54,442 nt of DNA. Source: Myxococcaceae bacterium. GTDB lineage: Bacteria; Myxococcota; Myxococcia; Myxococcales; Myxococcaceae. Made by a program: the position numbers and the translations under genes. Below, in pieces: positions 1-54,442 of the stretch; the stretch's first letter is position 1, and the number at the start of each line of letters is the position of its first letter. The notes under the pieces were generated by a model. The model was not told where the DNA came from. It made no database searches and was given only the letters and a program-made list of their open reading frames with translations. The stretch spans positions 1 to 54,442 of the forward strand of contig JADGHL010000020.1 in assembly GCA_019686135.1 (NCBI GenBank). Reading direction: 5' to 3'.

Positions 1-19
1 TGCATCGTGAGTCAGTGAG

Positions 20-480
20 TGGAGTCGTGGTGAGTCGACGAGTCGAGCCGTCGTGAGTCGACGAGTCGAGCCGTCGTGAGTCGGCGCATCGGGGCGTCGT
101 GAGTCGGTGCATTGGGTCGTCGTGAGTCGGCGCATCGGGTCGTCGTGAGTCGGCGCATCGAGTCGTCGTGAGTCGGCGCATCGGGTCGTCGTGAGTCGGC
201 GCATCGGGTCGTCGTGAGTCGGCGAATCGCTCGTCGCGGGTCGGCGCATCGGGTCGTCGTGAGTCGGGGAAGCGGGCCGTCGTGGGTCGGCGAAGCGGGC
301 CGTCGTGGGTCGGCGAAGCGGGCCGTCGTGGGTCGGCGAAGCGGGCCGTCGTGGGTCGGCGAAGCGGGCCGTCGTGGGGTAGGGGAAGCGGGCCCTCGTG
401 GGTCGGCGCATCGGGTCGTCGTGGGTCGGTGAAGCGAGGCTGTCGTGAATCGGTGAAGCGAGCCGTAGCGAGTCGGTGAG
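20..480. repeat. 23-bp degenerate tandem repeat array
   Basis: About twenty head-to-tail copies with a 23-nt period, for example CGTGAGT recurring at 121, 144, 167 and 190. The left half has units ending in GGCGCATCGGGT. The right half (about 260-400) has a second variant with GTGGGTCGGCGAAGCGGGC. The period is not a multiple of three, so reading it as protein would change frame every unit; it is most likely non-coding. There are no unique spacers, so it is not a CRISPR array. It is upstream of the lipoprotein at 697. Bases 481-696 hold no gene that can be supported. Confidence 0.85.
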
Positions 481-696
481 GCGAGCCCGTCACGAGTCCG
501 CGGGCGTTTGTCGGGGAGATGCGGGCGCGCGGGCTGAGAGTCAGCGCGCACGAGCTCAGGGTCGACGGCGACGGGTGATGCTTCACCCACCGGGAGCCGT
601 GGACCCGGGCGGCGCTCGAGCCAAGTGCCCGGAATCAGCGCGCGAACGCGTCGGCCTCCCCGTTGCACAAACACGCGGCAACGAGGGAGACCAGCA

Positions 697-1359
697 ATGA
701 CGAAGACCTTGATCACCGCTGCTGCGACCGTGCTGATGCTCGCGTGCGGAGGAATGCCAGACGATGCCGGGGCGGTGGACGGGGCCATTATCGGCCAGGC
801 GGCACCTGCTTCGGGTTCCGCGGCCGCCAGCGACGCAAGCTCGGGCGAAGAGCTGAAGTCGAAGAAGAGCGACTCCACGCGGGACACGACGCAGACGCAG
901 CTGAAGGTGAAGAAGAAGCCGGTCGCGGGGCAGGGTGGCACCGGCAGCAGCGGGCCCGATCCGGGCACCGCTACGACGTACGCGACACGCACCACCGACG
1001 TCGTCGAGCCGGGCATCGCGCCGACGTGGAAGACGAGCTTCGCGATCGCGGAGACCTGGAGCGTGGAGATCGCCACGGACGTTCCGGCGTCGAGCGCCGG
1101 CCACCACGTGCTGGACGTCTACGTGTACTCGCCGAGCGGCGCGACCTACGAAGCTTTCACCGTGCGCTTCGCCGCGGGCGCGCCGGCGGGTGCGGACGAG
1201 ATCGAGGCCGAAGACCTCGGTACGGGCTATCGCGTCTGGGTGTCGCTGCCGGTGATCGGGACCTTCATCGACAGCTATCACCTGGCGGGTGGTTGGAAGG
1301 CGGACAGTTGGATCGACGGCGCCGGCCCGAGGAGTTCCGCGGAGTTCCAGCTTCAGTAG
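697..1359 (+). CDS. Putative lipoprotein with C-terminal beta-type domain (paralogue of 1808-2320)
   Basis: Predicted lipoprotein of 220 residues. The ATG at 697 is chosen because GAGGGAGA lies just upstream and because it gives a clean signal: MTKTLITAAATVLMLAC, a lipobox ending at Cys17. A low-complexity Ser/Ala/Lys linker (about 25-90) precedes a globular C-terminal part. That part contains VLDVYVYSPSGATYE and ends in IDSYHLAGGW followed by a short strand, which matches the end of the lipoprotein at 1808-2320. Function is unknown. It heads the PqqD/peptide/HprK locus, but 158 bp and an inverted repeat separate it from the next gene, so it may be a separate transcript. Confidence 0.75.
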   Translation: MTKTLITAAATVLMLACGGMPDDAGAVDGAIIGQAAPASGSAAASDASSGEELKSKKSDSTRDTTQTQLKVKKKPVAGQGGTGSSGPDPGTATTYATRTTDVVEPGIAPTWKTSFAIAETWSVEIATDVPASSAGHHVLDVYVYSPSGATYEAFTVRFAAGAPAGADEIEAEDLGTGYRVWVSLPVIGTFIDSYHLAGGWKADSWIDGAGPRSSAEFQLQ

Positions 1360-1360
1360 C

Positions 1361-1395
1361 CCGGGTCAGACGGGACAAAGGCTGCGCTGACCCGG
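1361..1395 (+). terminator. Inverted repeat after the first lipoprotein, possible attenuator
   Basis: CCGGGTCAG (1361-1369) is perfectly complementary to CTGACCCGG (1387-1395) across a 17-nt loop, beginning two bases after the stop codon. There is no T tract, so if it ends transcripts it would do so with Rho or only partly. It could instead be a protein-binding palindrome in front of the pqqD-like gene. Confidence 0.35.
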
Positions 1396-1517
1396 CTAAG
1401 GTAGGAGAAACACTCAGATTTTGAACTGAAATCGTGCTCGCTTGAGTGGTGCCCGACGCGGTTCTCCGTTACTCTGGAGCCCGTGCGGGCACACTGCTTT
1501 TTTCTGCCGAGGATCGC

Positions 1518-1811
1518 ATGAGGTTCTCGGCACGGACGATCCCCAAACGGGTCGAAGGGACGGACGGCAGCCCGCTGGGCGCCGAGTTCGTAGTGCTCGA
1601 TGCGCCGGGACGCATCGTGCGTGGCCTCAATCCGACCGGCGCGCGCATCTTCAATCTCTGTGACGGGCGCAACTCCGCCGAGCAGATTGCCCGGACGATC
1701 GCCGCGGAGTTCGATGCCGATCTGACCACCGTTCTTCCCGACGTCCTCGGATTCCTCGAGGCGCTCGGAGCCCGCGGGTTGATCGTCCCGCGCGCGGAGG
1801 GCGTCCCATGA
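1518..1811 (+). CDS. PqqD-like peptide chaperone (RiPP recognition element fold)
   Basis: A 97-residue protein that fits the PqqD family throughout: an N-terminal stretch, then VVLDAPGRIVRGLNPTGARI, CDGRNSAEQIARTIAAEF, and a C-terminal helix ending EALGARGLIV. In characterised systems PqqD-type domains bind the leader of a ribosomally made peptide and deliver it to a modifying enzyme. The ATG at 1518 is preferred over an upstream GTG at 1446 because the family begins here and CGAGGA lies 6-7 nt upstream. Its stop overlaps the next start (ATGA), so it is translated together with the lipoprotein at 1808. A peptide and an HprK-like kinase lie 3 kb downstream on the same strand. No PQQ synthesis gene is present, so a role in PQQ is unlikely. 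Confidence 0.8.
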   Translation: MRFSARTIPKRVEGTDGSPLGAEFVVLDAPGRIVRGLNPTGARIFNLCDGRNSAEQIARTIAAEFDADLTTVLPDVLGFLEALGARGLIVPRAEGVP

Positions 1812-2320
1812 GCATGCTTCTGAGAACTCTCGCCGTGGCGGCGTTCGCGCTGGTCGCGTGCGATGCGTACCGGCCCCCTGCGCTGCCCACGAGCAACGTC
1901 GAGACGGCGCCGCCCGATCCGCTCCCCGACGTGGAAACCCCTGCGCCGATCTCGCCGGAGGTCCAGCCGGTTCCGCCCGCGCCGGTGCAGACGCAGCTGA
2001 CCGTGACCGGCGACGTCTCGGTGGATCCGCCGGACGCGCCGACGTTGCACGAGGCGAACGCGATCACGCTGCGCTATGGCCTGGTCGGGGCACGGGGCAC
2101 GCACCAGCTGCGCCTCGAGCTGAAGACGCCGGCGGGGGCGGCCTACCAGGTGTTCGAGCGGGAGATCGACGCGGAGCCGAACACGGAGGCGGTCGCGGAG
2201 TTCGAGCTGCCGGTCGCGGGCACCGTGATCGACACGTACAACCTCGCGGGCGTGTGGACCGCGCACCTCTTCTTCGATGGGCGCGAGCTGACCACGCGCA
2301 CCTTCGAGCTTCAGCCGTAG
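1808..2320 (+). CDS. Putative lipoprotein, paralogue of 697-1359
   Basis: 170 residues starting MSMLLRTLAVAAFALVAC, a lipoprotein signal with lipobox LVAC (Cys18). A Pro-rich linker (about 20-60) leads into a predicted beta-sandwich-like domain. The C-terminus, GTVIDTYNLAGVW then a strand and FELQP, closely parallels GTFIDSYHLAGGW and FQLQ in the lipoprotein at 697, so the two are probably duplicates. The start overlaps the PqqD stop by 4 nt, and the propeller gene follows after 11 nt; these three form one tight operon. Likely anchored in the outer or inner membrane facing the periplasm. No known function; a partner or carrier of the secreted propeller protein is an inference from linkage only. 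Confidence 0.78.
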   Translation: MSMLLRTLAVAAFALVACDAYRPPALPTSNVETAPPDPLPDVETPAPISPEVQPVPPAPVQTQLTVTGDVSVDPPDAPTLHEANAITLRYGLVGARGTHQLRLELKTPAGAAYQVFEREIDAEPNTEAVAEFELPVAGTVIDTYNLAGVWTAHLFFDGRELTTRTFELQP

Positions 2321-2331
2321 GAGCCACTCGA

Positions 2332-4497
2332 ATGCGCGCGCACTTTCATCGGGCGGTGATCGTCGCCTTCGCCTGCGCCGCCGGCAGCGCGTGGGCGGAT
2401 CACACCATCAACGTGGATGGTTCGAACTCGGACTGGTCCGGTATCAGCACCTGCATCCCGGAGCCGTCCAGCGACGGCCAGGGCGGCGTCGACCTCGATC
2501 GCACGTGCGTGACCAACGACAACGCCTCGGGCGATCAAGGGAAGCTGTACATGCTGTTCGAGGCGACGAAGAACTTCCCTAACCAGAACCTGTACATCGG
2601 CTTCGCCATCGATCTGGACAACGACGGCATGATCACCTCGGGCCACGACGAGGTCTACGCCGTCTACTACCAGAACAAGAACAGCCCGGTGCTCCAAGTG
2701 TTTGACGCGCAGACCTACACCTACAAGAGGCAGTACACCTCGAAGTCGAGCTGCGGCGGGACGTCCACCTCCGACGGCTGGTCCGAGAAGAAGAGCGGGC
2801 AGGTCGCCGAGTTCGGGATCAGCTACGGCTGCCTCCGGTTCAACGCGAGTGGCTCGGGGCGGCAGTACGGCTCGGACATCGGTCCGTTCATGATGGGCGT
2901 CTACCCGAACTTCGATCTCACCGACGAGGTCTACTACGACGGCACGGCGGACGTGCTGGTGACCTCGGCGACGCCGGCGATCTACCCCGCGTTGACCGCG
3001 CGGTCCGGTCAGGTCCGGCTGTTCTGGACGAATCCGGTCGACCACGCGGGCACGTTGATCGTCCGGAGCGAGGTGCCGTTCACCACGTTCGACTTCGTTC
3101 CCTCGAACGGAACGGCCTACACGCAGGGCGACACGATCCAGCGCCTGGATTTGTCCCACTGGCCGTGGACCGTCCGCGAGTTCAAGATCGTCTTCGCTGA
3201 ACACCAGGGACAGAGCACGTCGTTCACCGATACGACCGTCACCGACGGCACGCGCTACTACTACAAGGTGTTCAACCACCGCGCCGGCTACATCTACGCG
3301 TCCGGGGACACGCCCGTCCCAGGCGGGTTGTTCGCCGAACCCCGGTCGTCGACGAGCGGCGGGCCGCTGTGGTGCTACTCGTCGAGCTTCACGTCGCTGC
3401 AGCAGCCGCTCGTGGAGGCGGGAGCGGGCGTGTTCACGTCGGGCAACGGTGGCGTGCTGCTGGGGCTGCGGACCGCGCCGGGACAGGCAAACGACGGGGA
3501 CGAGCTCTTCCGGCCGACCTCGCTGGGCGGGGCGATCCAGGCGCGCTTCCCGATCGTTCCGCTGCATGGCCGGAGCGGGAAGTACATCCTCACCGGCACG
3601 CAGAACGGGACCGTGGCCGCGGTGAACACCGCCACCGGCGTTCCGCTGTGGAAGGTGCCCGGGTCGACCTTCGGCGGGAACCAGGTGCTCTCGTACGTGT
3701 CCGCGCAGCTGTACGACTACACGAACCCCAACATCCCCGCGGGCGCGGCGTTCCGCGCGGCGAACCCCGGGCGCGATCTGATCTTCGTGCCCACACGGGT
3801 CTCCGGCACGTCGAACACGTACAAGGTCGTGGCGCTCTCGGGCGTGGACGGATCCGTCGTGTGGCAGAGCGGGAACATGTCGCCGATCTTGGGCGGCATC
3901 ACGGTCGACTACCCGACCAACCGCCTCTATGTGCCGACCGCCACGAACTCCTCTGGGTCGCTGAAGATCCTTTCGTCGCTCACCGGCGCGCAGGTCGGCA
4001 CGCTCAGTGTGGGATCGGTGAAGTATGGCGTCGTGAAGGCGAACGACGGGACGCCGTCCGGAGAGCTCGTGGTGGTCAACGACAGCGGCACCGCATACGG
4101 CTTCAATCTCGGATGGACGACCAGCCCGCCGGCGCCATCGTGGTCGGGGTCGATCGGCGGCGCGCCCGTGAGCTTCCCGCTGCCTGTCCCGAGCGGGTTC
4201 CTGGTGGCGACCAGCAGCGCGGTGAAGCGCTTTGCGATCTCGGGCACCAAGGCGACGCAGGTGTGGTCGAGGTCCGTGACCAACTCGTCCGGCCCCTGGC
4301 TGCACTACCAGAACGAATACGTCTGGGTGGGCAGCTCGGACCTGAAGGTCCACGGGATCACCTACGCGAGCGGCACGGACAACAAGACGGTGACCGCCCC
4401 GGGTAGCCGCCCCGGAATGCCGAACATCGACACCACGACCAACCGGCTGGTGGTGGGGCTCGAGGATGGCCGGGTGTGCGCTTTCGCGCTCCCCTGA
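2332..4497 (+). CDS. Secreted protein with PQQ/WD40-type beta-propeller
   Basis: 721 residues. The ATG at 2332 gives a Sec signal peptide (MRAHFHRAVIVAFACAAGSA, cleavage near WA-D). Residues about 25-210 look like a carbohydrate-binding or DOMON-like beta domain with many Asp/Asn residues (DLDNDGM). About 220-330 resembles a fibronectin-type module. From about 390 onward PQQ-type repeats are visible, such as GTVAAVNTATGVPLWKV and YKVVALSGVDGSVVWQS, which form a propeller blade each. Cysteines are few. It follows the second lipoprotein by 11 nt. Propellers of this kind bind proteins or ligands; they need not hold PQQ. Its place between the PqqD-like gene and the peptide gene suggests an extracellular partner, but that is inference. 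Confidence 0.75.
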   Translation: MRAHFHRAVIVAFACAAGSAWADHTINVDGSNSDWSGISTCIPEPSSDGQGGVDLDRTCVTNDNASGDQGKLYMLFEATKNFPNQNLYIGFAIDLDNDGMITSGHDEVYAVYYQNKNSPVLQVFDAQTYTYKRQYTSKSSCGGTSTSDGWSEKKSGQVAEFGISYGCLRFNASGSGRQYGSDIGPFMMGVYPNFDLTDEVYYDGTADVLVTSATPAIYPALTARSGQVRLFWTNPVDHAGTLIVRSEVPFTTFDFVPSNGTAYTQGDTIQRLDLSHWPWTVREFKIVFAEHQGQSTSFTDTTVTDGTRYYYKVFNHRAGYIYASGDTPVPGGLFAEPRSSTSGGPLWCYSSSFTSLQQPLVEAGAGVFTSGNGGVLLGLRTAPGQANDGDELFRPTSLGGAIQARFPIVPLHGRSGKYILTGTQNGTVAAVNTATGVPLWKVPGSTFGGNQVLSYVSAQLYDYTNPNIPAGAAFRAANPGRDLIFVPTRVSGTSNTYKVVALSGVDGSVVWQSGNMSPILGGITVDYPTNRLYVPTATNSSGSLKILSSLTGAQVGTLSVGSVKYGVVKANDGTPSGELVVVNDSGTAYGFNLGWTTSPPAPSWSGSIGGAPVSFPLPVPSGFLVATSSAVKRFAISGTKATQVWSRSVTNSSGPWLHYQNEYVWVGSSDLKVHGITYASGTDNKTVTAPGSRPGMPNIDTTTNRLVVGLEDGRVCAFALP

Positions 4498-4572
4498 GGA
4501 CCGGCCGACAAATCGACGGAAGAAAAGAAGTCGCAGACAATGGCCGGCGCGACCTTCGGAAGCTGAGGACCC

Positions 4573-4773
4573 TTGAAGCAGCAACGCGACGAACGACCGG
4601 GACCGGGCCAACAGCGGAGCGCGCAACCCAGCTGCGCGCCGAAGCAGCCGTATTGCAAGCCGGCGATCCTCTGGGAGCAGGAGTTCGTGGCGCTCGCACA
4701 GATCTCCAACCCGTGCACGGAACCCGGGTCCGGACCGAACTGCTTCGGGCCGGCTTTCTCCGGGCCGGAGTAG
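4573..4773 (+). CDS. Short Cys/Pro-rich peptide, candidate RiPP-like precursor
   Basis: 66 residues, TTG start at 4573. An in-frame TGA at 4564-4566 rules out a longer form, and CTGAGGA sits just upstream, although its spacing of 3-4 nt is short. The N-terminal 20 residues are polar and charged (MKQQRDERPG...). The rest has four cysteines (21, 28, 48, 57) and motifs QPYCKPAILWEQEF, SNPC and PNCFGPAFSGPE. The K-P-Y-x-KP-x-hydrophobic-x-E-x-F plus late CxxxxGxxxxC layout is like small peptides I recall from PqqD/HprK neighbourhoods. Its TAG stop overlaps the GTG of the kinase gene (TAGTG), a strong coupling sign that it is translated. It could be a modified product, a signal, or a phosphorylated substrate of the kinase. 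Ser63 near the C-terminus is a possible acceptor. Confidence 0.6.
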   Translation: MKQQRDERPGPGQQRSAQPSCAPKQPYCKPAILWEQEFVALAQISNPCTEPGSGPNCFGPAFSGPE

Positions 4774-5546
4774 TGATCCGTCACCTCCGGATCGCCGGGG
4801 TCGGTTTCGCCGTCGAATACGCCCGGGAGGAAATCTGGCCGACGATCGCCCGCGGGCTGGACGGGTTTGAGTCCGCCGCCGAGGCGAACGACATCAGGAT
4901 TCAAGTCAGCGTCGATCTCAGCCTCCACCGTTTCGAGGGCGCGCGGGCGCTCCCGGTCCGAACCGCGGACGGCCTTCGCGGAGAGGATTACGAGCTGTGC
5001 GCCGTAGGCGCCGGCTTCCGGCTCATCCAGTCCGCGGATCCGTTCCCGCTTTCTGCGGCGCTCAAGGCGCTGCTTGCGAGCGAGCTTCTGCGCCGGGGTG
5101 CCGTGCTGGTGCATGGGGTCGGCGTCGCCCGGGCTGATCGCGCCGCGCTGTTCAGCGGCCCATCTGGAGCCGGGAAGTCGACGCTCGGCTGCCACGCGCG
5201 GGCCGGCGGGCTCAGCCTGTTGGCCGACGAACTGGTGGTACTGAGGCGAGGCGAAGACGGCGCCTTCGAGGTGGAGGGAACGCCGTGGAACGTCGGCGCG
5301 CCGCGGAAGGCGACGCTGGCGGCGATCGGCGTGCTCGCGCACGCGATACGGCACCGGGTGGAGGAGGTCCCGCCCACCGAGGTCCTGCGCGTTTTGACCA
5401 CCAACATCCTTTTGCCCGCCGAAGCGGCGACGACACGCCACCAGGCGTTCGAGATCGCGCGCGCCGCGCTGGCCACGACGCGCACGGTCCGCCTCCACTT
5501 CGCGCCCGACCCGAGCGTGGTGGAGACGCTGGATCCACTGCTCTGA
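4773..5546 (+). CDS. HprK-like P-loop kinase coupled to the peptide gene
   Basis: 257 residues. Domain of the HPr serine kinase C-terminal type: hydrophobic lead-in ELLRRGAVLVHGVGVA, then Walker A FSGPSGAGKST (about 131-139), then LSLLADELVVL, which is the family's acidic metal-binding strand. It lacks the N-terminal domain of true HprK/P, and no ptsH gene is nearby, so it is unlikely to phosphorylate HPr. Short HprK-like kinases of this type occur in peptide clusters; the lasso-peptide kinase ThcoK phosphorylates a C-terminal serine of its precursor. The GTG start at 4773 shares a base with the stop of the 66-residue peptide gene, which argues that the peptide is its substrate. Last gene of the locus; it converges on miaA. 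Confidence 0.75.
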   Translation: MIRHLRIAGVGFAVEYAREEIWPTIARGLDGFESAAEANDIRIQVSVDLSLHRFEGARALPVRTADGLRGEDYELCAVGAGFRLIQSADPFPLSAALKALLASELLRRGAVLVHGVGVARADRAALFSGPSGAGKSTLGCHARAGGLSLLADELVVLRRGEDGAFEVEGTPWNVGAPRKATLAAIGVLAHAIRHRVEEVPPTEVLRVLTTNILLPAEAATTRHQAFEIARAALATTRTVRLHFAPDPSVVETLDPLL

Positions 5547-5685
5547 AATTCAGCGGCGATCCGCCGCCGCCGCACGACGATGCGCCTCTGCGCTTGTCGA
5601 AGCCACCCACGTCTCATGGCCGTTCAGGCCGCCAAGAAGGCGGATGTGCGCGTGCCGTCGAGGCGCAGCAGCGCCTGCAGGTCAC

Positions 5686-6597
5686 TCATCGCCCGGAGAG
5701 TGCGGCCAGCTCCGAAGCCCAATACGGCGGCTGCAGAAACCGCGCGCCCGGCTCGCGGCGGAACCACGTGAGCTGACGTTTCGCGTACCGCCGCGTCTCG
5801 CGCGCCGCCCGGGCGATGGCTTCTTCGAAGGTGAGGGTGCCGTCGAGGTGCTGCAGCGCCTGTAGGTAGCCGACGCTCTTCATGGGCGCTGCGTCGCGTA
5901 GGCCGGCCGACAGGTGCCGGCGGACCTCGTCCAGAAGCCCGCCGCGGAACATCGCTTCGGTGCGGGCGTCGATCCGGCGGTACAGCTCCTCGCGCGGAGG
6001 ATCGAGGACCACGAGATCGAACCGGTAGCGATCCTCGGCGAACCGGTGCTCGCGCCGGAACTCGGACGCGGTGGTCCCGGTGAGCTCGTAGATCTCCAGC
6101 GCGCGGACGATCCGCACCAGATCCGTGGGCTGGACCTTCGCCGCGGTCTCCGGGTCGATCGCTGCCAGACGGGCGTGCAGCGCCTGCCGGCCGATCCGCT
6201 CCGCCTCCGCCTCCAGCGAGCGGCGGAGCTCCGGGGCCGCGGGCGGCGCAGGGACGACCCCGTGCAGAAGGATGCGCAGGTACAGCCCCGTCCCGCCGGC
6301 GACCACGACCCGCTTCCCGCGCGCGGCGATCTGCGCGATCGCCTCGTCCGCCAGCGCCTGGAACCGCGCGGCGGAGAAGGTCTCGGTGGGGTCGGCCACA
6401 TCGAGCAGGTGATGCGGAACGAGCGCGCGATCGGCGGCGGTGGGCTTGGCGGTCCCGATGTCGAAGCCGCGGTAGACCTGCTGCGAGTCCGCGCTGACGA
6501 TCTCCGCGCCCAACTGCTGCGCCACTTCGATCGCAAGGGCGGTCTTTCCCGACGCGGTCGGGCCGGCGATCACGAGGAGGGCAGGGCGCTCGGACAC
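5686..6597 (-). CDS. miaA: tRNA dimethylallyltransferase
   Basis: 303 residues, the usual length for MiaA. Adds a dimethylallyl group to N6 of A37 in tRNAs that read codons starting with U, which helps codon reading. P-loop GPTASGKT near the N-terminus, then IVSADSQQVYRGFDIGTAKP and VPHHLLD, the standard MiaA motifs that bind the prenyl donor and tRNA. Later VVAGGTGLY and the C-terminal RRYAKRQLTWFR are also typical. GTG start. It lies 9 bp after the end of the FAD/receiver gene and is probably co-transcribed with it. Confidence 0.96.
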   Translation of the reverse strand: MSERPALLVIAGPTASGKTALAIEVAQQLGAEIVSADSQQVYRGFDIGTAKPTAADRALVPHHLLDVADPTETFSAARFQALADEAIAQIAARGKRVVVAGGTGLYLRILLHGVVPAPPAAPELRRSLEAEAERIGRQALHARLAAIDPETAAKVQPTDLVRIVRALEIYELTGTTASEFRREHRFAEDRYRFDLVVLDPPREELYRRIDARTEAMFRGGLLDEVRRHLSAGLRDAAPMKSVGYLQALQHLDGTLTFEEAIARAARETRRYAKRQLTWFRREPGARFLQPPYWASELAALSGR

Positions 6598-6606
6598 GGC
6601 GCGCTT

Positions 6607-8301
6607 CTACACCACTGCGCCGTGGGCGTAGCCCCGGGATGGACGTTGAACCGGTGTGCGCAGCACCTCGAAGAGCTGTTCGGGCGTGATCGGCTTGGCG
6701 AGGAAGGCCTGGGCGCCCGCGCGCAGCGCGCGTTCGCGCACCCAGGGCCGGCTCAACCCGCTCATCACCACCACCGGCACCTCCCGCGTGAGCGGGTGCC
6801 GCTTGAGCTCCTCGCACAGCCGCAGCCCGTCCACCCAGCTCAGGACCACATCCAGCAGGACGGCCTGCGGCGGCCGCCGCGCCACCGCGCTGAACAGGGC
6901 CAGCTCGCTGGAGAAGGAGACCACCTCCGCCCCGCGCGCCTCCAGCATCTCCGCCACACCGGAGCGGACGATCGGATCGTCGTCCACTACGTAGAAGAGC
7001 GACGGTTCGATCTCCGGGTGTGCGGGAGGGATGGGTTCCAGGGCAAAGCGCCACCACCTGCCGACGCTCTCCTTGAAAGCGGCGATCCGTGCCTGGGTAC
7101 GCAACGCACGCGCGTGCGGCGATGAGAGGCCCACCACTCCGGCGCCAGGATGCAGCCCGCCGCGGGCCCGGGCGCGCCTGAACGCCTCCACGGCGCGGTC
7201 CTTCGCCCGAAGCAGCGCCCGGAGCGCCTGCGTGGCCGTGCGCGCGTCCTCGGCCAGATCGTCGATGCCCTCGCGCACGTAGCGCCGGGTCAGGAGCCGT
7301 CCGTCGCCGCCGGCGTCCACCAGCGCCACCGCGGCGCGGCTGCAGGAGGCCAGCGTCTCTGCGAGCGTGAGCTGGAGCGGATGCCCGATGGCGGCGGGTC
7401 CCACCGCGAGCTGCCCGTTGCCGCACAGCGCCCGGCCCACGCCGGCCGGCACGCGCGTCGGGCCGAGGTGGGCGATCTCGAACCCGTCTCCGAGGTGGCC
7501 GTCGCGCGCGGCGATCATCAGCGCCTGACACAGATCCGCCGGCTGCACCGCCGGTCCGAGCGCGAGCGCGTAGATCGACCCCCGGCAGGGCAGAAGATAC
7601 AGCGCGTCCACGCCCTCCATGGGCGCGAGCAGAAGCTTCCCCACCGTCCACGGCGCGTGGACCTCTGGGGTGAAGCACAGCCGCGCCTCCGCGGCACAGA
7701 CGGTGGGCGCGCCCAGGAAGCGGTCTCCGAAGCGTGCGCCCAGATCCGGCGCGGCTCCGGCCGCGAGCACCACGGCGTGCGCGCGCTCGTTGGCGCCGTG
7801 GGCCCAGACCACCCACCCACCGGGACCGCTCTGGGGCGCCGGATCGCAGAAGCGGCGGCCCGCGGGCTCGACCCGGTCCACCCGCCGCGGCACCATCCGC
7901 GCGCCGTGCTGCGTGGCCACCGCCGCGAGCGCCTGCGCGACCTGCACCCGTCCGGCGAGCCCGTCCGGCCACGCGTCCACCACCCACAGCCCGCCCTGCG
8001 GTCCCTCCAGGAGCTCGCGCGCGCGCCCGGAGATGACCTCGATCCCTCGGAGAATGACGGCGCGCCACTCGGGCGAAAGGCGGCAACCGAGCGCGGCGAG
8101 CCGGGAGCGGCACTCCGGCGAGAGCACGACCGGCGGCCGGTGCGCGGACGGATCGCGGTCACCCTGATAAAGGTGGACGTCGATCTCCCGCCCGCGCGCC
8201 CGGGCTGCGAACAACAGCGCCGCCGCGGTCGCCGTGCCGCTGATTCCACCGCCGAGGATCGCGACGCGGGTTCCGCTTCCCAGTCCCATCTGGCCATCCA
8301 T
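6607..8301 (-). CDS. FAD-dependent oxidoreductase fused to a response-regulator receiver domain
   Basis: 564 residues in one unbroken frame. Residues 1-about 400 look like an FAD-binding oxidoreductase: VAILGGGISGTATAAAL at the N-terminus (GxGxxG type), AVVLAAGAAPDLG mid-protein, and a late GNGQLAVGPAAIGHP segment typical of FAD contact. Residues about 433-550 form a receiver domain: FYVVDDDPIVRSG (acidic triad 440-442), VLLDVVLSWVDG (phospho-acceptor Asp484), VVVMSGLS, and AFLAKPI (Lys536), so the phosphorylation site is intact. The ATG at 8301 has GAGG 8 nt upstream; a GTG at 8310 is an alternative. The substrate is unknown. Neighbours are a GGDEF protein upstream and miaA downstream. Confidence 0.75.
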   Translation of the reverse strand: MDGQMGLGSGTRVAILGGGISGTATAAALLFAARARGREIDVHLYQGDRDPSAHRPPVVLSPECRSRLAALGCRLSPEWRAVILRGIEVISGRARELLEGPQGGLWVVDAWPDGLAGRVQVAQALAAVATQHGARMVPRRVDRVEPAGRRFCDPAPQSGPGGWVVWAHGANERAHAVVLAAGAAPDLGARFGDRFLGAPTVCAAEARLCFTPEVHAPWTVGKLLLAPMEGVDALYLLPCRGSIYALALGPAVQPADLCQALMIAARDGHLGDGFEIAHLGPTRVPAGVGRALCGNGQLAVGPAAIGHPLQLTLAETLASCSRAAVALVDAGGDGRLLTRRYVREGIDDLAEDARTATQALRALLRAKDRAVEAFRRARARGGLHPGAGVVGLSSPHARALRTQARIAAFKESVGRWWRFALEPIPPAHPEIEPSLFYVVDDDPIVRSGVAEMLEARGAEVVSFSSELALFSAVARRPPQAVLLDVVLSWVDGLRLCEELKRHPLTREVPVVVMSGLSRPWVRERALRAGAQAFLAKPITPEQLFEVLRTPVQRPSRGYAHGAVV

Positions 8302-8391
8302 CCGCCGCACCTCGCCGCCCTCACATGAGTGATGACTCCGATTCGCTCGTGCCAGCCGGACGTGTGGCCCAAAGCCTCGGCCCGCCCGTGG

Positions 8392-9330
8392 CTACGCCAT
8401 GCCCTGCGCGCCCACCTGGGAGCGCCGCTCGCACACCACCACCCGGTCCCGTCCCGTCCGCTTGGCCTGGTAGAGCGCCGCGTCCGACAGCTGCAGCAAC
8501 GCTTCGAAGCTCGGGCGCGGATCGTCCACCGCGTGCCCGGCCACGCCCGCTGACAACGTGAGCGTGAAGTCGATGGGCCGGCCGTTCGGCCCTTCGATCC
8601 GCACGGTGCTCAGCGTCCGGCGCAGGCGCTCCACCATCACCGCCGCTTCCGAGGGCGTCTGGTGCGGCAGGAGCACCACGAACTCGTCGCCGCCGAACCG
8701 GGCGGCGAAGTCCGTCTGCCGGAGCGAGGCGCGCAACGTCCGGGTGAGCGCGAGGATCGCCTTGTTCCCGATGTCGTGGCCGAAGCGATCGTTGATCTGC
8801 TTGAGGTGGTCGAGGTCGATCATCACCGCCGAGAGCGGGTACTCGTAGCGGACGGCGCGGCTGAACTCCTCGGCCATGCGGGCCATCAGCGCACGGAAGT
8901 TGGCCAGGCCCGTGAGCGCGTCGGTGCGCGCCAGCTCGGCCAGCTCGCGGCGGAAGCGCATCTCGCGGATCGCCTTTTCGATCCGCGCCACCAGCTCGCG
9001 CGTGGAGATGGCCCGGGAGAGGTAGTCGGTCACCCCGAGATCGAGGCAGCGCACGGCGTCCGCGTCGTCGTACGGGTCGGCGAGGATCAGCACCGGGATG
9101 TGCTCGGTGCGCGAGCTGCAGAGCAGCCGCACGGCAGCACCCACACCGTCGGACTCCTTCGGCCCGGCGGACAGAAGCACCAGATCCGGCGAGAGCTCGC
9201 GGGCGTGAGCCACCGCCTGCTTCCCCGACGAGGTGGTGACGACGTCGTACCAGGGCTCGAGGCTGCGCCCCACGCCGCCCGCACCGGACGACTCGGCGAC
9301 CACGATCCGCGGACGATCCCTGGCCGTCAC
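8392..9330 (-). CDS. Diguanylate cyclase (GGDEF) with degenerate receiver domain
   Basis: 312 residues from a GTG at 9330 that has GGGGAGG 8 nt upstream; longer in-frame starts lack such a site. C-terminal GGDEF domain: ALTGLANFRAL, IDLDHLKQINDRFGH, and the intact GGDEF motif at 213-217, so cyclic di-GMP synthesis is expected. An inhibitory I-site RQTD lies at 204-207, five residues before it, which suggests product feedback. The N-terminal 120 residues have receiver topology, but the acceptor position reads VLLSAG (Ser54 instead of Asp), the acidic cluster is VAES, and the usual Lys is replaced in YLSRAI, so it probably cannot be phosphorylated in the usual way. 90 bp upstream of the FAD/receiver gene. 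Confidence 0.88.
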   Translation of the reverse strand: MTARDRPRIVVAESSGAGGVGRSLEPWYDVVTTSSGKQAVAHARELSPDLVLLSAGPKESDGVGAAVRLLCSSRTEHIPVLILADPYDDADAVRCLDLGVTDYLSRAISTRELVARIEKAIREMRFRRELAELARTDALTGLANFRALMARMAEEFSRAVRYEYPLSAVMIDLDHLKQINDRFGHDIGNKAILALTRTLRASLRQTDFAARFGGDEFVVLLPHQTPSEAAVMVERLRRTLSTVRIEGPNGRPIDFTLTLSAGVAGHAVDDPRPSFEALLQLSDAALYQAKRTGRDRVVVCERRSQVGAQGMA

Positions 9331-9689
9331 CGTTCGACCTCCCCGGGCGTACATGGCGAACCGGAGGTCCCGAGGGCCTCGTTCGCCCTCTTCAACCTTG
9401 CGCCCCACGCGCCACCTTCGCCCAACCCCTGAAGAGGGCCGCTACCTTCCCGCCGCCCAACTCCCCGGGACCTCCGGCCACCACACTGCGAAGCATTCAC
9501 GCGCGACGCGGAGCAAGGCGTATGCCTCGCCGGAGCGCGGCCGGACGGCACCACGATCCGCGCGATTGGATCGTCGGGTGGGGAAGGGCCGGAAGGCGGA
9601 GGTGTAAAGTGCGGCCGGGCGCTCCGTTCGCCCACCCGAGAATTTGCCGACTGTCGACGCTGCAGATTTCCCCGCGCGGGGATGCGGCG
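9331..9689. other. Intergenic region without a supported gene
   Basis: Lies between the start of the GGDEF gene and the end of the TPR protein gene, both on the minus strand. Short reading frames are present on both strands, but none has a recognisable product, a good ribosome site or conservation-like composition. It should contain the promoter of the GGDEF gene; no clear -35/-10 pair was seen. Confidence 0.5.
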
Positions 9690-10445
9690 TCAGCGGCGGA
9701 CGAACTGCACGCGCCGGCCACCGCCCGGCCCGCTCCCGCCGCCGAGATACTCCATCGACGGGGCCTCGAGGCCGAGCTGCCACCACATCGGCTCCCACGG
9801 CTTCATCTTGAGGCGCTTGTCGTTCTGCAGTTGGGTGAGCGCGTTCTTCAGCTTCTCGTCGGTGGGGTTGGCCTCCACCGCGCGGGCGAGGACCTTCTGT
9901 GCCTCGTCCTTCTCCTTGAGCTGCACGAGGCACCAGGCGTACGCCGCCCAGACCATGCCTTCCTTCTTGCCCGCCTTCACCGCAGCCTCGAAGGACTCCT
10001 TCATCTTTGCCGGGTCCTTCTTCTGGAAGTACAGCGCGGCCTGCATCGCCCTGGCCATGTAGTTGCGGGGGTTCGCCTTCGCGAAGTGGGCCTGGGCGCC
10101 GTCGAAGTCCTTCACCATGTACTTGATCATGGCGATCTGCGCGTGGAGCTCGGACGCGACGAGGAACTGCCACTTGTCGTAGCGCAGGCCCTGCTCCAGC
10201 GTCCGGACCGCCTTCTCCACCATCGCCTTCTGTTCGCGGACGTTGTTCGGGCGGGACGACAGCTCCTTCTGGGCAGCTTGGATGATCTGCTGGACCTTGT
10301 TGGCCGTGCGGCGGGCGAGCGCGAGGTACGCACCGGCGAAGACGATCAGGCCGGGCACCAGGCCCGCCCACAGAGGGAAGCCGAGCAGGCGCACCACGAC
10401 GGCCACCACCACGGCCGACGCGAGGGCGATGAGGAGGTTCCACAT
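9690..10445 (-). CDS. Membrane-anchored TPR protein
   Basis: 251 residues. Two closely spaced hydrophobic helices at the N-terminus (about 3-20 and 24-42, with GFPLWAGLVPG between) form a membrane hairpin. The rest is helical with tetratricopeptide-like repeats, for example FDGAQAHFAKANPRNYMARA and KDEAQKVLARAVEANPTDEK. The C-terminus is Gly-rich and basic (GGGSGPGGGRRVQFVRR). TPR domains mediate protein contacts; the partner cannot be told from here. It is transcribed away from the tRNA-Leu gene. Confidence 0.75.
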   Translation of the reverse strand: MWNLLIALASAVVVAVVVRLLGFPLWAGLVPGLIVFAGAYLALARRTANKVQQIIQAAQKELSSRPNNVREQKAMVEKAVRTLEQGLRYDKWQFLVASELHAQIAMIKYMVKDFDGAQAHFAKANPRNYMARAMQAALYFQKKDPAKMKESFEAAVKAGKKEGMVWAAYAWCLVQLKEKDEAQKVLARAVEANPTDEKLKNALTQLQNDKRLKMKPWEPMWWQLGLEAPSMEYLGGGSGPGGGRRVQFVRR

Positions 10446-10554
10446 GGCCGGGGCTCCTTATCCGCGACCCTGTTGGGCCGCAATGTTCAATCTGGGGCGC
10501 AATCTGGTGATGCGCCGGCGGGCACAACCGGGTTAGAACGTCCGCGTTCGACGG

Positions 10555-10640
10555 GGCCCTCTGTCGAAACTGGTAGACGAGGCGGACTCAAAATCCGCTG
10601 CGGCTGACACCGCGTCCCGGTTCGAGTCCGGGGAGGGCCA
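10555..10640 (+). tRNA. tRNA-Leu (anticodon CAA)
   Basis: 86 nt class II tRNA. Acceptor GGCCCTC (10555-10561) pairs with GAGGGCC (10633-10639), with discriminator A at 10640. Anticodon stem GCGGA/TCCGC encloses loop CTCAAAA, giving anticodon CAA for the UUG codon. A long variable arm (TGCGGCTGACACCGCG) and T arm CCCGG-TTCGAGT-CCGGG complete it. The 3' CCA is not encoded. Confidence 0.96.
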
Positions 10641-10723
10641 CTTCCGATTTCCCGTCGGCCCGGGTGTGCCGCGCTCAGGCAGTGTCGAGCGGACGCCTCC
10701 CGGGCTGCTCTGCGGGCCAGTGC

Positions 10724-12067
<1,344 letters not shown>

Positions 12068-12126
12068 CGGATCGCGCCGTGTCGTGATACGCACCGGGTG
12101 GCGGTCTTCACAGAGGGGGAAGTGCC

Positions 12127-12510
12127 CTGAGTGACGCGAAGCAGGACGTGGTGAAGCAGCTCACCGAGGCGTGGCGCGCGGCACAGGCCCAGCTCAGCGA
12201 GCTCCGGGCCGCGGTCGAGCGCACCGGTGAGATGGCGAAGCTGAAGGTCGAGTCCGAGTTCCTTCACCGGGATCTCGACCGGGCGTACCGCGATCTCGGG
12301 GAGGCGGTCTGGTCCCAGGTCAAGAAGGGGAACCTGGAGCTGCCCCGGCAACTTCAAGCGGCGGCGAAGGCGGTGGAGGAGGTGGAGCGTCGGCAGGCCG
12401 AGCAGGCCGCCGCGATCAACGAGATCCTCTCCGAGGGGACGGAGGTCGCCGGACGCCTTCGTGGCGAAAAGGCGAAAACAGCAGTAGCGGCGAAGGGGAA
12501 GAAACGGTAG
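12127..12510 (+). CDS. Small helical (coiled-coil) protein, possible CTG start
   Basis: About 127 residues, almost entirely charged helix (AQLSELRAAVERTGEMAKL, QAAAKAVEEVERRQAEQ), ending in a Lys-rich tail KTAVAAKGKKR. Nothing identifies a function. The start is unusual. AGAGGGGGA (12112-12120) is ideally spaced, 6 nt, from a CTG at 12127, which gives a leader reading SDAKQDVVKQL. The next in-frame starts, GTG at 12148 and 12151, have no comparable site. It follows the rsmB-like gene by 59 nt and precedes tRNA-Ala. Confidence 0.65.
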   Translation: MSDAKQDVVKQLTEAWRAAQAQLSELRAAVERTGEMAKLKVESEFLHRDLDRAYRDLGEAVWSQVKKGNLELPRQLQAAAKAVEEVERRQAEQAAAINEILSEGTEVAGRLRGEKAKTAVAAKGKKR

Positions 12511-12539
12511 AAGGCGCGCGTTCCGTCGTCTCGACGTCG

Positions 12540-12612
12540 GGGCCCGTAGCTCAGTTGGGAGAGCGCCGCAATGGCATTGCGGAGGTCGTCGGTTCGATCC
12601 CGTCCGGGTCCA
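12540..12612 (+). tRNA. tRNA-Ala (anticodon GGC)
   Basis: 73 nt. Acceptor GGGCCCG (12540-12546) pairs with CGGGTCC (12605-12611) with one G-T pair; discriminator A at 12612. D arm GCTC-AGTTGGGA-GAGC. Anticodon stem CCGCA/TGCGG around ATGGCAT gives GGC for GCC alanine codons. T loop TTCGATC. CCA is not encoded. Confidence 0.95.
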
Positions 12613-12626
12613 CTGAAGTGAAGAAG

Positions 12627-12654
12627 AGCCCGCCGATGCGTCGGCGGGCTTTTT
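12627..12654 (+). terminator. Intrinsic terminator after tRNA-Ala
   Basis: A perfect 10-bp stem, AGCCCGCCGA (12627-12636) with TCGGCGGGCT (12641-12650), tetraloop TGCG, followed by TTTT. A classic Rho-independent terminator for the plus strand. Confidence 0.93.
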
Positions 12655-12684
12655 CGTTTCCCGTACAGGCACCGCAGACACAAA

Positions 12685-12712
12685 CGGCGCGGACCCGGGT
12701 GGATCCGCGCCG
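12685..12712 (-). terminator. Hairpin downstream of the aldolase gene
   Basis: CGGCGCGGA (12685-12693) pairs perfectly with TCCGCGCCG (12704-12712) around a 10-nt loop. It lies 27 bp past the aldolase stop, and in that direction TTTGTGT follows. A plausible minus-strand terminator with a weak T tract. Confidence 0.55.
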
Positions 12713-12738
12713 TTCGAAACTCCCTGCGGGGCCAGTTG

Positions 12739-13656
12739 CTACTTCCGGTAGATGTCCATCGTGTCCCGAAGCAGCTTGAGCGCCTCCGTGCGCGGGCGCT
12801 GGAAGGCGTTTCGGCCCATGATGGAGCCGAAGCCGCCGCCCGCGTGGATCTGCCGGATCTCGTCGAGGATCTGGTCCGTGCCCTTCGCCTCGCCGCCGGA
12901 GAAGATGACGATCCGCTTGCCGTTGAAGGCGCTCTTCACCACGTAGCGGATGCGGTCGGCGAGCGTGGCGATGGGGATGTTGTACTTCTCGAACACCTTC
13001 TTCGCCTCGGGCTGCTCGAGGTGGGCGGTGGGCGGCTTCACCTTGATGATGTGCGCGCCCAGCTGCGCGGCGATCTGCGCCGCGTAGGCGACGACGTCGA
13101 TGGCCGTCTCGCCCTCCTTGCTCATCCCGCCGCGGGCATACGCCCAGACCACGGTGGGCAGACCGTAGGACCGCGCCTCCTCGATGAGGTCGCGCAGATC
13201 CTGGTACTGCCGGTTCCGCGCCGCCGATCCCGGGTAGATGGTGTAGCCGATGGCCGTGCACCCCAGCCGGACGGCGTCCTTGACGGTGCCGGTGAGCGCG
13301 GAGCACGGCGCGTCGACCTTCGCCAGCGTGTCCGAGTTGTTGAGCTTGAGGATGAGGGGAATCTCGCCGGCGAACTTCATCGCGCCCGCCTCGAGGAAGC
13401 CGAGCGGCGCCGCATACGCGTTGCACCCGGCGTCGATGGCGAGCTGGAAGTGGTAGTCCGGATCGTAGGCCGGCGGGTTGGGCTCGAACGAGCGGTGCGG
13501 CCCGTGCTCGAAGCCCTGGTCGACCGGGAGGATCACCAGCTTCCCGGTGCCGGCCAGCGTACCGGTGTTGAGCAGCCGGGCGAGGTTGGCGACGACGCCC
13601 GGCGTGTCCGACGAGTACCAGGAAAGAATCTGCTTAACGCGATCGGTGTGGGGCAT
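12739..13656 (-). CDS. Class I fructose-bisphosphate aldolase (DhnA/FbaB type)
   Basis: 305 residues from the ATG at 13656. Splits fructose 1,6-bisphosphate into DHAP and glyceraldehyde 3-phosphate in glycolysis/gluconeogenesis. Family marks are KLVILPVDQGFEHGP, the central PTVVWAYARGG, IIKVKPPT with the candidate Schiff-base lysine, and the C-terminal phosphate-binding VIFSGGEAKG and GGGFGSIMGRNAFQRP. Single gene, with a hairpin after its end. FbaB/DhnA members also include sugar-related aldolases, but the phosphate-binding loop and length fit the bacterial FBP aldolase. Confidence 0.9.
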   Translation of the reverse strand: MPHTDRVKQILSWYSSDTPGVVANLARLLNTGTLAGTGKLVILPVDQGFEHGPHRSFEPNPPAYDPDYHFQLAIDAGCNAYAAPLGFLEAGAMKFAGEIPLILKLNNSDTLAKVDAPCSALTGTVKDAVRLGCTAIGYTIYPGSAARNRQYQDLRDLIEEARSYGLPTVVWAYARGGMSKEGETAIDVVAYAAQIAAQLGAHIIKVKPPTAHLEQPEAKKVFEKYNIPIATLADRIRYVVKSAFNGKRIVIFSGGEAKGTDQILDEIRQIHAGGGFGSIMGRNAFQRPRTEALKLLRDTMDIYRK

Positions 13657-13722
13657 GGTGCGCGGAGTCAAACCAACGCGGCTTGCGCGAGACAAGCGGA
13701 AACGCGCTGGGAATGTTCGCTG

Positions 13723-14322
13723 CTATCGCTTTTCTTCGATGACCTGCAAGGGCCAGGTCCCCATCGGCTGGCCGGCGATGCGCACCAGAACCTTCCAGGT
13801 GCCGCCGTGCGGCCGGGCGACGGGCGCCCAGTCGATCAGCCAGTCGACCTCGCCATCCTTCGCCCCCTTGAAGTTGAGCTCGCCGTTGCCGCTCATCGCC
13901 GTGTCCCCGCGCGAGTCGAGGATCGCCATCTCGATGGTGGCGGAGACGGGCCCGGAGGCCTTCACCCGCACCCAGGTCGTGAACTTCTGGGTGGTGGGCG
14001 GCTGGCCGTAGAGGGCGATCGCAGTGAGCAGGTCCCCCACGGGCTGGATGCCGTGGGTGGTCCGCGTGAAGTCGTACGCGTGCTGGACGCTGAGCACTTC
14101 GTAGTGAACGTCGCTGGTCGTGACCTTCGGGGAGATGCCCTCGGTCTGCGCCTTCGGGCGTTCGATCCCGTTGGTGTCAGGGAGCGCCCCACCGATTTTG
14201 CCCAGGCCCAGGTCCAGCGCCGGCACCTTCTTCGGAGGCGGTGCGCGCTTGTCGCCCGCGAGCCCGGCCGCGGGGACCAGGAGGATCAGAACGGGGAGAG
14301 CGGCGCACGGGACGCGGGACAT
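13723..14322 (-). CDS. Exported protein of unknown function
   Basis: 199 residues. N-terminal signal peptide MSRVPCAALPVLILLVPAAGLAG, then a basic Pro-rich linker (KRAPPPKKVP). The body is beta-rich, with TTWVRVKASGPVSATIEMAI and, near the end, GGTWKVLVRIAGQPMGTW. That layout, a Gly-Thr-Trp strand near the C-terminus of a small exported domain, loosely recalls the lipoproteins at 697 and 1808, but the match is too weak to call a family. It is 40 bp downstream of the DUF3592-like gene on the same strand. Confidence 0.65.
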   Translation of the reverse strand: MSRVPCAALPVLILLVPAAGLAGDKRAPPPKKVPALDLGLGKIGGALPDTNGIERPKAQTEGISPKVTTSDVHYEVLSVQHAYDFTRTTHGIQPVGDLLTAIALYGQPPTTQKFTTWVRVKASGPVSATIEMAILDSRGDTAMSGNGELNFKGAKDGEVDWLIDWAPVARPHGGTWKVLVRIAGQPMGTWPLQVIEEKR

Positions 14323-14362
14323 GGCGCCGGGATGATAGCCCGGCAGCGGACTGCGCGCGGAC

Positions 14363-14824
14363 TCAGCGCGGCGGCGGAGGCTGGAAGAGGATCGGCGGCA
14401 CTGCCACCGCTCGGCGGTGCGGCTTCTTCGGATCGTAGGCGACGACGAGCGGCGAGCCCGGCGGGAGCGAGCGGATCACCCGGACGGTGGCGTTCTGGAC
14501 GAGCTCGTGCCGGACGCCGTTGGCATCCCGGAACTCGAAGATCAGCCGATCGGGGCCGCGCTTGACGGGCTCGACGCGGACCACCTTGCCGGTCGTGCGC
14601 GTGCCGGTCACCAAAAGCCGCGCCCGACGCCAGGCAAGCACGCCGGCCACGACCACCAGCAGCGCGTACAGCACGCCGGCGCCGAGGAACGGCAGCCCGT
14701 GAATCGTCCCGGTCGGAGCGGTCGCGCCGATGGCGACGCAGGCGATCGACGCCAGCATCAGCAAGAGCGAGATCGCCACGCGGAGCTGGCTCAACGTGAC
14801 CAGGGCAACGAGGTTCTCCGGCAT
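14363..14824 (-). CDS. DUF3592-like membrane protein
   Basis: 153 residues with two membrane helices, about 14-34 (VAISLLLMLASIACVAIG) and about 46-65 (LGAGVLYALLVVVAGVLAW). A soluble beta domain follows: TGTRTTGKVVRVEPV, LIFEFRDANGVRHEL, GSPLVVAYDPKKPHRRAV. This is the pattern of DUF3592 proteins, in which a variable domain follows a helix and ends with a GxxVxVxYxPxxP motif. The biochemical role of the family is not known. It may belong to the same transcript as the genes upstream of it on the minus strand. Confidence 0.75.
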   Translation of the reverse strand: MPENLVALVTLSQLRVAISLLLMLASIACVAIGATAPTGTIHGLPFLGAGVLYALLVVVAGVLAWRRARLLVTGTRTTGKVVRVEPVKRGPDRLIFEFRDANGVRHELVQNATVRVIRSLPPGSPLVVAYDPKKPHRRAVAVPPILFQPPPPR

Positions 14825-14881
14825 GCGCCGAGTCTCCTACGGGCCCGGGACCCTGGGCGCAAGGGGCTTCGACGCGCCGGT

Positions 14882-15230
14882 TCAGCGCGGCGCGGGGAGG
14901 ACCTGCTGGCGTGCGGGATCGCGCAGGGCCCGGGCGACGAGGACCAGCGCTCCGGTGACGGCCAGCCAGGCGCACAGATTGAGGGCGACGTCCACCGGCT
15001 GAATGAGCATGCCGAGCTCGAACGAAAACGCTCCGGACCACGTGGTCATCATCACCAGCGCGGGGGAGACGATCCCGCTCACGAGAAAGAGCCCCATCGC
15101 CACCCAGAGCAGGACGGCCGAAACGGCGCTTCACGCGCCACAGCATCGATGCGCCCACGGCCAGTCCGCCGCAGGACACCAGGAGACGGATCAAGCCGAG
15201 GCCGCTCGTGATCCAGAACGCATAGGGCAT
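14882..15230 (-). pseudogene. Small multi-pass membrane protein with a frameshift
   Basis: Two overlapping frames together make one sensible membrane protein. From an ATG at 15230 the sequence reads MPYAFWITSGLGLIRLLVSC to WRVKRRFG (first helix). After that this frame turns into Arg/Gly-rich nonsense. One base away, the other frame reads VLLWVAMGLFLVSGIVSPAL and continues through two more hydrophobic stretches to a stop at 14882. Removing one C near 15111-15116 (GGCCG) would join them into about 115 residues. It begins 3 bp after the stop of the second putative ceramide synthase, so it belongs to that operon. It could be a real frameshift or a sequencing error. Confidence 0.6.
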
Positions 15231-15233
15231 GGC

Positions 15234-16463
15234 TCAGACCTTGCGTTCGTAGATCCGGTAGGTGCGGTACCGCCGCGCGCCCATCGACTCGAGCGCGCGG
15301 TTCATGAGGTGGTTGTCCTCGCACGTCCACCCGAGCTCGCCGCCGACGTAGCCGAGCGCCCGCGCGGCCCTCAGCGTTTCGGTGTAGAGCACCGCGTCGA
15401 TCCCGCGCTTCTGGAAGCCGGGCTTGATCCCCAGCATCAACACCCGCAGACGATCGTTCGCGCGCGTCGCCCACGCCAGCCGGGCGAGGCCGATCGGCAG
15501 GCCGAACCGGGTGAGATACCCGTTGGCCGCCTTGAGCCCGACGTTCGCGTCCGGGAACGTGAGTGAGAACGCGACGGGCTCGCCGTCCACCTCGGCGATG
15601 AAGCACAGCTCGCTGCGCAGCACCGCCAGTGGCCGCAGGCGCTCGGCGATGAAGTCGAACTCCGCGTCGCTCATCGGCACGAAGCCCCACTGGCGCCCGA
15701 GCATCGCGTTGTAGATCTGCTTGAGGATCCGCCGCTCGGAGCGCAGGTCCCTGAGGTTCAGCGGGCGCACCCGGACACCCTCTTCGCGCAGGCGCTCGGC
15801 GGCGCGCAGCACCTCCTCCGGCGGCGCCACCGAGGTGGACAGCTCGTACGTCCACAGGTCCTTCGCCTTGCGGAAGCCGGTGGCCTCGAAGAGGGCGGGG
15901 TAGTAGCGCGGGTTGTACGGCATCATCATCGCCGGCGGCGACCCGAAGCCCTCCACCAGAAGCCCGCAGTCGTGGTTGGTCGACAGGTTGACCGGCCCGA
16001 GCATCGACTTCATCCCGCGGGAGCGCACCCACTCGGCGGCGGCGTCGAACAGCGCTGCCGCCACGCCCGGTTCGTTCACCGACTCGAACATCCCGAAGAA
16101 GCCGACCTCGGTGTTGTGGAACTGGTTGTAATGGGGGTCGTCGATGGCAGCGATCCGGCCGACGATCTTCCCGTTGCGGCGCGCGAGGAAGAGCTGCAGC
16201 GAGGCGTGCTCGAGGAACGGGTTCTTCGCCGGGTCCACGAAGTCGCGGCGCTCCGCCACGATCGGCGGAACGAAGTTCGGGTCGTCGCGGTAGTGATCGA
16301 GCTGGAAGCGCACGAAGGCGTCGCGCTCGCTCGTGGTCCGTACCGGGGCGATGTCCACGTCCGCCGCGGGCTTCACGGCGTGTCGTGCGCGGGCGCCCTC
16401 CAGCACCGAGGCCGGGATCACCGTCCCTCCGGTGGAGGCGGGCCGTCCGCGCGCGCGGATCAC
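15234..16463 (-). CDS. GNAT-fold acyltransferase, putative bacterial ceramide synthase (copy B)
   Basis: 409 residues. The GTG at 16463 overlaps the stop of the epimerase gene (GTGA), and GGGAGGG is 7 nt upstream, so the start is well supported. Aligned by eye with the gene at 17502 it is a clear paralogue: HYRDDPNFVPPIVAERRDF, LFLARRNGKIVGRIAA, EVGFFGMFES, PYNPRYYPALFEATGF, RVLMLGIKPGFQKRGID and YRTYRIY all have counterparts. Proteins of this type (about 380-400 residues, GNAT-like) are, as I recall, the bacterial ceramide synthases found with spt and cerR in Caulobacter. They would N-acylate 3-oxosphinganine. The identification rests mainly on neighbours; other amine acyltransferases are possible. 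Confidence 0.7.
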   Translation of the reverse strand: MIRARGRPASTGGTVIPASVLEGARARHAVKPAADVDIAPVRTTSERDAFVRFQLDHYRDDPNFVPPIVAERRDFVDPAKNPFLEHASLQLFLARRNGKIVGRIAAIDDPHYNQFHNTEVGFFGMFESVNEPGVAAALFDAAAEWVRSRGMKSMLGPVNLSTNHDCGLLVEGFGSPPAMMMPYNPRYYPALFEATGFRKAKDLWTYELSTSVAPPEEVLRAAERLREEGVRVRPLNLRDLRSERRILKQIYNAMLGRQWGFVPMSDAEFDFIAERLRPLAVLRSELCFIAEVDGEPVAFSLTFPDANVGLKAANGYLTRFGLPIGLARLAWATRANDRLRVLMLGIKPGFQKRGIDAVLYTETLRAARALGYVGGELGWTCEDNHLMNRALESMGARRYRTYRIYERKV

Positions 16464-17464
16464 AACCAGCCCTCCCGGCGGTACCAGTCGATCGTGGTCT
16501 GCACGCCGGTGTTGAGGGGAACCTTCGGCGTGTACTTGAGCTCGCGCTGAGCGCGTTCGGCGCTGCAGGTCCACGCCTCCTGGCGCATCTCGGTCGCCTT
16601 GTCCCGGTTGAGGATGGGCACCGTGCCGCGGACCCGGCTGACCCACTCGGAGCCGAGCCCCGCGACGTAGCTGACCGCGTCCGGCACGGGGATGATCACG
16701 TTCCGCGTCTTTCCGAGCGCGCGCCCGAGCGTCTCGCAGATCTCCTCCCAGGTGTATTCGTCGCGCCCGTCGGTGAGGAAGTAGATGCCCTGGCCCGGCA
16801 CGCCCGCCTCGAGGGTCTTGCCCTCCAGCGCCGCCCGGTAGATGCCCTCGCACAGATCGTCGACGTGGATGAGCGAGTAGCGCTTCGGCCCGAGCCCGGA
16901 CTTCAGGTACAGGCCCAGCTTCGCCATCGGCAGCACGCTGGGGATGAACTCGCGGTCCGCGGGCCCGTAGACGATCGGCGGGCGAAGGATGACGGTGGGC
17001 ACCGTGTCTGCGTACTGCCGCACCGCCACCTCGCCGGCCAGCTTGGAGCGGCCGTAGACGGAGACGGGGCGGGGCTCGTCCTCCTCGCGGCGCGGACGGC
17101 CCACGGTGGTGGGCCCGGCGGCGGAGAGGGACGAGCAGTAGACCAGCCGGGGCGGGCGGTCGAGCCGGGAGATCGCCTCCGCCAGGCGCCGCGTCCCTTC
17201 GCCGTTGCAGCGGAAGTACTCCTCTTCGGTCCGGGCCTTGGTCAGCCCGGCGAGGTGGAGGACGACGTCCACATTGTCCAGCGCCTCCGCCAGCCCTTCG
17301 CCGGTGTTGAGGTCGCCGACGGCGAAGGTGGCGCCGGCCTTCTCCAGCTCGGTGCGCACCGACGTGCGCCGGACGAACGCGCGGACGGTGTGCCCGCGCG
17401 CGACGAGCAGACGGGCGAGGTTGCTGCCGATGAAGCCGGAGCCACCGGTGAGGAGAAAGTGCAT
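16460..17464 (-). CDS. NAD(P)-dependent epimerase/dehydratase-family oxidoreductase, putative ceramide reductase
   Basis: 334 residues, extended short-chain dehydrogenase. Rossmann motif TGGSGFIGS (6-14), LHLAG, YCSSLSAAG with catalytic Ser, and the YxxxK pair Tyr137/Lys141 in VYGRSK. Downstream VILRPPIVYGP and IHVDDL are typical of the family. Placed between two ceramide-synthase-like genes and downstream of an spt-like gene, it matches the position and type of CerR, the bacterial ceramide reductase that reduces the 3-oxo group. The order suggested by the Caulobacter work is acylation first, then reduction. A sugar-nucleotide epimerase would be the alternative, but no sugar genes are near. 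Confidence 0.75.
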   Translation of the reverse strand: MHFLLTGGSGFIGSNLARLLVARGHTVRAFVRRTSVRTELEKAGATFAVGDLNTGEGLAEALDNVDVVLHLAGLTKARTEEEYFRCNGEGTRRLAEAISRLDRPPRLVYCSSLSAAGPTTVGRPRREEDEPRPVSVYGRSKLAGEVAVRQYADTVPTVILRPPIVYGPADREFIPSVLPMAKLGLYLKSGLGPKRYSLIHVDDLCEGIYRAALEGKTLEAGVPGQGIYFLTDGRDEYTWEEICETLGRALGKTRNVIIPVPDAVSYVAGLGSEWVSRVRGTVPILNRDKATEMRQEAWTCSAERAQRELKYTPKVPLNTGVQTTIDWYRREGWL

Positions 17465-17501
17465 GGGAACCTCGGGCTCGGCCCGCGCCGAGCGATGGGC
17501 C

Positions 17502-18686
17502 TTAGAGGGGCCTCTGGTACAGGCGGTACGTCTTGTATCTACGGCCGCCCATCGACTCGATGGCGCGATTGACCAGATCGTTGTCCTCGAGCGTCCAGCT
17601 GATCTCGCCGCCGGTGTAGCCGAGCCGCCGCGCGGTCCGGAGCGTGTCGAGGTAGAGGATCGCGTCCAACCCGCGGCGCCGGTACCCCGCCTTGATCCCG
17701 AGCGTGATGAGCCGGAGCCGCTTGATTTTCCGGGACGCCAGAAGGAGCTTCGCCAGCCCGATCGGCAGCCCGTAGCGGGTGAGCCGGCCGCCCGCCGCCT
17801 TCAGGGCGATGTTCGCGTCCGGCAGCGTCATCGAGAAGGCGACCGGCTCGCCGTTCACCTCGGCGATGAGGAGGAGATCGGGGACCACCATCTGCTTCAT
17901 GTCGCGGGCGAGGTGGTCGAACTCCTTCTCGGTCATCGGGACGAAGCCCCAGTTCTTCTCCCAGGCCGAGTTGTAGATGTCCTTGATGATCCGGACCTCG
18001 CGGTCGAACTCCTTGATGTTGACCGGACGGACGACGATGCCGTCGCGGGCGCGGATCTTCTCGGCGATCCGCACCACCTTCTCGGGCGGCTCCACCGCGG
18101 AGGAGAGCTCCCACGCCCACAGGTCCTTCGCCTTCTGGAAGCCGCAGGCGTCGAACAGCGCGGGGTAGTAGCGCGGGTTGTAGGCCATCATCACTACCGG
18201 CGGCGCGTCGAAGCCCTCGATGAGCGTGGAGCACTCGTAGTTGGTGCTGAAGTTCACCGGGCCCATCATCGATTCGAAGCCGTGCGCCTTGACCCAACCG
18301 GCAGCGGCGTCGAACAGCCCGCGAGCCACGCGGACGTCGTCGATCGACTCGAACAGGCCGAAGAAGCCGACGCGCGTTCCGTGGAACTCGTTGTAGCGGG
18401 GATCCTTCACCGCAGCGATCCGGCCCACCACCTCGCCGTTGCGGCGGGCGAGGAACAGCTCGACGGCGCCGAACTCGAACCAGGGGTTCTTCTTCGGATC
18501 GAGGAAGTCGCGCCGCTCCATGATGAGCGGCGGCACCCAGTTCGGATCGTCCCGGTAGAGCTTGTAGGGGAAGTGGATGAAGGCTTCGCGATCCGCGGTC
18601 GACTGCACCGGGATCACCGTCACGTCGCTCGCGGCGGCGGCGGTGGCGGACTCGTCCTGCGTCAGCTTTCGTGCGGCGTTCGCCAT
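17502..18686 (-). CDS. GNAT-fold acyltransferase, putative bacterial ceramide synthase (copy A)
   Basis: 394 residues. N-terminal Ala/Thr-rich lead, then the family blocks KLYRDDPNWVPPLIMERRDF, LFLARRNGEVVGRIAAV, RVGFFGLFESIDD, MMGPVNFSTNYECSTL, MAYNPRYYPALFD and LITLGIKAGYRRRGLD, the last being the GNAT acyl-CoA binding loop. The ribosome site AAGGAG overlaps the stop of the spt-like gene 12 bp upstream, so the two are translated together. Probable role is transfer of an acyl chain to the amine of the long-chain base made by the spt product. It shares blocks with the gene at 15234 along most of its length. Confidence 0.72.
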   Translation of the reverse strand: MANAARKLTQDESATAAAASDVTVIPVQSTADREAFIHFPYKLYRDDPNWVPPLIMERRDFLDPKKNPWFEFGAVELFLARRNGEVVGRIAAVKDPRYNEFHGTRVGFFGLFESIDDVRVARGLFDAAAGWVKAHGFESMMGPVNFSTNYECSTLIEGFDAPPVVMMAYNPRYYPALFDACGFQKAKDLWAWELSSAVEPPEKVVRIAEKIRARDGIVVRPVNIKEFDREVRIIKDIYNSAWEKNWGFVPMTEKEFDHLARDMKQMVVPDLLLIAEVNGEPVAFSMTLPDANIALKAAGGRLTRYGLPIGLAKLLLASRKIKRLRLITLGIKAGYRRRGLDAILYLDTLRTARRLGYTGGEISWTLEDNDLVNRAIESMGGRRYKTYRLYQRPL

Positions 18687-18698
18687 GTTCGGCTCTCC

Positions 18699-20243
18699 TT
18701 ACGCTTCCGGCCGGGTACCGTTCTTCATGAAGAAGTTGGCGCCCTTTTCGAGCAGCACGCCCGGCAGGTTGCGGATCCCGCTGCGCTTCTCCCACAGTTT
18801 CAGCGGCGCCGTGGAGAGCCGCTTGAGGTCGTCGGGCTGCAGGTTGGCCGCGCGCCAGGTCAGTGTCTCCACCGCGTCGAACAGCTTGTTGGCCACCTCA
18901 CCCGGGGTCATGCGGGCGATCTGCTCGAGCGAGAACCCGCGGTCCGCGAGCAACCCTGCGGAAGCGGCCGCCCAGCGCTGCGAGGCCTCGTTGCGGATGA
19001 CGTAGGTGCCCGGCCGGGCGATCTTCACCGGCGTGTACGAGGTGGGCCGGGTCTCGGGGATGACCTTGAGCTTGCGGCCGATGCGCTCGAACTGCTCCAG
19101 CACCCGATCCAGCTGTTCGTCGGTGTGCGTGGCCATGTAGCTCGTGCGCAGCAGCGCATGCCCCGGCTCTACCGCCGGCGGGATCACCGGGTTGGTGAAG
19201 ATCCCCACCTCGAAGAGCTGCTTCCACATCCGGAAGCACTTCACCTGATCGCCCACGAAGACCGGGACCACCGGGGTCACCGACACGCCGGTGTCGAACC
19301 CCATGGCGCGGAAGCCGTTGTGCATCTTCTCGGCGATGTCGAGCAGCCGGGCGCGGCGCTGCGGCTCGGCCTCGATGATGTCCAGCGCCTTGAGGGCGGC
19401 GGCCACTGCGGCGGGCGTCATCGACGCGGAGAACACCACCGGGCGGCTCTTGTGCTTGATGTAGTTGATGACGTCGAATGGCCCGGCGATCACCCCGCCC
19501 AGCGACGCGAAGGACTTGGAGAAGGTCCCCATGACCAGGTCGGTCTGCGCCTCGAGACCGAAGTACTCGGCGGTGCCGCGACCCTTCTCGCCGAGAACAC
19601 CCATCGCGTGGGCGTCATCGGTCATCACGCGGGCTTTGTACTTCTGCGCGAGCTCGACGATCTTGGGCAGGTTGCACAGATCGCCCTCCATCGAGAACAC
19701 GCCGTCGGTGACGATGAGCTTGCCCGCGTCCGGATCGGCGTCCTGGAGGAGTTTCTCCAGGTGCTCCATGTCGTTGTGCCGGTAGCGCTTCTCGGTGGCG
19801 TAACCCAGGCGGATCCCGTCGAGCAGCGAGGCGTGGTTCTGCCGATCGGAGAAGACGATGTCGTGACGGCCGAGGATCCCCGCCATGGTGGCGAGGTTGG
19901 TCTGAAAGCCGGTGGAGACGACGAGCGCGGCCTCACGGTTGAGGAACTTCGCCAGCCGGTGCTCCAGCTCCTCGTGCAAAGACAGCGTCCCATTCAGCAG
20001 CCGCGAGCCCGAGCAGGTGGTGCCGAACTTGCGGATCGCTTCGTGGGCCGCCTCCTTCACCCGCGGATCGCCCGCCAGGCCGAGGTAGTTGTTCGACCCG
20101 ACCATGATGATCCGCTTGCCGTCGATCTCCACCTCGGTGGAGGCGTGAGAGGCTTCGATCGCCTTGAAGTACGGGTAGAGGCCCGTGGCCTTCGCGATCT
20201 TGTAGTCCTTCCAATTGCTGCACTTGTCGAACACGTCAGCCAT
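18699..20243 (-). CDS. spt: Serine palmitoyltransferase-like alpha-oxoamine synthase with C-terminal extension
   Basis: 514 residues from the ATG at 20243. PLP-dependent fold type I: GSNNYLGLAGDP, GTTCSGSRLLNGT, RQNHASLLDG, VTDGVFSMEGD, DDAHAMGVLG, and the PLP lysine Lys243 in GTFSKSFASLGG. The GTFSKS form is that of serine palmitoyltransferase, whereas KBL and BioF usually have LGKA. It should condense serine with a long acyl thioester to 3-oxosphinganine, the first step of sphingolipid synthesis. About 110 residues beyond the usual end (from about IPETRPTSYTPV) are extra. Linked ceramide synthase and reductase genes support the call; aminoketobutyrate ligase is the main alternative. Confidence 0.8.
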   Translation of the reverse strand: MADVFDKCSNWKDYKIAKATGLYPYFKAIEASHASTEVEIDGKRIIMVGSNNYLGLAGDPRVKEAAHEAIRKFGTTCSGSRLLNGTLSLHEELEHRLAKFLNREAALVVSTGFQTNLATMAGILGRHDIVFSDRQNHASLLDGIRLGYATEKRYRHNDMEHLEKLLQDADPDAGKLIVTDGVFSMEGDLCNLPKIVELAQKYKARVMTDDAHAMGVLGEKGRGTAEYFGLEAQTDLVMGTFSKSFASLGGVIAGPFDVINYIKHKSRPVVFSASMTPAAVAAALKALDIIEAEPQRRARLLDIAEKMHNGFRAMGFDTGVSVTPVVPVFVGDQVKCFRMWKQLFEVGIFTNPVIPPAVEPGHALLRTSYMATHTDEQLDRVLEQFERIGRKLKVIPETRPTSYTPVKIARPGTYVIRNEASQRWAAASAGLLADRGFSLEQIARMTPGEVANKLFDAVETLTWRAANLQPDDLKRLSTAPLKLWEKRSGIRNLPGVLLEKGANFFMKNGTRPEA

Positions 20244-20315
20244 GGGCCGGTTCCGTCCTGGGAGAGTGGGGGCGCAGGGATGCCTGAACTGACAGGCGCC
20301 TGCTGGGCGGGGGCT

Positions 20316-20344
20316 CAATTAGGAACGTGAACCATGTGTGTCAA
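20316..20344 (-). promoter_or_regulatory. Candidate sigma70-type promoter of the spt operon
   Basis: Read on the minus strand there is a perfect TTGACA (20344-20339), a 17-nt spacer and TAATTG (20321-20316) at the -10 position. The -10 is poor but the -35 and spacing are ideal. It would give a leader of about 65 nt before the spt start codon. Confidence 0.5.
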
Positions 20345-20413
20345 GGGCAAGTGAAGTGGCCGCTGCTCGACAAAAGGCTCCATAATTCAGTCGGTTACGC
20401 GGCGTGATGGCAG

Positions 20414-20431
20414 TGAGCAAAAAGTGGCTCA
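20414..20431. promoter_or_regulatory. Palindromic operator-like site 1
   Basis: TGAGCAAAAAGTGGCTCA: inverted TGAGC...GCTCA arms 8 nt apart. Thirteen or more bases match the second site at 20523 (TGAGCAA-N4-TGGCTCA). Found in the divergent region between the spt operon and the PAP2 gene. Likely binding site of a dimeric regulator, about 105 bp upstream of the predicted spt start of transcription. Confidence 0.6.
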
Positions 20432-20522
20432 CAAATCATCGGCAGGTGTCCGCTTTCCGGCAAACCGGGAGAACGCACGTAAATCCAGGGGCTTGGCGCG
20501 CGTGGCAGCCCAGTGATAACGC

Positions 20523-20540
20523 TGAGCAATATTTGGCTCA
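20523..20540. promoter_or_regulatory. Palindromic operator-like site 2
   Basis: TGAGCAATATTTGGCTCA, the same TGAGCAA-N4-TGGCTCA pattern as the site at 20414, exactly 109 bp away. The middle four bases differ while both arms are identical, as expected for a pair of binding sites for one protein. Confidence 0.6.
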
Positions 20541-20882
20541 CTGCTTCCAGATCGCTGGGGAAGGGACCCGCAGGGCGAACGGCGGTCGGACCGTTCGGTG
20601 GTCCACAATCCGGCGCCCGGAGTGTGACCTCGCGGTGACAGGAGAAGCCGCGGGCTCAACCACTCCGACGGCCGTCCAGGATGAGCGGAGGTGGGGGAGG
20701 GCGCAGACTCCGCGCATACCGGTGCGAGTCGAAGCTCCCTCGGGTGTTCACCAGGCCACAGGCGCAAACGCCCACCGGCCTGGCGAGCAAGCCTTTCCGG
20801 GCGTTTGCATGGCCTTCGGACCGGTCCCGCTGGTTGCGGCCCCCAGCGCCCGCCCTACCTTTTCCGGGCGAGGCGGAACGGC

Positions 20883-21869
20883 ATGCGTCGGGTCGAAGAC
20901 ATCGCCGCCATGCGGCCGTTGCTGAGGGGCCGAAGCCTGGCGCGGGCCCGCGCCGAGACGGTGCCGCTCAAGGCGCTGGACGCGATCATCACCTCGATGG
21001 CCACCTTCGCCGCCGCCTATCTGGCGATCGCGGCGCGCTGGGTCCCCGGGTGGCGGCCTGCGTTCCTCATCCTCTGCGCGATCGCGATGGGCCCGGTGGT
21101 GTTCCGGGGGCTGGCGTGGCGCTACCCGGAGACGCGCATCTGGGACTTCCTCGCCTCGTTCTGGTTGCTGCCCTCGGTGATCCTCGGGCACTTCACGCTC
21201 GAGCCCGTGGTGACCGCCGCGCATCCCGTGCTGCTCGACCCGTACCTCGCCCACGCCGATCTGCTCCTGTTCGGGGCGCACCCCTCGTACGTGCTAGGGC
21301 ACCTGGCAGGGCCGTGGGTCACCGAAGTGCTGATGATCTGCTACTACAGCTACTTCGTCGGGCCGTTCGCTCTGGCGATGCTCCTCTGGTTCCGTGGCAC
21401 GCGCTCGCAGTACGAGGAGTTCGCGCTCACGCTCGCCCTGTTCTTCGCGGCGAACTTCATCCTGTACGCGCTCGTGCCCGCGGTCGGGCCGCGCTACTAC
21501 CTCGCCGGGATCTTCGAAGCGCCGCTCCGGGGTGTCCTGCTCACGCCGTACCTCGACGGGCTGATGCGCACGACCTACTTCGCGCGCGACTGCTTCCCGT
21601 CCGGGCACACCGGCGTCACGCTGACCGTCCTCGTGGTGGCGTGGCGGTACCAGCGGAAGTTCTTCTGGATCTTCCTGCCGGTGGGGACGGGGCTGATCCT
21701 CGGCACCCTGGTGGGCCGCTTCCACTACGGGATCGACCTCATCTGCGCCGTGCCGTTGATGATCACCTGCCTCGCGCTGGGCAGGTACCTCCACCAGCGT
21801 GGGTTCACCGCCGCCCCGGACATGCCGCACCCGCAGAGCCTGCCGACGCGGCGCCCGCTCAAGGCGTAG
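20883..21869 (+). CDS. Aur1-like PAP2-family membrane phosphotransferase
   Basis: 328 residues, about six membrane helices. Family catalytic motifs are near the end: DCFPSGHTGVT (PSGH at 239-242) and GRFHYGIDLICA (His281, Asp285), the arrangement of PAP2_3 enzymes such as Aur1/inositol phosphorylceramide synthase. LVPAVGPRYYL sits before them. Such proteins transfer or remove a phosphate-linked head group on a lipid at the membrane face. Divergent from a probable ceramide operon, a role in ceramide head-group addition or phosphatidate/ceramide-phosphate hydrolysis is likely, but the donor cannot be told. The ATG at 20883 is chosen because the sequence before it is not protein-like. Confidence 0.78.
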   Translation: MRRVEDIAAMRPLLRGRSLARARAETVPLKALDAIITSMATFAAAYLAIAARWVPGWRPAFLILCAIAMGPVVFRGLAWRYPETRIWDFLASFWLLPSVILGHFTLEPVVTAAHPVLLDPYLAHADLLLFGAHPSYVLGHLAGPWVTEVLMICYYSYFVGPFALAMLLWFRGTRSQYEEFALTLALFFAANFILYALVPAVGPRYYLAGIFEAPLRGVLLTPYLDGLMRTTYFARDCFPSGHTGVTLTVLVVAWRYQRKFFWIFLPVGTGLILGTLVGRFHYGIDLICAVPLMITCLALGRYLHQRGFTAAPDMPHPQSLPTRRPLKA

Positions 21870-21914
21870 CGCCGCGATCAGGCCTTCCGCCCGCTTGCGT
21901 GCTACATCCAGCGG

Positions 21915-23114
21915 ATGCCTCGCCGCGCAGAACGCGTCGCCCACTTCGGTACCACCGTCTTCTCCGAGTTCAGCGCCCTGGCGCAGAAGCATCAGGCCGT
22001 GAACCTCGGCCAGGGCTTCCCTGATTTCGATGGACCGGAGGCGATCAAGCAGGCCGCGATCCGCGCCATCGAAGACGGCGTGAACCAGTACGCCATCGGC
22101 GCGGGGGCGGTCGCGCTCCGCCGGGCCATCGCCGAGCACTCGAAGCGTTTCTACGGGATGTCGGTCGACCCCGAGACGATGGTCACCGTCACCAGCGGAG
22201 CGACCGAGGCCATCTTCGACACCATCCAGGCGCTGGTGAACCCCGGCGACGAGGTGGTGCTCTTCGAGCCGTTCTACGACTCGTACGAGGCCGCGGTGAT
22301 CATGGCCGGCGGGGTGCCGCGGTTCGTGCTGCTGCGCCCGCCGGAGGCCGCGCACCGCGCGTGGTGGTTCGACGAGGACGAGCTTCGTGGCGCCTTCAGC
22401 GCGAAGACGAAGCTCGTCGTCGTCAACACGCCGCACAACCCCACCGGGAAGGTGTTCACCCGCGAGGAGCTCGAGCTTGTCCGCGAGCTCTGCGTTCGCC
22501 ACGACGCGCTGGTGCTCTCGGACGAGGTCTACGAGCACCTGGTCTTCGCGCCGGCGCGCCACCTGCGTCCGGCGACGCTGCCCGGGATGTGGGAGCGGAC
22601 GGTGACCGTCTCCAGCGCCGGCAAGTCGTTCAGCTTCACCGGCTGGAAGGTGGGCTGGGCGATCGCCCCCGAACCGCTGCGCGCCGCGGTGCAGAGCGCG
22701 CACCAGTTCGTCACCTTCGCCACCGCCGCGCCGTTCCAGGCGGCGATCGCGGAGGCGCTCCGGCTCCCGGACAGGTACTTCGCGGACCTGGAGAAGGACT
22801 ACCGCCACAAGCGCGGGCTTCTGATCGGTGCGCTCGAAGAGGCCGGGCTGCGCGCGTTCGTGCCCGAGGGCACGTACTTCGTGATGGCGGATCTCGACGG
22901 CACCGGCTTCGACGACGACTTCGCCTTCTGCCGCTTCCTCACCGCGGAGATCGGCGTGGCGGCGATTCCGCCGTCGGCCTTCTACGGTCCGGAACACCGC
23001 GCACACGGCCGGCGCCTCGTGCGATTCGCCTTCTGCAAGCGTGAGGAGACGGTGAGGGCGGCTGCCGAGCGGCTCCGCCGGCTTCCCGAGGTTCTGGCGC
23101 GAAGAGGGGCCTGA
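21915..23114 (+). CDS. Class I/II aminotransferase (methionine/kynurenine aminotransferase-like)
   Basis: 399 residues, full length. N-terminus [14 protein letters not shown], glycine-rich [33 protein letters not shown], and PLP lysine in [16 protein letters not shown], the pattern of the YbdL / kynurenine-oxoglutarate transaminase group. Such enzymes move an amino group between an amino acid (methionine, aromatic, kynurenine) and a 2-oxo acid. It follows the PAP2 gene by 45 bp on the same strand, but a functional link is not evident. Confidence 0.88.
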
Positions 23115-23193
23115 GGCGCGGATCGCCTGCGCGGCCAGGTGTCCCGCGAGCGGCCGTCTTGCCGGGTGCGGATCCCGATGCTATGGCGCCCTC

Positions 23194-25032
<1,839 letters not shown>

Positions 25033-25089
25033 GCCCCACGGGCCCTTCTGGCGCGGCCCCATCGCCGCGGTTATCTCTCACCCGCGGTC

Positions 25090-25833
25090 ATGACCTCTCA
25101 CACGCCGTTCTTCGGCGAGCTCTATCTACGGAGCACACGTCCGTTTCTCGGCGACCGGCTCTCCGACCGGGAGGCCGGGTACCTGGCGCACGCGTTCGGT
25201 TCGGTGGCCGGGCTCCCTCCGGGGCCGATCCTCGATCTCGGCTGCGGGCACGGGCGCCACGTCGCGCGGCTCCAGGGACGGGTGGCGGGCGGGCGCCCGG
25301 TCGTGGGGATCGACTTCGACCGGCACTCCCTGCGCTCGCGCGAGGGCGCGTTCCCGGCGGTGCGGGGCGACCTGCGCGCGCTGCCTTTCGCCACGCGGAG
25401 TGCGGGTGGCGCGTACGCCTGGTACTCCACGCTGTTCGTCTTCGACGATCCGGTGCAGCGGGCGATCCTCGCGGAGGTGGCTCGTGTCCTCCGGCCCGGC
25501 GCGCCGCTCATCCTCCAGACCCTGCCGCGCGAGCGCCTGGAGCGGAACCCGACCTCGACGTGGGCGGGCGAACTGCCCGACGGGAGTCGGCTGGAGGAAC
25601 AGAACCGCTTCGACCCGGACACCGGCCGCGACGAGGGCATCCGGAAGCTGACGACACCCGACGGACGTGTGCTATCTGCGCACTACTTCATCCGGTATTA
25701 CCGGGTCGCCGAGTTGCAGGACCTCTTGTCCGATGCAGGCTTCACCGTCCGCTGGATCCACGGCGGGCTCGGGGGGGAGCCTGTGACGGCGGAGTCGGCG
25801 GATCTGATCATGGGAGTCGAACGCAATGGCTGA
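25090..25833 (+). CDS. SAM-dependent methyltransferase
   Basis: 247 residues. Class I fold: [15 protein letters not shown] (SAM-binding motif I), [11 protein letters not shown] (motif II), [14 protein letters not shown], and [19 protein letters not shown] (motif IV/V). The substrate is not evident; small-molecule methyltransferases share these features. It sits between the two mutase subunits, 57 bp after one and overlapping the other by 8 bp, so it belongs to their operon. Nothing in the mutase pathway is known to need methylation, so the link is unexplained. Confidence 0.82.
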
Positions 25834-26230
25834 GAAGAAGCTGCGCATCCTCGTCGCCAAGCCGGGCCTCGACGGCCACGACCGCGGGGCCAAGGTGATC
25901 GCCCGGGCGCTGCGCGATGCAGGGATGGAGGTCATCTACACCGGGCTGCACCAGACCCCGGAGATGATCGTCTCCGCGGCGGTGCAGGAGGACGTGGACG
26001 CGGTGGGCCTGTCGATCATGTCCGGCGCGCACATGACGCTGTTCCCGGCGGTGATCGACCTGCTCAAGAAGGAGAACGCCGGCGACATCTTGGTGTTCGG
26101 CGGCGGGATCATCCCCAACGACGACATTCCGAAGCTCAAGGAGATGGGCGTCGCAGAGATCTTCACCCCTGGATCCTCCACGCAGGCGATCGTGGAGTGG
26201 ATCCAGAAAAACGTGGCGGCGCGCGCATGA
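25826..26230 (+). CDS. Acyl-CoA mutase B12-binding subunit
   Basis: 134 residues, the whole length being a cobalamin-binding domain: [16 protein letters not shown] with the cobalt-ligand His18, [21 protein letters not shown], and [11 protein letters not shown]. This is the separate small subunit of two-component mutases (methylmalonyl- or isobutyryl-CoA mutase) and would pair with the catalytic subunit at 23194. The start overlaps the methyltransferase gene, and the stop overlaps the next start (ATGA). Confidence 0.93.
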
Positions 26231-27171
26231 GCTGGTTCTCGCAGCTCCCTCCGAAGGTGGAGGTCTACGAGGTCGGTCCGCGTGACGGCCTCCAGAACGA
26301 GCTGCGGATGGTCCCCACCCGCGACAAGGTGCGCCTGATCCGCGCGCTGATCGCTGCGGGGGAGAAGCGGATCGAGGTCACTTCGTTCGTCTCCCCGAAG
26401 TGGATCCCGCAGCTGGCGGACGCGGAGGAGGTGCTCAAGCAGCTGGGCCGGGTGGAGGGCGTGGCCTTCAGCGCCCTGGTGCCCAACCTCAAGGGCCTGC
26501 AGCGCGCGCGCGACGCGGGGCTGCAGGAGGCGGCGGTGTTCCTCTCCGCCTCCGAATCGCACTCGAAGAAGAACATCAACAAGACCATCGCCGAGGCGGT
26601 CCAGACCTCGGGCGAGGTGGCGAAGGCCGCCCGCGAAGAGGGCCTCCGCGTGCGCGGGTACATCTCCACCGTGTGGGGCTGTCCGTACGAGGGCGAGGTG
26701 CCGATTTCGAGGGTCGTGGACATCTGCCGGCGGCTCGCGGACATGGGCCTGTACCAGCTCTCGCTCGGGGACACGATCGGCGTGGGCACGCCCAGGCAGA
26801 CCGAGGCGATCCTCGAGGCGCTGCTCAAGTACCTGCCCGCGTCCCTGTTCGCGCTGCACCTCCACGACACGCGCGGGACGGCGCTCGCGAACACGCTGGT
26901 CGGCCTGCACGCCGGGATTACCACCTACGACGCGTCGATCGGCGGGCTCGGCGGCTGCCCGTATGCGCCCGGCGCGGCCGGGAACCTGGCCACCGAGGAC
27001 CTGGTGTTCATGCTCCACGGTATGGGCATCGAGACCGGCGTGAACCTCGACAAGCTCGTCGAGGCCGGGGAGATCGCGCAGGAGATCATCGGCCGCAAGC
27101 TCTCGGGCAAGTACCTGCAGGCGGCGCTGGGCGAACGCGAAAAGAAGCAGCGCAGTCGCGCGCAGACCTGA
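26227..27171 (+). CDS. Hydroxymethylglutaryl-CoA lyase
   Basis: 314 residues, usual length. Splits HMG-CoA to acetoacetate and acetyl-CoA, the last step of leucine breakdown. [11 protein letters not shown] holds the catalytic Arg/Asp; [29 protein letters not shown] (metal-binding His) and [19 protein letters not shown] with the catalytic Cys are all present. Translationally coupled to the B12 subunit by a 4-nt overlap. With the enoyl-CoA hydratase at 29203 it points to leucine/isovaleryl-CoA metabolism, important in myxobacteria for iso-branched lipids. Confidence 0.94.
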
Positions 27172-27210
27172 TCGCGCAGCGCCTGCTGTCGACGGCAGAC
27201 GGAAGACCGA

Positions 27211-29103
27211 TCACCGCGCAGCCATCAGCATCGGCTGAAGCTTCTCCGGGATGCCGAGGTGCGCAGCGGCGGCTTCGAGCAGCTGGCGTTCTTTTCGATC
27301 GACTCGTCCATCGATGAGCGCCATCCGCACCAGCCCGCGGAGGAGCGCCTCGGCCTCCGGCGATCCGCGTTCGACGAGCGCCCCAAACGCCTCCGGCCCC
27401 ATGCGGAGCGCGCGCTCCACGTTTTGCCACGGCACGCTCCAGCGCCGCGCGCACATCTCGAGCAGCTTGCGCTCGCGGCCATCCACCGTCCCGTCGGCGG
27501 CGGCCATCATCGCCATCAGGTACAGAAGCCGGGTGCGCTCCTCGCGGTCGATGACCTCGTCGGTGCCGGCCAGCGCCGGTTCGCGGCTGCGTTCGCGCGC
27601 GCTCCACAGTTCGATGCTGCTGGCAGAGGCGAGCACCCAGTCGCGTGCGCCGCTCCCGAGCTCCGCTTGACAGAAGTCGCAAGTGGAGGTGAGCGAATCG
27701 GTGAGCGCGGCGTTGCAGTTGGGGCAGCGCGCCGTCGACATCCCGTTCTCCGCGCGGGTGGTGGCGCCGGCGGCGCGTTGGAGCACGAACACCCAGCGCT
27801 GCGGCTGGGTGGGCGTGTCGGGAGGCAGCTTCCCGCCAGCGGGCACCAGCCCCGTCTTCGCGCTCCAGCGGATCTCCACGTGCGCCTCGTCCGGCGCGCC
27901 GCCGGGCACGCCGGGCCGCAGATTGCGGACGATGACGCCGCCCACTGCGCACTCGAGGAACACGCGGCGCCGGTTCGATCGGGCCTGGGCCGCCAGCTCC
28001 GCCGCCATCATCGACACGCACGCGGGCGTGGCCAGCTTCGCGAGCGCCTTCGGTTCGGCGTGGCTCTGCGCGCGGATCCACCGCCAGAAGATCAGCGAGG
28101 CGCGATCCTCGAGCACCTCCAGATTCAACGCGGGGTCGGTGGCGCGGAGCGCGTCCAGTCCGTCCACGTAAGCGGACGCGGGCACGTGCTCGACGCCCTG
28201 GGTGATCTCCGCCAGCGTCCAGTCGTAGGTGCCGGAGTTCACGACCGCGCCGCAGTACTCGCAGTTGTTGGACGCGCCGCTGGCGAACGGCGCGCCGCAG
28301 TTGGGGCACTTGCCCTGGAAGAGGTCCTGGCCGATCCGCGTGAGCACGCCGGGCTTGCGCACGAAGGACCAGACCTCGACGAAGCCGACCTGCGGCGCCT
28401 GCTTCGCGCGCGCGAGCGCCTCCTCATCGGAGAACGAGGCCGGCACGTCCGTGTCGCGCATCCGCGCTTCGATCCGCAGGTGGACCGTGTCGAACCACGC
28501 GTTCTGTTCGAGACCGATCAACGTGACGCCGAGGACTTCGATGTCCGCGATCGCGTCCCGGACGCCCTGGCTGCGCATCAGGTCCAGCTGTTCGGTGAGG
28601 CGCTGGAAGGTGGCGTCGGACAGATGCGGGCGGACGGGGAGCAGATCGCCTTTGAACCACGCCTGCTGCACCTCGAAGAACAGCTTGCGCGCGCGACCGT
28701 AGAGGTGCTGGAGCGAAAACGCCGGATCCTTCGCGGTCAGCGCGGCGACCCATTGGGCCACCTGGGAGGCGTCGACCCGCGTGCGGCGCGCGCCCTCCGC
28801 GCGGTCGAAGGCGCGCTGGGTCCGTGCGTCCGGACCGGTGCGCTGCTTCATCACGATGGAGCCGACCACGAAGATCACCAGCAGCGGGATGCCGATCGAC
28901 GGGTACCGGATCGCCAGTTCGATCAACACGAGCACCAGCCCGCCGTCGTCGCCCCCCGAGGAGTACGACGAGCCGCTCAAGTGCGACGAGGTGTAGTGCT
29001 CGCCGCCGCCGGAGCGGGCGAAGGCCACCGCCGGCACCAGCGCCCAGAGCATCACCAGCAGCGGAATGCCCAACCACGCCCAACGAGGAATCCGAACGCG
29101 CAT
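27211..29103 (-). CDS. Membrane protein with two TIM44-like domains, two zinc ribbons and a TerB-like domain
   Basis: 630 residues. Signal-anchor helix (8-28), a Gly/Ser-rich extracytoplasmic loop, and a second helix (about 55-84). Then a TIM44-like domain (about 115-260), a zinc ribbon [19 protein letters not shown] (266-284), a second TIM44-like domain (about 315-445), and a second ribbon [19 protein letters not shown] (460-478). A C-terminal TerB-like helical domain (about 520-630) has [15 protein letters not shown] and [15 protein letters not shown]. The duplicated TIM44/ribbon unit suggests internal duplication. The ATG at 29103 is preferred over a longer frame, as the signal anchor begins there. 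Function unknown. Confidence 0.78.
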
Positions 29104-29202
29104 CGGGCGGACTGTACACAACGGCGCCGCGGCGGGTGCCCGGTTGCTTGCCTTCACCGGCGCGCACGCCTATCTGCTCCCCCGAGAGGAGACGAAGGAC
29201 GC

Positions 29203-29982
29203 ATGGCGGAGTTCAAGGTCGAGCAGCGGGGCGAGGGCATCCAGCTGTGGACGATCGACGGCGAGACGCGCCGCAACGCGATCAGCCGGGCGATGCTGAA
29301 CGAGCTGGAGGCGCTGGTGACGCGCGTGTCCTCTGGCCGCGACGTGCGCGTGGTGGTGATCACCGGCGCCGGGGACAAGGCCTTCTGCGCGGGCGCGGAT
29401 CTGAAGGAGCGCGCCACGATGTCCGAGGCGGAGGTGCGCGCCTTTCTGGACCAGCTCCGCCGCACCTTCCGGGCCATCGAGCGGTCGGACTGTGTGTTCA
29501 TCGCGGCGATCAACGGCGCTGCGTTCGGCGGCGGAACGGAGCTGGCGCTCAGCTGCGATCTCCGCGTCGCCGCGCCGGTGGCCGAGCTGGGGCTCACCGA
29601 GGTCCGCATCGGCATCATCCCCGGCGGCGGCGGCACGCAGCGGCTGTCGCGACTCATCGGCCCCGGCCGCGCCAAGGACCTCATCCTCACCGGACGCCGC
29701 CTCAACGCCGCCGAGGCCTTCACCTTCGGCGTGGTGAACCGGCTGGCGCCCGAGGGGCGGCTGGTAGAGACCGCGCTCGCGCTCGCCGAGGCGATCCGCG
29801 AGAACGCCCCAGTGGCCGTGTCCACCGCCAAGCACGCCATCGACGAAGGCCTGTCGCTGGATCTGGACGAGGCGCTCGCGCTGGAGCTGCGGCACTACGA
29901 GAAGGTGCTCGCCACCGAGGATCGCCTGGAGGGTCTGCGCGCCTTCGCCGAGAAGCGCCCACCGAGGTTCCGGGGCCGCTGA
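29203..29982 (+). CDS. Enoyl-CoA hydratase/isomerase family, methylglutaconyl-CoA hydratase-like
   Basis: 259 residues. Crotonase fold: [33 protein letters not shown] (oxyanion hole and first Glu), [23 protein letters not shown] (second Glu) and [12 protein letters not shown]. Both catalytic glutamates are present. The sequence style, with LKERA and [10 protein letters not shown], resembles AUH/LiuC, which hydrates 3-methylglutaconyl-CoA to HMG-CoA just before the lyase encoded at 26227. A general fatty-acid hydratase remains possible. AGAGGAG lies upstream of the ATG at 29203. Confidence 0.86.
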
Positions 29983-30024
29983 CGCGGACGCCGCGGCGGT
30001 GCGGCGCCGATGCTCCAACGCCGG

Positions 30025-30066
30025 CGAAAGACAATTTACGGCGATTTGTAATGCTATTTTCCTCAG
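30025..30066 (+). promoter_or_regulatory. A/T-rich candidate promoter upstream of the peptidoglycan-binding gene
   Basis: Around 30030-30060 the base composition drops sharply to A/T (AGACAATTTACGGCGATTTG then TAATGCTATTTT) within otherwise GC-rich DNA. TATTTT could be a -10. No clear -35 pairs with it, so this is a composition-based guess. The gene begins 150 bp downstream. Confidence 0.3.
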
Positions 30067-30214
30067 CGGAAGCGGCGGTCGAACGGGTGGGTGTGGGTAG
30101 TCAACCACAGTGATTTCGCATCAGTCCATCGACTCGTTCGCGGCCGTTCCCGGCCGATGAGAAACATTTGCAGGGGAATGGGCGACAACTCCGGCAGCTC
30201 ACCTGGAGGTCGCC

Positions 30215-31804
30215 ATGGCGGTCCGCGTCACGAAGCCGCAGTCCCGGTCGCTGAGCTCCCCGAAGATTTCCGCACGGGCCCAGCGCCTCGTCCGTTCCCC
30301 GGTCCAGCGACGCCCGGCGGCGGCGAAGGCGGCGCGTACGGTGACCGCGGATCGCTACGAGGTCGCCTCGCCCCAGGTCGCGCAGCGCGCGCAGGCGCTC
30401 ACGGCGACGGGCGCGAGCGCGCCGGCGATTGACCTGCAGCAGGGGATGAGCGGACCGGAGGTGCTGGCGCTGCAGGAGGCGCTCGTCTCTCTGGGCTACA
30501 TGACCGAGGCGCAGGTGCAGACCGGCCCTGGTATCTTCGGCCCGAGGACGTTCGCCGCCGTGCAGGCGTTCCAGGCCGACTGGGGCGTCCCCGCCACCGG
30601 CTACTACGGGCCGCTCACGCGCGAGGCCCTGACGAAAGCGCTCGCGGGCCAGCCGAAGCCGAAGCCCTCGCCCGGCACGTGGGACGGCACCACGCCTGCG
30701 CCCGGCACCACCAATCCGCAGGGCTGGGTCCCGACCTCGCCTCCGGTGAAGGGCGATCCCGCGCACCGCAGCGCCGCCCTCTACGACCAGGTGATCAACC
30801 AGTTCGCCGTGGGCGTGAACCCGCGCTATGCGCCGCGGAACGGGAACACGTACTGCAACATCTTCGTGTGGGACGTGACCCGGGCGATGGGCGCGGAGAT
30901 CCCGCACTGGGTCGGCGCCAACGGCCAGCCCGTCGGAGTGGGGGAGGGCGTCGAGCTCGACGCGAACGCGACCAATGTGTGGTTGCACCAGCACGGCGCG
31001 GAATACGGCTGGCGGCAGGTGAGCGCGGCCGAGGCGCAGGCGCTGGCCAACCAGGGCTACCCCACGGTCGCCTCGTGGCGGAACCCGGGAGGCATCGGAC
31101 ACGTCGGCATCGTGCGGCCGGGCAGCGACAACGGCCACGGCCCGGCGCTGGCGCAGGCGGGCGCGCAGAACTTCAACTACGGGCACGTCTACGACGTGTT
31201 CCCGTTGAACGGGACCGAGTTCTGGGTGAACGACGCGGGCGCGGTCAGCCCCCAGCCGGCGCCGCAACCGCCTCCGCCCGCGCCGCCGCCCGCGCCGCCG
31301 GTGAGCGCGGGCGCGCCGGAGATCGACCTCGCGCGCGGGGCCACCGGGCCGGAGGTGGAGGCACTGCAGCGCGCGCTGGTGAAGCTCGGGTTCATGACCC
31401 TGGCGGAGATGGACACCGGCCCCGGCATCTTCGGCCCGCGCACCGAGGCGGCGCTCAAAAAGTTCCAGGCCGCGCACGGCGTGCCCGACACCGGCTACTA
31501 CGGCCCCCTCTCGCGCGCTGCGCTGAAGGCTGCGCTCGCTGGTGGTTCACCCGCCCCGTCCTTCCAGGTCCCCGAGGTGGATCTGGAGTATGGCGCGACC
31601 GGCCCGCAGGTCGAGCAGCTCCAGCGCACGCTCGTGCACCTGGGCTTCATGACCCAGGCGGAGATGGACACCGGCCCCGGCATCTTCGGCCCGCGCACGC
31701 AGGCGGCGGTCAAAGCGTTCCAGGCCGCGTGGGGCGTCCCGACCACCGGGTACTTCGGGCCGCTGACGCGCGAAGCGATGGCGAAGGCGCTCGCAGGCGT
31801 GTAG
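30215..31804 (+). CDS. Protein with three peptidoglycan-binding domains and a central Cys/His domain
   Basis: 529 residues, no signal peptide seen. PG_binding_1-type repeats lie at about 70-145, 365-445 and 450-528, each with the pattern LQ-x2-L-x2-LG(YF)MT, TGPGIFGPRT, FQA-x3-GVP-x-TGY(YF)GPL(TS)R. A central domain (about 175-345) has NTYCNIFVWD (Cys214) and GIGHVGIVRPG (His296), the kind of Cys/His pair of CHAP/NlpC-like amidases, so a cell-wall hydrolase is likely. Pro-rich linkers separate the parts (APQPAPQPPPPAPPPAPP). The frame downstream of its stop holds the decayed remains of a related module. Confidence 0.82.
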   Translation: MAVRVTKPQSRSLSSPKISARAQRLVRSPVQRRPAAAKAARTVTADRYEVASPQVAQRAQALTATGASAPAIDLQQGMSGPEVLALQEALVSLGYMTEAQVQTGPGIFGPRTFAAVQAFQADWGVPATGYYGPLTREALTKALAGQPKPKPSPGTWDGTTPAPGTTNPQGWVPTSPPVKGDPAHRSAALYDQVINQFAVGVNPRYAPRNGNTYCNIFVWDVTRAMGAEIPHWVGANGQPVGVGEGVELDANATNVWLHQHGAEYGWRQVSAAEAQALANQGYPTVASWRNPGGIGHVGIVRPGSDNGHGPALAQAGAQNFNYGHVYDVFPLNGTEFWVNDAGAVSPQPAPQPPPPAPPPAPPVSAGAPEIDLARGATGPEVEALQRALVKLGFMTLAEMDTGPGIFGPRTEAALKKFQAAHGVPDTGYYGPLSRAALKAALAGGSPAPSFQVPEVDLEYGATGPQVEQLQRTLVHLGFMTQAEMDTGPGIFGPRTQAAVKAFQAAWGVPTTGYFGPLTREAMAKALAGV

Positions 31805-32155
31805 CTGCCCGAGCCCGCCGCCGTCCCCGTCACCGAACAGGCGATCGCCTTCACGCCGAACGCACCACCGAACCCCTAGGATCCGGGCGGGGCGTGGTCC
31901 CGGACGCGTACAAGTCCGCGGGCCGCGTTGCTGCCGGTCCAGCAGAAGTCGAAGGCGTACGACGCGTCCCTCGCGTACGCGAACGCCGGGAAGGTGCTGA
32001 CCACCGGCACGCCGCCACAGGGCGCGCGTACGGCCACATCGGGCTCCCTGGGACGACACGCACATCGGCACGCTGCAGAGCGGGCCCGGGACCGGCGTGC
32101 GCAACGTCTTCACCTCCACCCATCTGGGGTGGGCGCTGCCGTTGCCCGGGCGCTC
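31805..32155 (+). pseudogene. Frameshifted remnant of a peptidoglycan-binding/peptidase-like module
   Basis: Past the stop at 31804 the same frame still reads LPEPAAVPVTEQAIAFTPNA before a second stop. Then three frames carry one coherent sequence: QQKSKAYDASLAYANAGKV (from about 31940), AYGHIGLP (about 32024-32048), and WDDTHIGTLQSGPGTG then VRNVFTSTHLGWALPLPG (32049-32150). The pieces look like a CHAP/NlpC-type domain with its GHIG histidine motif. At least two frameshifts and a stop break it, so it is a decayed C-terminal module or duplicated gene. Confidence 0.6.
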
Positions 32156-32157
32156 CT

Positions 32158-32529
32158 TCAGGCCTGCGCCGGCGGCTGCGTCTGGCCGATCTCCTCGCGG
32201 AAGATCGGCCCCGCCTTCGCCTTCAGCTTCTTGCGGAATTCATCGCCGGAGGTGGGCGCCAGCGCCATGCCCGCCACGGTGCCGATCGCCGCGCCCAGCA
32301 CGAACATCAGGCCCGTGCCCACCGTGGACCGCACGGGGCGCCAGGGGGTCAGCCCGGCCTTGTGAAGCCAGTACGTCCGGTCGAGCTCGACCCCGCGCAC
32401 CGCCCGTCGCGCCTTCCGCCACTGCTTCTGGAAGTCGATGTCGGCGAGCTTCTTCAGATCCTTCGCCACCACCGTGAAGAGATAGCTCTTGAAGAGCCGG
32501 CCCATCGTCTCACCGAGTGTCTTCGCCAT
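32158..32529 (-). CDS. YtxH-like small membrane protein
   Basis: 123 residues. A charged N-terminal half (LKKLADIDFQKQWRKARRA) is followed by one membrane helix, TGLMFVLGAAIGTVAGMALAP, and then GDEFRKKLKAKAGPIF. The Gly-rich helix followed by LAPxSGxExRxKL is the YtxH pattern. The family is linked to general stress in Firmicutes; its role here is unknown. It overlaps nothing and converges on the pseudogene. Confidence 0.7.
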   Translation of the reverse strand: MAKTLGETMGRLFKSYLFTVVAKDLKKLADIDFQKQWRKARRAVRGVELDRTYWLHKAGLTPWRPVRSTVGTGLMFVLGAAIGTVAGMALAPTSGDEFRKKLKAKAGPIFREEIGQTQPPAQA

Positions 32530-32677
32530 CGGATCCCTTCCCCCTGTCCCTTGAAGCTGCGCGCGGTCCCGGGCGCGCTGGGGGACAAGGTAGGGACGCC
32601 CGCATTCCGGCAGAACCCCCGCTCACCGAGCAGGGTCTGCCGTCACGTGGCTCGGCCCGGGAGCAGCCGGGGAGGCG

Positions 32678-33226
32678 CTACTTGAGCGTGGAGGCCGAGT
32701 TGCGCGTCAGGACGATTTCGAACGAGGAGTCCTTCGCGCCCTCGCGCCAGTGGTACGTCTGGACCAGGTGGTCCGGGTCGATGATGCGGATCGTCACCCC
32801 GGTGACATGGCCTGCGCCCGGCCGCACGTTGGAGGTCCCGGACACGTCGAAGGCGATCGCATCGCCGCCGTCCTCGAGCCCGCGCGCGCTGCGCAGATGC
32901 GCCTGGTTCCCCTCGTCGGTGAAGACGATGCCCACCAGCGCGCCGTCCTCCACGTAATAGACGGTGAGAAAGCCGCTTCGCTCCATCACCGCGGTCTGTC
33001 CGGCGACCACGTCGAAGAAGGCTTCGGAGGTCTTTCCGTCGCGGGTGGCGGTCCACCTCCCCGCGAGCGACTTGAGCTTCTCGAAGGCGCGCGCCGTGCC
33101 CGCGGGATCCGCCTTCTCCACGGCGGATGCAGCCACCGCCTTCGCCGGCGTCGCCAGCTTCTTCTTCGGGCCCGCGCTCGAGGGAAGGGCCAACAACACG
33201 ATCGTGAGAAAGAGGAACGTGCGCAC
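32678..33226 (-). CDS. Exported protein of unknown function
   Basis: 182 residues from a GTG at 33226, giving a signal peptide (VRTFLFLTIVLLALPSSAG). A Lys/Ala-rich linker precedes a beta-rich domain: LAGRWTATRDGKTSEAFFDVVAGQTAVMER, and later IRIIDPDHLVQTYHWREG. The LAGxW opening and the terms for a barrel-like shape recall small lipocalin/DUF1579-like proteins, but I cannot confirm this. It is divergent from the acyl-CoA carboxylase gene, with only about 78 bp between the starts, so their promoters lie close together. Confidence 0.65.
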   Translation of the reverse strand: MRTFLFLTIVLLALPSSAGPKKKLATPAKAVAASAVEKADPAGTARAFEKLKSLAGRWTATRDGKTSEAFFDVVAGQTAVMERSGFLTVYYVEDGALVGIVFTDEGNQAHLRSARGLEDGGDAIAFDVSGTSNVRPGAGHVTGVTIRIIDPDHLVQTYHWREGAKDSSFEIVLTRNSASTLK

Positions 33227-33303
33227 GGCGCCGAAGCGTAGCGGAAGGCGGGGTGCGCGTCCCGGCTCTTCCGCTCGGCCGCGCATCTGGTAGATGCGAC
33301 CGC

Positions 33304-34833
33304 ATGTCATTCGACGAGAAGCTCATCGCGAAGATCCGGGAAGTGGAGAAGGGCGGCGCGGCGAAGTACCACCAGAAGAACGCCGAGGCTGGGAAGCTGT
33401 TCGCCCGCGAGCGCATCCGGCTGCTCGTCGATCCGGACTCGTTCGTCGAAGACGCGAAGCTGGCCAACAACCTGGCGCCGGATCTTCCGTCGGACGGCGT
33501 CATCACCGGCGTGGGGAAGATCCACGGCCGCCACGTGGCGGTGATGGCGAACGACTCCACCGTCAAGGCCGGCTCGTGGGGCGCGCGGACGGTGGAGAAG
33601 ATCCTCCGCATCCAGGAGACCGCGCGGTCGCTGCAGATTCCGATTTTCTACCTGGTGGATTCGGCCGGCGCGCGCATCACCGATCAGGTGGAGATGTTCC
33701 CGGGCCGCCGGCACGCGGGCCGCATCTTCTACAACGAGGTGCAGATGTCGGGGGAGATTCCCCAGATCTGCCTGCTCTTCGGACCGTCGGCCGCGGGCGG
33801 CGCGTACATCCCCGCGTTTTGCGACATCGTGGTGATGGTGGAGGGCAACGCGTCGATGTACCTCGGCTCGCCGCGGATGGCCGAGATGGTGATCGGCGAG
33901 AAGGTCACTCTGGAGGAGATGGGCGGGGCGCGGATGCACTGCACCGTCTCCGGATGCGGCGATGTGCTGGTGAAGAAGGAGGAGGAGGCCATCGCGTTCG
34001 CGCGCGAGTGGATCCGCTACTTCCCCTCCAACTTCCGCGAGCTGCCGCCCCGCGCGGAGGCGAAGCCGCCGAAGAAGTCCGGCAAGCGGATCGAGGAGAT
34101 CATCCCGCCGGATCAGAACAAGCCGTTCGACATGTACGCGCTCATCCACGAGCTCGTCGACGAGGGCTCGTGGACGGACGTGAAGAAGCTCTTCGCGCAG
34201 GAGATCATCACCGGCCTCGGGCGGATCGACGGCCGACCGGTGGGAATCGTCGCGAACCAGCCCAAGTACAAGGGCGGCGTGCTGTTCGTCGATTCGGCGG
34301 ACAAGGCCGCGCGGTTCATCTGGCTGTGCGACGCGTTCAACATCCCGCTGGTGTACCTGGCGGACGTGCCCGGCTTCATGATCGGCACGAAGGTGGAGCG
34401 CGCGGGGATCATCCGCGCCGGCGCGAAGATGATCAGCGCGGTGAGCGAGGCGACGGTGCCGAAGATCTCGGTGATCGTCCGCAAGGCCTACGGCGCCGGC
34501 CTGTACGCGATGAGCGGGCCGGGGTTCGCGCCCGACGCCACGCTGGCGCTCCCGCAGGCGATGATCGCCGTAATGGGCCCGGAGGCGGCGGTCAACGCGG
34601 TCTACGCGAACAAGATCGCCGAGAAGCCGGAGGCCGAACGCCCCGCCTACGTCGCCCAGCTCCGCGAGGAGTACAGAAAGGACGTCGACATCTACAAGCT
34701 CGCCTCCGAGCTGGTGGTGGACGAGATCGTCCCCGGCGAGTCGCTCCGCGACGAGCTGGTCAAGCGCCTCGAGATGTACGCGCACCGGAACGTGCCGGGG
34801 ACGAGGAAGAAGCACTGCGTGTACCCGGTCTGA
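33304..34833 (+). CDS. Acyl-CoA carboxylase beta (carboxyltransferase) subunit
   Basis: 509 residues. Transfers carboxyl from biotin to an acyl-CoA. Carboxyltransferase blocks: [57 protein letters not shown] in the N half; [34 protein letters not shown] and [18 protein letters not shown] in the C half. Oxyanion-hole glycine pairs are present. No biotin carboxylase/biotin carrier gene is in the window. Propionyl-, methylcrotonyl- or geranyl-type substrates cannot be told apart by eye. It is followed by an acyl-CoA dehydrogenase gene and MeaB, consistent with branched-chain acyl-CoA use. Confidence 0.9.
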
Positions 34834-34888
34834 CTGCCGGGAAGAACATCCGCTGACCTTCCCGCGTGGCTGGTATAAGGCACGCGCG

Positions 34889-36034
34889 ATGGATTTCGAG
34901 CTCCCCGAAAGTCACAGGATCCTTCAGGCCTCCATCCGCGAGTTCTGCGAGAAGAAGGTCAAGCCCTTCGCCCGCGAGTGGGACGCGAAGGAGCAGTTCC
35001 CGCATGAGGTGGTCCGGGAGCTCGGCCAGCTCGGCGTGATGGGGATCCTCGTGAAGGAGGAGTACGGCGGCGCCGGGATGGACGCCCTCGCGGTGGCCGT
35101 GGCGGTGGAGGAGATCGCCCGCTACGACGGCTCGCTGGCGCTCACGGTGGCCTCGCACAACGGCCTCGGGACCAGCCACATCCGGGTGTTCGGCAACGAA
35201 GAGCAGCGGCGGAAGTACCTGCCCAAGCTGGCCACCGGGGAATGGCTGGGCGCCTGGGGGCTGACCGAGCCGGGGAGCGGGTCGGACGCCGCCGGGATGA
35301 AGACGACCGCGGTGAAGAAGGGGGACGTCTGGGTGCTCAACGGCACCAAGATGTTCATCACCCAGGGCACCGTGGGGCACGTGTTCGTCATCCTCGCGCT
35401 GACCGATCCGCCCAAGCGCCAGAAGGGGATCACCGCGTTCATCGTGGAGAGGGGCCAGAAGGGCTTCACCCAGCGGCCCATCCACGGAAAGCTCGGGATG
35501 CGCTCGTCCGACACCGCGGAGCTCATCCTCGAGAACGTCGAGGTGCCGGACTCGGCTCGCCTGGGCGAGGTGGGGCAGGGCTTCATCGACACGCTGAAGA
35601 TCCTCGACCGCGGGCGCATCACCATCGGCGCGCTGGCGGTGGGGCTGGCGCGCGGCGCGCTCGAGGAGTCGATCCGCTATTCGAAGGAGCGCACCGCCTT
35701 CGGCCACCCGATCGCCGACTTCCAGGCCCTGCGCTGGATGATGGCGGACATGAAGACCGAGACCGACGCGGCGCGCCTTCTCGTCCACCGCGCAGCGTAC
35801 CTGGCCGACCACGGGCGGCCCTACACCCGCGAGGCATCGATGGCCAAGCTCTTCGCCTCCGAGGTGGCGATGCGCGCCTGCAACAAGGCCGTGCAGATCC
35901 ACGGCGGCTACGGCTACACGCGCGAGTTCCCCGTGGAGCGCTACCTCCGCGACGCCAAGCTCTGCGAGATCGGCGAGGGCACCAGCGAAATCCAGCGCTC
36001 GATCATCGCCCGCGAAACGTTCAAGACTGCCTAA
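34889..36034 (+). CDS. Acyl-CoA dehydrogenase
   Basis: 381 residues, full length. FAD-dependent alpha,beta-desaturation of an acyl-Co[22 protein letters not shown] and [13 protein letters not shown] (FAD and substrate binding), [34 protein letters not shown], and [15 protein letters not shown] with the Glu position used by most family members. Which acyl chain it prefers is unclear; isovaleryl-CoA or isobutyryl-CoA would suit the neighbours. Starts 55 bp after the carboxylase gene. Confidence 0.92.
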
Positions 36035-36910
36035 GTGAGCTCCGACCGCCTCTACCAGCTGGGCCTGTTCGTGCGCCGCTCCGCCAGCGGCGTGAAAGCC
36101 GATCTTCCTCTCGATCAGGAAACGTTGATCAACCCCATGACCGGCATGCGGATCGAGCAGGCGAGCTTCATGGTGGTCTCCGACCGCCTGATGGCGCTGG
36201 ACCCGCCGGAGATGGTGGGCCTGCCGCCGATCGCGCTCAGCGACTTCGACACCCCCGGGCAGCTGCGCAACTGGGTGGTGGCGGACTTCAAGCGGATGGT
36301 CGCCGAGCTCGAGCGGCGTTCGGCCGAGCTGCGCGCGCTGAAGGTCGAACCGAAGATCGACCCCGAGACGTTGCACCTGACCGCGGAGGTGACCGAAGGC
36401 GACGTGCACTTCGAGATCTCCAGCGACAAGCGCGGCAACTTCCGGCTGGCGCGGGCGGTGCGCAACGGGGAGGACTTCAACGTCCCCGGGACGCAGACCT
36501 TCGAGCTGTCCGACTACCAGGACCGCGCGTCGCTGGTGCGGCACCTGATGCGGCTGGTGGGGCTGCCCGGGTCGCCCGAGGAGCCGCCGTTCGCGCACGT
36601 CCCCCGGCTGTACATGGACGAGGTGGCGCGGGCGTTCGGGGAGGGCTCGCTCCTGCCGCCCAGATCGCCGCTGGAGCTGTTGGTGGAGTTTACCGCGCGC
36701 GGGGTGACCTACCGCTTCGCCGCGGCGCGCGTGCAGGGGCGGACGTTTCGCGGGCTGCTCGCCGGGCCGGAAGGAAAGGTCTGGGCCGAGCGTTTCGAGA
36801 TCGACCAATTTCCGGGCGTGCGCCGGCTGGCCGCGCACCTCTTGCGGGTGAGTGAGGCGGAGATCCAGATCGCCCGGCCGCCTGCATCGTCGTTGTCGTC
36901 GGAGGCGTAG
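36035..36910 (+). CDS. Conserved-looking protein of unknown function
   Basis: 291 residues. The GTG start follows the stop of the dehydrogenase gene without a gap (TAAGTG), so translation is coupled, and the next gene starts 3 bp after its stop. Two similar halves may exist: YQLGLFVRRSASGVK and TFRGLLAGPEGKVWAERFE each look like short beta elements, with helical segments LRNWVVADFKRMVAELERR and LVRHLMRLVGLPG between. No domain is recognised and no signal or membrane helix is seen. Its position between an acyl-CoA dehydrogenase and MeaB suggests a cytoplasmic role near that pathway, but this is only linkage. Confidence 0.75.
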   Translation: MSSDRLYQLGLFVRRSASGVKADLPLDQETLINPMTGMRIEQASFMVVSDRLMALDPPEMVGLPPIALSDFDTPGQLRNWVVADFKRMVAELERRSAELRALKVEPKIDPETLHLTAEVTEGDVHFEISSDKRGNFRLARAVRNGEDFNVPGTQTFELSDYQDRASLVRHLMRLVGLPGSPEEPPFAHVPRLYMDEVARAFGEGSLLPPRSPLELLVEFTARGVTYRFAAARVQGRTFRGLLAGPEGKVWAERFEIDQFPGVRRLAAHLLRVSEAEIQIARPPASSLSSEA

Positions 36911-36913
36911 CAC

Positions 36914-37948
36914 GTGGTGGCGGAGTCCTTGTGGAAGCGGGTGCTGGAAGGGGACGTGCGGGGTGCGTCCCGCCTGATGCGGTTGATCGACGACGGCGAC
37001 CCGGACGCCACCCGCGAGCTGCAGCGGCTGTTCCCGAAGACCGGCAGCGCGTGGGTGGTCGGCATTACCGGATCGCCGGGAGCGGGCAAGTCCACCTTGA
37101 CCGACAAGCTGATCGCCCGTTTCCGCAAGGCCGGCAAGACGGTGGGCGTCATCGCCGTGGATCCCACCTCCCCGTTCACCGGCGGGGCGATCCTCGGCGA
37201 CCGGATCCGAATGCAGGATCACGCGACCGATCCCGGCGTGTTCATCCGCTCGCTGGCCACCCGCGGGAACCTGGGCGGGCTCTCGCGGGCGACCGGAGAC
37301 TGCATCCGGGTGATGGACGCGATGGGCCGGGACGTGATCATCGTCGAGACCGTCGGGGTGGGGCAGGACGAGATCGACATCGCGCAGATGGCGCACACCA
37401 CCATCGTGGTGGTGGTGCCCGGGATGGGCGACGACATCCAGGCGATCAAGGCCGGGATCCTGGAGGTGGCCGACCTGTTCGTCGTGAACAAGGCGGACCT
37501 CGACGGCGCGGACCGGACCGTGCGCGAGCTGCGCGCGATGCTGGAGCTGCGCCACGCGGTGCGCCACGTGGGCGATCACGACCGTGCGCACCGGATGCTC
37601 AAGCCGAAGAAGAACGCGCCGAAGGATCCGGACGCTCCGCCACCCACCGAGTGGGAGCCGCCCATCCTCAAGGTCGTGGCCGCGAAGGATCAGGGGATGG
37701 AGGAGCTGCTCGCGGCGATCGGCGAGCACCAGGCGTTCCTGACCGCGTCCGGCCAGAAGCAGCACCGGGAACGCGCGCGGGCGGAGATGCAGTTCGTAGC
37801 GCTGTTGCGCGAACGGCTGTTGCGGAAGGCGCTGGATCGGCTCGGGCGGGAGAAGGGGCGGCTCGAGGAGGTCGCCGCGCGGATCGCCGCGCGCGAGGCC
37901 GATCCGTATGCTCTGGCCGACGAGCTGGCCAGCCAGCTCGGGGAGTGA
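36914..37948 (+). CDS. meaB: MeaB/ArgK-type GTPase chaperone of B12-dependent mutase
   Basis: 344 residues. G3E GTPase: ITGSPGAGKST (P-loop about 53-61), VIAVDPTSPFTGGAILGDRIRM, ETVGVGQDEIDIAQMAHTTI, and VVNKADLDGAD (guanine specificity). Protects and reloads adenosylcobalamin-dependent acyl-CoA mutases. The likely client is the mutase at 23194/25826, ten kilobases away. A small Pro/Lys insertion is seen in the middle (KPKKNAPKDPDAPPP). GTG start 3 bp after the preceding gene; rnc follows 3 bp after its stop. Confidence 0.93.
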   Translation: MVAESLWKRVLEGDVRGASRLMRLIDDGDPDATRELQRLFPKTGSAWVVGITGSPGAGKSTLTDKLIARFRKAGKTVGVIAVDPTSPFTGGAILGDRIRMQDHATDPGVFIRSLATRGNLGGLSRATGDCIRVMDAMGRDVIIVETVGVGQDEIDIAQMAHTTIVVVVPGMGDDIQAIKAGILEVADLFVVNKADLDGADRTVRELRAMLELRHAVRHVGDHDRAHRMLKPKKNAPKDPDAPPPTEWEPPILKVVAAKDQGMEELLAAIGEHQAFLTASGQKQHRERARAEMQFVALLRERLLRKALDRLGREKGRLEEVAARIAAREADPYALADELASQLGE

Positions 37949-37951
37949 CCG

Positions 37952-38737
37952 GTGGAGAAGTCGCCGAACGCCGACCCGCGAGTGCACGCGCTCGAAGAGC
38001 GGATCGGCTTCAGCTTTGGCGACTCCCGCCTTCCGCTCTGGGCGCTGACCCACAAGAGCTACGCCAACGAGCACCGCGAACAGAACACCGCGGACAACGA
38101 GCGGCTCGAGTTCCTCGGCGACGCGGTGGTGGACCTGGCGATCTCCCACCGGCTGATGGAGCGCTTCCCGGTGGCGCAGGAGGGCGAGCTCTCCAAGCTG
38201 CGCGCGCTGATCGTGAACGAGGACGGGCTGGCGAGGGTGGCGCGCGGGCTCCGGTTGGGCGAATTGCTCCTGCTCGGGCGCGGCGAGGAGATGACCGGCG
38301 GGCGCGAGAAGAACTCGGTGCTGGCCGACGCGTTCGAGGCCGTACTGGGCGCGGTGTACCTGTGCGCCGGGCTGAACGCGGTGATGCAGATCGTCGACAC
38401 CCTCTTCAAAGACGCGCTGGACGGCGTGGCGGAGGGGCGGATCGGCCAGGACTGGAAGACCCGGCTCCAGGAGGAGTCGCAGCTCAAGCTCAAGCTGGCG
38501 CCGAGGTACAGGGTGGTCGGCGAGACCGGGCCGGATCACGAGAAGGTGTTCGAGATCGAGGTCACCGTCGGCGAGTCCATCTCCGCGCGCGCATCGGGCC
38601 GGAGCAAGAAGGAGGCGGAGCAGGCGGCGGCGAAGATCGCGCTGGAGAAGCTGAACGCGCTGCCCGCGGTGGTGGCCGCTGCTCCGGCGCCTCCGCCCTC
38701 GGAAGAGCCGCCCACGGGCGGGACCGAACGATCTTGA
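37952..38737 (+). CDS. rnc: Ribonuclease III
   Basis: 261 residues, GTG start. Cuts double-stranded RNA in rRNA and mRNA processing. The RNase III signature NERLEFLGDAVVDLAIS and the second acidic site LADAFEAVLGAVYL are intact. A double-stranded RNA-binding domain occupies about 165-235 (WKTRLQEESQLKLKLAPRY, SGRSKKEAEQAAAKIAL). A Pro/Ala tail of about 25 residues is extra. It is closely packed behind meaB and ahead of era by a few genes, as is often the case for rnc and era. Confidence 0.96.
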   Translation: MEKSPNADPRVHALEERIGFSFGDSRLPLWALTHKSYANEHREQNTADNERLEFLGDAVVDLAISHRLMERFPVAQEGELSKLRALIVNEDGLARVARGLRLGELLLLGRGEEMTGGREKNSVLADAFEAVLGAVYLCAGLNAVMQIVDTLFKDALDGVAEGRIGQDWKTRLQEESQLKLKLAPRYRVVGETGPDHEKVFEIEVTVGESISARASGRSKKEAEQAAAKIALEKLNALPAVVAAAPAPPPSEEPPTGGTERS

Positions 38738-38789
38738 GGCGCCGGGCGGCATCCGTCATAAGGTGCGCGGTTTCCACCCGAGGCCCATC

Positions 38790-39479
38790 ATGATCCGCAG
38801 CGCGCTCGTCGCACTCCTGTTCGTTCCCGCCATCTGCTTCGCGCAGGGGCCGTCCGCGCCGGCGAAGAAGAAGGCCGGGCCCGCGGACAGGTGGATGGCC
38901 GCCGCGCGGGCGGGCACGCCGCTGTACGCCACCCTCCACACCAACCTCGGCGACATCGGTCTGAGGCTGTTCTCGAAGGACGCGCCGAAGACGGTGGAGA
39001 ACTTCGTGGGCCTTTCGACCGGGGAGAAGGCGTGGACGCACCCGGCCACGCACGAGGTGCAGCACAAGCCGCTGTATGACGGGGTGACGTTCCACCGGGT
39101 GATCCCCGGGTTCATGATCCAGGGCGGCGACCCGCTGGGCGAAGGTTACGGCGGTCCCGGCTACAAGTTCGAGGACGAGATCAACAACGGGCACGACTTC
39201 TCGAAGCCGGGGATGCTGGCGATGGCGAACGCCGGCCCCAACACCAACGGCTCGCAGTTCTTCATCACCGTGGCGCCCACGCAGTATCTCAACAACCGCC
39301 ACACAATCTTCGGCGAGGTCGTCTCTGGCTACGACGTGGTGGAGAAGATCTCCAAAGTGCCGCGCGATCCGCGCAACGACAAGCCGACCACGCCGGTGGT
39401 GATCCGGCACATCGACATCACCGACAAGGCCCCCGGCCCAACAAAGGCGGACCACAAAATCACGCAGAAGCAGAAGTAG
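38790..39479 (+). CDS. Exported cyclophilin-type peptidyl-prolyl isomerase
   Basis: 229 residues with a signal peptide (MIRSALVALLFVPAICFAQG). Cyclophilin fold: LYATLHTNLGDIGLRLF, PKTVENFVGLSTG, DGVTFHRVIPGFMIQGGDP (active-site Arg in FHRV), MLAMANAGPNTNGSQFFIT, and HTIFGEVVSGYDVVEKI. It should speed proline isomerisation of exported proteins in the periplasm. A paralogue without signal follows 33 bp downstream. Confidence 0.92.
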   Translation: MIRSALVALLFVPAICFAQGPSAPAKKKAGPADRWMAAARAGTPLYATLHTNLGDIGLRLFSKDAPKTVENFVGLSTGEKAWTHPATHEVQHKPLYDGVTFHRVIPGFMIQGGDPLGEGYGGPGYKFEDEINNGHDFSKPGMLAMANAGPNTNGSQFFITVAPTQYLNNRHTIFGEVVSGYDVVEKISKVPRDPRNDKPTTPVVIRHIDITDKAPGPTKADHKITQKQK

Positions 39480-39512
39480 ATCCACCGCACCAGGGTGGAG
39501 GGAGACCAGACG

Positions 39513-40067
39513 ATGGGCGCATGGATGGAGAAGGCGAAGGCCGGGCAGGACCTGTACGCGACGTTCGACACCACCGAGGGCACAATCGTCGTGAAGCTGT
39601 TCGCGAAGGACGCCCCGAAGACGGTGGAGAACTTCGTGGGGCTGGCCACCGGCGAGAAGGAGTGGCGGCACCCGGCGGACAACTCGGTGCGGAAGAACAC
39701 CCCGCTGTATGACGGGACGATCTTCCACCGCTGCATCGCCGACTTCATGATCCAGGGCGGGGACCCGCTCGGGAAGGGCTACGGCGGCCCGGGCTACAGG
39801 TTCGAGGACGAGTTCCAGAGCGGGCGCACGTTCGACCGACCGTACCTGCTGGCGATGGCGAACGCCGGGCCCAACACCAACGGCTCACAGTTCTTCATCA
39901 CCGTCGTGCCCACGCCGCACCTCAACAACCACCACACGATCTTCGGCGAGGTGGTCACGGGCGCCGAGGTGGCGGCGAAGATCGCCAACGAGATCCCCAA
40001 AGACCGTAACGACCGCCCGAAGTGGGACGTGACGATCAACAAGGTCACCATCTCCGACTCCGTCTGA
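39513..40067 (+). CDS. Cytoplasmic cyclophilin-type peptidyl-prolyl isomerase
   Basis: 184 residues with no signal peptide; the ATG at 39513 has GGAGGGAG upstream. Shares almost all blocks with the gene before it: PKTVENFVGLATGEKEW, DGTIFHRCIADFMIQGGDP, LAMANAGPNTNGSQFFIT, HTIFGEVVTG. The FHRC rather than FHRV change is next to the active Arg. A tandem duplication that gave one exported and one cytoplasmic enzyme. Confidence 0.92.
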   Translation: MGAWMEKAKAGQDLYATFDTTEGTIVVKLFAKDAPKTVENFVGLATGEKEWRHPADNSVRKNTPLYDGTIFHRCIADFMIQGGDPLGKGYGGPGYRFEDEFQSGRTFDRPYLLAMANAGPNTNGSQFFITVVPTPHLNNHHTIFGEVVTGAEVAAKIANEIPKDRNDRPKWDVTINKVTISDSV

Positions 40068-40095
40068 CCCGGGCCCCACCGGCCACTGTGCTGCA

Positions 40096-41043
40096 GTGCC
40101 TTCCTCCCGAGCTCCCCATCGCAGCGGCTTCGCCGCGCTCATCGGCCGTCCGAACGTCGGCAAGAGCACGCTGCTCAACCGGCTGGCGGGCGAGAAGATC
40201 GCGATCGTCTCGCCCAAGCCGCAGACCACCCGGAACCGGATCCTCGGCGTGGTCACGCGGCCCGAGGGGCAGATCGCCTTCCTCGACACGCCGGGCATCC
40301 ACAAGGGACGAGGCGAGCTCTCCCGCTACATGGTGGACGTGGCGCTCAACGCCGCGGGGGAGGTGGACCTGGTGCTGTTTCTCATCGAGCCGTCGCCCAC
40401 CGCGGCGCCGGCGATCGATCCCGCGAACCAGGAAATCCTCCAGAAGCTCGGCGCGAAGAAGAAGCCCGTGGTTCTGGTGATCAACAAGATCGACCTCATC
40501 GAGAAGGCGCTTCTGCTGCCGCTCATCGACACGTACCAGAAGGCCTTCCCGTTCCTGGAGATCATCCCCATCTCCGCGCGCACCGGCGACGGCGTGGACC
40601 GCCTGTTCAAGGTGGTGCTGGGGCACCTGCCCGAAGGGCCGCAGCTCTTCGACCCCGACGTGCTGACGGATCAGGCCGAGCGGCAGCTCGTGGCGGAGTA
40701 CGTGCGCGAACAGATTCTCCGGCACACGCGCGAGGAAGTGCCGTATTCGTGCGCCGTGGTGGTGGACCACTTCGACGAGTCCGAGCGCGAGCCCAGGAAG
40801 CAGCCGAAGCCGGGCGAGCTCGCCGGGCTGGTGCGGATCATGGCGACCATCCACGTCGAGCGTGAAAGTCAGAAGGCGATCGTGATCGGCAAGAAGGGCC
40901 AGATGCTCAAAGCGATCGGGACGGACGCGCGCAAGGCGATCGAGCGGCTCCTGGGGACGCACGTGTACCTGGATTTGCGCGTGCACGTGGAGCCGCGTTG
41001 GAGCGAGACGCAGAAGGGTCTTCGGAAGCTGGGATACGAGTGA
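40096..41043 (+). CDS. era: GTPase Era
   Basis: 315 residues, GTG start. P-loop GRPNVGKST (17-25), QTTRNRILGVV (switch I), DTPGIHKGRGELSRYM (switch II), NKIDL. The C-terminal KH domain has IVIGKKGQMLKAIG. Essential small-subunit (16S rRNA 3' end) assembly factor. Its stop overlaps or abuts der directly downstream. Confidence 0.96.
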   Translation: MPSSRAPHRSGFAALIGRPNVGKSTLLNRLAGEKIAIVSPKPQTTRNRILGVVTRPEGQIAFLDTPGIHKGRGELSRYMVDVALNAAGEVDLVLFLIEPSPTAAPAIDPANQEILQKLGAKKKPVVLVINKIDLIEKALLLPLIDTYQKAFPFLEIIPISARTGDGVDRLFKVVLGHLPEGPQLFDPDVLTDQAERQLVAEYVREQILRHTREEVPYSCAVVVDHFDESEREPRKQPKPGELAGLVRIMATIHVERESQKAIVIGKKGQMLKAIGTDARKAIERLLGTHVYLDLRVHVEPRWSETQKGLRKLGYE

Positions 41044-41057
41044 CGACGCCCCTCGAG

Positions 41058-42515
41058 ATGCCCCGGAAGCTGGTCGCGCTGGTCGGCCGGCCGAACGTGG
41101 GGAAGAGCACGCTGTTCAACCGGCTCGCCGGGCGCCGGCTCGCCCTGGTCGAGGACGTCCCCGGTGTGACCCGGGACCGCCACTACGCGGAGAGCGAGTG
41201 GCTGGGCCGGCCGTACACGCTGATCGACACCGGCGGCTTCCTCCCCGACGAGACCGACTCGCTCCTGCAGGCGGTGCGCGAACAGGCGCAGCTGGCGATC
41301 GAAGAGGCGGACGTGATCGTCTTCGTGGTGGACGGCCGCGCCGGCCTCACCGCGGCGGACGAGGCGATCGCCGCGTACCTGCGCCGGACGAAGAAGCCGG
41401 TGATCGTGGCGGTGAACAAGATCGACTCCTCGAAGATGGAGGGGACGAGCCTGTTCCCCGAGTTCTTCCGGCTGGGCTTCGAGCAGACGCTCCCGGTCTC
41501 CGCCGAGCACGGCCGCGGCGTGGACGATCTGATGGACAAGGTGATCGTCCACCTCGGCGGGCCGGTGCCCGTCTTGGAAGAGGAAGAGGCCGAAGAGACT
41601 CCGGAGGCCAAGGCCACGCGGGAGGAGGCGCACAGGGCCCGGCCCGCGCGGCTGGCGATCATCGGCCGGCCGAACGTGGGGAAGAGCACGCTCGTCAACG
41701 CCCTCCTCGGGACGAAGCGCCACGTGGCGAGCCCCGTGCCCGGCACCACGACCGATCCGATTGACTCCGAGCTGACCTTCAAAGGCCGTCGGATCATCCT
41801 GACCGACACCGCCGGCATCCGGCGCAAGAAGGCGATCGCGGCGAAGCTCGAGCACTACTCGGTGGTGGCGGCGCTGAAGACCGTGGAGGCCAGCGACGTC
41901 GTCGTGTTGTTGATCGATGCGCTCGAGCCCGCGGTGGATCAGGACGAGCGGCTCGCCGGGATCGCGGAAGAGAAGGGCCGCGGCCTGGTGATCGTGGTGA
42001 ACAAGTGGGACCTGGTGGAGAAGAAGCCGGGGGACGAGGAGGAGGGCCGCCGGTGGGTGAAGTCGCGGTTCCGCTTCGCGTCGTACGCCCCGGTGATCTT
42101 CACGTCCGCGCTGAAGGGCGAGCGGGTGAACAAGGTGCTGGAGGCGGCGCTGGATCTGTACGACCAGTTCACCTTCCGGGCGCCGACGCCGCAGCTGAAC
42201 AAGCTGCTGGAGGGCGTGCAGGAGGCGCACCCCGCGCCGGTGGCGAACGGCCGGCGCATCCGCATGTATTACATGGCGCAGGTCTCCAGCCGGCCGCCGA
42301 CGTTCGTGATGACCTGCTCGCAGCCTGAGCACCTGCCCGACTCCTACAAGCGCTACCTCGAGAACGAGCTCCGCAAAGCCTTCGGGCTGAAGGTGCCGAT
42401 TCGCCTCCTGTTCCGCGAACGCCCGGGCGCGCAGAAGCGCAAAGCACGCATCAACAAAGACAAGCTGCAGAAGAAGCTGAAAGCGCAGCGGCGGCAGCGG
42501 CTGCAGAGCAAGTGA
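41058..42515 (+). CDS. der: GTPase Der (EngA)
   Basis: 485 residues. Two G domains: first P-loop GRPNVGKST near residue 10, second near 203, each with DTGG/DTAG and NKxD motifs (VNKIDSS, VNKWDL), followed by a KH-like domain with the basic tail KARINKDKLQKKLKAQRRQR. Assembles the 50S subunit. The ATG at 41058 (MPRKLVALVGRPNVGKS) fits family N-termini. A GTG at 41040 overlapping the era stop (GTGA) is the alternative. The acidic Glu-rich linker between G domains (LEEEEAEETPEAKA) is usual. Confidence 0.95.
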   Translation: MPRKLVALVGRPNVGKSTLFNRLAGRRLALVEDVPGVTRDRHYAESEWLGRPYTLIDTGGFLPDETDSLLQAVREQAQLAIEEADVIVFVVDGRAGLTAADEAIAAYLRRTKKPVIVAVNKIDSSKMEGTSLFPEFFRLGFEQTLPVSAEHGRGVDDLMDKVIVHLGGPVPVLEEEEAEETPEAKATREEAHRARPARLAIIGRPNVGKSTLVNALLGTKRHVASPVPGTTTDPIDSELTFKGRRIILTDTAGIRRKKAIAAKLEHYSVVAALKTVEASDVVVLLIDALEPAVDQDERLAGIAEEKGRGLVIVVNKWDLVEKKPGDEEEGRRWVKSRFRFASYAPVIFTSALKGERVNKVLEAALDLYDQFTFRAPTPQLNKLLEGVQEAHPAPVANGRRIRMYYMAQVSSRPPTFVMTCSQPEHLPDSYKRYLENELRKAFGLKVPIRLLFRERPGAQKRKARINKDKLQKKLKAQRRQRLQSK

Positions 42516-42749
42516 GAGGCGGTCTACCGTCTACCGTCTACAGCAGGCGCCTCGGCCCCACCGCACTGGACGACCCAACGCCCGTCGGAACACGACCCGG
42601 GCCACCCCCGATTCGTCCTCTGCCTGGACGCGCTTCGCGGGTGACCGCGAAGCCGGTCTACTCACTACGCACCAGTCACGACAGACGTCATTGACGGTCA
42701 TGTAGGCGCTCCGTAGATTGCGCCGCCTTTTTGCCTCCGGGGAACAGTC

Positions 42750-43553
42750 GTGTCGGAACGAAAGAAGCAGAAGGAGCTCAAGCAGCCGGACGCGCTCCAG
42801 CGCGCCGGGCTGGAGGCCACCAGTTGGATTGAGGGGAAGGAGAAGTACGTCGTCGGGTTGGTGGTGGCGGTGCTCGTCGTGTTCGGCGGGATTGCGGTGG
42901 CCGACTACTTCAAGGACCGTCGGCAGCGGCAGGCGCAGCAGGAGTTGGGGGCCGCGCTCGAGCCCGTGACCCGGCCGGTTTCCGAGGGAACGACGCCTCC
43001 CGACACGTCGGGGGATGAGAAGCCGTTCGCTTCGCAGCAGGAGAAGGACCAGGCGATCATCGATTCGCTCACGAAGTTCCGCGCGGCCCACGAGGGGACG
43101 CGGTCCGCTGCGACTGCCGCGCTGCCGCTCGCCGAGGCGTACTACCGCGAAGGCAAGTACGACGAAGCCGCGAAGGCCTTCGAGGAATTCCTCAATCGCA
43201 GCCCCAAGGATGATCCGCTCCGCGCGGTCGCGCTGGAGGGCCAGGGGTACGCGTACGAGGCGAAGGGCGATCTCGACAAGGCGTATGCGTCGTACGACGC
43301 CCTCTCGAAGCTGGAAACCCAGCAGTTCCTCGACGGAATGGGGCAGTTCCACAAGGCGCGGGTGCTGATCCTCCAGGGGAAGAAGGAGGAGGCCGCCAAA
43401 GCCCTCGCGGAGATCCCCGGACAATTCCCGAACTCGGCCGCCGCCCGCATGGCGACCGAGCGCATGAACCTGCTCGCCAGCCAGGGCGTGAAGGTTCCGG
43501 CGCCCGTGCCCCCGAAGTCCGCCACCGATGCAGGGATCGCCCAGGGCAGCTAG
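42750..43553 (+). CDS. YfgM-like membrane-anchored TPR protein
   Basis: 267 residues, GTG start. Lys-rich cytoplasmic N-terminus, one membrane helix (YVVGLVVAVLVVFGGIAVADY, about 34-53), then a periplasmic TPR region (AYYREGKYDEAAKAFEEFLNR, EGQGYAYEAKGDLDKAYASYD, KARVLILQGKKEEAAKALAE). Gene order der - TPR - bamB is the same set as yfgM-bamB-der in enterobacteria, where YfgM works with the SecYEG translocon and periplasmic chaperones. The upstream 234 bp contain a TCTACCG triplet repeat near 42523-42540, without an assigned role. Confidence 0.82.
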   Translation: MSERKKQKELKQPDALQRAGLEATSWIEGKEKYVVGLVVAVLVVFGGIAVADYFKDRRQRQAQQELGAALEPVTRPVSEGTTPPDTSGDEKPFASQQEKDQAIIDSLTKFRAAHEGTRSAATAALPLAEAYYREGKYDEAAKAFEEFLNRSPKDDPLRAVALEGQGYAYEAKGDLDKAYASYDALSKLETQQFLDGMGQFHKARVLILQGKKEEAAKALAEIPGQFPNSAAARMATERMNLLASQGVKVPAPVPPKSATDAGIAQGS

Positions 43554-43574
43554 CCCACGCCGGAGACCCCGACG

Positions 43575-44720
43575 ATGCGCCTTGCTCCGTTCGCCGTCCT
43601 CGCCGCGTCGTTCGCGTTCTCGGGGTGCCACGCCGTCTCGTTTGCCTCTCAGCCGTTCGACGTCCGCCGGCCGCAGCCCTCGCCGCCGGCGGTCTTCACC
43701 GTGGACTGGCGGGTCAAGCTCGTCGGCCCGCAGCTGTGGGAGTCCAACCCGCGCGAGCCCGCCTCGCCCGCGGTGGATCCCGACACCGGCCGGGTGATCG
43801 CGCTCACGCGTGACGGCTATGTGCGCAGCATCAACGAGGACGGGAAGATTGAGTGGGAGGTCAAGACGCTCGATCCGTTCGTGGCCGGCGCCACGGTAAA
43901 GGACGGGATCGTCTACGTCCCGGGCGGCGACGGCATCCTCTACGCGCTGCGCGCCCGCGACGGATCGGTGGTGTGGAAGTATGACTCAGAAGAGCAGCTC
44001 GCCACGGGGCCGTTGGTGACCGAGCACCGCGTCTATGTCGCCTCCCAGGGGAGCACGCTGTTCGCAGTCGATCGCGACAGCGGCAAGTGGCTCTGGCAGT
44101 ACCGCCGCGATCTGCCCAGCGGCTTCATGATCCAGGGCGTCTCCGCGCCCACACTGTCGATGGGGACGCTCTACATCGGCTTTGCCGACGGGTACGTCGT
44201 GGCGCTCGATCCCGAGACCGGCGAGGCGAAGTGGGAGCGCTCGCTCTCGGGTTCCGGCACCGAGTTCCTCGACGTGGACACGACGCCCATCATCGACGAC
44301 GCGGGACGGTTGATCGTCGCGTCCTACAAGCAGGGCGTCTTCGGCCTGAACGCGGACACCGGCGAGGTGGAGTGGCGCAACGAGGTGGGCGGGATCACCC
44401 ACACGCTCCGCCGGGGCGAGGTGATCGTCACCTCCGGAGACGAGGGCGTGGGCGCGCTCCTGGCGGAGAACGGCAAGCAGCTGTGGTTCCTCCGCCTGCC
44501 CGAGCGTTCCGCCGGCGCGCCGGTGTTCGTCCGCGGCATGCTCGTTTTGCCCATCGACGAGAGCCTGCTCTTCGTCGATCCCGCCACCGGCGCGGCCACC
44601 TTCTCGTGGGATCCGGGCCGGGGCGTGACCGCCACGCCCACGTGGGGCAACCAGCACCTCTACGTGCTCTCGAACACCGGGTGGCTGTACGCGCTCCGGC
44701 TGACCGGAGGCCTGGGTTGA
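43575..44720 (+). CDS. bamB: BamB-like outer-membrane assembly lipoprotein
   Basis: 381 residues. Lipoprotein signal MRLAPFAVLAASFAFSGC (lipobox FSGC). Eight-blade type PQQ repeats: NEDGKIEWEVKT, RARDGSVVWKYDSEE, DRDSGKWLWQYRRD, DPETGEAKWERSLSG, NADTGEVEWRNEV. BamB helps the BAM complex insert beta-barrel proteins. The neighbouring der and YfgM-like genes support the assignment. Confidence 0.88.
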   Translation: MRLAPFAVLAASFAFSGCHAVSFASQPFDVRRPQPSPPAVFTVDWRVKLVGPQLWESNPREPASPAVDPDTGRVIALTRDGYVRSINEDGKIEWEVKTLDPFVAGATVKDGIVYVPGGDGILYALRARDGSVVWKYDSEEQLATGPLVTEHRVYVASQGSTLFAVDRDSGKWLWQYRRDLPSGFMIQGVSAPTLSMGTLYIGFADGYVVALDPETGEAKWERSLSGSGTEFLDVDTTPIIDDAGRLIVASYKQGVFGLNADTGEVEWRNEVGGITHTLRRGEVIVTSGDEGVGALLAENGKQLWFLRLPERSAGAPVFVRGMLVLPIDESLLFVDPATGAATFSWDPGRGVTATPTWGNQHLYVLSNTGWLYALRLTGGLG

Positions 44721-45130
44721 GCGTCCGGCGGGTGCGGGTGGTCGCCGCGCTGATCGCCGCCCCGGACCATCCGGACGCGTACCTCGTCCAGCAGCGGCTC
44801 CCCGACAAGAGCCGCGCGCTGCTCTGGGAGTTCCCGGGCGGAAAGGTGGAGGAGGGCGAGCGCGACGAGGAGGCGCTTGTCCGCGAGTGCCGGGAGGAGC
44901 TCGCGGTGGAGCTGGAGGTGCTGGGCAAGGCGTGGGAGACCGTTCACGCCTATCCGGACCTGGAAGTGACCCTGGTGCTGTACCGAGGCCGCATCGTTCG
45001 AGGCGAACCGCAGCCGCTCGGCGCGAACGCGCTCCGGTACGCCACGCCTGCGCAGATGCGGATGCTCCCGTTCTGCGAAGCCGACCTTCCGTTGATTGAG
45101 CAACTCGCCGGTGGCGGAATCGGCGGATGA
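44717..45130 (+). CDS. Nudix hydrolase, MutT-like
   Basis: 137 residues. The TTG start overlaps the bamB stop (TTGA), and GGAGG lies 6 nt upstream. Nudix box: FPGGKVEEGERDEEALVREC then REELAVEL, matching GX5EX7REUXEEXGU except that the last glycine is Ala. VQQRLPDKSRALLWEFPGGK is typical of 8-oxo-dGTP diphosphatases, which clean the nucleotide pool; other nucleoside diphosphate substrates are possible. Confidence 0.88.
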   Translation: MSVRRVRVVAALIAAPDHPDAYLVQQRLPDKSRALLWEFPGGKVEEGERDEEALVRECREELAVELEVLGKAWETVHAYPDLEVTLVLYRGRIVRGEPQPLGANALRYATPAQMRMLPFCEADLPLIEQLAGGGIGG

Positions 45131-46029
45131 TCCGCCGGACGTTCCAGCTGATCCCGAAACTGGGCCCCTGGCGGGAGAAGGATCTCTGGGCGCGCGGCGT
45201 TGGGGACTGGGACGCCTTTCCCCGGACGCCTGCCGAGGGCGTGGCGCTCTCGCCGAAGCAGGACGAGATGATGCGTGGGCGGATCGCCCGGGCGCGCGCG
45301 GCGCTGAAAGAGCGCGATCTGAAGACGCTCGCGGAGCTTCTTCCTCCGCGCGAGCACTGGCGGCTGTACCGCGAGTTCCGCGACGAGGCGGTGTTCTTCG
45401 ACGTCGAGGCCGAGGGGAAGGATGACAAGCGGCCCACGGTGGCGAGCCTGTTCGACGCCGACGGTCTGCACGTCTTCATTGCCGGCCGGAACCTGGACGC
45501 GCTGCCGGCCGCGCTGGCCCAGCGCCGGCTGTGGATCACCTTCAACGGGACCTGCTTCGACCTCCCGGTGCTGCGCGCGCATTTTCCGGATTTGCCCACG
45601 CCCGAGGCGCACCTCGATCTCCGGTTCATCCTCCGCAGGCTCGGGCGCGGGGATGGGCTCAAGGCCATCGAGGACGCCTACAAGCTGTCCCGCGCGCCGC
45701 ATCTGCGCGGGGTGCGCGGCTGGGACGCGGTGCTCCTGTGGCGCGCGTACCTCGACCGGGGCGACCTCGAGGCGCTCCGGTTCCTCGTCGAGTACAACCT
45801 CTACGACGCGTTCAACCTCAAGTCGCTGATGGACCTGGCCTTCAACGAGGCCGTGGAGCGGCTGAACCTGCCGGACGAGCCGAGGATCCCGGTCTTCGAG
45901 CGCGGCGACATCCTCTACGACGTGTCGCGGCTGCTTCTGGAGCTGGGGCCCACCGAGCGCGACCTCCGGGTGCTCGAACGCCTGCGGGCGCAGGACCGGC
46001 AGCTTCGGGAGGACTTCGACGCGGCGTGA
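45127..46029 (+). CDS. YprB-like RNase H-fold 3'-5' exonuclease
   Basis: 300 residues, overlapping the previous stop by 4 nt. The ribonuclease H-like domain (about 85-250) has EAVFFDVEAEG (first acidic pair, where DIET/DVEA is expected), LWITFNGTCFDLPVLRAHFP (second Asp), HLDLRFILRRLG (third), and LVEYNLYDAFNLKSL (fourth, YDA). N-terminal GVGDWDAF resembles YprB-type proteins, whose substrate is thought to be nucleic acid but is not well known. Confidence 0.85.
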   Translation: MIRRTFQLIPKLGPWREKDLWARGVGDWDAFPRTPAEGVALSPKQDEMMRGRIARARAALKERDLKTLAELLPPREHWRLYREFRDEAVFFDVEAEGKDDKRPTVASLFDADGLHVFIAGRNLDALPAALAQRRLWITFNGTCFDLPVLRAHFPDLPTPEAHLDLRFILRRLGRGDGLKAIEDAYKLSRAPHLRGVRGWDAVLLWRAYLDRGDLEALRFLVEYNLYDAFNLKSLMDLAFNEAVERLNLPDEPRIPVFERGDILYDVSRLLLELGPTERDLRVLERLRAQDRQLREDFDAA

Positions 46030-46041
46030 CGCCGGCGCGGG

Positions 46042-46596
46042 CTACCGCCGCCGGTGGCGCTTCTGTTTCGGGGGCGGCGCCGGTTTCTCCCGTTCGCCGG
46101 CGATCTTGAACTCGCGGCGCAGATCCGGGTGCTCGTTACCGGCCACATCCGTCATCGCCGGGCCCGTCTGGGCGTCCATCACCAGCGCGTACCGGTAGCC
46201 GGCCTTCAGCGGCTCGGGGAAGACGACTTGGTAACGGATGCCGGCGTCCGGGATGAGCTCGGAGGTGTCGTCGGACACCATCGCGCGATCGGCCTCGTCG
46301 AAGATCCGCAGGCGGAAGTCCTTGAGCGGGAGGTTCGTGGTGACCGTCAGCTTCTGAAGCTGCGGCACCTCCGGCCGCGCGCCGTCCGAAAGCGGGACCT
46401 CGAAGGGCGCGCCGCCGTCGGGTGGCTCGCCGGTGACGGTGATCTCCAGCGCCACCGGCTGCGGCGGTCCTGCGTCCACGACTGCGGCCGCGCCGCCCGC
46501 ATCCGGTGGAGCCGGGGGCTGCTCCCGGCAGGCCGGAAGCGCGAATGTGAGGAACAGTCCGGCCAGCGCGACCAGGACCCGACGAGGAGCACCCAT
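46042..46596 (-). CDS. Putative lipoprotein
   Basis: 184 residues from the ATG at 46596. Lipobox in MGAPRRVLVALAGLFLTFALPAC (Cys23). Pro/Ala-rich linker, then VALEITVTGEPPDGGAPFEVP and two beta-type blocks ending in YRYALVMDAQTGPAMTDVAGN; an Ig-like domain is possible. A basic C-terminus (PPPKQKRHRRR). Converges on the YprB-like gene. No function known. Confidence 0.7.
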   Translation of the reverse strand: MGAPRRVLVALAGLFLTFALPACREQPPAPPDAGGAAAVVDAGPPQPVALEITVTGEPPDGGAPFEVPLSDGARPEVPQLQKLTVTTNLPLKDFRLRIFDEADRAMVSDDTSELIPDAGIRYQVVFPEPLKAGYRYALVMDAQTGPAMTDVAGNEHPDLRREFKIAGEREKPAPPPKQKRHRRR

Positions 46597-46703
46597 GGCC
46601 GGAGAAGACCACAAAAGCCCCTCGAACGAGCCCCTCCTTCAGAGTGTCGGTGGGTCTGATAAGATACGTTATGTCAACTTCGGACACGCCCCGATTCGAG
46701 GGG

Positions 46704-47033
46704 TCAATGAACGGCCGGCCCCGCCTCCTCCGGCTCGCTCCCGGCCGACAACTGGGCCCGCAGCGCGTCGATGGACCGCGCGAGGATGATGGCGTCTGCC
46801 ACCGACTGCACCGCGCTGCTGGCGATCCGGATGGTCGGCGGCCGGAACATCCCCTTCCGCAACCCGAGCGGCTTCGCCATGTCGCGGTTGAGCAGCACCT
46901 CGATGTCCGCGACGCGCCAGTCGTCAAGGTCGATCAGCAGCCCGACGGCCTTGCCGATCGCCTGGCCGTTGGCCGAAAGCACGGTTCGACCCACCACTTT
47001 ATCGCTCGGGATCAGCTTCGACCGGGTCTCCAT
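46704..47033 (-). CDS. PRC-barrel domain protein
   Basis: 109 residues. SDKVVGRTVLSANGQAIGKAVGLLIDLDDW is a PRC-barrel segment: V-G-x3-x-S-x-G-x2-I-G-x-V-x-D/L. The rest, RVADIEVLLNRDMAKPLG and VQSVADAIILARSIDAL, completes a small barrel with a tail helix. PRC-barrel proteins vary (photosystem H subunit, RimM, storage proteins), so the role is unclear. Single gene, divergent from the S46 peptidase. Confidence 0.75.
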   Translation of the reverse strand: METRSKLIPSDKVVGRTVLSANGQAIGKAVGLLIDLDDWRVADIEVLLNRDMAKPLGLRKGMFRPPTIRIASSAVQSVADAIILARSIDALRAQLSAGSEPEEAGPAVH

Positions 47034-47154
47034 GGCTTGAATATGGGTCCGCCCCTCCCGCGGAGCACGTCTTTGGCGCACAGGCCCGGCCGATCGGCCG
47101 CCCGGAGGCGTTCCGCCTTGACCCCTACCGCCGCGCGCAGCAGAACCGGCCGCA

Positions 47155-49209
47155 ATGAACCGACTGCTCATCGTGACCGCGCTCGTCCTCTCCGCTGCCG
47201 CCTCCGCGGATGAAGGCATGTGGACCTTCAACAACTTCCCGTCCGCGAAGGTGAAGAAGGCGTCCGGCTTTGCGCCCAGCCAGGCGTGGCTGGACGACGT
47301 GCGGCTGTCCTCGGCGCGTCTGGCCGGCGGCTGCTCGGCGAGCTTCGTCTCCCCGGATGGCCTGGTGCTGACCAACCACCATTGCGCGCGCCGCTGCATC
47401 GACGAGCTGTCGACCGCGAAGACCAACTTCATCGCCAACGGCTTCTACGCGAAGACGCTGGCGGACGAGCTCCGGTGCCCGGCGGTCGAGGTCAACCAGC
47501 TGCTCGACATCACCGACGTCACCGAGCGCGTGACCCGCGCGACCCGCGGGCTCTCCGGCGAAGCGTTCGAGGCCGCTCAGAAGGCCGAGCTGGCGAAGAT
47601 CGAAAAGGAATGCGCGCAGGGCGACGAGGTCCGCTGCGACGTGGTGACGCTCTACCAGGGCGGCCAGTACCAGCTCTACCGGTACGCGCGGTTCCAGGAC
47701 GTGCGGCTGGTGTTCGCACCCGAGGAGGCGATCGCCTTCTTCGGCGGCGACCCGGACAACTTCGAGTTCCCGCGCTACGACCTCGATGTCTCGTTCCTGC
47801 GCGTCTACAAGGACGGCAAGCCCGCGAAGACGGACCACTACTTCCGCTGGTCCAAAGCCGGCGCGGCGGAGGGCGAGCTCACCTTCGTCAGCGGCAACCC
47901 GGGCAAGACCTCGCGCCTCGACACCATCGCCGAGCTCGAGTACGCGCGCGACTGGGCGCTGCCAGAGCGGCTGATGTACCTGGCGGAGCTGCGCGGACTT
48001 CTGATGGGGTTCCAGAAGCGCGGCCCGGAGCAGACGCGCATCTCCAACAACGTCAAGTTCGGCGTGGAGAACTCGCTGAAGGCCCTCCGCGGCCGGCGCG
48101 AGGCGCTGGTGGACCCGACCCTCTTTGCCCAGAAGGTGGCCGAAGAGAAGGCGCTGCAGAGCAAGGTCAACCAGAACCCGAGGCGGAAGAAGCTCTACGG
48201 AACGGCGTGGGCGGAGATCGAGAAGGCGGTCGAGCAGGAGAAGAACATCCGCAAAGAGCTGACCTGGCTCGAGCGCAGCGCCGGCACGGGATCGGACCTC
48301 TTCCGGATCGCGCGCACCTTGCTCCGCGCCTCCGAGGAGCTCCCGAAGCCGAACGCAGAGCGGTTGCAGGAGTACACGGACGCGCGGCTCCCGTCGCTCA
48401 AGCAGAGCCTCTTCAGCCCCGCGCCGATCTATCCCGAGCTCGAGACCGAGCTGGTGGCGTTCTACCTGGAGAAGCTGCGCCAGGTGCTGGGGCCGGATCA
48501 CCCCGCGGTGAAGGCGGTGCTGGGCAAGGAGTCGCCGGAGGCGCTGGCGAAGAAGGTCGTCGCCGGGACGAAGCTGGCGGACGTGAAACAGCGGCAGGCA
48601 TTGTTCGATGGTGGTGCGAAGGCGGTCGCGGCGTCGGGGGATCCGATGATCGATCTCGTGCGCCGGCTGGACCCCGCCGCGCGTGCGGTGCGCAAGCAGT
48701 ACGAGGACCAGATCGAATCCGTGATGCGCAAGAACGCGGAGCTGATCGCGCGCGCCCGGTTCGAGCTGTACGGCACGAGCGTGTACCCCGACGCGACGTT
48801 CAGCCCGCGCCTCTCCTATGGTTCGGTGAAGGGCTACGTCGAGGACGGAAAGCCGGTCCCGCCGTTCACCCGGATGGGCGGCACCTTCGAGCGCGCCACC
48901 GGCGAGGAGCCGTTTGCGCTGCCGAAGTCCTGGCTGGCCGCGAAGACGAAGTTGAACCTCGACACGCCGATGAACTTCGTCACCACCAATGACATCATCG
49001 GCGGCAACTCGGGCTCACCGGTCATCAACAAGAACGCCGAAATCGTCGGCCTCATCTTCGATGGCAACATTCAGTCGCTCGGCGGCGAGTACGGCTTCGA
49101 CGAAAAGACCAACCGCGCGGTCGCCGTGCACAGCGCTGCGATCCTCGAGGCGCTCCGCACGATCTACGGCGCGGACCGGCTGGTGAAGGAAATCGGGGGC
49201 GCGAAGTAG
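47155..49209 (+). CDS. S46 family dipeptidyl-peptidase
   Basis: 684 residues with signal peptide MNRLLIVTALVLSAAASA. Chymotrypsin-fold exopeptidase of the DPP7/DPP11 type, which removes dipeptides from the N-terminus of peptides in the periplasm. GLVLTNHHCARRCIDEL carries the catalytic His (about 75-76), FFGGDPDNFEFPRYDLDVS the Asp, and IIGGNSGSPVINK the Ser (about 619). LIFDGNIQSLGGEYGFDE follows. The helical middle domain (about 265-540) fits the family. Full length. Confidence 0.92.
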   Translation: MNRLLIVTALVLSAAASADEGMWTFNNFPSAKVKKASGFAPSQAWLDDVRLSSARLAGGCSASFVSPDGLVLTNHHCARRCIDELSTAKTNFIANGFYAKTLADELRCPAVEVNQLLDITDVTERVTRATRGLSGEAFEAAQKAELAKIEKECAQGDEVRCDVVTLYQGGQYQLYRYARFQDVRLVFAPEEAIAFFGGDPDNFEFPRYDLDVSFLRVYKDGKPAKTDHYFRWSKAGAAEGELTFVSGNPGKTSRLDTIAELEYARDWALPERLMYLAELRGLLMGFQKRGPEQTRISNNVKFGVENSLKALRGRREALVDPTLFAQKVAEEKALQSKVNQNPRRKKLYGTAWAEIEKAVEQEKNIRKELTWLERSAGTGSDLFRIARTLLRASEELPKPNAERLQEYTDARLPSLKQSLFSPAPIYPELETELVAFYLEKLRQVLGPDHPAVKAVLGKESPEALAKKVVAGTKLADVKQRQALFDGGAKAVAASGDPMIDLVRRLDPAARAVRKQYEDQIESVMRKNAELIARARFELYGTSVYPDATFSPRLSYGSVKGYVEDGKPVPPFTRMGGTFERATGEEPFALPKSWLAAKTKLNLDTPMNFVTTNDIIGGNSGSPVINKNAEIVGLIFDGNIQSLGGEYGFDEKTNRAVAVHSAAILEALRTIYGADRLVKEIGGAK

Positions 49210-49254
49210 GCTTCGGGCCCGTTGGTGGTCAGCGGTGAGTGGTGCGCCCTGCGG

Positions 49255-50808
49255 TCACTCCCACTCGATCGTGGCGGGCGGCTTCGACGAGATGTCGTAG
49301 ACCATCCGGTTGATGCCGCGGACCTCGTTGATGACCCGCGAGCTGATCCGTTCTAGCACCTCGTACGGGAGCCGCGCCCAGTCGGCGGTCATCCCGTCCA
49401 CGCTGGTCACCGCGCGCAGCACCGCGGTGTACTCGTAGGTCCGCTCGTCGCCCATCACGCCCACGCTTTGGACCGGCAGCAGCACAGCGAAGGCCTGCCA
49501 GAGCTGGTCGTAGAGGCCGGCGCGCCGGATCTCCTCCTGGACGATCACGTCCGCGGCGCGGACCAGGTCGCACTTCTCCTGCGTCACCTCGCCCAGCACA
49601 CGGATCGCCAGCCCCGGGCCCGGGAACGGCTGACGGGAGATCATCTCCTCGGGCAGCCCCAGCTCCCGGCCGAGCGCGCGGACCTCGTCCTTGAAGAGCT
49701 CGCGCAAGGGTTCCACCAGCTTGAGCTTCATCGCCTCCGGCAGCCCGCCGACGTTGTGGTGGCTCTTGATCACCACCGACGGCCCCTTGGTGGAGACCGA
49801 CTCGATCACGTCCGGATAGAGCGTGCCCTGCGCGAGGAACTCGGCGCCCTCGACCTCTTTGGCCGCCTCTTCGAACACCGCCACGAACTCGCGGCCGATG
49901 ATCTTCCGCTTCTGTTCCGGATCTGTGACGCCGGCCAGCTTCGAGAGGAAGCGCTCGCGCGCGTCCACCGTCTTGAGCGGGATGTGGAAGCGGCCCTTGA
50001 ACAGCGCCTCCACCTGTTCGCGCTCGCCGGTCCGTAGGACGCCGTTGTCCACGAAGATGCACTGCAGCCGGTCGCCGATCGCCTTGTGGATCAGCACCGC
50101 CGCCACCGACGAATCCACCCCGCCGGACAACCCGCACACCACGCGGCCCGTGGGCCCGACCTGCCGGCGGATCGCCGCGATCGTCTCTTCCGCGAAGCCC
50201 TTCATCGTCCAGGTGCCGGACACCCTGCACGCGTCGAACAAAAACGCGCGCAGCATCTCCTTGCCCTGCGGCGTGTGGACGACCTCGGGGTGAAATTGCA
50301 CGCCGAAGATCGGCCTGCTGTCGTGCGCAGTGGCCGCAAATGGCGAGTGCGCGGTCTGCGCGATCGGATGGAACCCGGGCGGCAGCTTCTCGACCCGGTC
50401 CCCGTGGCTCATCCACACCTTCACGCGCTCACCGGCCCGGAACGCCGCCAGCGGGCCTTGGGCCTGCAGAACCTCGATCTCGGCCGGCCCGAATTCGCGC
50501 TTGGCGCTCTTGTCCACCTGGCCGCCCAGAAGCTTCGCCATGAGCTGCAGGCCGTAGCAGATGCCCAGCACCGGCACGCCCAGCTCGAAGATCCCGGCGT
50601 CGCACCGGGGCGAACCCGGCGTCTCCACCGAGTGCGGCGACCCCGAGAGGATGATCCCCTTCGGCGCGAAGACGCGGATCTCCGGAAGCGGCAGATCCGG
50701 GCGGTGGATCTCGCAATACACGCCCAGCTCCCGGACGCGCCGCGCGATCAACTGCGTGTACTGGCTGCCGAAGTCCAGGATCAGGATTCGTTCGGCGTGG
50801 AGGTCCAT
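49255..50808 (-). CDS. guaA: GMP synthase (glutamine-hydrolysing)
   Basis: 517 residues. Makes GMP from XMP, ATP and glutamine. N-terminal glutamine amidotransferase: [27 protein letters not shown] with catalytic Cys84, FGVQFHPEV for the His/Glu. Then the ATP-pyrophosphatase P-loop [12 protein letters not shown] and the C-terminal dimerisation domain ending [17 protein letters not shown]. It works with guaB at 52422; here the two are separated by a lipoprotein gene and a repeat block. Confidence 0.97.
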
Positions 50809-50956
50809 GCGGTGCTCCGGCTGCTGCGTTGACGGGCGGGGGGCTTATCGCTACAAGACCCGTGCAACGCAATACGCAATACAAAGCGCGCGTCATTCCC
50901 GCCCTCGACCCGGCTGAGCGGCGAGGGGGTCGAACGCCGCAGAGGAGTTCCGCCGG

Positions 50957-51580
50957 ATGCGCCCCTTCCGAGCTGCCCTTCGCCTCTCCTCCGCCGCCTT
51001 CGGAGCCGCCGCGGTCATCGTCTCGGTCGGCTGTGTGAAGGAGATCTCCAGCGAGGAGCGCCTCGAGCGCGAGACCGCCCGTGTGCCGGTCGAAAAGGCC
51101 GCCGGAGCCGCGGAGCTGGACAAGATCAACTGCCAGGACGCCACAGCGCAGCTCAACAAGGCGCGCAACGTCAACCGCCCGGAGACCGAGCGGCTGCAGG
51201 ACTACATCGACCTCTACAAGGACCTGGTGAAGAAGACCGCCACCTTCGACGAGGCGATGGCCCGGAACCCGGACCTCCAGTACCAGGAAGGCAGCCAGAA
51301 GTACGCCGAGGCCCGCGACATCTGTGTCCAGCAGGCGGCCGACGTCCGGGTGGAGTTCGAACGCTACGTGCGCGAGATCGTCAACCTGCCCACCGTGCAG
51401 GAGATCAAAGGCGGCAACACCGTCGAGGTCCCGCGGCTGGACTTCAACACGCTGCGCGCTGCGATCGAGACGCTGGACGACGAAGACAAGGAGCAGCTGC
51501 TCGCCCGCGTCGACAACGCGGAGAAGCGCGTCGCCTCCAACAAAGAGGAGGCCCCCCGTCGGAAGCACCGGGGCGACTAG
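50957..51580 (+). CDS. Putative lipoprotein with helical body
   Basis: 207 residues. Signal with lipobox VSVGC (MRPFRAALRLSSAAFGAAAVIVSVGC). The rest is highly charged and helical: ISSEERLERETARVPVEKAA, ETERLQDYIDLYKDLVKKT, EARDICVQQAADVRVEFER. Three cysteines in total, including the lipobox one. No family recognised. Divergent from guaA, with 148 bp between starts, in which GCAATACGCAATAC is directly repeated (about 50867-50880). It faces the repeat region downstream. Confidence 0.72.
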   Translation: MRPFRAALRLSSAAFGAAAVIVSVGCVKEISSEERLERETARVPVEKAAGAAELDKINCQDATAQLNKARNVNRPETERLQDYIDLYKDLVKKTATFDEAMARNPDLQYQEGSQKYAEARDICVQQAADVRVEFERYVREIVNLPTVQEIKGGNTVEVPRLDFNTLRAAIETLDDEDKEQLLARVDNAEKRVASNKEEAPRRKHRGD

Positions 51581-51619
51581 GCGGGTCCCGCCCCTCCCCT
51601 TTGCGCGCGAAGCGGTGCG

Positions 51620-52420
51620 CGCGGTCCACGCGGCCGGTAGGTGCAGTCCTTTGCGCATGGCCTGCGCCCGGGCGGTCACACCCATTCCGCACCGCATCGA
51701 TCCGAGCCGAAGCCGCACCGCGTGAGCGGGCGCGAATCAACGGGCAACCACGGCCGGTAGGGCCCGTCACGGCTGAGCACCCCGGCCGCAATCCGGACTC
51801 TCGCGAGCGCACGCGAATGAGCGCCGACGCGGCAAGACCGCCGCACGACGCAGAATACGTGTGGACAGCCCAGCACCGACGGCAGCGCGCACCGCCTCAA
51901 CCGGGGCCGCCCCGTGTGGACGTTCGCGCGCGGCGACGCGGCGCGCGTCGCCCCACACGGAGCTCAGGATCCGCGAGTCCTGCCGCCCGCCACAGCGCCT
52001 CTGGCGCGCGACCGGAGCCGCGGCATGTGCCCGTTTCACGCGCATCGCGGCGCGCGTCGCCCCACACGGAGCTCAGGATCCGCGAGTCCTGCCGCCCGCC
52101 ACGGCGCCCCTGGCGCGCGACCGGAGCCGCGGGCATGTGCCCGTTTCACGCGCATCGCTGCACGCGTCGCGCGACACGCGACTCAGGACGCGCGAGGCCT
52201 ACCGCCACCAGGGCGCGGGCACGGCCCGTAACCGGGGCTGCCGCATGTGAACATTCGTCGGCTTCGTCGCAGCACCCGCCGCGACTCGGAACTCAGGATC
52301 TGCCCGACCCTGCTGCCACCACGGCGCGCATGGCGCCTTACTGTCGGCCTGCCGGGTGTACGCACCGGAGCGCGATCGCGGCGGCCAGGCTCACCAGCGC
52401 CGTCACGACCCGAGCGCCCG
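51620..52420. repeat. ~110-bp degenerate tandem repeats in a convergent intergenic region
   Basis: CTCAGGAT-type anchors recur at 51963, 52072, 52182 and 52292, a period of 109-110 bp, and weaker copies extend left to about 51620. The copies at 51963 and 52072 are nearly identical over the whole unit. Each unit contains a short inverted repeat, GCGCC-N3-GGCGC, in the best copies. The period is not a multiple of three, so the open frames across it (Arg/Ala/Pro-rich) are unlikely to be genes. It lies between the ends of the lipoprotein and guaB genes and may include terminators for both. Confidence 0.8.
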
Positions 52421-52421
52421 C

Positions 52422-53912
<1,491 letters not shown>

Positions 53913-53955
53913 CTAAGTACCCGAAAACAACCCGAATGGGGGCGAGGTTGCAGGT

Positions 53956-54442
53956 TTGCGCGACGCACAGCAGGCGGCCGTCGGGTTGGTGGTGAAGCTA
54001 CCGTTCGCGACGCCAGAAGAATTCCTGGCGAAGTACGGAACCCACATCACCCGCGGGGGCATCTACCTCCGATCGAAGACGGTCAAACCGCCCGGCACAC
54101 CGGTGACGCTCGATCTACGGCTCACCGGCGGTCAGCGCATCATTTACGCGAGCGCAGTGGTGCACTTCGTCACCGGGCAGTCCGGCCCGGGCGTGTCGGG
54201 GATGGGGCTGCGCTTTCTGGTGGTCGACCCGGAGACCGAGCGCTTCCTCGAGTCCGCGGTGGCCACGCTGCCGCACGCCGCGTCTCTGCAGCCGCCCATC
54301 CCCAACGGCGTCGGAGAGGCGACCTGGGGGCCGGACGGACCGGGCGCGCCGCTGCAGCTCAAGGTGCTGCCCAACCTGGGGATCGCCGCCGCCCCTGCTC
54401 CCGCCCCTGCCCCTGTTCCGGCCCGGGCTCAGGCCGCAAAAC
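53956..54442 (+). CDS. PilZ-domain protein, partial (runs off the window end)
   Basis: At least 162 residues, open at the right edge. TTG start with GAGG 8 nt upstream, divergent from guaB. THITRGGIYLRSKTVKPPGTP is a PilZ motif (NxSxxGxFL-like) and VSGMGLRFLVV the closing strand, as in the PilZ domains common in myxobacteria. The leading RxxxR that binds cyclic di-GMP is not seen in its usual place, so binding is uncertain. After it comes a Pro/Ala linker (AAAPAPAPAPVPARAQAA), which suggests that another domain follows outside the window. The GGDEF protein at 8392 could supply the signal if it binds. Confidence 0.7.
   Translation, partial: MRDAQQAAVGLVVKLPFATPEEFLAKYGTHITRGGIYLRSKTVKPPGTPVTLDLRLTGGQRIIYASAVVHFVTGQSGPGVSGMGLRFLVVDPETERFLESAVATLPHAASLQPPIPNGVGEATWGPDGPGAPLQLKVLPNLGIAAAPAPAPAPVPARAQAAK

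Follow-up and report, generated by a model that had tools for sequence, protein, structure and literature searches.

The described systems closest to the locus considered here are the phosphorylated lasso peptide systems, namely bsf of Bradymonas sediminis and the paeninodin system, which share with it a discrete PqqD-like protein, a YxxPx[LI] leader motif at comparable spacing and, when likened by general kinase type, an HprK-type kinase, which in those systems acts on the precursor. They also possess a nucleotidyltransferase, which was found here in a relative from another family (G130). In Bradymonas, the kinase BsfK phosphorylates Ser3 of BsfA and is accelerated by the PqqD-like BsfB1, the bsf cluster is bordered by an FG-GAP protein, and the YxxPx[LI] motif of kinase-containing lasso leaders spans positions -17 to -12 (PMC10368454). 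A further study reports W/Y/L-x-x-P/L/I as the recognition sequence for PqqD, FusE, McjB and StsC (PMC12710340). The HPr-rel-A systems (TIGR04352 kinase, TIGR04353 PqqD) likewise have a kinase related to HprK in the vicinity of a member of the PqqD family. SynChlorMet (ScmA-F) and GeoRSP combine PqqD with a radical SAM/SPASM enzyme, and SynChlorMet additionally has the HprK-like ScmC, while PQQ biosynthesis (PqqD/PqqE) employs a PqqD-type carrier. None of the papers searched unites PqqD, HprK and a precursor peptide, and searches on SynChlorMet, HPr-rel-A, the HprK-related kinase and GeoRSP returned nothing relevant; the searched parts of the RRE-Finder paper and of a structure-based RRE paper contained no mention of the gene set described below.

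The window, i.e. the whole stretch of DNA analysed (54,442 nucleotides), is the entire contig C62 of the draft genome G000 (5.5 Mb, 97% complete), which belongs to the same family as the genomes with loci named Myxococcus and Corallococcus. It contains the following features:

697..1359, forward strand: lipoprotein 1 (220 aa; lipobox MLAC; paralogue of lipoprotein 2)
1518..1811, forward strand: PqqD-like peptide carrier, a RiPP recognition element (97 aa from ATG 1518; PF05402 E 3e-16)
1808..2320, forward strand: lipoprotein 2 (170 aa; lipobox LVAC; orthologue in the same place in 24/24 named loci)
2332..4497, forward strand: secreted propeller protein (signal peptide, N-terminal part of ~200 residues, Fn3-like segment, BamB-like propeller)
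4573..4773, forward strand: precursor-like peptide (66 aa, TTG start, four Cys)
4651..4668, forward strand: Y-x-x-P-x-I leader motif of the peptide (YCKPAI; Tyr and Pro invariant in 18 sequences)
4705..4707, forward strand: Ser45 of the peptide, candidate phosphate acceptor (conserved Ser/Thr; putative acceptor role)
4714..4743, forward strand: Cys48...Cys57 of the peptide, the C-terminal Cys pair (nearly all homologues carry two Cys close to their C-terminal end)
4773..5546, forward strand: HprK/PEPCK-fold kinase (257 aa; TIGR04352 E 2e-8, below cut-off; model pLDDT 88)
5157..5231, forward strand: kinase Walker A (GPSGAGKST, residues 129-137) to acidic pair D152-E153, from an alignment of 19 orthologues

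A sequence-only reading of the window had placed a PqqD, a lipoprotein, a propeller, a peptide and an HprK-like gene here, and the sequence confirms their positions as well as the tight packing, with a 4-nt overlap (ATGA) between the end of PqqD (1811) and the start of lipoprotein 2 (1808), and 11 nt between the end of lipoprotein 2 (2320) and the start of the propeller gene (2332). Its PqqD start at GTG 1446 is probably too early: the frame is open there, but orthologues begin at a Met matching ATG 1518, which is more likely the true start. Lipoprotein 1, which shows 32-33% identity to lipoprotein 2 (E 1e-8), also has PqqD as its immediate downstream neighbour in G010, the nearest relative, and takes the same position in L035/L123. 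The GTG of the kinase overlaps the TAG of the peptide by one base. An in-frame ATG (4540), preceded by a purine-rich stretch, is located 33 bases 5' of the peptide's TTG and is followed by an interrupting TGA (4564), which leaves TTG 4573 as the sole start codon of the peptide. Either translation does begin there, or TGA 4564 arose through a recent nonsense mutation or through misassembly.

Some further features of the window were recorded. At the contig start (5-476), a 23-bp unit is repeated in tandem about 20 times. ARAGORN called a tRNA-Leu (10555-10641) and a tRNA-Glu (11359-11437), both unsupported by the Rfam tRNA model; the tRNA-Ala at 12540 is the sole tRNA called by both. The miaA gene that follows the kinase (5686-6597) is on the opposite strand in the window, and in most relatives on the same strand directly downstream.

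When compared to the described systems, the PqqD protein clearly belongs to the broad PqqD family (PF05402, E 3e-16, 59.8 bits against a gathering cut-off of 23.4). Unlike the lasso systems, the window cassette has no cyclase in the cluster, the only strong G000 match to the asparagine-synthetase-like lasso cyclase being on contig C232 and none on C62, and the B2 leader peptidase (PF13471) has no match at E <= 0.001 in G000. Likewise, the core of the window-type peptide lacks Gly1, its position -2 is Ala instead of Thr/Ile, and the cassette has a conserved Cys pair as well as secreted propeller and lipoprotein partners. The lasso-specific PqqD models NF033530 and NF033536 stayed below cut-off for the window PqqD. 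A lasso peptide identity, which we examined by way of the B2 peptidase and the cyclase, was rejected. Both window proteins are far below the curated HPr-rel-A cut-offs, with 33.9 bits against 200 for the kinase in TIGR04352 (HprK_rel_A), a weak match at E 2e-8, and 13.3 bits against 35 for PqqD in TIGR04353; the kinase scored 11 bits against 240 in the HPr kinase/phosphatase model TIGR00679 and reached the cut-off of no curated HprK model. For SynChlorMet and GeoRSP all models were below cut-off, with 14 bits for ScmC (cut-off 125) and 23 bits for ScmD (cut-off 100), and the Myxococcaceae loci differ in having no radical SAM enzyme, whereas the loci of G130 and G152 are similar to these systems. 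The PQQ biosynthesis model TIGR03859 was also below cut-off for the window PqqD, G000 has no PqqE-like SPASM protein, and the peptide fits no precursor model.

The kinase is predicted to have a PEPCK/HprK fold. Comparison of its modelled structure (mean pLDDT 88) with known structures gave PEPCK at E 1.6e-7, with Z 13.8 over 232 residues, and HPr kinase at E 2.5e-5, with 22% identity, and a sequence search for a solved relative gave a single match at chance level. The P-loop, H114 (the His of HG) and D152-E153 are conserved in all 19 orthologues, in which the stretch from Walker A to the acidic pair is invariant except for the second Walker A residue.

To what extent the genes belong together can be judged from their distribution. 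Using tblastn, the window proteins recovered the set in relatives with its order preserved, and the window peptide alone matched the same place in 17/20 relative regions (E 1e-8 to 0.03). A peptide profile gave matches in 56/195 genomes of the phylum with E down to 1e-24; it was built from 18 of the sequences including that of the window, the remaining matches being outside the profile. The scan of 84,980 species yielded 24 loci, mostly Myxococcus, Corallococcus and Pyxidicoccus, the others being titled Citreicoccus, Archangium or simply myxobacteria and, in a single case, 'Comamonas'. All of them contain PqqD, lipoprotein, propeller and kinase with the gene order kept, and MiaA is located downstream in every contig that is long enough. 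An S24/S26 peptidase, usually in front, is present in 22 of the 24. The window locus and G010 lack it. The order S26-PqqD-lipoprotein-propeller-peptide-HprK-MiaA was found in loci of Myxococcus, Corallococcus, Pyxidicoccus, Citreicoccus and Archangium. The record titled Comamonas sp. KCTC 72670 (BNCN01000013.1, L115) has a typical Myxococcus locus and looks mislabelled.

The sequence-only reading had proposed a joint search for peptide, PqqD and HprK in Myxococcota, and had named as evidence against a common system the case that PqqD and HprK always occur without the peptide. Among the 45 peptide-bearing genomes searched for both peptide and kinase, 42 have the peptide on the strand of the kinase match and no more than 330 bases upstream of it, and no kinase orthologue was found in a genome lacking the peptide. 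The three exceptions are G022, with the kinase on another contig than the peptide, G005, with two peptide copies and no orthologous kinase, and G130, where the peptide is placed after PqqD. Most Myxococcus-type bacteria examined carry the peptide gene coupled to the kinase gene, in a single operon that also includes the genes for PqqD, the lipoprotein and the propeller, and the peptide and kinase reading frames overlap in the window and in several relatives. Peptide, PqqD and kinase travel together across genomes and are inherited as one unit, which upholds the proposal of one conserved system. A locus of G019 (L047; C65, 11887-13155), which has an acyltransferase gene on its upstream side, is confined to PqqD, peptide and kinase, with neither propeller nor lipoprotein, and may represent a minimal form.

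The peptide itself is conserved unevenly. From the Tyr onward pN/pS is 0.35, compared to 0.83 in the N-terminal part; the second half is under purifying selection, while the N-terminal part drifts. The other objection raised beforehand, that the peptide might not be conserved, does not hold, and a chance open reading frame is excluded by conservation and codon-level selection. The consensus reads Y-E-P-P-A-I-L-W-E-Q-P-F-V-A-L-A-Q-x-S-x-C-x-I-P-G-E-S-E-C-x-P. Tyr and Pro of the Y-x-x-P-x-[IV] motif are invariant among the 18 peptide sequences, and a conserved Ser/Thr, Ser45 in the window peptide, follows 18 residues past the Tyr. By lasso numbering the core would start at Ile/Val and have this Ser/Thr at position 2; all homologues read keep a Ser/Thr near that position and nearly all have two Cys afterwards, the G130 peptide having one. 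The earlier description as a 66-residue Cys-rich peptide is right as to length and the four Cys of the window, but only the last two Cys have conserved counterparts. The assumed link between PqqD and peptide gains support from the Y-x-x-P leader motif, which according to PMC12710340 and PMC10368454 is bound by PqqD-type recognition elements. No NCBIfam model matched the 18 peptides and no Pfam family matched the window peptide; the gene is short, strongly conserved and undescribed. Because the core is nearly invariant, a constant role, such as a cofactor, a structural tag or a signal, is suggested rather than a fast-changing toxin, and an antibiotic engaged in an arms race is disfavoured for the same reason.

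The statement of the sequence-only reading that the kinase is the only modifying enzyme visible holds for the Myxococcaceae form, but outside this family the clusters of relatives include a radical SAM enzyme. That of G130, which belongs to the same order but a different family, consists of a nucleotidyltransferase, an S26-peptidase-like open piece, PqqD, peptide, propeller, lipoprotein, kinase and a radical SAM/SPASM enzyme, the latter being 51% identical to that of G152; in G152 and G087, kinase, PqqD and peptide likewise occur together with a radical SAM enzyme. The missing enzyme is therefore a trait of the Myxococcaceae form and not of the whole type. An orthologue of the G130 enzyme was not found in Myxococcaceae, and no SPASM protein was detected in G000 and four finished cassette genomes of the Myxococcus/Corallococcus type, in a search that gave matches in 8/14 control genomes. 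A radical SAM/SPASM enzyme acting in trans was rejected for these five genomes, as both the orthologue and the SPASM domain are absent from them. The radical SAM proteins of G000 are by eye MoaA, MiaB, RimO, LipA, BioB, RlmN, QueE, KamA and similar, and besides such housekeeping-like ones there are one or two stand-alone radical SAM proteins, among them L063, with no visible tie to the cluster. Three large-genome relatives that carry the cassette (G050, G036, G007) have several SPASM proteins each. No transporter is visible with the cassette. As it had been read at the outset, the locus is free of radical SAM and lasso enzymes, there being no SPASM protein or lasso peptidase in G000 and no lasso cyclase with the cassette. 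The comparison of gene contents suggests that the Myxococcaceae form derives by reduction from a cassette with a radical SAM enzyme. Probably the ancestor additionally contained a radical SAM/SPASM enzyme and a nucleotidyltransferase, both lost in Myxococcaceae, and we infer the radical SAM loss from outgroup loci and not from a tree.

The propeller protein matches PQQ_2 (E 6e-7), and its model matches BamB (E 3e-13; Z about 30-32 over ~313 residues), so residues ~343-721 are predicted to form a BamB-like propeller behind a signal-like N-terminus. The model is confident mainly in the propeller part; no fold is assigned to the first ~213 residues because their pLDDT is <50. The N-terminal ~200 residues differ from those of the orthologues, which are proteins ~300 residues longer, and weakly resemble the N-terminal part of a secreted C25 protease of G087 (26%, E 9e-4 in a four-sequence comparison), which is only a lead. 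In G087 the locus L130 (5249-10937) is arranged as PqqD, S24/S26-type peptidase, radical SAM, peptide, HprK-like and secreted C25-family protease. That a large secreted protein repeatedly accompanies the peptide suggests that it may be in the envelope that the peptide acts. Of the peptide-modification and display system put forward previously, the conserved system stands, whereas display rests only on the accompanying secreted propeller and lipoproteins.

A second set is present in the same genome. On contig C64 (L034, reverse strand) of G000, a PqqD, a giant secreted FG-GAP-type protein, a Cys2 peptide and an HprK-like kinase follow each other in a layout that matches that of the window cassette. 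The peptide, MALKPEIAPVARKKYRPPVLTTRTLTAPVLFAQSNPCPPDLPPGSCD (C64:22537-22677), carries K-Y-R-P-P-V and two Cys, and was found in 17/89 genomes (16 of the family, one of the order), mostly just upstream of a kinase match.

The explanation we prefer, to which we give about an even chance of being right, is a RiPP-like cassette reduced to a single modifying enzyme, a kinase of PEPCK/HprK fold to which PqqD presents the peptide, and whose product acts in the envelope. PqqD would bind the peptide via Y-x-x-P-x-[IV] and hand it to the kinase, which the overlapping stop and start codons would cause to be made in step with the peptide. The kinase would phosphorylate the conserved Ser/Thr at the core start (Ser45), much like BsfK with BsfB1 in Bradymonas. 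The leader might be removed by the neighbouring S24/S26 peptidase in most genomes and perhaps by another protease in the window genome, the two Cys might form a disulfide or bind a ligand, and the lipoprotein and the secreted BamB-like propeller would be the partners of the finished peptide in the cell envelope. Since changes of the Tyr, Pro and Leu of the BsfA motif did not stop phosphorylation, the motif alone is no proof of delivery to the kinase (PMC10368454). Against this explanation count G005 without an orthologous kinase, G022 with its kinase elsewhere, the lack of the S26 peptidase here and in G010, and the different compartments of a cytoplasmic kinase and a secreted propeller.

The radical SAM enzymes in the G130, G152 and G087 clusters also allow for a true RiPP precursor that receives its key modification from an enzyme encoded elsewhere in the genome, with the kinase being secondary or regulatory. 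The stand-alone L063 of G000 and the several SPASM proteins of G050, G036 and G007 would fit such a scheme, but with the cluster enzyme's orthologue absent in Myxococcaceae and zero SPASM proteins in G000 and the four finished genomes we regard it as unlikely. A different role of the peptide, as a small protein that regulates the kinase or PqqD or serves one of them as adaptor, would leave the lipoprotein, the propeller or another protein as kinase target. The overlapping peptide and kinase frames, the near invariance of the core, which is unlike many secreted RiPPs, and the presence of propeller and lipoprotein in all named loci agree with it. However, PqqD-like proteins are carriers of leader peptides and the peptide has their recognition motif (PMC12710340), the propeller and the lipoproteins are exported and hence away from a cytoplasmic kinase, and peptide and leader motif remain where the propeller is absent (L047, L124), which makes this role distinctly improbable.

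It would be more surprising still if the kinase-like protein were a nucleotide-binding scaffold that has lost its activity, with the Cys pair binding metal and the cassette handling metal or redox. The family score far below the HprK-related cut-offs, PEPCK as the best structural matches by E-value, and the relatives' S26-type peptidase, whose closest model, although its cut-off is not reached, is that of the Ni-SOD maturation protease, point in that direction; conservation of Walker A and the acidic pair in 19/19 orthologues argues against it. Kinase-type lanthipeptide synthetases act by phosphorylation followed by elimination, and nearly all homologues have a Ser/Thr shortly ahead of a conserved Cys, at a distance of a few residues. 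A lanthionine-like route, in which the Ser/Thr is phosphorylated, the phosphate eliminated and a Cys added to give a thioether ring, is nevertheless hardly to be expected, given that the cluster showed neither a lyase nor a LanC-like gene, that the Ser-to-Cys spacing is widely variable and that the phosphate added by BsfK, a RiPP kinase of the HprK type, stays in place (PMC10368454).

Returning to PqqD-assisted phosphorylation in a reduced cassette, a wider form of this proposal is offered tentatively, with the chances rather against it: the loci may define a RiPP class in which PqqD-assisted kinase phosphorylation is the sole class-defining modification, the product being constant and non-antibiotic, made by most Myxococcus and Corallococcus species and working in the envelope alongside a secreted propeller and a lipoprotein, the radical SAM enzyme having been lost and a paralogous peptide-kinase set in the same family following the same plan. 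If true, a nearly invariant modified peptide would have been overlooked in Myxococcus, a cultivable model in which gene knock-outs and mass spectrometry are standard methods, and a RiPP cassette could shed its radical enzyme and persist with just the kinase. HprK/PqqD pairs would then also be linked to secreted envelope proteins, the roles of which are unexplained in relatives such as those with the FG-GAP and C25-peptidase clusters.

Follow-up and report, generated by a model that had tools for sequence, protein, structure and literature searches.

The window, a 54,442-nucleotide stretch of the genome of a Myxococcaceae bacterium, contains an Spt-like gene next to two GNAT-type genes, an SDR gene, and a divergent PAP2 gene. 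In Caulobacter, ceramide is made by Spt, a GNAT-like ceramide synthase (bCerS), and CerR. The window gene set for ceramide-type membrane lipids is conserved and appears complete. The core ceramide pathway is already known, as are the sphingolipids of Myxococcus xanthus; the additions at this locus are an unusual second ceramide synthase homologue and a candidate enzyme with the Aur1 fold.

Organization of the locus

Each of the five reading frames is intact within 15234-21869 (Table 1). In the order from spt to the PAP2 gene, the Pfam domains are Aminotran_1_2, Acetyltransf_1, Epimerase, Acetyltransf_1, and PAP2_3. The genes spt, cerS1, CerR-like SDR, and cerS2 share the minus strand, on which neighbors overlap or stand no more than 37 bp apart. 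The gaps are 12 bp between spt and cerS1 (GNAT 1) and 37 bp between cerS1 and the SDR gene, and the SDR gene overlaps cerS2 (GNAT 2) by four bases (GTGA), provided that the GTG at 16463 is the start codon of cerS2; the other candidate start lies near 16421.

Table 1. Features of the putative sphingolipid locus
Feature	Coordinates	Strand	Evidence
cerS2 (GNAT 2): putative second ceramide synthase paralogue, up to 409 aa	15234..16463	-	cerS homology; own clade
cerR-like NAD(P)-dependent SDR (Epimerase family), 334 aa	16460..17464	-	TGGSGFIG and YGRSK motifs; CerR homology
cerS1 (GNAT 1): putative bacterial ceramide synthase, GNAT-type N-acyltransferase, 394 aa	17502..18686	-	homology to cerS
spt: predicted serine palmitoyltransferase, 514 aa	18699..20243	-	closest to SPT; GTFSKS and PLP/serine-site residues kept
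Spt C-terminal extension, residues about 396-514, helical tail	18702..19058	-	orthologue alignment and model
spt/PAP2 divergent intergenic region, presumed control region	20244..20882	.	gene coordinates only
PAP2_3 integral membrane enzyme, candidate Aur1-fold lipid head-group phosphotransferase, 328 aa	20883..21869	+	His242, His281, Asp285

The same set was found again in the same order in related genomes, and the locus is thus not a chance assembly. The spt-cerS-SDR order also occurs in Rubrobacter and Streptomyces (Actinomycetota) and in M. xanthus; the SDR gene is absent from the spt operon in several relatives (G007, G008, G011, G017, G030, and G036). The layout proposed in the initial annotation, an Spt-like gene, a GNAT, an SDR, and a second GNAT on one strand with PAP2_3 divergent, agrees with the reading frames and Pfam. 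Its assignment of the four minus-strand genes to spt, two ceramide synthase-like genes, and a CerR-like SDR is likewise borne out: the proteins align over their full length with those of known ceramide operons, and the gene order is conserved.

Predicted core ceramide genes

Among solved structures, the nearest match of the first gene product is Sphingobacterium (S.) multivorum SPT (3a2b/8guh, 408 bits), followed by a BioF/KBL-like enzyme (7poa/8s1y, 317-318 bits), KBL (1fc4, 270 bits), BioF (1bs0, 197 bits), and ALAS (188 bits). The best NCBIfam family is NF047600, the SPT equivalog, with 521 bits against a family cut-off of 640. The GTFSKS motif is located at residues 239-244, and KBL or BioF as the identity of the protein is ruled out by the bit scores together with this motif. 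The residues named for PLP and serine binding (N52, G80, S81, H138, S185, D210, A212, H213, T241, S243, and K244, in the numbering of PMC10196870) are invariant or almost so across 20 aligned Spt orthologues, and the exceptions among the residues listed in that paper are Ala79 to Ser, Met271 to Val, and Ser53 to Asn. The scores against solved structures and the conserved site residues support a predicted serine palmitoyltransferase of the Bacteroidetes/delta type. A C-terminal tail of ~110 residues is found in Spt orthologues of the Myxococcales families f1, f2, f5, f6, and f9. It was not seen in other phyla, whose Spt homologues align only to about residue 395-424. No Pfam family matched the tail; AlphaFold2 predicts it to be helical, but with low confidence (pLDDT 37-47).

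CerS1 is 36% identical to E. coli YghO (381 aligned residues, E 2e-80), whose gene adjoins spt/acp/cerR/aasR, and shows 40%, 37%, and 53% identity to the cerS products of Roseomonas and Sphingomonas and to the spt-adjacent Streptomyces copy, respectively. The corresponding values for CerS2 are 34% (YghO), 39% (Roseomonas), and 35% (Sphingomonas). The comparisons of both proteins with E. coli, Roseomonas, and Sphingomonas span 370-390 aligned positions. These three reference loci, which are of the Rhodobacterial ceramide operon type, include spt and an acyl carrier protein (ACP) gene, and those of E. coli and Sphingomonas also include cerR. Genetic linkage of cerS to spt is seen in the window locus, its relatives, and M. 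xanthus. NCBIfam holds no family for either GNAT protein, and a sequence search of the PDB with CerS1 gave no match. End-to-end homology to cerS rules out a pair of unrelated acetyltransferases and supports the designation of both proteins as bacterial ceramide synthase homologues and putative N-acyltransferases.

The SDR shares 28.8% identity with E. coli CerR (E 2e-34), 30% with Sphingomonas CerR (E 1e-30), and 45% with the Streptomyces SDR encoded by the third gene in the spt-cerS-SDR order. Because SDRs are many, identity alone is moderate evidence for a CerR-like reductase. Caulobacter CerR was reported to be periplasmic (PMC11087976); the window SDR begins with MHFLLTGGSGFIG and has no obvious signal peptide in its sequence. 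An acyl-AMP ligase gene with an adjacent ACP gene is located elsewhere in the same genome (C103), similar to the acpR-aasR pair reported in M. xanthus (PMC9386255), and acyl-ACP is therefore the likely acyl donor of Spt.

A second, distinct ceramide synthase homologue

In the phylogenetic tree, CerS2 forms one clade with 100/100 support, separate from CerS1, which rules out a recent tandem duplication. Its members occur in spt operons and also beside PKS-type long-chain-base genes in relatives. As judged from the tree, CerS2 is an old, distinct paralogue group and not a simple duplicate of CerS1. The second ceramide synthase-like gene of the initial annotation thus keeps its homology to cerS, but it should be read as a member of this separate group. 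It is rather unlikely that CerS2 is merely a redundant or gene-dosage copy performing the same reaction on the same substrates as CerS1. Only six alignment columns cleanly separate the two groups and most spt operons of the family lack CerS2, as such a copy would allow, but the split is old, the CerS2 clade is retained in two kinds of long-chain-base loci, and recent dosage copies would be expected to pair within genomes. Moreover, CerS2 was never found without another bCerS among the genomes examined. The literature searched contained no account of a second myxobacterial bCerS, which is not proof of novelty.

The PAP2 protein and its possible head group

The CFPSGHT and RFHYxxD motifs are intact in all 14 PAP2 orthologues, in which His242, His281, and Asp285 are invariant. 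The two best fold matches of the protein model (pLDDT 86) in VIA-align, both extending over the whole length, are yeast Aur1 (9ivc, Z 19.1, 262 residues) and the inositol phosphorylceramide (IPC) synthase 9vj4 (Z 19.0, 256 residues). Lower matches are LpxE (Z 15.6, 163 residues), PgpB (13.8), and SMSr (11.1). The phosphatases align with the PAP2 core only (163-171 residues), whereas Aur1 and the IPC synthase also match the N-terminal membrane part. A single-sequence search of the PDB gave no match, and a profile of the 14 orthologues retrieved only PgpB (E 0.005), not Aur1 or 9vj4; the assignment therefore rests on fold and genomic context. Among 60 relatives, the PAP2 gene is present in 19 of the 28 genomes with a long Spt (absent from nine) and in 2 of the 32 others (p = 5e-7). 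The model thus supports a protein that is Aur1-like in fold and a candidate lipid head-group phosphotransferase.

A true IPC synthase, which would transfer the head group of phosphatidylinositol to ceramide as Bacteroides BT_1522 and yeast Aur1 do, appears rather improbable here. Both top fold matches are such enzymes, the window genome carries a myo-inositol-phosphate synthase gene (C224), ceramide phosphoinositol in M. xanthus is cited in PMC9246714, and M. xanthus AM003 has this PAP2 gene beside spt. However, the PAP2 gene shows no association with myo-inositol-phosphate synthase in the same 60 genomes (p = 1), and 8 of the 21 carriers lack the latter. It is retained without that synthase in G040 (a complete genome), G043, G046, and G048, and the CDP-alcohol transferases of G043 and G048 are PgsA and PssA only. 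The three CDP-alcohol transferases of the window genome have PgsA, ClsA/PgsA, and PssA as their best matches, and none is a phosphatidylinositol (phosphate) synthase by this measure. Because the PAP2 gene follows spt and not myo-inositol-phosphate synthase, inositol is probably not the general head group. Since some carriers lack this synthase and two lack a candidate phosphatidylinositol synthase, "Aur1-like" does not mean a maker of inositol phosphoceramide; we retain the term of the initial annotation for the fold and withhold a firm IPC synthase assignment.

It is less probable still that the protein transfers no head group and is a phosphatase whose substrate is ceramide phosphate, phosphatidate, PGP, or C55-PP. 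Its superfamily motifs are common to PgpB and LpxE, PAP2 proteins may be phosphatases, and PgpB is the sole notable sequence match of the profile, but the fit of the N-terminal membrane part to Aur1 and the IPC synthase argues against it, and linkage to spt across families would ill suit a housekeeping phosphatase. That Spt takes alanine, glycine, or lysine instead of serine, giving 1-deoxy or other atypical bases, is very improbable, despite the weak activity with Ala and Gly reported for SPT and the Ser at position 78 in place of S. multivorum Ala79, which touches the substrate side chain via water (PMC10196870), because the remaining serine-site residues are unchanged, and the presumed head-group enzyme, whose gene tracks spt, would require the 1-hydroxyl group of ceramide.

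Comparison with known systems

The Caulobacter/Rhodobacterial ceramide set consists of aasR-cerR-acpR-spt plus cerS (PMC9386255, PMC11324152). Its spt, cerS, and cerR are homologous to those of the window, and a direct comparison was made with the set of E. coli (spt-acp-cerR-aasR, yghO). In contrast to this set, the window Spt falls in the Bacteroidetes/delta subgroup and has the C-terminal tail, there are two cerS genes, the ACP and AMP-ligase genes lie elsewhere, and the locus lacks the Caulobacter-type kinase and LptF2/G2 genes. Its cerS genes are inside the spt operon, whereas cerS is reported always to lie in a different operon (PMC11324152).

The M. xanthus AM003 locus (L100) shares spt-cerS1-SDR, the divergent PAP2 gene, and the same flanking FBA and aminotransferase genes, but lacks cerS2. 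Between its spt and PAP2 genes lies an HpnN/BstA-like MMPL gene, and its SDR gene is followed by MlaC/HpnM-like and TolC-like genes; the window locus has none of these. Such HpnN-like, MlaC/HpnM-like, and TolC-like genes in this neighborhood of relatives are a candidate route by which sphingolipids would reach the outer membrane.

The PAP2 protein shares with the IPC synthases (Aur1 9ivc, 9vj4, and Bacteroides BT_1522; PMC9246714) the PAP2 core, the whole-chain fold, and the link to a sphingolipid pathway; it differs in lacking a sequence-level match to the Aur1 or IPC synthase chains of the PDB and in being kept by several relatives without inositol-phosphate synthase.

In the PKS-type sphingolipid cluster of Pseudomonas, SgaAB (PMC12134224), an alpha-oxoamine synthase and a PKS make the long-chain base. 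This mechanism is not that of the window, but some relatives without a classical spt resemble it, with the PKS and alpha-oxoamine synthase fused and located beside CerS1/CerS2 genes.

Proposed pathway

Homology, gene order, catalytic residues, the PAP2 fold, co-occurrence with spt, and the CerS1/CerS2 split together indicate that the five genes form a sphingolipid locus of a Myxococcales bacterium. The following reading of it is quite probable as a whole, although the substrates, the sequence of reactions, what CerS2 does, and the PAP2 donor are inferred. Spt would condense serine with an acyl thioester, likely acyl-ACP, to give 3-keto-sphinganine; CerS1 would N-acylate the long-chain base; and the SDR would reduce the 3-keto group to yield dihydroceramide. 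CerS2 may be a specialized second acyltransferase that supplies the same amine with a different acyl chain or acylates a second position. The PAP2 protein would transfer to ceramide the phospho-head group of a glycerophospholipid; as the general donor, phosphatidylinositol is less likely than phosphatidylethanolamine or phosphatidylglycerol. The complete two-acyltransferase route, in which CerS2 adds a second distinct acyl group or an unusual chain and the Aur1-fold enzyme adds a non-inositol head group from one of these two lipids, is a tentative proposal that we regard as possible but doubtful. If true, it would be a bacterial phosphosphingolipid route that differs from the kinase route of Caulobacter as well as from the inositol route of Bacteroides.

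Because the group is genetically tractable, the locus gives experimental access to three questions: the reason for the retention of two ancient ceramide synthase paralogues in some bacteria, the way in which ceramide acquires its head group where inositol lipids are missing, and the function of the Spt tail specific to Myxococcales.

Organization of the locus

The window corresponds to contig C62 in a 5.5-Mb assembly (245 contigs, 97% completeness) whose closest named relatives are Myxococcaceae. The initial annotation had proposed a sphingolipid locus containing spt, two ceramide synthase-like genes (here cerS1 and cerS2), a ceramide reductase-like gene and a divergent Aur1-like enzyme. Gene calling reproduced its coordinates exactly, with all five reading frames intact and no additional gene between them.

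Positions of the locus genes and of related features
Feature	Position	Strand	Remark
spt	window 18699-20243	minus	12 bp to cerS1; 37 bp from cerS1 to the SDR gene; SDR gene and cerS2 possibly sharing GTGA
cerS1	window 17502-18686	minus	
SDR gene	window 16460-17464	minus	
cerS2	window 15234 to at most 16463	minus	
PAP2 gene	window 20883-21869	plus	start 640 bp upstream of spt
199-aa protein	window 13723-14322	minus	signal-like N terminus, no Pfam match
HpnN/BstA-like MMPL gene; MlaC/HpnM-like and TolC-like genes	L100:7071-9596; L100:13827-15822	minus	likewise in most of L094-L120
PKS-type locus	L050:3-11766		similar in L035, L043, L047, L054
SDR-spt-cerS-PAP2-cerS	L167:8982-14570		Desulfuromonadales MAG

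Several relatives conserve the gene for the 199-aa protein between the cerS genes and a fructose-bisphosphate aldolase gene; in one (L064) it adjoins cerS1.

Probable core enzymes of ceramide synthesis

Residues 1-395 of Spt score 408 bits against Sphingobacterium multivorum SPT, more than against KBL (270), BioF (197) and ALAS (188). The PLP- and serine-binding residues described for the S. multivorum enzyme (PMC10196870) are unchanged in the window Spt and nearly all of 20 orthologues; the exceptions are Ser in place of Ala79, Asn in place of Ser53 and Val in place of Met271. Such conservation supports serine as the substrate, short of proof, and spt as a probable serine palmitoyltransferase gene. 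Spt carries about 110 additional C-terminal residues, found in the Myxococcales families that bear this Spt (f1, f2, f5, f6 and f9); homologues from other phyla align only up to residue 395-424 or so. Most tails share a DxxExxTxRAxN pattern. The AlphaFold2 model gives helices of low confidence here, and we can only guess at an amphipathic membrane contact or a carrier-protein contact.

For the two GNAT proteins, CerS1 and CerS2, Pfam returned only the generic GNAT domain and NCBIfam no curated family. A protein search of plasmid records gave full-length relatives near spt in Escherichia coli, Roseomonas mucosa, Sphingomonas parapaucimobilis, Rubrobacter and Streptomyces; the E. coli relative is yghO, which adjoins spt-acp-cerR-AMP ligase. 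The sets of E. coli BL21, Sphingomonas and Caulobacter are treated as one aasR-cerR-acpR-spt plus cerS system (PMC9386255, PMC11324152). Because both proteins match these Rhodobacterial cerS proteins at 34-40% identity across 370-390 positions, they are homologues of bacterial ceramide synthases (bCerS), as the annotation had it.

In a tree of 53 sequences, CerS2 falls in a clade of 16 (support 100/100). Its members come from spt operons, where they are the second cerS, and from certain relatives without spt, in which a polyketide synthase is fused to an alpha-oxoamine synthase domain. By this distribution CerS2 is an old paralogue retained in two kinds of long-chain-base loci. It was always accompanied by another bCerS in the genomes examined. 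We infer that CerS2 either adds a different acyl chain or acts at a second acylation site, the rival explanation being redundancy with CerS1. L067, L070, L048, L044, L059 and L061 have a third and divergent group of bCerS-like proteins (37-44% identical) with no spt nearby.

The SDR shows homology to the CerR proteins encoded in the E. coli and Sphingomonas operons (29-30%; E values of 2e-34 and 1e-30), which bears out the reductase-like label, and matches the third gene of a Streptomyces spt-cerS-SDR set at 45%. Of the 20 mapped spt operons, the window's own included, 14 contain it; the remainder lack it and have no close copy elsewhere in the genome, and these lineages may use an alternative reductase. 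Myxobacterial acpR-aasR pairs are located away from spt (PMC9386255); similarly, contig C103 of the window genome has an AMP-ligase gene adjoining one for a 78-aa carrier protein.

The PAP2 protein and its possible head group

The CFPSGHT and RFHYxxD motifs are intact in all 14 PAP2 orthologues. The structure model is good (pLDDT 86), and it aligns best with two inositol phosphorylceramide synthases, one of them yeast Aur1 (Z 19, about 260 residues, N-terminal helices included), whereas LpxE, PgpB and SMSr score lower with less coverage. The sequence profile search did not reach Aur1; the Aur1-like designation thus holds at the level of fold. Among 60 genomes, the PAP2 gene occurs in 19 of 28 with the long Spt and 2 of 32 without (p = 5e-7, shared ancestry ignored).

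Inositol is probably not the general head group. Presence of the PAP2 gene does not depend on myo-inositol-phosphate synthase: it occurs in 13 of 38 genomes with that synthase and 8 of 22 without (p = 1, shared ancestry again ignored). Four genomes (G040, G043, G046 and G048) keep the PAP2 gene without that synthase; G040 is a single contig, 100% complete, and the CDP-alcohol transferases of G043 and G048 are PgsA and PssA only. The window genome has the inositol-phosphate synthase, but a PI synthase model is the best match for none of its three CDP-alcohol transferases. Because the fold and the association with spt are accompanied by neither a tie to inositol-phosphate synthase nor a best PI synthase match, we designate the protein a candidate Aur1-fold sphingolipid head-group enzyme and leave its donor unspecified.

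Comparison with other loci

The route to ceramide through Spt, bCerS and CerR is already known, myxobacteria are known to contain sphingolipids, and Spt-like genes occur in many phyla (PMC11334938). In the literature searched we found no description of an operon with two ancient cerS paralogues, of an Aur1-fold gene that is linked to spt and independent of inositol synthesis, or of the Spt tail.

In Myxococcus xanthus AM003 (L100) the order is PAP2-MMPL-spt-cerS1-SDR, with MlaC-like and TolC-like genes next. PMC9246714 names M. xanthus as a reported source of ceramide phosphoinositol; therefore, a known sphingolipid producer has the gene set. HpnN (268 bits, below the cut-off) and the sterol transporter BstA are the best matches of the MMPL protein, and HpnM is that of the MlaC-like protein of one relative. 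These genes form a candidate sphingolipid export route. In contrast, the window locus lacks them, and the closest MMPL protein in the rest of its genome is 30% identical. Myxococcus, Corallococcus, Pyxidicoccus and Hyalangium have the MMPL gene between spt and PAP2 and the other two after the operon; Archangium has MMPL and MlaC only. L102, filed as Comamonas sp. KCTC 72670, is probably mislabelled, because its locus is typical of Myxococcus.

The Desulfuromonadales locus L167 holds two cerS genes and PAP2; therefore, a second cerS and PAP2 co-occur outside Myxococcota too, and a quick tree places that second cerS outside the CerS2 clade. In relatives without classical spt, the cerS genes adjoin a fatty acyl-AMP ligase, an ACP and a very large PKS. 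L050 holds CerS1 and CerS2 together, and its 2252-aa ORF fragment fuses KS-AT-DH-KR domains to an alpha-oxoamine synthase domain. Such PKS-type loci probably represent a polyketide route to ceramide-like lipids.
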